Assembly (NCBI GenBank): GCA_026985515.1
Contig: JALSQH010000222.1
Location: 1-27,126 of the forward strand
Reading direction: 5' to 3'
DNA length: 27,126 nucleotides
From: a bacterium
GTDB taxonomy: Bacteria > JALSQH01
This document shows positions 1-27,126 of this stretch, one piece after another. How positions within the stretch are numbered: position 1 is the first letter of the stretch; each line of letters opens with the position of its first letter. The notes beneath the pieces are model-generated. The model made no database searches. It saw nothing but the letters and a program-made list of their open reading frames with translations, and had not been told where the DNA came from. Made by a program: the position numbers and the translations under genes.

Positions 1-552
1 AATATCCCGGTGTTTTACTTTTTTCAGGTCCTTACCGTTGATATACTTTATCGGTTCTCTGAATACAGTAAGCTTCCGGGTGAAAGAGATCTTAAGTCTG
101 GAGATGTTGATGAATGGTGGTGGTATAACTTTTTCAATAATGATATTCATTCTTGCAAGATAACTCAGGTTTTTCAAACTGAAGTTTGTCCTTTTCATAG
201 TATCTCCATAATCAAGAAAAGAATCACTCCAGTCAGATTCATCAATCAGATCATTCAATTTTACCAGCAGTTGTGGTGCCCTTTCTCCAATGAAGTTGTA
301 AAGATCAATCTTGTTTTCATAGGCTACTGCTGCTATATCCTTTGATAGATCTCCAAATCCCAGTTCCCTGAAAAGTGGTTCAAAAAGGTTGTGTTTTACT
401 TTTACAAATCCTCTGGTTCTTGTTGCAAGGTAAAATGGTGAAGTAAATGGGCGTAATGCAAGTATCTCTTCCACCGATAGATCAATCTTTCTTTTTAAAA
501 AGATCCCTATCCCTTTTTCATAAGCTTCAAGCATGTAAACATCAATCTTCAT
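1..552 (-). CDS. Unrecognised MoxR-partner protein, N-terminal 184 residues (3' end outside window)
   Basis: An open frame of 184 codons runs from ATG at 552 to the window edge without a stop. A strong ribosome-binding site (GGAGGAAAGAG) sits directly before the ATG, and the start overlaps the end of the MoxR ATPase gene by 11 nt, so the two are translationally coupled. The visible part starts MKIDVYMLEAYEKG, is mixed alpha/beta and charged, and has no signal peptide or membrane segment. I recognise no domain in it. Genes directly downstream of MoxR-type ATPases very often encode proteins with a C-terminal VWA (von Willebrand A) or VWA-like metallopeptidase domain. That is only an inference here, because any such domain would lie beyond the left edge. 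It is not a shadow frame: start, RBS and coupling are all in place. Confidence 0.75.
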   Translation of the reverse strand, partial: MKIDVYMLEAYEKGIGIFLKRKIDLSVEEILALRPFTSPFYLATRTRGFVKVKHNLFEPLFRELGFGDLSKDIAAVAYENKIDLYNFIGERAPQLLVKLNDLIDESDWSDSFLDYGDTMKRTNFSLKNLSYLARMNIIIEKVIPPPFINISRLKISFTRKLTVFREPIKYINGKDLKKVKHRDI

Positions 553-1867
553 CTCTTTCCTCCACGCTTCTGTTTAAAATTTTTTCTTCTATCATTTCAA
601 AAATTTCTTCAGCATCAATGGAGTGGTCATACTTTTCCACAACTTTTGTGACAATTGTTGTCAGGGAGTTAATCTGAGGTGATAGAGGCAGATTCTTTTC
701 CACATTTATTGCCACTGCTGAAAAAGACTCCATGGGCTGGATATCGTTAACGATGTTTCTTATTATGTTGAGTGTTAGCCAGTTTTCTTTCAGTGAAAAA
801 ATCTCCCACTTTTCCCCTAAGAGCAGAAGTTTCTCAATCAGGTTGACTACATCTTTTCTGCTCTGGATTTTAAAGGGATTTAAACTCTTTTCTCCATCAA
901 TATGGAGTGAAACCTCGTTGATATTCTCCACACTGGAGGAGATTGAAAATACATTGTAAACCATCTCCATCACCATATTTTCCTTGTCCAGTGTGAATTC
1001 TTCAGATGTGGCGTGGAATGGGAGTGAATTTAAAATGGTATTTATGGCAATTTCCTCATCCCATCTCCCGGTTATTATTTTCACACCTATAAGGTTGTGG
1101 TATATCATCTTCCATCTTCTTGGACTTATGTTGAATTCGGGGAATTTTCGTTTCCACATTTTTGAAAAGATCAGGATAAACTTTTTTATCTCAGGAGAAT
1201 TTTCCAGTGCTTCCATGTATATATTCTTCAGAAGGTTCAGGTTCTGAATGAAATTTTCATCCTTTTCTATTCCATTCTTTCCGAAAACGAGAGGTGCATC
1301 TTCAGATGTCTTCACATCAAGTATTTTGTCAAGATAACTGTCTGTTTCCTTATCAAGGTTAATAATAAAGGCAAATCTGTCTGCGAGAGCCTCATCAAGG
1401 GGCATGGCACCTGCGTAACTTGGTGGATTCATGGCGGAGAAAATATATTTTAACTGCTTAAGCGGAACACCCATCAGTCTTCTTGATCTTATAATCTCAA
1501 GCCATTTATTCTGTACACCGGGAAGCGCCCTGCTGATCTCATCTATCAGAATGAACTCTTTATCCCAGAGGGTTATCTCTCCCCTTATATATTCAAGTTT
1601 CCCCTTTTTCATGCTTTCAATGTCAGGGAATCCCACAATATCTTCAAAAAGAGCCTTTGAAGCATCATAGGCGTGAAATTTTATCCCCAGCATTTTTGCA
1701 ATTCTCTCGGCGAGAAGGGTTTTACCCGTGCCATGGGGACCAATGAACAAAACCGGCATACCCGTGATAAGTGAATGGAGAATAAAGGGTTCAATGTGGT
1801 CATATCCGTAGATCTGAAGTTTCTTCAGGAAACCCAGAGGTGAGGTTAATTGTGTAACCTGTCTCAT
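542..1867 (-). CDS. MoxR-family AAA+ ATPase
   Basis: Predicted 441-residue cytoplasmic AAA+ ATPase of the MoxR/AAA_5 type, a chaperone-like family that usually works with a VWA-domain partner. Walker A is GPHGTGKT (about residues 43-50), Walker B is FILIDE (105-110), sensor 1 is the Asn of SAMNPP (147), and the probable arginine finger lies in ALADRF (about 164). The stretch EDIVGFPDIES between the Walker motifs is typical of the family. The C-terminal 240 residues are helical and less recognisable. I start it at ATG 1867, because GGAG lies six bases upstream; an in-frame TTG at 1873 has no space for a ribosome-binding site. Its end overlaps the next minus-strand gene, which supports joint action of the two products. 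Confidence 0.9.
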   Translation of the reverse strand: MRQVTQLTSPLGFLKKLQIYGYDHIEPFILHSLITGMPVLFIGPHGTGKTLLAERIAKMLGIKFHAYDASKALFEDIVGFPDIESMKKGKLEYIRGEITLWDKEFILIDEISRALPGVQNKWLEIIRSRRLMGVPLKQLKYIFSAMNPPSYAGAMPLDEALADRFAFIINLDKETDSYLDKILDVKTSEDAPLVFGKNGIEKDENFIQNLNLLKNIYMEALENSPEIKKFILIFSKMWKRKFPEFNISPRRWKMIYHNLIGVKIITGRWDEEIAINTILNSLPFHATSEEFTLDKENMVMEMVYNVFSISSSVENINEVSLHIDGEKSLNPFKIQSRKDVVNLIEKLLLLGEKWEIFSLKENWLTLNIIRNIVNDIQPMESFSAVAINVEKNLPLSPQINSLTTIVTKVVEKYDHSIDAEEIFEMIEEKILNRSVEERDED

Positions 1868-2132
1868 CTTCAACTCCTTTTTTTCTTTCGTTTAACAAAT
1901 TTTGTGATAGAAGTGAGATGTTGAAAATGTATTTTAAAATCAATTGGTTGGAAATTAGGATGAGGAAGATGTTAAAAAATTTTTAACCGTGTTAAAAATT
2001 TTTAATGTGGAAAGTATCAATTTTGCTTCCTTATTCGCTCCTGAAAGGGTCAGGAAGCCTTACTATTTGGGAGACTTCCGGGTCAAAAAAAGTGATTTTA
2101 AAATGTGGACTGAGAGAACAGCCAAGTTTTTA
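1868..2132 (-). promoter_or_regulatory. Leader and promoter region of the MoxR gene
   Basis: About 265 bases with no convincing gene lie between the lipoprotein terminator and moxR. On the minus strand a weak promoter candidate (TTGGCT, then an A/T-rich TTTTAAAAT about 17-19 bases on) lies around 2095-2126. A six-base-pair hairpin (TCCTGA with TCAGGA, five-base loop) sits near 2039-2055, and GGAAG/CTTCC arms near it could pair alternatively. Two A/T palindromes lie at 1971-2006. No known riboswitch class was recognised. A plus-strand frame here (1989-2213) has no ribosome-binding site and runs through the terminator, so I do not call it. Confidence 0.35.
1971..2006. repeat. Tandem A/T palindromes, candidate operator
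   Basis: Two near-identical palindromes lie side by side: a perfect 17-mer GTTAAAAAATTTTTAAC at 1971-1987 and the 14-mer TTAAAAATTTTTAA at 1992-2005. Their centres are about 19-20 bases apart, close to two helical turns. They lie 100-140 bases upstream of the moxR start. A dimeric regulator or a nucleoid protein binding narrow-groove A-tracts would fit, but low-complexity sequence alone could also produce this. Confidence 0.4.
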
Positions 2133-2164
2133 AATAGAAAAAGACAGGGGTATATCCCCCTGTC
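2133..2164 (-). terminator. Rho-independent terminator of the RCC1 lipoprotein gene
   Basis: Read on the minus strand, four bases after the TAG stop at 2168-2170, GACAGGGG and CCCCTGTC form an eight-base-pair G/C-rich stem with a six-base loop. It is followed directly by TTTTTCTATTT. This is a textbook intrinsic terminator pointing leftwards, so the lipoprotein gene and the moxR pair are separate transcription units. Confidence 0.88.
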
Positions 2165-2167
2165 CTT

Positions 2168-5100
2168 CTACCACTCAATTTTCACAGGGATGGGTATGAA
2201 CTCATCAGGCTGATTGAGAAATCCCGTTTCTGTGTCTGCACCACCCCAGCAGTAGAGTTTACCCTGATCAGTAACGGCACAGGTGTGTCTTTTTGAAGCA
2301 AAGACCCTGACAATATCAGGATCTTCCGGAACTGGCACTTTTGTGGGTATGGCTGCACCACCTGCCAGTCCTGTACCTAACTGACCATCGTAATTTATGC
2401 CCCAGCAATAAAGTTTATGATCATCTGCGATGGCGCATGTGTGAAGATTCCCGGTGGCAAGGGGGAAATATTCAATTTCACCAAATTTATTTTTTAAAAA
2501 TGTCATAGTAGTGTTGACGGGTATGGGAGAGTAGTAAATTTGGTTAGCTGTTGCTCCCTGACCAAATACATTGGCAATATCTTTTCCCCAGCAGTACATC
2601 TTTCCCTGATCGTCAATGGCGCATGTAAACACCTCAGCAGGAGCAACCCAGTACCACCCTCTACCAGCTGGATGTGTTACCTCCACTGGAGTGGTAATGT
2701 CATCGGGATAATTACCCTGAGGGAACATGGCACCTGTTCCAGTCTGGCCCGATGTATTCCATCCCCAGCAGAACAACCGATGTGAATTTGTGATGGCACA
2801 TGTGTGGTACTGTCCGTTAAAGACATACGCTGGTGTTTCTACGGTTCCATTTTTTGTTTTTATAGTCACCGGATATGGGTAATAGTGTGGATTTTTTGTC
2901 CCATCTCCTATCTGATAGTGGCCATTATCACCCATACAGTAAAGTTTCTGTTCGGGCTTTGTTGATATAAAACAGGTATGAGCGTAGCCTGTGGAGACCA
3001 TGGAAACATTATCAGTTACAGGAGTCGGGTTGGAAATATTATTACCATGTGTCCCAATACCAATTTCTCCAAAAGTGTTTCTGCCCCAGCAGTAGAGAGT
3101 CCCTGATTTGTCTATTCCACACACTGTTGCATCATTCCATCCAATGGAAGGGAATAAAAATTCATCCATAACTTTAACCTTATGAAAGGTGCTTATGATG
3201 TTATCCATTCCCAGCTGATGGAATATGTTACTTCCCCAGCAGAAAACACCATCGTCGCTTATTCCACATGTGAAGGCAGAATTTCCATTATCAAAGGCTT
3301 CCCCTGCGATTGCAAAGTACCATTCTGAATCCTGTCCTGTGGGTGAGATTTCCACAGGAGTGAACTTTTTCCCTGTGGTAAGGGCATTTGTTTCTCCATA
3401 CGGGTTGTTGCCCCAGCAGTAGAGATCATAATTCTCTGTAACTGCACACATCCCCCTTGCTCCTGCCCCTGTGGAGAGATCGATAACTTCAGCATCGGAT
3501 AATGTTTGCAGCGGCAGGGGCGTTGAGGAATTGTTACTGATTCCTGTACCCAGCTCTCCATTCGTATTGTCACCCCAGCAGAATACCTGGCCCATTTCAT
3601 CTATGGCACAGGTGCTTAGATATGCCGCAGAAACCTTTACCCATTTCAAGCCGTAGGGATGTACAACCTCCTGTGGAATATTGGTGTGATAAATTGATAC
3701 ACCACTTCCCAGCTGTCCATAATACCCGTATCCCCAGCACCACAGATTTCCATTTTCATCTATTCCACATCCATGGTATCCTCCGGCTGCGACATCTGTC
3801 CAGCCCGCTCCGTCGGGATTGTCAACAATAATCGGTACAGATGAATTGGTCCCAATGGTGGAATTATTTCCCAGTTGCCCATGATCGTTGTTACCCCAGC
3901 AGTACAGTTTATTTTCATGTATTCCACAGGCGAACCAGCCACCGGGTGAGATTATATTCCATCCACTATCTTGTGGAGATGGGGTTATTAAATGCACTGG
4001 CGTATCTACATAATCGTGGTAATCAGGATCACCTGTGGTGACTCCATTACCAAATTCTCCATTACCCAGTTGACCATATTTATTTAAACCCCAGCAGTAA
4101 ACTGCCCCCTGACTCCTTATCCCGCAGTTGTAATCCAGACCTGAATAAATCTGGTAGAACCTTAATCCCGTATCGTGAGGTGTGGAGAACACAGAAGAGG
4201 TGTTTTCCCTGACATCAACTTTTTTATTTTTATTTATACCCCAGCACCATGTTTCATAATTTTCATCCACTGCACATGCATGATCGCCCCCTGCACTCAG
4301 ATCAATCCATTTCCTGCCGGCAGGGTTTTTAACCCTGTATGGTGGAATGACAAATCTCTGACCATCTACCCCGTTTCCTATCTGTCTCTCAAAATTTCTT
4401 CCCCAGCACCATATATCACCTTGTGTTTTATAACCCATCTGTGGTTTTGAAACTGCATCAAAGGCACAGGTGAATAGAGTTCCCTTTACCACTTTTGTGA
4501 ATATATGTTTTTTCGTTGTGAAAGTGTAGGTGGCACTTTCAACCGTAAAGGTTGTATCTGATGCCATCACTTTCCACTTATATTTTTTATCAGCTGATAA
4601 ATCTCTGAGAGTAAATGAAATGGTGGAATCTGAGGATGAAAATGTTGTTACTGGAGAGAAAAACTCTTCATTCTCTCCTGTAACATACAGAGAGTAGGTT
4701 ATTTTATCCCCATTTATGTCACTGGAAGTCCGCCACTGAAAGGTTACATCATAGTAAACATCCTTCTCTCCATTTGCCGGTGAAATGAGGTCGGGTTTTG
4801 ATGGTGGAAAGTTAATTGTAAATGCTCTTGTTTCACTCGTTACATTTCCTCCCCTCCCATCTTCGCAGATGACCTTCCAGTAGAAATTTCCACTGTATGG
4901 AGTAATATCTGTAAGAGTGTAAGAGTATTCCACAAATGAACCTATCAGACGCATATTGTTCTGGTCTGTACCGAGGAAGAGATCACAGGTTACAGTATCA
5001 CCGTCACTATCAGCAACATTCCATTTGAATTTAACCGGTAGTGTCAGATCCTGTGAATTATCTGCAGGGGAGATTAGTTGCAGATTTTCCGGTGGGTGGT

Positions 5101-5479
5101 TAACTGTAAATACTGAAATATCACTTTCTGTGAGAGCCTTTCCATCATCTGCCACGATCTTCCAGAAGTATGTAACTTTCCCGTTAAGGTTTGAGAGGGT
5201 GTATGTTGTTGATGTGGAAGTTGCCACCTCAGAGAAATTCCTGCTCCCCTCAGCAAGGTAGATGTGGTAGGTGATGGGATCTCCATCCTGGTCAGTGGAT
5301 TTTTCCCATTTCAGAACTACAGGTTCGTTGATGTTGAGACTCCCATTTTCTGGAGAAAGTAGAAGAGGTGCAGAAGGTGGATTGTTAGTTTTTGGTGTGG
5401 TTTTACCCTTTTCATTTTGTTTGTGACCACAACTCAGGGTGAAAAAAACGAGGAAAAGAAAGACAAAAAATCTCTTCAT
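2168..5479 (-). CDS. Surface lipoprotein with three FN3/Ig-like modules and 14 RCC1-type repeats
   Basis: Predicted 1103-residue lipoprotein. The start is ATG 5479, with GGAGGGGG just upstream; a TTG fifteen bases earlier lacks a ribosome-binding site. MKRFFVFLFLVFFTLSCG is a lipoprotein signal peptide with the lipidated Cys at 17. A short polar linker follows. Three FN3/Ig-like modules cover roughly 34-126, 127-222 and 223-320, each with a D-x-[DN]-G-D turn (DQDGDP, DSDGDT, DINGDK). The rest is 14 copies of an RCC1-like unit with the core C-A-[IV]-x(n)-[LWF][YWF]CWG followed by G-[QE]-[LI]-G. Fourteen copies would make two seven-bladed propellers. Almost every unit has two cysteines, which fits disulfides outside the cytoplasm. 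A binding or adhesive surface role is inferred; the ligand is unknown. The gene has its own terminator. Confidence 0.9.
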   Translation of the reverse strand: MKRFFVFLFLVFFTLSCGHKQNEKGKTTPKTNNPPSAPLLLSPENGSLNINEPVVLKWEKSTDQDGDPITYHIYLAEGSRNFSEVATSTSTTYTLSNLNGKVTYFWKIVADDGKALTESDISVFTVNHPPENLQLISPADNSQDLTLPVKFKWNVADSDGDTVTCDLFLGTDQNNMRLIGSFVEYSYTLTDITPYSGNFYWKVICEDGRGGNVTSETRAFTINFPPSKPDLISPANGEKDVYYDVTFQWRTSSDINGDKITYSLYVTGENEEFFSPVTTFSSSDSTISFTLRDLSADKKYKWKVMASDTTFTVESATYTFTTKKHIFTKVVKGTLFTCAFDAVSKPQMGYKTQGDIWCWGRNFERQIGNGVDGQRFVIPPYRVKNPAGRKWIDLSAGGDHACAVDENYETWCWGINKNKKVDVRENTSSVFSTPHDTGLRFYQIYSGLDYNCGIRSQGAVYCWGLNKYGQLGNGEFGNGVTTGDPDYHDYVDTPVHLITPSPQDSGWNIISPGGWFACGIHENKLYCWGNNDHGQLGNNSTIGTNSSVPIIVDNPDGAGWTDVAAGGYHGCGIDENGNLWCWGYGYYGQLGSGVSIYHTNIPQEVVHPYGLKWVKVSAAYLSTCAIDEMGQVFCWGDNTNGELGTGISNNSSTPLPLQTLSDAEVIDLSTGAGARGMCAVTENYDLYCWGNNPYGETNALTTGKKFTPVEISPTGQDSEWYFAIAGEAFDNGNSAFTCGISDDGVFCWGSNIFHQLGMDNIISTFHKVKVMDEFLFPSIGWNDATVCGIDKSGTLYCWGRNTFGEIGIGTHGNNISNPTPVTDNVSMVSTGYAHTCFISTKPEQKLYCMGDNGHYQIGDGTKNPHYYPYPVTIKTKNGTVETPAYVFNGQYHTCAITNSHRLFCWGWNTSGQTGTGAMFPQGNYPDDITTPVEVTHPAGRGWYWVAPAEVFTCAIDDQGKMYCWGKDIANVFGQGATANQIYYSPIPVNTTMTFLKNKFGEIEYFPLATGNLHTCAIADDHKLYCWGINYDGQLGTGLAGGAAIPTKVPVPEDPDIVRVFASKRHTCAVTDQGKLYCWGGADTETGFLNQPDEFIPIPVKIEW
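2200..4480 (-). repeat. 14-copy RCC1-type repeat array, recognisable in the DNA
   Basis: On the plus strand the complement of the YCWG core recurs as CCCCAGCA(G/C) at irregular spacing of roughly 140-190 bases. Examples are near 2248, 2587, 2762, 3082, 3232, 3410, 3573, 3731, 3893, 4089, 4240 and 4400. One unit (near 2930) has Met in place of Trp in CWG. The units are diverged, not identical copies, so this is an old array rather than recent expansion. Confidence 0.85.
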
Positions 5480-5499
5480 AGCCCCCTCCTGCAAAGATC

Positions 5500-5563
5500 T
5501 GGTTTTAAATATAAAATTTTCAAACTTTGTTTTTGAATTAACTTCTCCTCCCTAGAGAAGTTA
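5500..5563 (-). promoter_or_regulatory. Promoter region of the lipoprotein gene, with a 9-bp inverted repeat
   Basis: On the minus strand TTCAAA, an 18-base spacer and TATATT form a plausible sigma-70-like promoter in a very A/T-rich stretch upstream of ATG 5479. Just upstream of the -35 is a perfect inverted repeat: TAACTTCTC at 5539-5547 and GAGAAGTTA at 5555-5563, with a seven-base spacer. No T-run follows it on either strand, so it is a poor terminator for the gene ending at 5601 and reads better as an operator. Confidence 0.45.
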
Positions 5564-5600
5564 CTTTGATTCTACAGCAATAATTTTTTTTACGCAAGTT

Positions 5601-6035
5601 TTATTCTGAAAATTTCAAGTCATTCACCACCCTGCACACTTCTTCAGGTTCGGGAGAACCAATTCTGTATCTTTTCCCATTTTTAAGGGTTACTTCCACC
5701 ACTTTTAGTCCACTCACATTGAATAGCCATCCCCCTGGAATTTTTTTTATTCCCCATCCATGGAAAATGGAGTTCTTCTCAGGTTTGCAGTGTGTGATTT
5801 CTTTCAGGGGGATTTTCTTCTTCATTATTCCGGGACCAAAGTAAAAAATCAGGTGGGTCTCTGTAATTACAATGGTGAGACTGGAAAAGAGTATCGCTAC
5901 CACCACCAGCAATATCAGTATCGTGTATCTGGTGGTCGCGTCTGGTAGATTGAGAAAGAGAAAGGTGAGAAATGCAATTATAAATGTTACAATAGTGAGG
6001 GTTCCAATCTGTGTCCTTCGATAGAGCTCACTCAT
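5601..6035 (-). CDS. Small membrane protein with two helices and a PH-like C-terminal domain
   Basis: Predicted 144-residue membrane protein starting MSELYRRTQIG. Two hydrophobic helices (about residues 9-30 and 34-58) form a hairpin. The remaining 85 residues look like a small beta-rich bacterial PH-like domain (the LIFYFGPGIMKKKIPLKEI region is typical of bPH-type proteins). This assignment is by pattern only, and the function is unknown. The frame stays open to 6380, but everything upstream of 6035 overlaps the larA-like gene antisense and is low in protein character, so I start at ATG 6035. There is no Shine-Dalgarno sequence; a TATAAT lies nine bases before the ATG, so the message may be leaderless. 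Confidence 0.75.
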   Translation of the reverse strand: MSELYRRTQIGTLTIVTFIIAFLTFLFLNLPDATTRYTILILLVVVAILFSSLTIVITETHLIFYFGPGIMKKKIPLKEITHCKPEKNSIFHGWGIKKIPGGWLFNVSGLKVVEVTLKNGKRYRIGSPEPEEVCRVVNDLKFSE

Positions 6036-6039
6036 AACG

Positions 6040-6075
6040 CAAGTATTATACACCTTTTGTGGTATAATACAAAGT
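6040..6075. promoter_or_regulatory. Mirror-image divergent promoters for the membrane protein and larA-like genes
   Basis: A perfect 9-bp inverted repeat, GTATTATAC (6043-6051) and GTATAATAC (6062-6070), separated by ten bases, carries a consensus TATAAT -10 box on each strand. The rightward box (6063-6068) is extended by TGG and lies seven bases before ATG 6076. The leftward box (6050 to 6045) lies nine bases before ATG 6035, with TTGTAT 16 bases upstream of it. Each -35 region falls in or next to the other promoter's -10, so the two probably exclude each other. Both start codons are so close that the transcripts would be leaderless or nearly so. Confidence 0.7.
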
Positions 6076-7462
6076 ATGAAGAAAGAGATTGTGTATGGAT
6101 CAGAGTGGCTTGAGGTGGAACTACCTGATGATACGGTGGATCTTCCCGCCGGTGTAAATGCCACCATTCCGATTCCTCCAGTTGATACTTTGCAGGCTGT
6201 GAGAGAAGCTCTGGATAATCCAGCTGGAATGCCTCCTCTGGAGGAACTTGCAAAGAGAGCAGGAAGGGTGGTTATTGCCTTTGATGATCCCACCGTGGCT
6301 TCATATGCAGGGGTCTGGGAAATTGCCATAAGGGAAGTGGTTGAAAGGCTTACCTCTGCAGGGGTGAAGTTAGATAACATTTTTTCTCCTTGGTGCCAAT
6401 GGGCTGCACAGAAAGTTTACCCACGAGGAAACTGCGGCAATTATCGGTGAAGAACTGGTACAGGAGTTCAGTGACAGATTGTTTTACCATGATGCAGAGG
6501 ATAGAGAAAATCTGGTTTACCTTGGTAAGACTCCCTCGGGTTATGAGGTTGAACTTAATAAGTTTGCAATAGAGAGTGATTTACTCATCTATGTGAATAC
6601 CTTTTCCTCAGGTTTCAGCGGCGGGTGGAAATCAATAAATGTTGGACTTGCATCATGGAGGTCAATACGACATCATCACAAACCGGATATTATGAGCATG
6701 ACCCTTGGAAGAAATTTACTCCATGAAATTCTCAACGAAATGGGGGCTCTTGTAAAGGAAAAAGTTGGCAGTAACAAAATTTTTAAGATTGAAACCCTTC
6801 TCTCCAATCCCTTTCAGGTGGGGAAAATATGGGCTGGTGATATTGACACGGTGAGAAATGAAGCACTCTCTCTTATGAGAAAACACCAGAAATTAAGAAG
6901 GGAAATTGTGAACAGGAAGTTTGACATAATCTGTTATGGGGTACCTGCATGGAGCCCCTATGCTGCTTTTACCAGCATGAATCCTTTCCTCGCTGTCATT
7001 TCAACGGGACTTGGATATATGGGTGGTATGGTCAATGTGGTGGCAAAGGAGAGCAGTACCGTTATACTTGCATACCCTGTTGAAGACAGGTGGGATGATT
7101 TTCACTTTCCCAATTATCGTGAGGTATGGGAAAAAATTTTACCCGAAACAAAGGATCCCTACTATATCCTGGAGCATTATGTTGAGTATTATCTGAAAAG
7201 GGATGACCTGATTCACAGATACAGGTTTGAATTTGCATTTCATCCCCTTCATGTGATTCTTGGTACTTTTCCTCTGAAGAAATTGAAGCAGATAGGCGAG
7301 CTTATTGTGGCTGCACCTGTGGATGGATCAGTTCTTGATAGAGCTGGTTTTTCATGGGTTGAAAGTGTGGAGGAAGCCATTGAATATGCAATGAGGAAAC
7401 ATGGGAGAAATACTACAGTGGCCTGTATAAACAATCCTGCTGCTTTCAGCAGAACTTTTTAG
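6076..7462 (+). CDS. LarA-like lactate racemase family protein (DUF2088), split by a +1 T in a T6 run
   Basis: The lactate racemase LarA uses a nickel-pincer nucleotide bound to a lysine. The first frame (6076-6385) gives the family's N-terminal part with VVIAFDDPTVASYAG. At the T6 run 6380-6385 this frame goes out of register and ends at 6450. Dropping one T joins it to a frame running 6386-7462 with LLGANGLHRKFTHEE, which matches the family's G-x-HR-x-(M/F)-T-x-E-E motif. The product would be 461 residues. FSGGWKSI supplies the lysine motif that binds the cofactor in LarA; the second catalytic histidine of LarA is not obvious, so the substrate may differ. No larB, larC or larE is in the window. 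The remaining 358 codons are clean, so a sequencing error, slippage or a very recent mutation are all possible. Confidence 0.8.
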
Positions 7463-7464
7463 TG

Positions 7465-8199
7465 TTATCTTCCCTCAACATCAAGGAGGTGAGTGAATTT
7501 TTTCAGAATAAAGATAGCTGTGTATTGCAGGAGTCCCAGTAAGAAGACTATTTCCCAGAAAAGTGAAAGGTAAAATTTACCCTCTGTTATAAATCCCTTT
7601 ATGATTTCAAAGAAGGTGAATGCTGATATGATGCCAAAAAGAGATGTGTGTTCTCTTTTCAGCATGGTTTTAAATGAAAATGGAAGATCGGGAGGTACAA
7701 ATTTCTTCAGATCAGGAATAAAAGCCGAGGTTTTTTCCGCCCATTCTTCAAATGTTTTCCCGAACTTTCTTCTCAAGAACTCTTCTTCCGCATACATGAT
7801 CCTCTCATAGTAAATCCAGAAAAGGAGAATGCCGATAACTACAAACCACCACACCCTGAAAAAGGAGAATGCCCCCACCCATATTATAAAATTTCCAAGA
7901 TAGAGTGGATGCCTGACTATTGAATAGATACCTGTTGTGTTCAGTCTTTCTGCAACCTGTCTGTGAGTTACCCTTCCAGAAGTTCCCCTGGGTACAAATG
8001 AAACGGTGAGAATTCTTATCATTTCTCCTGTGAGGGAGAATATAAAAGTCCCTATTTCCCACAGTGAATCATTGACATGAGAGAAGTGGGAATATTCTTC
8101 AATTGCTGGTACGAGAAAAATTACTATGATCAGTGGGATGTAACTTCTCCACCTGAATAACAGATTGCCTTGTCTTTCCCATTCTTCTCTTAAAGCCAA
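7465..8199 (-). CDS. Integral-membrane methyltransferase, ICMT/PEMT (isoprenylcysteine or phospholipid methyltransferase) type
   Basis: Predicted membrane protein of about 244 residues. Hydrophobic segments are clear (SYIPLIIVIFLVPAI near the N-terminus, several in the middle, and a pair at the C-terminal end). The family signature is IYSIVRHPLYLGNFIIW followed later by YYERIMYAEEEFLRRKFG. In ICMT/PEMT-like enzymes these RHP and EE motifs bind S-adenosylmethionine at the membrane face. The methyl acceptor cannot be told from sequence; bacterial members act on varied or unknown small molecules or lipids. I prefer a TTG start at 8199, because GGGGGA lies four to five bases upstream; an in-frame TTG at 8214 has no usable spacing. 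It converges on the larA-like gene with two bases between the stops. Confidence 0.8.
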   Translation of the reverse strand: MALREEWERQGNLLFRWRSYIPLIIVIFLVPAIEEYSHFSHVNDSLWEIGTFIFSLTGEMIRILTVSFVPRGTSGRVTHRQVAERLNTTGIYSIVRHPLYLGNFIIWVGAFSFFRVWWFVVIGILLFWIYYERIMYAEEEFLRRKFGKTFEEWAEKTSAFIPDLKKFVPPDLPFSFKTMLKREHTSLFGIISAFTFFEIIKGFITEGKFYLSLFWEIVFLLGLLQYTAIFILKKFTHLLDVEGR

Positions 8200-8224
8200 G
8201 TTTCCCCCTTGCAACTCCAGAATT

Positions 8225-8260
8225 GTAATGGTATTATAACAAAAACAGATGAGATGCCAA
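8225..8260. promoter_or_regulatory. Divergent promoter region between the methyltransferase and alr
   Basis: In the short gap a single A/T motif serves both directions. On the plus strand TGG-TATTAT (8229-8237) is an extended -10 about 30 bases before the alr ATG. On the minus strand the same bases read TATAAT (8238 to 8233), about 34 bases before TTG 8199. It resembles the TGGTATAATAC box before the larA-like gene. No convincing -35 is visible for alr. This is the likely main promoter of the alr-to-kinase operon. Confidence 0.5.
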
Positions 8261-8267
8261 ACTCTGA

Positions 8268-9374
8268 ATGGAAAGTTTTGAATATTCTGGTAGGAATTCT
8301 CTTTTCGTTGATCTTAACGCTATTTATGAGAACCTCAGATATCTGAAAGAAGTTTCCCGCAGGCAGATTATTCCTGTAATCAAGGCAGATGGTTACGGTC
8401 TTGGTGCCGTAGCCATTGCGAGATATCTTGAAGGTAAAGGTATAAGATATTTTGCCGTGGCAACTTATGAAGAGGCGATGGAACTGAGGGACTCAGGGAT
8501 AAAGGGGAAAATACTCATTTTAAGTGGTTCACCGGATGATCCATATGAAAAGATGCAGAGCCTTGATTTTGTCCCGGTTGTGTATTCCAAAGATCAGCTG
8601 GTTTCAATAAAGAAAAATCTTAAGAATCCCATTGCCGTACATATTAAATTTAACACCGGAATGAACAGGCTTGGTTTTGATGAAGAGGAGTTTAAAGGTT
8701 TATTTTCCGAAATGGATGGGGTTGAAATTGAGGGTGTATTGACACACTTTTCAAAGGCAGACACGAGTAAAAGTTATACGGAGTGGCAGATTTCAAGATT
8801 TAAAAAAATCCTTAAAATGTTTAAGATGGAAAATGTAAAGGTCATCCACTCTGCAAATTCTGCTGGTATATTGAGGGGTTTTTCTTTTGGAAATGCGGTG
8901 AGACCAGGAATCTTCCTTTATGGGGCCCTTCCCAATCCCGATTTTCCGAGGCCCCTGAAGCAGAGGATACCCTACAGATTTCTATGTAAAATTCTTGAGA
9001 TCAGAAAGTTAAAAAAGGGTGACAGGGTAAGCTATGGTGGCACATATATTGCCGGAAGTGATATGAAAATAGCTATCGTTGGATGTGGATATGCAGACGG
9101 GATTCCCCGCCTGTTGTCAAACAGGGGGTCTTTTCTTTTCGAGGGCAGAAGGCTTCCCATAACCGGAAGGGTTTGCATGGATATGACTATCATAGATGTG
9201 ACATCTGTGCCATCCCTCAGAAGAGGAGACTCTGTGGTATATCTGGGTGAAAGTGGAAAAGAGGTTATATATGCAGATGATGTGGCAAAAAAGGTGAAGA
9301 CCATTGGTTATGAAATACTTACCTCAATTTCGTCGAGGGTAAAAAGAAAGTATAGAGGTGATGGAACTGATTGA
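8268..9374 (+). CDS. alr: Alanine racemase
   Basis: Predicted 368-residue cytoplasmic PLP enzyme that makes D-alanine for peptidoglycan. The N-terminal TIM-barrel part carries the PLP lysine in VIKADGYGLGA (Lys39). Later motifs include HIKFNTGMNRLGF, VRPGIFLYG and the catalytic Tyr in RVSYGGTY; MDMTIIDVT lies in the C-terminal beta domain. The length is normal for the family. The ATG at 8268 has no good Shine-Dalgarno sequence, but no better start exists. It is the first gene of a tightly packed operon, and its last 14 bases overlap mlaE. The operon also carries dtd, which removes D-amino acids from tRNA, so a producer and a detoxifier of D-amino acids share a transcript. Confidence 0.95.
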   Translation: MESFEYSGRNSLFVDLNAIYENLRYLKEVSRRQIIPVIKADGYGLGAVAIARYLEGKGIRYFAVATYEEAMELRDSGIKGKILILSGSPDDPYEKMQSLDFVPVVYSKDQLVSIKKNLKNPIAVHIKFNTGMNRLGFDEEEFKGLFSEMDGVEIEGVLTHFSKADTSKSYTEWQISRFKKILKMFKMENVKVIHSANSAGILRGFSFGNAVRPGIFLYGALPNPDFPRPLKQRIPYRFLCKILEIRKLKKGDRVSYGGTYIAGSDMKIAIVGCGYADGIPRLLSNRGSFLFEGRRLPITGRVCMDMTIIDVTSVPSLRRGDSVVYLGESGKEVIYADDVAKKVKTIGYEILTSISSRVKRKYRGDGTD

Positions 9375-10128
9375 GAAAATAGGATTCTACTTTTATGACC
9401 TGATGAGTATCGTGGGGGAATTTGTAATTTTCCAGTGGGAAACAGTAAAGGCCTTTTTCAGGCCGCCGTTCAGATGGAGGGAATTACTTTTTCAGCTTGA
9501 ATTTATTGGTGTTAAATCGTGGGGAATTGTCTCCCTTACCGGACTTTTTGCTGGCATGGTAATTGCCCTTGAAACCTCGTATGCTCTGAGTCTTTTCAGT
9601 GCGGAGTATTTGATTGGTCCAACAACCATGCTTGCCCTTTTCAGAGAACTTGGGCCTGTCCTGACTGCTCTTATGATAACAGGGAGAGCTGGATCTGCAA
9701 TGGCAACAGAGCTGGGTAGCATGAAAGTGACTGAACAGATAGATGCTCTCTATGTCATGGCTGTTGATCCCATTCAGTATCTTGTTGTTCCCAGAATCCT
9801 TGCCACGATTATTATGATGCCCCTGCTGACTTTTCTCTTTGTGTTTCTTGGAGGTGTTGGAGCATTCTTCGTGAGTACATATTCAGGAGCAGTTACACCT
9901 CACACTTTCTTCTCGCAGATTATTACCAAGGTTCATAATCATGATCTTTACGGGGGACTTTTGAAAACCATGTTTTTCGGGTTCATAATTGCCACCATTA
10001 GTACATACACAGGTATGAAAACAAGGGGTGGTGCAAGGGGGGTGGGAAAGTCATCCACAACGGCTGTTGTACTTTCTTCCATTGCGGTGATGGTTGTAGA
10101 TTATATTTTGACGCCATTTATATTTTAG
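9361..10128 (+). CDS. mlaE: MlaE-type ABC transporter permease
   Basis: Predicted 255-residue inner-membrane permease of the MlaE/YrbE family, which moves phospholipids between the inner membrane and the MCE protein of the same complex. The core motif ELGPVLTALMITGRAGSAMATELGSM, which contacts the ATPase, is intact, followed by EQIDALYVMAVDP and several hydrophobic helices. I start at ATG 9361, which is just after GAGGTG and inside the 3' end of alr; GTG 9358 is a near-equal alternative. MlaF follows eight bases after the stop. (Motif text is quoted in pieces of family importance: ELGPVLTALM, then GRAGSAMATELGSM.). Confidence 0.93.
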   Translation: MELIEKIGFYFYDLMSIVGEFVIFQWETVKAFFRPPFRWRELLFQLEFIGVKSWGIVSLTGLFAGMVIALETSYALSLFSAEYLIGPTTMLALFRELGPVLTALMITGRAGSAMATELGSMKVTEQIDALYVMAVDPIQYLVVPRILATIIMMPLLTFLFVFLGGVGAFFVSTYSGAVTPHTFFSQIITKVHNHDLYGGLLKTMFFGFIIATISTYTGMKTRGGARGVGKSSTTAVVLSSIAVMVVDYILTPFIF

Positions 10129-10136
10129 GTGTGCAT

Positions 10137-10892
10137 ATGAGACCAATCATTAAGCTTAGAGGAGTTGTTAAAAAGTTCGGGAATCTGACCGTTCTGAAGG
10201 GAATTGATCTCGATATATATGAGGGGAAAATAACAACAATAATGGGTTTAAGCGGGTCAGGAAAAAGTGTGACCATGAAGTTAATACTTGGTTTGCTTGA
10301 ACCTGATGAAGGGGAAATATATTACTACGACAGGAAAATATCTCGTATTCCTTTCTCTGAAAGAAAGGAGATTTTAAAGAAGTTTGGTGTTGTCTTCCAG
10401 AATTCTGCACTTTTTGACTCCCTTACACTTTTTGAAAATGTTGCCTTTCCATTGAGGGAACATTACAATCTGACTGAAGAGGAAATTGAAAGAAGGGTAA
10501 CTCATGTCCTTGAACTTGTGGGTTTAAAGGGTGCTGAGGAAAAATACCCCTCAGAGCTGAGTGGGGGGATGAGAAAAAGGGGTGGGCTGGCGAGGGCCCT
10601 TGTTACTGAACCGGAGGTAATGCTTTACGATGAACCAACCACTGGTCTTGATCCTGTTACGGGAAGGGTTATTGAGGATTTGATAGTTGATCTTTATATG
10701 AAGTATGGTCATACGGCTCTCACAATCAATCACGATGTTCAAAGTACAATGAGGATGTCAGATTACATAGCCTTTCTTTATGATGGAAGAATCGAATTCT
10801 TTGGAACTCCCGAGGAAGCTTTTAAAAGTAAAAGTATTTACCTAAAACAATTTCTGGAGGGGAGAGCGGAGGGACCAATTAAAGTGGTATAG
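10137..10892 (+). CDS. mlaF: MlaF-type ABC transporter ATP-binding protein
   Basis: Predicted 251-residue cytoplasmic ATPase that powers the MlaE permease. Walker A is GLSGSGKS (about 37-44), the Q-loop lies in VVFQNSALF, the signature is LSGGMRKRGGLARAL, Walker B is VMLYDEPTTGLDP, and the switch histidine is in TINHD. The Arg-rich signature (GMRKR) is characteristic of the MlaF branch. ATG 10137 is preferred over GTG 10131, because AGG lies seven bases upstream of the ATG. The stop codon TAG overlaps the AGGAGG that serves the next gene, so translation of mlaF and mlaD is closely linked. Confidence 0.93.
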   Translation: MRPIIKLRGVVKKFGNLTVLKGIDLDIYEGKITTIMGLSGSGKSVTMKLILGLLEPDEGEIYYYDRKISRIPFSERKEILKKFGVVFQNSALFDSLTLFENVAFPLREHYNLTEEEIERRVTHVLELVGLKGAEEKYPSELSGGMRKRGGLARALVTEPEVMLYDEPTTGLDPVTGRVIEDLIVDLYMKYGHTALTINHDVQSTMRMSDYIAFLYDGRIEFFGTPEEAFKSKSIYLKQFLEGRAEGPIKVV

Positions 10893-10902
10893 GAGGTGAG
10901 GT

Positions 10903-12402
10903 TTGTCGGAGTATAAAAAGCAATTGATAAGTACGGAAGCAAAGGTGGGATTCTTTTCATTAATTATCCTTGTAATACTTATCTTCGTTTCCATAAAACT
11001 GACGGGGTGGAAATGGGGAGAGAGGAAGGGATACTATCTATATGCCTTTTTTGATAATGTTGAAGGACTCTCAAGAGAATCGCCTGTTGTGATAGCTGGT
11101 ATAAAAATTGGAAAAGTGGTGGATATTTCTCTCGTAAATGACAGAGCAAAGGTGAAGATTAAGATTTTTGATAAAAATAGAGTGACCTCCGATGCTCAGG
11201 CAATAATCAGAACGAGAGGGATACTTGGGGAAAAGTACATAGAGATAAAAAACGGCAGTTCTGCAGTTTTCCTTGAAAATGGCGACACAATTAAGAAAAC
11301 CCTGAGTCCGCCCGATTTTGAGAAAATGATCAACGAGATGAGTGTTATAACAGTAAAGCTTGAGGAAATTGTGAGTTCTCTGTCCGGGGTCCTGGGTGGG
11401 AAGGAGAATAAGCAGAAACTCTCAGAGATCGTTGAAAATATAAGAGTTTCTACTGAGGAATTTAAAACCACAATAGCTGACCTGAAAGCTAAAGTGGACT
11501 ACCTCTATTCTGGTCTGAGGCCTTCAATAAAAAACATCAGGGCTGTTACCGGTATTCTGAAAGAAAGCCTTCCCGGTATGGTGGAAAAATATAATAACAT
11601 GATGAAACAGTTGGGGGAGGTTGTTGAGAATAGCAGTAAAAATATTGATTCTTCCATCAAGCAGCTAAAAGAAGCTATGAATGAATTTGCTCCGGCACTC
11701 GAAGACTTGAGGAATATTTTGAAAAAGATGAGAGAAGGGAAGGGGACTATTGGAAAACTTCTTACTGATGAAACTACAATCACAAAGCTTAACAGTTCCA
11801 TAGATAAGGTTGATAAGTTATTGAAAAAGGTGGAGGATATTCAGGTAAAGATAGATTACCAGGGTGAGTATCAGATCAAAAGGGATGAAGGATGGAAGAG
11901 TTATTTAAACTTTGAGATTTATCCAGATAGGAGCAAAAGTTACATTTTTGGAATTGTCAATGACCCGGTTGGGAGAGAAACATGGAGGGAGGAGGAAATA
12001 GTAACCGTTAGCGGTAACCAAACCACCAGAAGAGTGGTTAAAGAAAAAGTGAGAGAGGACAAACTGAAAGTAAATATCGAGTATGCAAGGCACTTTGGTG
12101 ATTTCACTGTGAGGGGTGGAATAATACAGAATTCTGGTGGAGTAGGTTTTGATTACACCTTTCTGAATAATCATGCCATGATGAGCCTGGAAGGATTTGA
12201 TTTCGGCAGGAAAACCAATCCATATCTGCGTTTCAGACTTGCCATCTGGCCATGGAAATACTTTTACATAGTGGGAGGAAGCAGCGATTTTATCAACTAT
12301 CAGGCCAGTCCAATTTATTTTCTTGGAGCGGGTATTAACTTTACCGATAGTGATCTCAAGTATATTTTCTCTTTTGTTCCATCAGTGGGAGTTTCAAAAT
12401 GA
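10903..12402 (+). CDS. mlaD: MlaD-type MCE protein with long helical region and C-terminal barrel-like domain
   Basis: Predicted 499-residue MCE-domain protein, far longer than the roughly 180 residues of E. coli MlaD. It starts at TTG 10903, supported by AGGAGG six bases upstream. The layout is: one inner-membrane helix (GFFSLIILVILIFVSIKL, about 16-33), an MCE domain (about 40-120, with VVIAGIKIGKV), and a long charged helical and coiled region (about 130-310). The C-terminus (about 320-499) has alternating polar/hydrophobic strands and aromatic girdles (RLAIWPWKYFYIVGG) and looks like a small outer-membrane barrel. Such a chain could span the envelope alone, as proposed for MlaD of the diderm Firmicute Veillonella parvula. 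No mlaA, mlaB or mlaC is present here. Confidence 0.88.
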   Translation: MSEYKKQLISTEAKVGFFSLIILVILIFVSIKLTGWKWGERKGYYLYAFFDNVEGLSRESPVVIAGIKIGKVVDISLVNDRAKVKIKIFDKNRVTSDAQAIIRTRGILGEKYIEIKNGSSAVFLENGDTIKKTLSPPDFEKMINEMSVITVKLEEIVSSLSGVLGGKENKQKLSEIVENIRVSTEEFKTTIADLKAKVDYLYSGLRPSIKNIRAVTGILKESLPGMVEKYNNMMKQLGEVVENSSKNIDSSIKQLKEAMNEFAPALEDLRNILKKMREGKGTIGKLLTDETTITKLNSSIDKVDKLLKKVEDIQVKIDYQGEYQIKRDEGWKSYLNFEIYPDRSKSYIFGIVNDPVGRETWREEEIVTVSGNQTTRRVVKEKVREDKLKVNIEYARHFGDFTVRGGIIQNSGGVGFDYTFLNNHAMMSLEGFDFGRKTNPYLRFRLAIWPWKYFYIVGGSSDFINYQASPIYFLGAGINFTDSDLKYIFSFVPSVGVSK

Positions 12403-13943
12403 TAGAGATTATTGTTAATGGAAAGAGGTATTCCTTTCCAGAAGGAAGGTGGAGTCTGGCAGATCTCCTCTGGAGTGCAGGGTATGAGATCCCTCTTCCC
12501 TGTGCAGGTCTTGGAAACTGTGGAAAGTGCCAGATAAAAGTCAGGGGTGATGTTGAAATCCTTGACAGCGATAGAAAACTGATTCCTCCTCACAGACTTT
12601 CTGAGGGATATCTTCTTGCATGCAGGGTGAGGAAATTAAGGGGAAGCGTGGAGGTTGAACTGCCTAATGTGGAGAGGAGAAAGAAGATAGAAATTGAGGA
12701 GGTGAAGGTAGAGAGGGTGAATGCCGGTGTTGATCTGGGTACCACCTCCATTGTGGTGAATTTCTCCCCTGTTGAAAGGGGGCGTGTTTTTTACTCCTCT
12801 TCCTCCCTGAATCCCCAGACAAGGTATGGTGCTGATGTAATAAGCAGAGTTACGTATATAGGTGGTGATAACAGCAGATTGCAGAAGATGAGACAGGGGG
12901 TGGTGGAGTATTTAAACGGTGAGATAGAAAGTGTCAGAGAAGATATTGGTTTCAAAAAGGTTGAACTTGTGGGAGTGGCGGGAAATTCAATAATGGAGCA
13001 TATTTTTCTTAACCTGGATCCCTCTCCCCTTACCAGATTTCCCTTCACCCTTTCCTTTAAAGATGGAGTTTTTAAAAGAGGTGAAGAACTGGGCATAAGT
13101 GCTGAAAAAGTGTTCATTTTCCCACTTGTTGGAGCCTATGTAGGGGGAGACACAGTTGCATTACTGATGGATCTGGAGCCCTTAAAGAAGCCTGCCAGGC
13201 GAGTCATTGTTGATATTGGTACCAATGGGGAGATTGTTGTTCAGAATGGTGAAAATTTATTCGCAACCGCGGCAGCTGCCGGTCCAGCCTTTGAGGGAGG
13301 AAATATAACCTTTGGAATGAGAGCAGAAAATGGTGCAATTGAACGTTTCTGGATGGAAGATGATCGTTTGAAATACAGGACAATTGGGAATCTACCTCCA
13401 GAAGGAATATGTGGATCTGGACTGATGGATCTCATAGCGGTTCTGACAGAAGAGGGAGTGGTGGATGAAAATGGAGCAATCAGGGATCCCATGGAAATAG
13501 ATTCTCCCCTTTTTAGCAGAGTGAAAGAAAAAAATGGTGAGAGAATTTTCCTCGTTTACAGAGATGTAAAAAGAGAAATTTATGTAACCCAGAAAGATAT
13601 AAGAGAATTCCAGCTGGCAAAGGGAGCCATAAGAGCAGGTATGGAAGTCTTGTTGAAAAAAGCGGAACTGAGCTGGCAGGATATTGATGAAGTGATAATT
13701 GCCGGTGCATTTGGCAGTTATCTTATGCCTGATAGCCTTATCAGTGTGGGGATGTTTCCGGAGGATGTGAGGAATAGAATCGTATTTACAGGTGATGCTG
13801 TTATAAGGGGTGTCAATAAAGTACTTGGCAGGGATTTATTTGATGAAGCAAACAGAATGGCCAGGAAAGTTAAATATGTGGAACTATCTCTTGAAGAGGG
13901 TTTTCAGGAAATATTTCTCTCTTCACTCTCTTTCAGGAGGTGA
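12399..13943 (+). CDS. RACo-like [2Fe-2S] ferredoxin-ASKHA protein (DUF4445)
   Basis: Predicted 514-residue cytoplasmic protein. The N-terminus is a plant-type [2Fe-2S] ferredoxin domain with C35-x5-C41-x2-C44 and C75. From about residue 105 an ASKHA (actin-like ATPase) fold follows, with VDLGTTSIVV, VDIGTNGEIVV, GICGSGLMDLI and VIIAGAFGSYL. This is the architecture of RACo/RamA-type proteins, which use ATP to drive one-electron reduction of inactive Co(II) corrinoid proteins in methyl-transfer systems. It is shorter than typical RACo (about 600 or more residues). No corrinoid protein or methyltransferase lies nearby, so the target is unknown. ATG 12399 overlaps the mlaD stop as ATGA. Confidence 0.85.
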   Translation: MIEIIVNGKRYSFPEGRWSLADLLWSAGYEIPLPCAGLGNCGKCQIKVRGDVEILDSDRKLIPPHRLSEGYLLACRVRKLRGSVEVELPNVERRKKIEIEEVKVERVNAGVDLGTTSIVVNFSPVERGRVFYSSSSLNPQTRYGADVISRVTYIGGDNSRLQKMRQGVVEYLNGEIESVREDIGFKKVELVGVAGNSIMEHIFLNLDPSPLTRFPFTLSFKDGVFKRGEELGISAEKVFIFPLVGAYVGGDTVALLMDLEPLKKPARRVIVDIGTNGEIVVQNGENLFATAAAAGPAFEGGNITFGMRAENGAIERFWMEDDRLKYRTIGNLPPEGICGSGLMDLIAVLTEEGVVDENGAIRDPMEIDSPLFSRVKEKNGERIFLVYRDVKREIYVTQKDIREFQLAKGAIRAGMEVLLKKAELSWQDIDEVIIAGAFGSYLMPDSLISVGMFPEDVRNRIVFTGDAVIRGVNKVLGRDLFDEANRMARKVKYVELSLEEGFQEIFLSSLSFRR

Positions 13944-14387
13944 ATGGTGATAGTTTTGCTTCAGAGAGTTGAAAGATGCAGTGTTGAGGTGGATGGAGAA
14001 ATTGTGGGGAAGATCGGAAGAGGTCTGTGTATCTTCCTGGGCATAAAAAAAGGAGACAGCGAGAATGAAGCAGACTGGCTTGTTGAAAAAGTGTCAAATC
14101 TGAGGATCTTTGAAGATGATCAGGGTAAGATGAATCTGAGTGTTAAAGATATTGGGGGAGAAATACTTGTGGTTTCTCAATTCACCCTTTATGGCAACTG
14201 CAGGAAGGGAAGACGCCCTTCCTTTGACAAAGCTGCCCCGCCTGAAGAGGCAGAACCACTTTATAACTATTTCGTGGAGAAATTGAGAGATAAAGGGTTC
14301 AGGGTAGAGACAGGAATATTCAGGGCTGAAATGAAGGTTGACATTCTAAATGATGGTCCAGTAACCTTTATAATTGAATATCCCTGA
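13944..14387 (+). CDS. dtd: D-aminoacyl-tRNA deacylase
   Basis: Predicted 146-147-residue homodimeric editing enzyme that hydrolyses D-aminoacyl-tRNAs and glycyl-tRNA(Ala). The catalytic-site motif SQFTLYG (usual form SQFTLxA) and the cross-subunit motif NDGPVT (usual NxGPVT with Gly-cisPro) are both present, and the length is standard. AGGAGG ends three bases before ATG 13944 and six before GTG 13947. The GTG gives [15 protein letters not shown], which aligns without a gap to the usual MIALIQRV start, so the true start is probably 13947. The stop of the preceding gene abuts the ATG. Confidence 0.95.
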
Positions 14388-14405
14388 TGCTACAGGGAGA
14401 AGGAC

Positions 14406-15917
14406 GTGGATATCTACAACGTATTTCTTGACAGAGATTTCAGAATACTCAGCATAGGTTCCTTTCTAATTGAGAAGTTAAGGTACAGGGAGGAACATCT
14501 CAAAAACAGATCCTTTTTTGAAATTGTATTCCCGATGGACAGAGATAGTTTCAGAGAGTTTCTCACCCAGTCAAAATCCGGGTGTATCTGCTCTGTGAGA
14601 CTGGTTGACAGGACGGATCGAATTGTATACGCCAGAGTAAAGTATCACTCAGATGAGAAGGGGTACTATCTCAAGGTTGAAATCATACCTTCTCCACTTG
14701 AAGAGGTTGATGATCTGAAATGGCAGCTTGAGATTCACCAGAAGGGGCTTGAAATGATAGGAGCCGGCTTAATTTTCACAGATATTCATGGTACCATTCT
14801 CTATGTGAGCAGATCAGCTGAAAGGTTGCTGAAACTTGTTTCCAGGAACATCATTGGTAAAAACATCAACGAATTTATATCCTCAGACAACATTGAATTC
14901 ATAACATCAGGAGATGATGAAATAAGGGAAGTAAAATTTCACTATCGTGGAAAAACCATATACCTCGGGTATCACAGCGATTATGTTAGCAGTACAGATG
15001 GAAGAATTGCGGGATATCTTATAGCATTTATGGAAATTTCTGACCTCAAGAGGCTTGAAAAGGAGCAGGCAAGGATAGACAAACTTGCTTCGCTTGGAAT
15101 TCTGGCATCGGGGATTGCCCATGAAATAAGGAATCCCCTTGCAGGAATAAAGGCAATGGCCCAGACTATTCAGAGTGAACTCTCTGAAAGTGATCCAAAC
15201 AGAAAGTATGTGGACAGAATAATTAATCAGGTCAATCGCCTTGATAAAATACTTAAGGCTTTTTTTGCCTATGCCAGACCAAAGGTACCCTTTCGTACAG
15301 AGGTGAATTTTAAAGAAGTTGTAGGAGATATTGATTTGATGTTGAGGCACCAGTGTGAGAAGAAGGGTGTGAAGTTGAAGATAAGAGTTCCTTCAGATTT
15401 ACCCGATCTCATTGTTGACAGAGATCAGCTGCAGCAGATTCTCATCAATCTCGTCCTGAACGCCATAGATGCTGTGGAAGAAGGCAGAGGCGTTATTGAA
15501 ATAATTGCAGCCAAAAGCAAGAAAGTACCGGGTACAGCTTCTGGCAACAGAAGTTGCAGGAGAAAAGATGTATGTGGTGTCGAAATTATGGTGAAGGATA
15601 ATGGTTCAGGTATCGATCCAGGGATCATGGATAAAATATTTGATCCATTTTTTACCACTAAATCAAAGGGAACCGGTCTGGGATTATCCATAGTACATCA
15701 ACTTGTCACTGAAAATTGTGGCGAAATTTCAGTGGAATCTGAACCCGGGAAAGGTACAACATTCCATCTTTTCTTTCAGAGTCGCTGGACAAAATGTCAA
15801 AATAGCCTTTTATGTAAGTGTTTGAATTTTAAGCATAAATTCCCCGCATCCTGGCACAAAATTTGCAGCAAAATCGCAAAAGGAGGTGTATTATGGAGGA
15901 AACAAGGAATATTTTGA
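14406..15917 (+). CDS. PAS-PAS histidine kinase, NtrB-like, cytoplasmic
   Basis: Predicted soluble sensor kinase. A weak PAS-like domain (about 1-95) is followed by a clearer PAS domain (about 112-215), then a HisKA domain with the phospho-histidine in GIAHEIRNPLAG (His239). The HATPase domain has the N box (LINLVLNAIDAV), VKDNGSGIDPG, FDPFFTTKSKGTGLGL and GEISVESEPGKGTTFHLFF. No membrane segment is present, as in NtrB. It starts at GTG 14406 after AGAAGGA. The frame does not stop after the kinase domain: a 44-residue, Cys/Trp/Lys-rich tail of non-protein character runs through a sigma-54 promoter into the next gene. One added T near 15772 would instead give an ending LFLSESLDKMSK and a stop at 15803-15805, so a single-base deletion here is suspected. 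Confidence 0.9.
   Translation: MDIYNVFLDRDFRILSIGSFLIEKLRYREEHLKNRSFFEIVFPMDRDSFREFLTQSKSGCICSVRLVDRTDRIVYARVKYHSDEKGYYLKVEIIPSPLEEVDDLKWQLEIHQKGLEMIGAGLIFTDIHGTILYVSRSAERLLKLVSRNIIGKNINEFISSDNIEFITSGDDEIREVKFHYRGKTIYLGYHSDYVSSTDGRIAGYLIAFMEISDLKRLEKEQARIDKLASLGILASGIAHEIRNPLAGIKAMAQTIQSELSESDPNRKYVDRIINQVNRLDKILKAFFAYARPKVPFRTEVNFKEVVGDIDLMLRHQCEKKGVKLKIRVPSDLPDLIVDRDQLQQILINLVLNAIDAVEEGRGVIEIIAAKSKKVPGTASGNRSCRRKDVCGVEIMVKDNGSGIDPGIMDKIFDPFFTTKSKGTGLGLSIVHQLVTENCGEISVESEPGKGTTFHLFFQSRWTKCQNSLLCKCLNFKHKFPASWHKICSKIAKGGVLWRKQGIF
15852..15867 (+). promoter_or_regulatory. Sigma-54 (-24/-12) promoter of the roadblock cassette
   Basis: TGGCAC-N5-TTGCA matches the sigma-54 consensus TGGCAC-N5-TTGCW at every defined position, with GG (15853-15854) and GC (15865-15866) exactly ten bases apart. 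It lies 25 bases upstream of ATG 15893. A start site about 12 bases past the GC (near 15878) leaves AGGAGG (15881-15886) in the leader. The site points the same way as the genes it precedes. Such promoters need an NtrC-type activator, which is not in the window. Confidence 0.88.
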
Positions 15918-16249
15918 AGGAGTTTTTGAAAGTTGAGGGTGTAATTGTAGCCGCCCTTGTGAGTTTTGATGGTTTTCTTATTGATGGAGTTGGTCCTCAG
16001 GGAGTTGATCTGGAGGATATGGCAGTTGCTGCATCCACCGGATATGGGCTTGGAAAGAGGCTTGGCGAGAATATTCAGGGGGGAGACATTAAGCAGATAA
16101 TGCTGGAGTATGAGAAGAGATCAGTTATTGTTGCCAAGGTACCTTTTGTTGATGTTATTCTTTTCCTTGTAAGTGAGGAGGGTGCGAATCTTGGAGCCAT
16201 CAGATACAGCATAAAGAAACATGCAGGAGAATTGAGTAAGGTACTTTAA
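15893..16249 (+). CDS. Roadblock/LC7 (MglB-like) domain protein
   Basis: Predicted 118-residue single-domain roadblock/LC7 protein. The family fold is visible as LKVEGVIVAALVSFDGFLIDG, a central helix, a strand (SVIVAKVPFVDVILFLV), and a C-terminal helix ending in KKHAGELSKVL. (The first motif may be read as VEGVIVAALVSFDGF.) Roadblock proteins dimerise and often regulate small Ras-like GTPases such as MglA. No GTPase gene is adjacent. ATG 15893 follows AAAGGAGGTG by four bases, a very strong signal; the frame extends upstream to 15863 but that part covers the sigma-54 promoter. It is the first gene of the sigma-54-driven cassette. Confidence 0.88.
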   Translation: MEETRNILKEFLKVEGVIVAALVSFDGFLIDGVGPQGVDLEDMAVAASTGYGLGKRLGENIQGGDIKQIMLEYEKRSVIVAKVPFVDVILFLVSEEGANLGAIRYSIKKHAGELSKVL

Positions 16250-16270
16250 ATTTTAATCAGGAGGTAAAAG

Positions 16271-16777
16271 ATGGCTTTTGAAGATGTCGTCATAGAAAGA
16301 AATCTGAATAAATGGAATGTACTTGTTGCTTCTTTGATCGCAGGTTTTGATAAACTTGGGGTTCTCAGTCAGGCAGTTGTAAATAAAGATATGGAAGTTG
16401 TGGCTGACAAACTGGCACGATTTTTTAAAGTAAAGGGAAATGTGCCACAGGTTGATTCTTCATCATCGTTTGAAGAAAACATGAAGAGGATTATTGAATT
16501 CATAGATAGAGAGCTTGAACTTGCAGGTGAGAGTTCCGTTACATTGGAAGGGGAAAATGTAACGTTTGAGGTTGTGGGTAATACCTGCCATTTCTGTCCA
16601 AAAGGGGTTGGAGAGGCTGAATTACCTGGTACAGCGTGTCCATATCCATCTCTTTTGATGAATTTTGCGAATAAATTTCTGCCGGAAGATCAGCAGGTGG
16701 AGGTGGTACTTCAGGACAGAAACTATTTGAAAAAAGAAGGTGGAAAGTGTAGAATAATTTTCAGAAGGAAAAGCTAA
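16271..16777 (+). CDS. Four-cysteine protein, possibly V4R-like
   Basis: Predicted 168-residue soluble protein that I do not recognise with certainty. The N-terminal half is helical (WNVLVASLIAGFDKLGVLSQ; then a linker rich in Ser). The C-terminal half holds C106-x2-C109 (TCHFCPKG), C123 (GTACPYP) and C160 near the end, a pattern that could bind zinc or an iron-sulphur cluster. The arrangement of a Cys pair, a 'C-P-Y-P' helix start and beta strands recalls V4R (vinyl-4-reductase) small-ligand-binding domains, but this is a guess. It has a good RBS (AGGAGGTAAAAG before ATG 16271) and lies 21 bases after the roadblock gene and 15 before the response regulator, so the three are cotranscribed. 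Confidence 0.8.
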   Translation: MAFEDVVIERNLNKWNVLVASLIAGFDKLGVLSQAVVNKDMEVVADKLARFFKVKGNVPQVDSSSSFEENMKRIIEFIDRELELAGESSVTLEGENVTFEVVGNTCHFCPKGVGEAELPGTACPYPSLLMNFANKFLPEDQQVEVVLQDRNYLKKEGGKCRIIFRRKS

Positions 16778-16792
16778 AAGGGGCAGAAACAG

Positions 16793-17866
16793 ATGTCAGG
16801 AAAGAGGGTTCTCGTTGTGGATGATGAAGAGGATATACTTGTACCCACAACAAATTTTTTGAAGAAGAAATTGAAAAATACAGAGGTTCTGTCAGCCTTT
16901 GATGGTGAAGAGGCTTTAAAAATTGTAAGTGAAAGACCTGCGGATGTTGTTGTTACAGATATAAGAATGCCCAAGCTTGATGGACTGGAGTTTATGGTAA
17001 GGGCAAAACAGAAAAATCCTTCTACAAGATTCATAGTTATGACTGCCTATGGTTCACCCTCAGTGAGAGAAAAGGCAACCCGGCTTGGGGCGGTACACTA
17101 CATTGAAAAGCCCTTTGAACTGGACGACCTCTACGAAAAAGTAAAGCAACTTCTTGAATTTGGAGATGGTTTCCAGGGAAGTGTAGCTCAGCTTGAGTTA
17201 ACAGATATTGTTCAGGTTGTATGTCTTGGTAAAAAGTCAGTGACAATAGAGGTAAAAAGCGGTGTTAATACGGGATATATTTATGTACTGGATGGGGACA
17301 TAATCAATGCAAAAACGGGCAATCTGGAGGGTGAAGAAGCTTTTTATGAAATAGTCTCCTGGAGTTCAGGGGAATTCCGTTTCCTTCCACCAGAGGAAGA
17401 TGTGGAAAAGAGGATTGATATGAGATGGGAAAATCTTCTCATGGAGGCAATGAGAATAATAGATGAGAGGAGGAGAGAAAGGGAAAAATCAGAGGAAGCG
17501 GAGTTTGAGATTGATTTTAACACCTTTTTTGCCCGGTTGAAGGAGAGGGTTGATGGTGTTGTTTCTTCCGGGATTATTGATCTCTCCTCCGGTAAGTTAA
17601 TAGCAGAGGATGAGGTAAGTGTAGAGGATAAACTGGATGAGAAAGTTGAGCGATACGCAGAGTTCCTGCTTTTCACCAAAAATTTGATAGATGAACTGGA
17701 AAAAAGTGACCTCAGGGAAATATTTCTGGTTCTTGAGAAAGTGGCAATAGCCTTTTATAAAATAGGCGAGCGTTTTGTATGGGGGATTAAGATAGAAGAT
17801 AAGGACAATCTGGGGAAGCTCAAAATTGTGGTGGAGAAGATTCTGAGGGAGGCTGGAAAAGAATGA
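16793..17866 (+). CDS. Response regulator: receiver, PATAN (DUF4388) and roadblock-like domains
   Basis: Predicted 357-residue cytoplasmic regulator without a DNA-binding domain. The receiver (about 1-120) has acidic residues Asp10-Asp11, phospho-acceptor Asp56 (VVVTDIRMP), Thr84 (MTAYG) and Lys106 (EKPF), all intact. A PATAN/DUF4388 domain (about 128-205) follows, with VAQLELTDIVQVVCLGKKS and GYIYVLDGDIINA. After an acidic linker, residues about 246-355 look like a diverged roadblock domain (RVDGVVSSGIIDLSSGKLIAED). The output is therefore probably protein-protein contact, perhaps with the single roadblock protein of the same cassette. The PAS-PAS kinase just upstream is a natural phosphodonor candidate. 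The RBS is AAGGGG before ATG 16793. Confidence 0.9.
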   Translation: MSGKRVLVVDDEEDILVPTTNFLKKKLKNTEVLSAFDGEEALKIVSERPADVVVTDIRMPKLDGLEFMVRAKQKNPSTRFIVMTAYGSPSVREKATRLGAVHYIEKPFELDDLYEKVKQLLEFGDGFQGSVAQLELTDIVQVVCLGKKSVTIEVKSGVNTGYIYVLDGDIINAKTGNLEGEEAFYEIVSWSSGEFRFLPPEEDVEKRIDMRWENLLMEAMRIIDERRREREKSEEAEFEIDFNTFFARLKERVDGVVSSGIIDLSSGKLIAEDEVSVEDKLDEKVERYAEFLLFTKNLIDELEKSDLREIFLVLEKVAIAFYKIGERFVWGIKIEDKDNLGKLKIVVEKILREAGKE

Positions 17867-18037
17867 TTATTCTTCGTCAGAATCTTCAGTTGAGAAAGGT
17901 GAATTGCTACCTGCAGGTTTGTTCATTTTCCCCCTTTTTTCGACCTTCTGTCCCTCCGTTAAGCGTGACTCCGTGGTAGGAGCGGGCCCGCCCAGTTTGT
18001 ATTGCTTACTCTTTTTATCGATTATTATTCCCGGCAT
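17867..18037 (-). CDS. Candidate 56-residue acidic-tailed small protein
   Basis: A 57-codon frame on the minus strand runs from ATG 18037 to TAA 17867-17869, whose stop codon abuts the stop of the response regulator with no base between. The product starts MPGIIIDKKSKQYKLGG, is strongly hydrophilic, and ends in FSTEDSDEE. No homologue is recognised. In favour: protein-like composition, exact fit into the gap, and a plausible promoter (TTGAGA at 18096-18091, 17 bases, GATAAA at 18073-18068). Against: no Shine-Dalgarno sequence before the ATG, an in-frame stop just upstream, and a CGC arginine codon unlike the AGA/AGG of its neighbours. The local G/C-rich palindrome at 17982-17991 lies inside it and could instead belong to an RNA. 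Confidence 0.4.
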   Translation of the reverse strand: MPGIIIDKKSKQYKLGGPAPTTESRLTEGQKVEKRGKMNKPAGSNSPFSTEDSDEE

Positions 18038-18080
18038 CTGCAAGTCTCAGGCATGTTTGTCTGATTGTTTATCTTTTTCC

Positions 18081-18109
18081 TTGTCTCGTTTCTCAAAATG
18101 AAATATACT
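18081..18109 (+). promoter_or_regulatory. Sigma-70-like promoter of the PEBP gene
   Basis: TTGTCT (18081-18086), a 17-base spacer and TATACT (18104-18109) make a good vegetative promoter. The predicted start is near 18116, giving a short leader that holds GGAGGG (18121-18126) before ATG 18135. It overlaps a weaker leftward promoter candidate for the small minus-strand frame. Confidence 0.7.
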
Positions 18110-18134
18110 TATTCGTGAAAGGAGGGTGGAAAAG

Positions 18135-18665
18135 ATGAGGGTAACAATTTCACTGGTCCTTGCACTTTTAATTCCCGAATTAATTTTTGCAGGGGGGAAG
18201 AAGATGGAGATAAGGAGCAGTGTATTTAAGAATGGAGGTACCATTCCTGTGAAGTACACCTGTGACGGTGACGATGTGTCTCCACCCCTTTCCTGGAGTG
18301 GAGTTCCATCAGGAACTAAAAGTTTTGTGCTGATTATGGATGACCCTGATGCCCCCATGGGTACCTGGGTTCATTGGGTAATTTACAACATTCCCGCATC
18401 GGTTACATCTCTTCCAGAGGCTGTTCCACCTGATAAAAAGTTAAAGGATGGCACCCTTCAGGGTAAAAATAGCTGGGGCAGGATCGGGTATGGTGGTCCC
18501 TGTCCTCCTCCACCCACAGGAGCACATCGTTACTTTTTCAAACTCTATGCTCTGGATGCGGTGCTGAAAGCTGGTGCCGGTCTAAGTAAAGATGAGGTGC
18601 TGAGATTAATTGAGGGTCATATTCTCGCCACAGCGGAATTGATGGGAAAGTACTCAAGAAGGTAA
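18135..18665 (+). CDS. Secreted PEBP-family (YbhB/YbcL, Raf-kinase-inhibitor-like) protein
   Basis: Predicted 176-residue protein with a Sec signal peptide (MRVTISLVLALLIPELIFAG, then GKK). The rest is a phosphatidylethanolamine-binding-protein-like domain of bacterial YbhB/YbcL type. It has MDDPDAPMGTWVHWVIYNIP (the DPDxP and HW ligand-site residues) and a second motif, GGPCPPPPTGAHRYFF. (First motif in short: DDPDAPMGTWVHW.) The physiological ligand of bacterial members is not settled. ATG 18135 sits eight bases after GGAGGG; GTG 18126 would overlap that RBS and add nothing to the signal peptide. It appears to be a single-gene unit with its own promoter. Confidence 0.92.
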   Translation: MRVTISLVLALLIPELIFAGGKKMEIRSSVFKNGGTIPVKYTCDGDDVSPPLSWSGVPSGTKSFVLIMDDPDAPMGTWVHWVIYNIPASVTSLPEAVPPDKKLKDGTLQGKNSWGRIGYGGPCPPPPTGAHRYFFKLYALDAVLKAGAGLSKDEVLRLIEGHILATAELMGKYSRR

Positions 18666-18666
18666 C

Positions 18667-18694
18667 TTGCTCTCCTTTTCAAAAACTGTATATT
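18667..18694 (+). promoter_or_regulatory. Possible promoter for the aromatic operon
   Basis: TTGCTC (18667-18672), a 16-base spacer and TATATT (18689-18694) start two bases after the PEBP stop codon. The -35 is weak. If used, transcription would begin near 18701, inside the left arm of the hairpin described next, so the hairpin could form only on read-through transcripts from the PEBP promoter or from a start a little further upstream. Confidence 0.35.
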
Positions 18695-18737
18695 TTACTT
18701 AAGTACGACTTTGTGGAGGATTCTTCACTTAAGTGAA
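18694..18737 (+). promoter_or_regulatory. Hairpin around the RBS and start codon of pheA
   Basis: The palindrome ACTTAAGT occurs twice, at 18697-18704 and 18727-18734. In RNA the two copies, extended by three pairs (TTT with GAA, one wobble), give an 11-base-pair stem (18694-18704 with 18727-18737). GGAGGA (18715-18720) lies in the 22-base loop and the GTG start (18733-18735) is inside the stem. The RBS is 12 bases from the GTG, unusually far. Together this suggests translational control; alternatively the paired palindromes are a protein operator. Confidence 0.5.
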
Positions 18738-19827
18738 CAGAAGCAAACTGGATTCCCTAAGAAAGAAAATCAACGGCATTGATGAACAGCTGTTAAAACT
18801 CCTCAGGGAGAGGCTTTCTTTAGCCAGAGAAATAGGGAATCTTAAAAAGGAAGCGGGACTTCCACTCTTTGACCCTGCTCGTGAATCTGAAGTTATAAAG
18901 AGAATTCTTGAGATGAATCAGGGTTTCTTCCCTGAAAAGAGTCTTGAGTATATTTTCAGGGAAATAATTGCTGCATGCAGGGGATCAGAGGAGAAAGTTA
19001 AGGTTTCCTTTCTGGGACCTCCCGGGACCTTCACACACATAGCTGGTATCCGTTTTTTTGGAAATGAAGCCAACTTCATTCCCAGGGAAGACATAGGAGA
19101 AATTTTTGAAGATGTTTCAAAGGGGAGAAGTGATTTTGGAATTGTTCCTGTGGAAAATTCTCTTCAGGGTACTGTGACTTATGTGCTTGATCTCTTTCTG
19201 GATTTTACTCTAAAAATCTACGGTGAGATTTATCTTCAGGTTGAACATAATCTATACGCTCTGGAGGAGGATCTTTCCAGTATAAAGGTACTGTATTCTC
19301 ATCCTCAGGCCATTGCACAGTGCAGAGAGTGGATTAAAAGGAATCTTCCCGGTGTAAAAATAGTGGAAACCTTCAGTACTGCTGAAGCAGCAGCCAAGGC
19401 TGCTGAAAATAAGAATTCAGCTGCCATATGTACAGATTGGGCAGGTACCATCTACGGATTGAAACTTATTGAAAAGGGAATACAGGACAACCCTGTTAAT
19501 ACCACCAGATTTTTTATAATCTCCCGGGAAGAATCTCCCTATCAGGAAGGAATCAGGTATAAAACTTCAATAAACATGGTTCTGAAGGATGAACCCGGCT
19601 CTCTCTTTGATGCCCTTTCTCCCTTTGCACTTTACAAGGTCAACATGACAAAAATTGAGTCAAGACCTCTGAGAGGCAAGGAGTGGGAGTATGTCTTCTT
19701 CATAGATATGGAGGGTCACTACAGGGAGGAAAGAGTTGCCAGAACAATTGAAGATGTAAAAAAGCATACCATTTCCCTTGAGATTCTTGGATCATATCCA
19801 TCTGGCATGGAGGTAAAAAATGCCTAA
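18733..19827 (+). CDS. pheA: Bifunctional chorismate mutase / prephenate dehydratase
   Basis: Predicted 364-residue enzyme converting chorismate to prephenate and then to phenylpyruvate. The N-terminal AroQ-type chorismate mutase (about 1-85) has LRKKINGIDEQLLKLLRERL. The dehydratase domain (about 92-275) has VSFLGPPGTFTH, FGIVPVENSLQGTV and the TRF motif NTTRFFII. A C-terminal ACT domain (about 280-358) has GSLFDALSPFA and ESRPL, the motif that binds phenylalanine for feedback inhibition. The start is GTG 18733; an in-frame stop lies immediately upstream. It is the first gene of a run in which neighbours overlap; its last eight bases overlap the aminotransferase gene. Confidence 0.95.
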   Translation: MNRSKLDSLRKKINGIDEQLLKLLRERLSLAREIGNLKKEAGLPLFDPARESEVIKRILEMNQGFFPEKSLEYIFREIIAACRGSEEKVKVSFLGPPGTFTHIAGIRFFGNEANFIPREDIGEIFEDVSKGRSDFGIVPVENSLQGTVTYVLDLFLDFTLKIYGEIYLQVEHNLYALEEDLSSIKVLYSHPQAIAQCREWIKRNLPGVKIVETFSTAEAAAKAAENKNSAAICTDWAGTIYGLKLIEKGIQDNPVNTTRFFIISREESPYQEGIRYKTSINMVLKDEPGSLFDALSPFALYKVNMTKIESRPLRGKEWEYVFFIDMEGHYREERVARTIEDVKKHTISLEILGSYPSGMEVKNA

Positions 19828-20914
19828 AGTACCTGTACCTGAACATATCAAAAGCCTTGTCCCTTATCCTCCTGGAAAACCTATTGAGGAGCTAAAGAGG
19901 GAAATAGGAGTTGAAAAAATAATAAAACTTGCATCAAATGAAAATCCAGTTGGTCCCTCCCCGAAAGCACTTGAGGCAATGAGGAAGGCCATTGAAAGAG
20001 TTAACAGATATCCTGACGGAAGTGCCTATTATCTAAAAAAGAAGTTAAGTGAGAAGCTGGGGATTGAACCTGAACAGATTATTCTTGGCAATGGTTCAAA
20101 TGAGATAATTGAACTTGTGTTTCGTACTTTCTACCAGCCCGGTGACAACATTGTTTCTGCGGAGATCACATTTGCCGTTTACCCCATAATAGCTCACGCC
20201 ATGGGTGCTGAGTACAGGGCTGCTCCCATGAAAAATCTTAAATATGATCTGGATGAAATGCTCCATTTCATTGATGAGAAAACCAGGATTGTTTTTATTT
20301 CCAATCCGAATAATCCCACCGGGACATATGTCACCACCAGAGAATTTGAAAATTTCATGGAAAAGGTACCAGATTCCACACTGGTGGTTCTGGATGAGGC
20401 GTACTTTGAATTTGTGGACAGGGATGACTATCCCAATGGTTTAAATTACATTGAAAAATTTCCCAATCTTATTGTTATGAGAACCTTTTCCAAAATATAC
20501 GGCCTTGCAGGGTTGCGAATAGGATATGGGATTGGAAATAGCGAAATAATTGATTACCTCAACAGAGTCAGACAGCCCTTCAATGTTAATCTTGTGGCTC
20601 AGGAGGCTGCACTTGCAGCCCTTGATGATGATGAGTTTGTAGATAAGGTAAGAAATCTCACCCATTCAGGGTTAAAGTGGCTCTATTCCAGGGTGGAGAG
20701 GCTCGGGCTTGAGTATATTCCATCTGTCACAAATTTCTTTCTGATAAAGGTCGGGAAAGGTAAGGAAGTCTTTGAAGCTCTTCTGCGAAAGGGAGTTATT
20801 GTAAGGCCAATGGATGGTTACCATCTGCCTGAGTATATACGTGTGAATGTCGGTACAGAGGAGGAAAACAGAATATTTATTGAATCCCTCGAAGAGGTTC
20901 TTTCTCAGCTATGA
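19820..20914 (+). CDS. HisC-like PLP aminotransferase, probably acting on aromatic substrates
   Basis: Predicted 364-residue fold-type-I aminotransferase of the histidinol-phosphate aminotransferase branch. Markers are KLASNENPVGPSP, GNGSNEIIEL, FISNPNNPTGT, VLDEAYFEF, the PLP lysine in TFSKIYGLAGLRIGY, and a C-terminal Arg region (GYHLPEYIRVNVG). By sequence alone it would be called hisC. Its place between pheA and tyrA in the aromatic operon argues for transamination of phenylpyruvate, hydroxyphenylpyruvate or prephenate; HisC paralogues with that activity are known. Both activities may be combined. It starts at ATG 19820 with GGAGG upstream and overlaps tyrA as ATGA. Confidence 0.9.
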   Translation: MPKVPVPEHIKSLVPYPPGKPIEELKREIGVEKIIKLASNENPVGPSPKALEAMRKAIERVNRYPDGSAYYLKKKLSEKLGIEPEQIILGNGSNEIIELVFRTFYQPGDNIVSAEITFAVYPIIAHAMGAEYRAAPMKNLKYDLDEMLHFIDEKTRIVFISNPNNPTGTYVTTREFENFMEKVPDSTLVVLDEAYFEFVDRDDYPNGLNYIEKFPNLIVMRTFSKIYGLAGLRIGYGIGNSEIIDYLNRVRQPFNVNLVAQEAALAALDDDEFVDKVRNLTHSGLKWLYSRVERLGLEYIPSVTNFFLIKVGKGKEVFEALLRKGVIVRPMDGYHLPEYIRVNVGTEEENRIFIESLEEVLSQL

Positions 20915-21753
20915 ATGTGGGAATAATAGGTCTCGGTTTGATCGGGGGCTCTCTTGGTCTTGCCCTTAAGCAGAGAGGATGGGAAGGCGAGATAAAAGGT
21001 TATGATGCGAAGGAAGTACATGGGAAAAAAGCCCTTGAACTGGGAATAATTGATAATCTTGCCGGATCTCTGGAAGAACTGGTTGAAGGGGCAGATATCG
21101 TTGTTGTGGCGGTCCCTGTAAGGGCAATTCCTGATCTTATAGTAAGAGTAAGTTCCATTTCCAGAGAAGTGATCATTACGGATGTTGGCAGTGTAAAAAG
21201 TTACATTCTGAAGGAAATCCAGAAGAGGGTGGGAAACCGGTACATAAAATATGTTCCCGGTCATCCCATAGCCGGCACAGAAAAATCTGGTCCCGGGGCC
21301 GCAGAGGCTGATCTATTTGAGGGTAAAAGGGTTGTACTGTGTCAGAGGGGATTCAGAGAAGTAGAGGAAATGTGGGAGACAGCAGGGGCGATTGTGGAGT
21401 ATCTTGATCCGGAAACTCATGATAAAATCTTTGCTGCAGTCAGTCACTTACCACATTTCGTTGCTTATTCTCTTGTTGAAGCCATTGTTATGATGGAAGA
21501 GGAAAAAGATGCTTTCTTCAGATTTGTGGCTTCAGGATTCAGGGATTTCACAAGGATTGCTTCCAGTGACCCAGTGATGTGGAGGGATATTTTCCTGACC
21601 AATAAAAAGGCTATTCTCCAGAGCCTCATTTTTTTCAGAAACGCTCTGGATAAGCTGGAATCCCTCATCGTAATGGAGGATGAGGAAAAACTGGAGGAAC
21701 TCCTCAGAGACATAAAAGAAGTTAGAGACAGGGTGATTAAAGGAATAAAATGA
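20911..21753 (+). CDS. tyrA: Prephenate (or arogenate) dehydrogenase
   Basis: Predicted 280-residue NAD(P)-dependent dehydrogenase of tyrosine biosynthesis. The Rossmann motif GLGLIGGSLG is at the N-terminus. The catalytic histidine region GHPIAGTEKSGPGAA and a second motif, AAVSHLPHFVAYSL, are intact. The C-terminal part is all-helical, as in the family, and no ACT domain is fused, so feedback control by tyrosine through such a domain is not expected. Whether prephenate or arogenate is preferred cannot be read from the sequence. Four-base ATGA overlaps join it to both neighbours. Confidence 0.94.
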   Translation: MNVGIIGLGLIGGSLGLALKQRGWEGEIKGYDAKEVHGKKALELGIIDNLAGSLEELVEGADIVVVAVPVRAIPDLIVRVSSISREVIITDVGSVKSYILKEIQKRVGNRYIKYVPGHPIAGTEKSGPGAAEADLFEGKRVVLCQRGFREVEEMWETAGAIVEYLDPETHDKIFAAVSHLPHFVAYSLVEAIVMMEEEKDAFFRFVASGFRDFTRIASSDPVMWRDIFLTNKKAILQSLIFFRNALDKLESLIVMEDEEKLEELLRDIKEVRDRVIKGIK

Positions 21754-23039
21754 CGGTGCAGAAATTTACATATCGTGGTTCTCCAAAAGGAGAAGTTTTT
21801 CTTCCAGGGGATAAATCTATTTCACACAGGGCGATCATCATTGGCGGTGTATCCGATGGTAAGCTCCGCATAAAAAACTTTTCATGGGGGAAGGATAATC
21901 TTTCTACCTGGAAAGCAATGGAAAATCTGGGAGTGAAAATATGGAGTGAGGGGGAAGAAGTGATTGTTGAGGGAAGGGGTCTTGATGGACTGAGTGAACC
22001 CTCGGATGTGCTTGACGCGGGGAATTCTGGAACCACAATCAGACTTCTCACAGGATTGCTCAGTGCCCAGGAGTTTTACTCAGTTATAACTGGAGACAGG
22101 TTTCTCAGAAAAAGACCCATGGGGCGCGTTGTTAATCCTCTCCGGAAAAGGGGTGCGTCAATATGGGGAAGAAAAGGAGGGGAACTGGCTCCTTTGAGCA
22201 TCCTCGGAAGGAAACTTGGTGAGTTTACTTTTTTTATGGATGTTCCTTCTGCTCAGGTAAAATCTGCCATTTTGCTATCGGGGCTTAATGCCACTGGACC
22301 CACAAAAGTTGTTGAGAGAGCTCCCACCAGGGACCACACTGAGAGGATGCTAAAATACTTCGGTGCTGACATAAAATTCCGTTACCCTGAAGTACTTCTT
22401 AGCCCGGGAAAGGAATTGAGACCGGTGGATTTAACTATCCCGGGTGACCTTTCATCTGCAGCCTTCTTTATCGTACTTGCTTTGATTCTGGAGGATTCTG
22501 AAATCGTAATAAGGGATGTTCTTCTCAATCCCACCAGGACAGGCATTATTGAAGTCTTGAGGAAGATGGGAGCAAATATAGAAGTAATTAATTACTCAGA
22601 GGAGTGGGAACCAAGGGGTGATCTCATAGTCAGGAGCAGCAGGTTAAAGAATATCATCATAGAGGGAGAAGATGTGGTTAAATCCATTGATGAGATTCCC
22701 GTGATTGCAGTGGCAGGAGTCTTTGGTAAGGGAAAGCTTGTGGTCAGAGATGCAGGGGAGTTGAGGGTAAAGGAAACTGACAGAATCAGAGCAATTGTTG
22801 AAAATATGAAGAAATTCGGTGTTGAAGTTGAGGAGTTTAATGATGGTTTTTCAATTCAGGGTGGAACCCTATCTCCACCGCGTGAAGTTGAAGTTGATCC
22901 CATGGGGGATCATAGAATAGCAATGGCTTTTGCAATAATGGGTCACGCTCTCAGAGACAGTGTGGTGACAATAAAGGATTTTGAAGTTGTGGATATTTCA
23001 TTCCCATCTTTCAGGGAGAAACTTGATGGACTCTTTTAA
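21750..23039 (+). CDS. aroA: 3-phosphoshikimate 1-carboxyvinyltransferase (EPSP synthase)
   Basis: Predicted 429-residue enzyme of the shikimate pathway that joins shikimate-3-phosphate and phosphoenolpyruvate. Motifs are LPGDKSISHRA (PEP and S3P binding Lys/Ser/Arg), LDAGNSGTTIRLLTG, RPMGRVVNPLRKRGA, SAQVKSAILLSGL, the catalytic Asp in SIDEIPVIAV, KETDRIRAI and DHRIAMAFAIMGHAL. NSGTT with Ala before the Gly (DAGNSGTT) is the normal sensitive or insensitive background; I cannot assign a class with confidence. It feeds chorismate to the first gene of the operon. The ATG overlaps the tyrA stop by four bases. Confidence 0.96.
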   Translation: MTVQKFTYRGSPKGEVFLPGDKSISHRAIIIGGVSDGKLRIKNFSWGKDNLSTWKAMENLGVKIWSEGEEVIVEGRGLDGLSEPSDVLDAGNSGTTIRLLTGLLSAQEFYSVITGDRFLRKRPMGRVVNPLRKRGASIWGRKGGELAPLSILGRKLGEFTFFMDVPSAQVKSAILLSGLNATGPTKVVERAPTRDHTERMLKYFGADIKFRYPEVLLSPGKELRPVDLTIPGDLSSAAFFIVLALILEDSEIVIRDVLLNPTRTGIIEVLRKMGANIEVINYSEEWEPRGDLIVRSSRLKNIIIEGEDVVKSIDEIPVIAVAGVFGKGKLVVRDAGELRVKETDRIRAIVENMKKFGVEVEEFNDGFSIQGGTLSPPREVEVDPMGDHRIAMAFAIMGHALRDSVVTIKDFEVVDISFPSFREKLDGLF

Positions 23040-23724
23040 TAAGAAGATTATCATCGCCATTGATGGCCCTGCAGGAGCCGGGAAAAGCACAGTAAGCAGA
23101 TTGCTTGCCAGGAGGCTGGGAATTCCCTACATCAACACCGGTGCAATGTACAGGGCTGCCGGTTTGAAGGCGAAAAGACTTGGAATTGACTTTTCAGATA
23201 CAGAGTCACTGAAAAAAATGCTTGATGAAACAGAAATAGAGTTTGTGTGGAAAGATGGTAGGGAGCGTCTGTATCTTGATGGGGAGGATGTAACTGATGA
23301 GCTTTACACACCTGAGGCTGGAAAGGCTGCATCTGACATTTCTAAGGTTCCTGTTGTTCGGGAGAAATTGGTTGAACTCCAGAGAAGGATAGGGAGGGAG
23401 AAGGGTGGAGTTCTTGAAGGAAGGGATATCGGGACGGTGGTTTTTCCAGATGCAGATTTCAAGTTCTTCATAACCGCCAGTGTGGAAGAGAGGGCAAGAC
23501 GCAGGTGGAGAGAACTTCAGGAAAAGGGCATAAAAATTGATTATGAAGATGTTCTGAAAGATGTTGAATACCGGGATAAACAGGATTCATCCAGAGAAGT
23601 TGCACCACTCAGAAAGGCAGATGATGCTATCGAAATAGATACCACTGACCTCGGGATTGAGGAAGTTCTTGAGAAGATTCTCAAATATATCTTGGAGCAA
23701 AAAGGTGAAAGTAGTAGTAGCTGA
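23026..23724 (+). CDS. cmk: Cytidylate kinase
   Basis: Predicted 232-residue kinase phosphorylating CMP and dCMP. The P-loop is GPAGAGKST (near residue 14-22), followed by NTGAMYRAAGL, the GRDIGTVVFPDADFKFF region and the RDKQDSSREVAPL lid with its conserved Arg and Asp residues. The insert between the CORE and LID is of the long bacterial type. I start at ATG 23026, preceded by AGGGAGAAACTT, 14 bases inside the end of aroA; upstream in-frame codons only re-read aroA. The aroA-cmk-ispH-rpsA order is common in several bacterial lineages. Confidence 0.95.
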   Translation: MDSFNKKIIIAIDGPAGAGKSTVSRLLARRLGIPYINTGAMYRAAGLKAKRLGIDFSDTESLKKMLDETEIEFVWKDGRERLYLDGEDVTDELYTPEAGKAASDISKVPVVREKLVELQRRIGREKGGVLEGRDIGTVVFPDADFKFFITASVEERARRRWRELQEKGIKIDYEDVLKDVEYRDKQDSSREVAPLRKADDAIEIDTTDLGIEEVLEKILKYILEQKGESSSS

Positions 23725-24547
23725 ATATGCTGGATTTTGCTTTGGGGTGAGGCGAATAGCTGAAATGATTGAAGAAGAACTTGCAAAGGGAGGGGAATTA
23801 TTCGCCCTTGGTGAACCCATTCACAATCCCATAAAAGTGGAAGAGTGGAAAAAGAGGGGCTTGAAGCTGATAACCCGTGCCAGCGAACTTCCAGAGGGGG
23901 CAAAGGTTATAGTCAGAGCTCACGGTGTTCCGAAGGAAGAGTGGGAAGTACTGGAACAAAAGGCAGGAGAGATAATTGATGGAACATGCCCTCTTGTGAG
24001 AAAGGTTTATGACAGAGCGAGGTATCTTGTTGAAAATGGTTATTTTGTTGTAATTGCAGGTGATCCTTCCCATCCTGAGGTTAAAGGGGAAATGAGCTAT
24101 CTTCCGGAAGGAAAATATGCCGTTTTTAGCGGTAAAAATGGAGATGTGCCTGATGAGAGTTTCAAAAGAGACAGGAAAAAAGTGGGAGTTGTTGCACAAA
24201 CTACACTTTCTGATAAACTATTGGCAAATGTTGTTACACCTCTCATTGGTGTTGAAGAATTGCTGATTTTTAATACAATATGTTATGAAACTCATCGCAG
24301 ACAGAACAGCGCAAAAGAGCTTGCCTCAAGAGTTGATTTAATGATAGTTGTGGGCGGGAAAAATAGTTCCAATACTTCCAAGCTTTATTCGATCTGCAGA
24401 GAAATCGTGGAATCAAATCATGTTGAATCTGCCGAAGAATTGAAAGAAGATTGGTTTGCTGGTAAGAATGTCGTAGGGGTAACAGCAGGTGCTTCAACTC
24501 CAGATGAAGTAATAGATGAAGTGGTCAGAAAAATAAAAAGTCTCTAA
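23705..24547 (+). CDS. ispH: 4-hydroxy-3-methylbut-2-enyl diphosphate reductase
   Basis: Predicted 280-residue [4Fe-4S] enzyme that performs the last step of the MEP isoprenoid pathway. The three cluster cysteines are Cys12 (AGFCFGV), Cys95 (GTCPLV) and Cys193 (NTICYET). Substrate-site residues are His40 (GEPIHN), His73 (RAHG), His123 (PSHPEV), the AQTTLS threonines and VVGGKNSSNT near the C-terminus. GTG 23705, with GGAG seven bases upstream, gives the normal family N-terminus; earlier in-frame codons lie inside cmk and add a non-conserved tail. It overlaps cmk by 20 bases and is followed by rpsA after 15 bases. Confidence 0.96.
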   Translation: MKVVVAEYAGFCFGVRRIAEMIEEELAKGGELFALGEPIHNPIKVEEWKKRGLKLITRASELPEGAKVIVRAHGVPKEEWEVLEQKAGEIIDGTCPLVRKVYDRARYLVENGYFVVIAGDPSHPEVKGEMSYLPEGKYAVFSGKNGDVPDESFKRDRKKVGVVAQTTLSDKLLANVVTPLIGVEELLIFNTICYETHRRQNSAKELASRVDLMIVVGGKNSSNTSKLYSICREIVESNHVESAEELKEDWFAGKNVVGVTAGASTPDEVIDEVVRKIKSL

Positions 24548-24562
24548 GAAAGGAGAAAGGCC

Positions 24563-26329
24563 ATGGAGAAGAACAGGGAAGAAGATCTCATCGAGAAAAA
24601 GGTGAATGGAGAAGGGGAGCAGGAGGAAATAGATTTTGCAAAGATGCTGGACATGATGGTTCAGCAGTTCTCTGAGGGAAATGTGGTCAGGGGGAATGTT
24701 ATAAGAATTGAGAAAGATCATGTTTTTGTTGACATTGGTTACAAATCTGAGGGTGTTGTCCCTGCATCAGAGTTCAGGCTTCCAGACGGTACAATGAGAG
24801 TAAAAGAGGGTGATGAAATAGATGTTTACATCGAACAGCTTGAGACCAGAGAGGGTCTTGTGAGACTTTCCTGGGATAAAGCTGAGAAGATAAAAAGGTG
24901 GGAAGAGATTGAAAAAACTGCCGAAACTGGTGGGACAATGAAGGGTTTAATTGTTTCCACCGTTAAGGGCGGATTTACCGTTGATCTTGGAGGAATAAAG
25001 GCCTTTCTCCCCGCTTCTCAGGCAGATATTAAGCCTGTTAAGGATTTGAGATCTCTGGTTGGACAGGAGTTTGATTTCAAAATCCTCAAGCACAACAAGG
25101 CGAGGAGTAACATAGTTGTATCGAGAAGAGCAGTTCTGGAAGAAGAAAGGGAGCAAAAAAAGAAAGAGTTACTTCAGAAGTTAAAAGAAGGAGATGTGGT
25201 TGAAGGTGTTATTAAAAATGTGGTCGATTTTGGTATATTTGTTGATCTTGGTGGGCTCGATGGAATGGTACATGTGGGAGATGTCAGTTGGGGAAGAGTG
25301 CCTGATCTGACGAAGGAGTTTAAGATTGGAGATAAAATAAAGGTAAAAGTGATTGGTATAGATCGCGAAAAAGAAAGGGCTCAGCTCAGCATAAAGCATC
25401 TGACAGAGGATCCGTGGCTCAACATAGAGGAAAAATTTCCCGTTGGTTCCGATGTCGAAGGTAAAGTTATAAGCGTTACTGACAACGGAGTCAGGATGGA
25501 ACTTGCCTACGGAATTGAAGGTTTTGTACCTAAAAATGAGGTAAGTTGGTCAAAGGAGGTAAAGAATCCCAGTCAGGTGGTCCAGATAGGTGAGAGAATA
25601 AAGGTCAGAGTTCTTGGCTATAAGAAGCAGAGAAGGGAGCTTATCCTCAGCATAAAACAGGCAAAACCTGATCCCTGGGATACTCTTACTGAGATTTATG
25701 ATGTGGGGGACAAGGTTTTAGGGAAGATTACTGGCTTTCTCGAAAATGGAAATGGTATGTTTGTTGAGGTCATAGAGGGTGTTGAGGGACTTGTCAGGGT
25801 TGGTGATGTTTCGTGGACTGAAAGAAAAATCAATCTCAAAGAGAGATACAAGAAAGGTCAGGAAATAGAGGTAAAAATTCTCCACATAGATAAGGAGAAT
25901 AAGAAACTTGCTCTTGGGATAAAGCAACTCAGTGAGGATCCGGTGGCTATTTTTATAGGAAGACACAAGCTGGGTGACGTGGTTGAGGGTACAGTAACGA
26001 AGGTTGTGAATAGTGGTGTTTTTGTTCAACTTGCCCCGGGAGTTGAAGGTTTTCTCAGGAGAGGCGAAGCTGGTCTTGAAAGTGGTGAAAAACTTGAGGA
26101 CAGGTTCAAAGAGGGTGACACTGTAAAAGCGATGATCATTTCGATGAGTGGTGAAGACAGAAAAATTGGGTTGAGTATTAAGAAACTGAGAGAGAAGGAG
26201 GAAGAGGAAGAACTTGCCAGATATCAGCAGGCAGGAGAACAGAAATTTGTTCTTGGTGATGTATTGAAAAAATCTCTTCCTTTAGATGAGGTGGAGAACG
26301 AGAAAAAGGCTGAAGATGAGAGTAAATGA
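24563..26329 (+). CDS. rpsA: 30S ribosomal protein S1, six S1 domains
   Basis: Predicted 588-residue RNA-binding protein. Six S1 (OB-fold) domains can be counted at about 38-106, 123-189, 208-277, 295-363, 380-452 and 470-540. Each has the G-x-V...G-[FVI]-x-V-[DE]-[LI] strand pattern, and domains 3 to 5 repeat GDVSW or NEVSW near their ends. Six domains is the full-length type that binds mRNA leaders on the ribosome. A charged N-terminal extension (EKNREEDLIEKK) and an acidic C-terminal tail flank them. ATG 24563 follows AAAGGAG. In an organism where some genes here lack Shine-Dalgarno sequences, a full S1 would be useful for initiation. Confidence 0.96.
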   Translation: MEKNREEDLIEKKVNGEGEQEEIDFAKMLDMMVQQFSEGNVVRGNVIRIEKDHVFVDIGYKSEGVVPASEFRLPDGTMRVKEGDEIDVYIEQLETREGLVRLSWDKAEKIKRWEEIEKTAETGGTMKGLIVSTVKGGFTVDLGGIKAFLPASQADIKPVKDLRSLVGQEFDFKILKHNKARSNIVVSRRAVLEEEREQKKKELLQKLKEGDVVEGVIKNVVDFGIFVDLGGLDGMVHVGDVSWGRVPDLTKEFKIGDKIKVKVIGIDREKERAQLSIKHLTEDPWLNIEEKFPVGSDVEGKVISVTDNGVRMELAYGIEGFVPKNEVSWSKEVKNPSQVVQIGERIKVRVLGYKKQRRELILSIKQAKPDPWDTLTEIYDVGDKVLGKITGFLENGNGMFVEVIEGVEGLVRVGDVSWTERKINLKERYKKGQEIEVKILHIDKENKKLALGIKQLSEDPVAIFIGRHKLGDVVEGTVTKVVNSGVFVQLAPGVEGFLRRGEAGLESGEKLEDRFKEGDTVKAMIISMSGEDRKIGLSIKKLREKEEEEELARYQQAGEQKFVLGDVLKKSLPLDEVENEKKAEDESK

Positions 26330-27126
26330 GTATATGGTGGTTTGCTTTTATTCTCTCTTCTCTGGCAGTTGTGGTATCAGGTTTTTACCTGACGAAAAAT
26401 GTTGATCTTTTAGCAGAGGCAAAGGGACTGTCAAAAGGGTTTCTGGGTTTTATTCTTCTTGCCTCCATAACTTCCCTTCCTGAGATGATAACCACTGCCT
26501 ATTCTTCTGCCGGTCTCGGTGTACATGATCAGGCCATTGGAAATGTATTTGGAAGCAACCTCTTCAATGTGCTTATTTTCACCATCATAGGTCTGCTTTT
26601 TACACTGGAAAGGATTCATGGTAGCGGGGAAACTTTTGTACTTTCAAAGGGAAACATTATCGCTGGAATTTTTTCGATAATGTTAACAGCATTTTTTCTT
26701 GAGTGGATTCCCTTTGAAACATCACTGGGGCAAAGCCTTTCCATCTTTAACATAGATTTGATTTCCTATTTTTTTCTTATTGCCTATCTTGTTGCCGCGT
26801 ATATTATCTGGACTGGATCAAAAGAGTATGAAAAAGGTTCTGATTCCAGGAAAAGTGTAGTTGGAAGTTTCAGTGAAGCGAAAGTTTATCTGATCATTGC
26901 AGTTCTTTCGATCATTATTATTGTGGCAAGTATTTTTCTATCAAAAAGTGTCAAGGTCATTGCTTTAACAAATCATTTGAATTTTTCCTTTGCAGGGGCA
27001 GTTTTGCTTGCAGTTGTTACCTCATTACCGGAACTTGTTGTATCAATTTCATCTATTCACTTTTTATCTCCTGAGATGGCTCATGGGAATATACTTGGTA
27101 GCAATCTCTTTAATCTGGTTAATCTA
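26326..27126 (+). CDS. Na+/Ca2+ exchanger family (CaCA) membrane protein, truncated by window end
   Basis: The first 267 codons of a membrane protein of the cation/Ca2+ antiporter superfamily. The frame starts at ATG 26326, overlapping the rpsA stop as ATGA, and is open at the window edge. The two family-defining alpha repeats are visible: ASITSLPEMITTAYSS with GNVFGSNLFNVLIF (about residues 48-85), and VVTSLPELVVSISS with GNILGSNLFNLVNL near the edge. (Both carry the ion-binding Glu in SLPE and the GSNLFN helix start.) A loop with EYEKGSDSRK separates the halves. The transported ion is likely Ca2+ against Na+ or H+. Cotranscription with rpsA is suggested by the overlap alone. Confidence 0.9.
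   Translation, partial: MSIWWFAFILSSLAVVVSGFYLTKNVDLLAEAKGLSKGFLGFILLASITSLPEMITTAYSSAGLGVHDQAIGNVFGSNLFNVLIFTIIGLLFTLERIHGSGETFVLSKGNIIAGIFSIMLTAFFLEWIPFETSLGQSLSIFNIDLISYFFLIAYLVAAYIIWTGSKEYEKGSDSRKSVVGSFSEAKVYLIIAVLSIIIIVASIFLSKSVKVIALTNHLNFSFAGAVLLAVVTSLPELVVSISSIHFLSPEMAHGNILGSNLFNLVNL

Follow-up and report, generated by a model that had tools for sequence, protein, structure and literature searches.

The window analysed here, a stretch of 27,126 nucleotides, carries on its forward strand a histidine kinase gene, a sigma-54-type promoter and three genes, designated B, C and D, separated by gaps of 21 nt (B-C) and 15 nt (C-D). The features of the locus, in order, are:

14406..15917, + strand: soluble-looking histidine kinase, PAS-HisKA-HATPase_c (Pfam)
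15852-15867, + strand: sigma-54 (-24/-12) promoter TGGCACAAAATTTGCA, zero-mismatch match, predicted transcript start ~15878
15881-15886, + strand: ribosome-binding site AGGAGG of gene B (sequence)
15893..16249, + strand: gene B, single-domain roadblock/LC7 protein, 118 aa (Pfam Robl_LC7, 2.3e-12)
16271..16777, + strand: gene C, four-cysteine protein, 168 aa, predicted Bet3/TRAPPC3-V4R fold (AlphaFold2, VIA-align)
16793..17866, + strand: gene D, REC (residues 5-117), PATAN (127-226) and roadblock (about 246-354) domains, 357 aa (Pfam, iterated profile)

An initial annotation had described a soluble kinase directly upstream of a sigma-54 promoter and three tightly spaced genes, encoding a single-domain roadblock protein, a small protein with four cysteines, and a REC-PATAN protein with a roadblock-like end and no DNA-binding output, and each of these parts was borne out by our analysis. 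The promoter matches the scored pattern (TGGCAC-N5-TTGCW upstream of a start) perfectly and is the sole zero-mismatch match in a pattern scan of the window, where chance alone would yield ~0.017 such sites per 27 kb (both strands) and 3e-5 within 100 bases upstream of one given gene. It precedes the ATG start codon of gene B at 15893, and rpoN was found in the window's own genome; genes B, C and D would be transcribed by sigma-54. Scanning of the whole genome recovered seven matches, compared with zero for the reversed pattern; three of the seven fall inside copies of one repeated gene, leaving only about three sites (that of the window, L139 and L140) clearly promoter-placed. Sites sought upstream of homologous loci included none that was convincing, indicating that the promoter is not conserved along with the module, and a terminator scan 3' of gene D revealed no convincing operon end.

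The kinase matched HATPase_c (4e-25), HisKA (2e-14) and PAS (3e-8), with a weak match for its first PAS domain. As read, its open reading frame crosses the promoter and enters gene B; the natural end may lie near 15827 if the assembly shifts the reading frame by one base. Among the fetched loci, its best kinase match (38.6%, 2e-68) lies next to a REC-PATAN-roadblock gene in another lineage (locus L089), a pair that corresponds to the kinase and gene D of the window, and we regard the kinase at 14406..15917 as a candidate kinase of gene D. Gene B is a roadblock family member by its Robl_LC7 score (46.9 bits, curated cut-off 23) and one of four roadblock matches in the window's genome; no MglA gene lies within four genes of it, the proximity used to define MglB (PMC4316618), and no GTPase gene was matched in the window. 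Gene D scored strongly for Response_reg (3e-26) and DUF4388/PATAN (1.1e-22; 80.8 bits, cut-off 25), with no DNA-binding domain matched. Its C-terminus lies below the Pfam cut-off for Robl_LC7 (E 0.035, 14.3 bits, cut-off 23) and was assigned to the roadblock domain by homology using an iterated profile (5e-17); in addition, gene B matches the C-terminus of the D homologue in L089 (26%, 3e-10). An AlphaFold2 model of the gene D C-terminus together with B was of unusable quality (pLDDT 47).

Queries of Pfam, NCBIfam and PDB with the gene C sequence returned no match, including none to Pfam V4R (PF02830) at E values up to 10, and V4R was absent among the weak Pfam matches of 22 gene C homologues. 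Relatives of gene C are patchily distributed across bacteria and archaea and share the motif CxxCPxGVGx8CPxP. Three of the four cysteines (Cys106, Cys109 and Cys123) are invariant across the 22 homologues, and the position of Cys158 is occupied by Cys in 13/13 stand-alone homologues and one fused homologue, and by Asp in the remaining eight fused homologues. In the Desulfurellales, the relatives are fused to an additional conserved C-terminal domain. Thorarchaeal TRAPPC3 reached an E value of 1.0 only in a profile search, and single profile comparisons with V4R (E 0.018-0.025) beat nearly all shuffled controls and were not significant; homology of gene C to V4R is therefore not claimed on sequence.

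Structure prediction gave a confident AlphaFold2 model of gene C (pLDDT 91.2, pTM 0.87) comprising the five helices and four-stranded antiparallel sheet of the V4R/Bet3 fold and superposing on solved members. The best VIA-align match was mouse Bet3 (Z 11.5, 142 residues, 3.1 A), followed by Thorarchaeal TRAPPC3 (Z 11.3) and the V4R domains of PoxR, MopR and DmpR (Z about 9). Its top structural neighbours were Bet3/TRAPPC3, V4R sensor domains and H-NOX or BcsD, the same set as that given for Thorarchaeal TRAPPC3 (PMC10933270). Gene C is predicted on this basis to have a Bet3/TRAPPC3-V4R fold, which the earlier sequence reading had not noticed. V4R family members carry glycine pairs in helices 2 and 5 (PMC2253512), and the last helix of gene C (125-133) has no glycine pair. 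In Thorarchaeal TRAPPC3, zinc is held by four cysteines (PMC10933270), and both this protein and PoxR bind zinc through cysteines in the same region of the fold as the cysteines of gene C. Given the conserved cysteines and the modelled fold, a metal site in gene C is plausible, and it may alternatively house an Fe-S cluster. Once the fold had been predicted, we no longer read the four cysteines as a zinc ribbon or a classical ferredoxin site.

The neighbourhood comparison counts in part against the initial annotation: the exact B-C-D trio was found in no other genome searched, and only its pairings recur, in several lineages. The sole same-family relative (80% complete) lacks gene C, and viral contigs yielded no relative. 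Roadblock and C genes are neighbours in six Desulfurellales loci, ordered roadblock-C in Desulfurella and C-roadblock in Hippea-type genomes, and each Desulfurellales genome tested yielded just one roadblock match. The Desulfurella pair also lies next to a gene for a Ras-like GTPase (Pfam Ras, 6e-12). Elsewhere, one MAG operon (L170) combines MglA GTPase, V4R, roadblock and PATAN genes, and a V4R gene lies immediately 5' of a roadblock gene in L178. Ordinary V4R genes had no roadblock gene within 1.5 kb (0/30). We did not count the V4R-like matches close to roadblock genes at L183 and L184, which have hydrogenase-like genes as neighbours and were not recognized as V4R by Pfam.

B, C and D could simply share a transcript in this lineage and form no common complex, with chance or inherited linkage behind the roadblock-C neighbourhood; the trio is unique to the window's genome among those searched, and the window has mlaE, mlaF and a RACo-like gene in common with Hippea-type loci, so that part of the neighbourhood may be an old linkage. 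We find this very improbable, as genomes with a single roadblock gene keep it beside C in two different orders, and L170 and L178 provide separate instances of a V4R-roadblock pair. Stand-alone relatives of gene C in many other bacteria and archaea do not adjoin roadblock genes, and some of these archaea have no roadblock match in their genomes, suggesting that C can work without a roadblock. Along with the C-terminal fusion in Desulfurellales and the role of V4R domains elsewhere as ligand sensors (PMC2253512, PMC10933270), this favours gene C being a stand-alone V4R-like ligand or redox sensor whose signal is passed to the kinase or D, with the roadblock parts serving only as dimerization modules of a two-component output and no GTPase involved. 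Against such an arrangement, which we consider possible but somewhat unlikely, C or V4R genes recur beside roadblock genes, and genes for D-type proteins recur beside those for MglA GTPases.

The link between D-type proteins and MglA was observed at several loci. REC-PATAN-roadblock genes adjoin MglA-type GTPase and roadblock genes in two further lineages (L158 and L159), and PATAN-roadblock, GTPase and roadblock genes occur together in L092 and L093. PATAN genes have been noted previously near MglA/MglB (PMC4316618). In the window's own genome, MglA genes are located on contigs C48 (at 80-643, beside its own roadblock gene) and C93. By comparison, these arrangements (L158, L159, L092 and L093) and the kinase-D pair of L089 lend support to the initial annotation's phosphorylation-controlled interaction switch, acting on a GTPase. 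PATAN receiver proteins are thought to act on type IV pilus motors in other bacteria. D could be a protein of this type, its roadblock end only homodimerizing and B and C modulating it, given that PATAN and REC are its best-scoring parts in Pfam and that PATAN proteins are among the candidates of a Myxococcus pilus-regulator study (PMC11580455). With D homologues adjoining MglA-type GTPase and roadblock genes and no pilus gene recognized near the window locus, we judge this decidedly unlikely, and a pilus output downstream of MglA is still compatible with the data.

At roughly even odds, we favour the interpretation that the products of this locus regulate an MglA-type Ras-like GTPase under two-component control, roadblock and Bet3-fold proteins pairing in a TRAPP-like manner. 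The kinase would phosphorylate the receiver of D, whose PATAN and roadblock domains would then bind partners, the roadblock domain most likely pairing with gene B or the cell's MglB. As in Thorarchaeal TRAPPC3 and PoxR, the cysteine cluster of gene C would probably hold zinc and stabilize a pocket for a ligand, and gene C and the roadblock proteins could form a TRAPP-like assembly that responds to a ligand or to redox conditions. The system would act on where MglA, which is encoded elsewhere, is placed or on its nucleotide state, and its effect would thus probably concern polarity or pilus-based movement. Counting against this interpretation are the lack of a GTPase gene in the window, the absence of the trio from the other genomes searched, the gene C relatives that stand apart from roadblock genes, and the 30 ordinary V4R genes with no roadblock gene nearby. 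A bacterial TRAPP-like complex in the stricter sense, in which Bet3-fold and roadblock subunits form a receiver-switched regulator that acts as GEF or GAP on a Ras-like GTPase, is unlikely; if true, the core pairing of eukaryotic TRAPP would already work in bacteria, in signal-controlled operons. Roadblock proteins, and separately those with the V4R/TRAPPC3 fold, have been put forward as prokaryotic precursors of the GTPase regulators of eukaryotes. In the bacteria studied here, genes of both kinds are neighbours and are linked to a kinase and a receiver, as well as to an MglA GTPase in a single MAG operon. These small, expressible gene sets offer a means of testing Bet3-fold and roadblock regulation of a GTPase outside eukaryotes, and a conserved cysteine-motif family with no Pfam or NCBIfam match now has a predicted fold.

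Among known systems, the locus resembles the MglA/MglB polarity module with RomR (Myxococcus, Thermus) in the proposed control of a Ras-like GTPase by roadblock and receiver proteins, the window's genome having MglA beside a roadblock gene, but its operon lacks a GTPase, fuses the receiver to PATAN and roadblock domains, and adds a gene with a predicted Bet3 fold. MglA Group 3 systems (receiver-like protein, MglA and one or two MglB; PMC4316618) likewise combine receiver and roadblock, and the Desulfurella locus (L011/L024) resembles them with gene C added, whereas the window has no winged-helix end, a PATAN-roadblock output and no adjacent GTPase. The actinobacterial conservon (CvnA kinase, CvnB roadblock, CvnC, CvnD GTPase; PMC4316618) shares the succession of kinase, roadblock and small third protein; in the window, that third protein has a predicted Bet3/V4R fold and is not CvnC, a receiver-PATAN-roadblock protein stands where the conservon has its GTPase, and the kinase, roadblock, CvnC and GTPase set that defines a conservon operon is thus incomplete. 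Gene C resembles the V4R sensor domains of PoxR, MopR and DmpR (PF02830) in fold and in having cysteines in the same part of it, but differs in its cysteine motif, in its lack of a Pfam V4R match and of the glycine pair in the last helix, and in having no AAA+ output. The eukaryotic TRAPP core and the Asgard TRAPPC3/roadblock/longin proteins (PMC10933270) gather Bet3-fold and roadblock/longin-fold proteins around a Ras-like GTPase, as proposed for this locus, and the cysteine site of gene C recalls Thorarchaeal TRAPPC3; compared with TRAPP, the sequence relation is not significant, the partner is roadblock rather than longin, the assembly is putative, and the genes form a bacterial operon under two-component and sigma-54 control.

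The cassette begins at a sigma-54 site matching the consensus at every defined position, followed by three tightly spaced genes, as the initial annotation had described; the gaps are 21 nt (B-C) and 15 nt (C-D):

Features of the cassette (forward strand)
15852-15867, sigma-54 site TGGCACAAAATTTGCA, 0 mismatches to the consensus
15881-15886, AGGAGG in the leader of gene B
15893, ATG start codon of gene B
15893-16249, gene B, single roadblock domain
16271-16777, gene C, four-cysteine protein
16793-17866, gene D, receiver, PATAN and roadblock-like end

A pattern scan found this to be the only zero-mismatch sigma-54 match in the window, where base composition predicts ~0.017 perfect matches per window and 3e-5 per 100 bases before one gene. 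From the -24/-12 geometry, transcription is predicted to start at ~15878, giving a 15 nt leader. RpoN is encoded in the genome, which contains seven perfect matches compared to none for the reversed control pattern. Three of the seven sit within near-identical repeats in copies of one large repeated protein gene (L141-L143), which makes the count of pattern matches higher than that of promoters; about three genomic sites, the window's among them, look like promoters. A one-mismatch sigma-54-like site, TGGCACATATATTGCC (9038-9053), lies within an open reading frame (8268-9374) and is probably not a promoter.

Pfam confirmed B as a single-domain roadblock protein. The predicted roadblock-like end of D held up despite a Pfam score under the cut-off, being reached at 5e-17 by iterated profiles seeded with B, and B also matched the C-terminus of the D homologue in locus L089 (3e-10). 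Read by eye, the receiver of D has kept its DD10-11, its D56 (within TDIRMP) and its EKP lysine. The upstream kinase was likewise recovered, with PAS, HisKA and HATPase domains. As read, its frame crosses the promoter into B (15740-15917), whilst the adjoining frame yields an ordinary-looking kinase end (...FRVAGQNVKIAFYVSV*) with a stop near 15827, just 5' of the promoter. The likely cause is a single-base error in the assembly or a recent frameshift in a T-run.

Gene C had no sequence match in Pfam, NCBIfam or PDB. Whole-genome searches and one scan of GTDB genomes identified relatives within MAGs labelled Caldisericales, Chitinispirillaceae, Polyangiaceae, Aegiribacteria, Sabulitectum and 'Deltaproteobacteria', and further within the bacterial Desulfurellales and the archaeal Pyrodictiaceae and another Thermoproteota archaeon (L017, L021, L022, L023, L025). 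Distribution was patchy (one search gave matches in 7 among 386 sampled genomes, one of these marginal). The window's genome is a draft assembly, and the one other genome examined from its family was 80% complete and without gene C. Across 22 family sequences CxxCPxGVGx8CPxP was invariant, apart from slight variation in the spacer before the third cysteine. Every one of the 13 stand-alone members has the fourth cysteine, as does one fused member; eight fused members have Asp in its place. The Desulfurellales members (L024-L035) are fusions in which the C domain is followed, at the C-terminus, by a second conserved domain (NGYxPxHNxxYDxPLTGDYxKDLxGNRSxRIF...) that had no Pfam match.

An AlphaFold2 model of C, with 22 homologues as input (pLDDT 91, pTM 0.87), comprised five helices followed by a beta-beta-alpha-beta-beta end. 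Structure comparison yielded a single superfamily, with Z up to 11.5 against Bet3/TRAPPC3 (142 residues, 3.1 A), about 9 against the V4R sensor domains of DmpR, PoxR and MopR, and about 8 against H-NOX and BcsD. Since Foldseek E-values were modest (best 1.9e-3), the case for the fold is built on these Z-scores and on agreement of the neighbour list. The structural neighbours given for Thorarchaeal TRAPPC3 are the set found for C (Tran et al., PMC10933270). That protein is reported to bind zinc via four cysteines, similarly to PoxR, its zinc site linking sheet to helix and thereby forming a cavity (Tran et al., PMC10933270). By comparison of fold and cysteines with Thorarchaeal TRAPPC3 and PoxR, we assign C a predicted Bet3/TRAPPC3-V4R fold with a candidate metal site, so that the proposed metal-binding placement of its cysteines is plausible from conservation and fold, with zinc as the putative metal. 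Neither C nor its homologues matched Pfam V4R, and the last helix of C is without the glycine pair. Profile similarity was only weak, both to V4R and to Thorarchaeal TRAPPC3 (E 1.0 for the latter). C appears to work like a V4R or TRAPPC3 protein and is at most a candidate member of either family.

A neighbourhood search recovered the exact B-C-D trio in no other genome searched, although pairings of its parts recur. Roadblock and C genes were adjacent in six Desulfurellales loci (L024, L026, L027, L028, L032, L034), the roadblock preceding C in Desulfurella and following it in the Hippea type; as each Desulfurellales genome tested had one roadblock match, chance adjacency would be about 2 in 1,700 per genome. 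The Desulfurella pair is also adjoined by a Ras-like GTPase gene. An AUK015 MAG (L170 1694-5798) encodes, in operon order, an MglA GTPase, a 386 aa protein, a V4R protein (PF02830, 9e-14), a 182-aa protein rich in cysteine with weak similarity to C (hhalign E 4e-4), a roadblock and a PATAN-TPR protein. In a Caldisericaceae MAG (L178 2013-2949) V4R lies directly 5' of roadblock, with Pfam E-values of 4e-16 and 1.5e-14. No roadblock occurred within 1.5 kb of V4R in 30 V4R loci from other genomes, stand-alone C genes of other lineages had no adjoining roadblock gene, and three of four archaeal genomes tested that carry C relatives had no roadblock match. The C/V4R-roadblock link is real in some lineages and not general.

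Other neighbours were also observed. Genes for mlaE, mlaF, a RACo-like 2Fe-2S/ASKHA protein, a roadblock and a C relative fall within ~12 kb in the window (9358-17866) and in Hippea-type loci (L010, L012, L026, L032), and a lone roadblock gene adjoins a RACo-like gene in L168 and L169. Desulfurellales C relatives adjoin apparent molybdopterin-type oxidoreductase and ferredoxin genes, not roadblock, in L029, L030, L031 and L033. The gene C relative in L161 (4891-6117) directly adjoins cmk, which in the window lies 6 kb downstream of C, possibly by chance.

Kinase and D are paired in L089, whose kinase is, of those in the loci compared, the nearest to the window's (38.6%). In L095 a REC-PATAN gene occurs with genes for a kinase and an NtrC-type regulator. 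REC-PATAN-roadblock genes accompany an MglA-type GTPase and roadblocks in L158 and L159, as do PATAN-roadblock genes a GTPase and roadblock in L092 and L093. Elsewhere in the window's genome, MglA lies beside a roadblock gene (contig C48), and a second MglA-type GTPase carries a long acidic C-terminal extension (contig C93, L104 2024-3064), making a GTPase partner available in trans. A second REC-PATAN locus of this genome (contig C216, L082) holds a roadblock gene and two small roadblock-sized proteins with no significant Pfam matches.

In the best supported mechanism, the window kinase would pass phosphate to D. The roadblock end of D and B would pair either mutually or with the cellular MglB. 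C may join them as a Bet3-fold protein whose pocket is braced by metal, and the assembly would tune MglA, with polarity or the pilus as the putative output.

PATAN genes near MglA and MglB are noted in PMC4316618, citing Makarova 2006, as are conservons of kinase-roadblock-GTPase type (PMC4316618), and an origin of Bet3 from prokaryotic V4R was proposed in 2008 (PMC2253512). In the open-access literature searched, neither the REC-PATAN-roadblock fusion nor an operon combining V4R/Bet3-fold and roadblock genes was found described. The window locus is best read as a form of two-component-linked MglA/roadblock regulation, a known kind, in which the predicted Bet3-fold partner is the new part.
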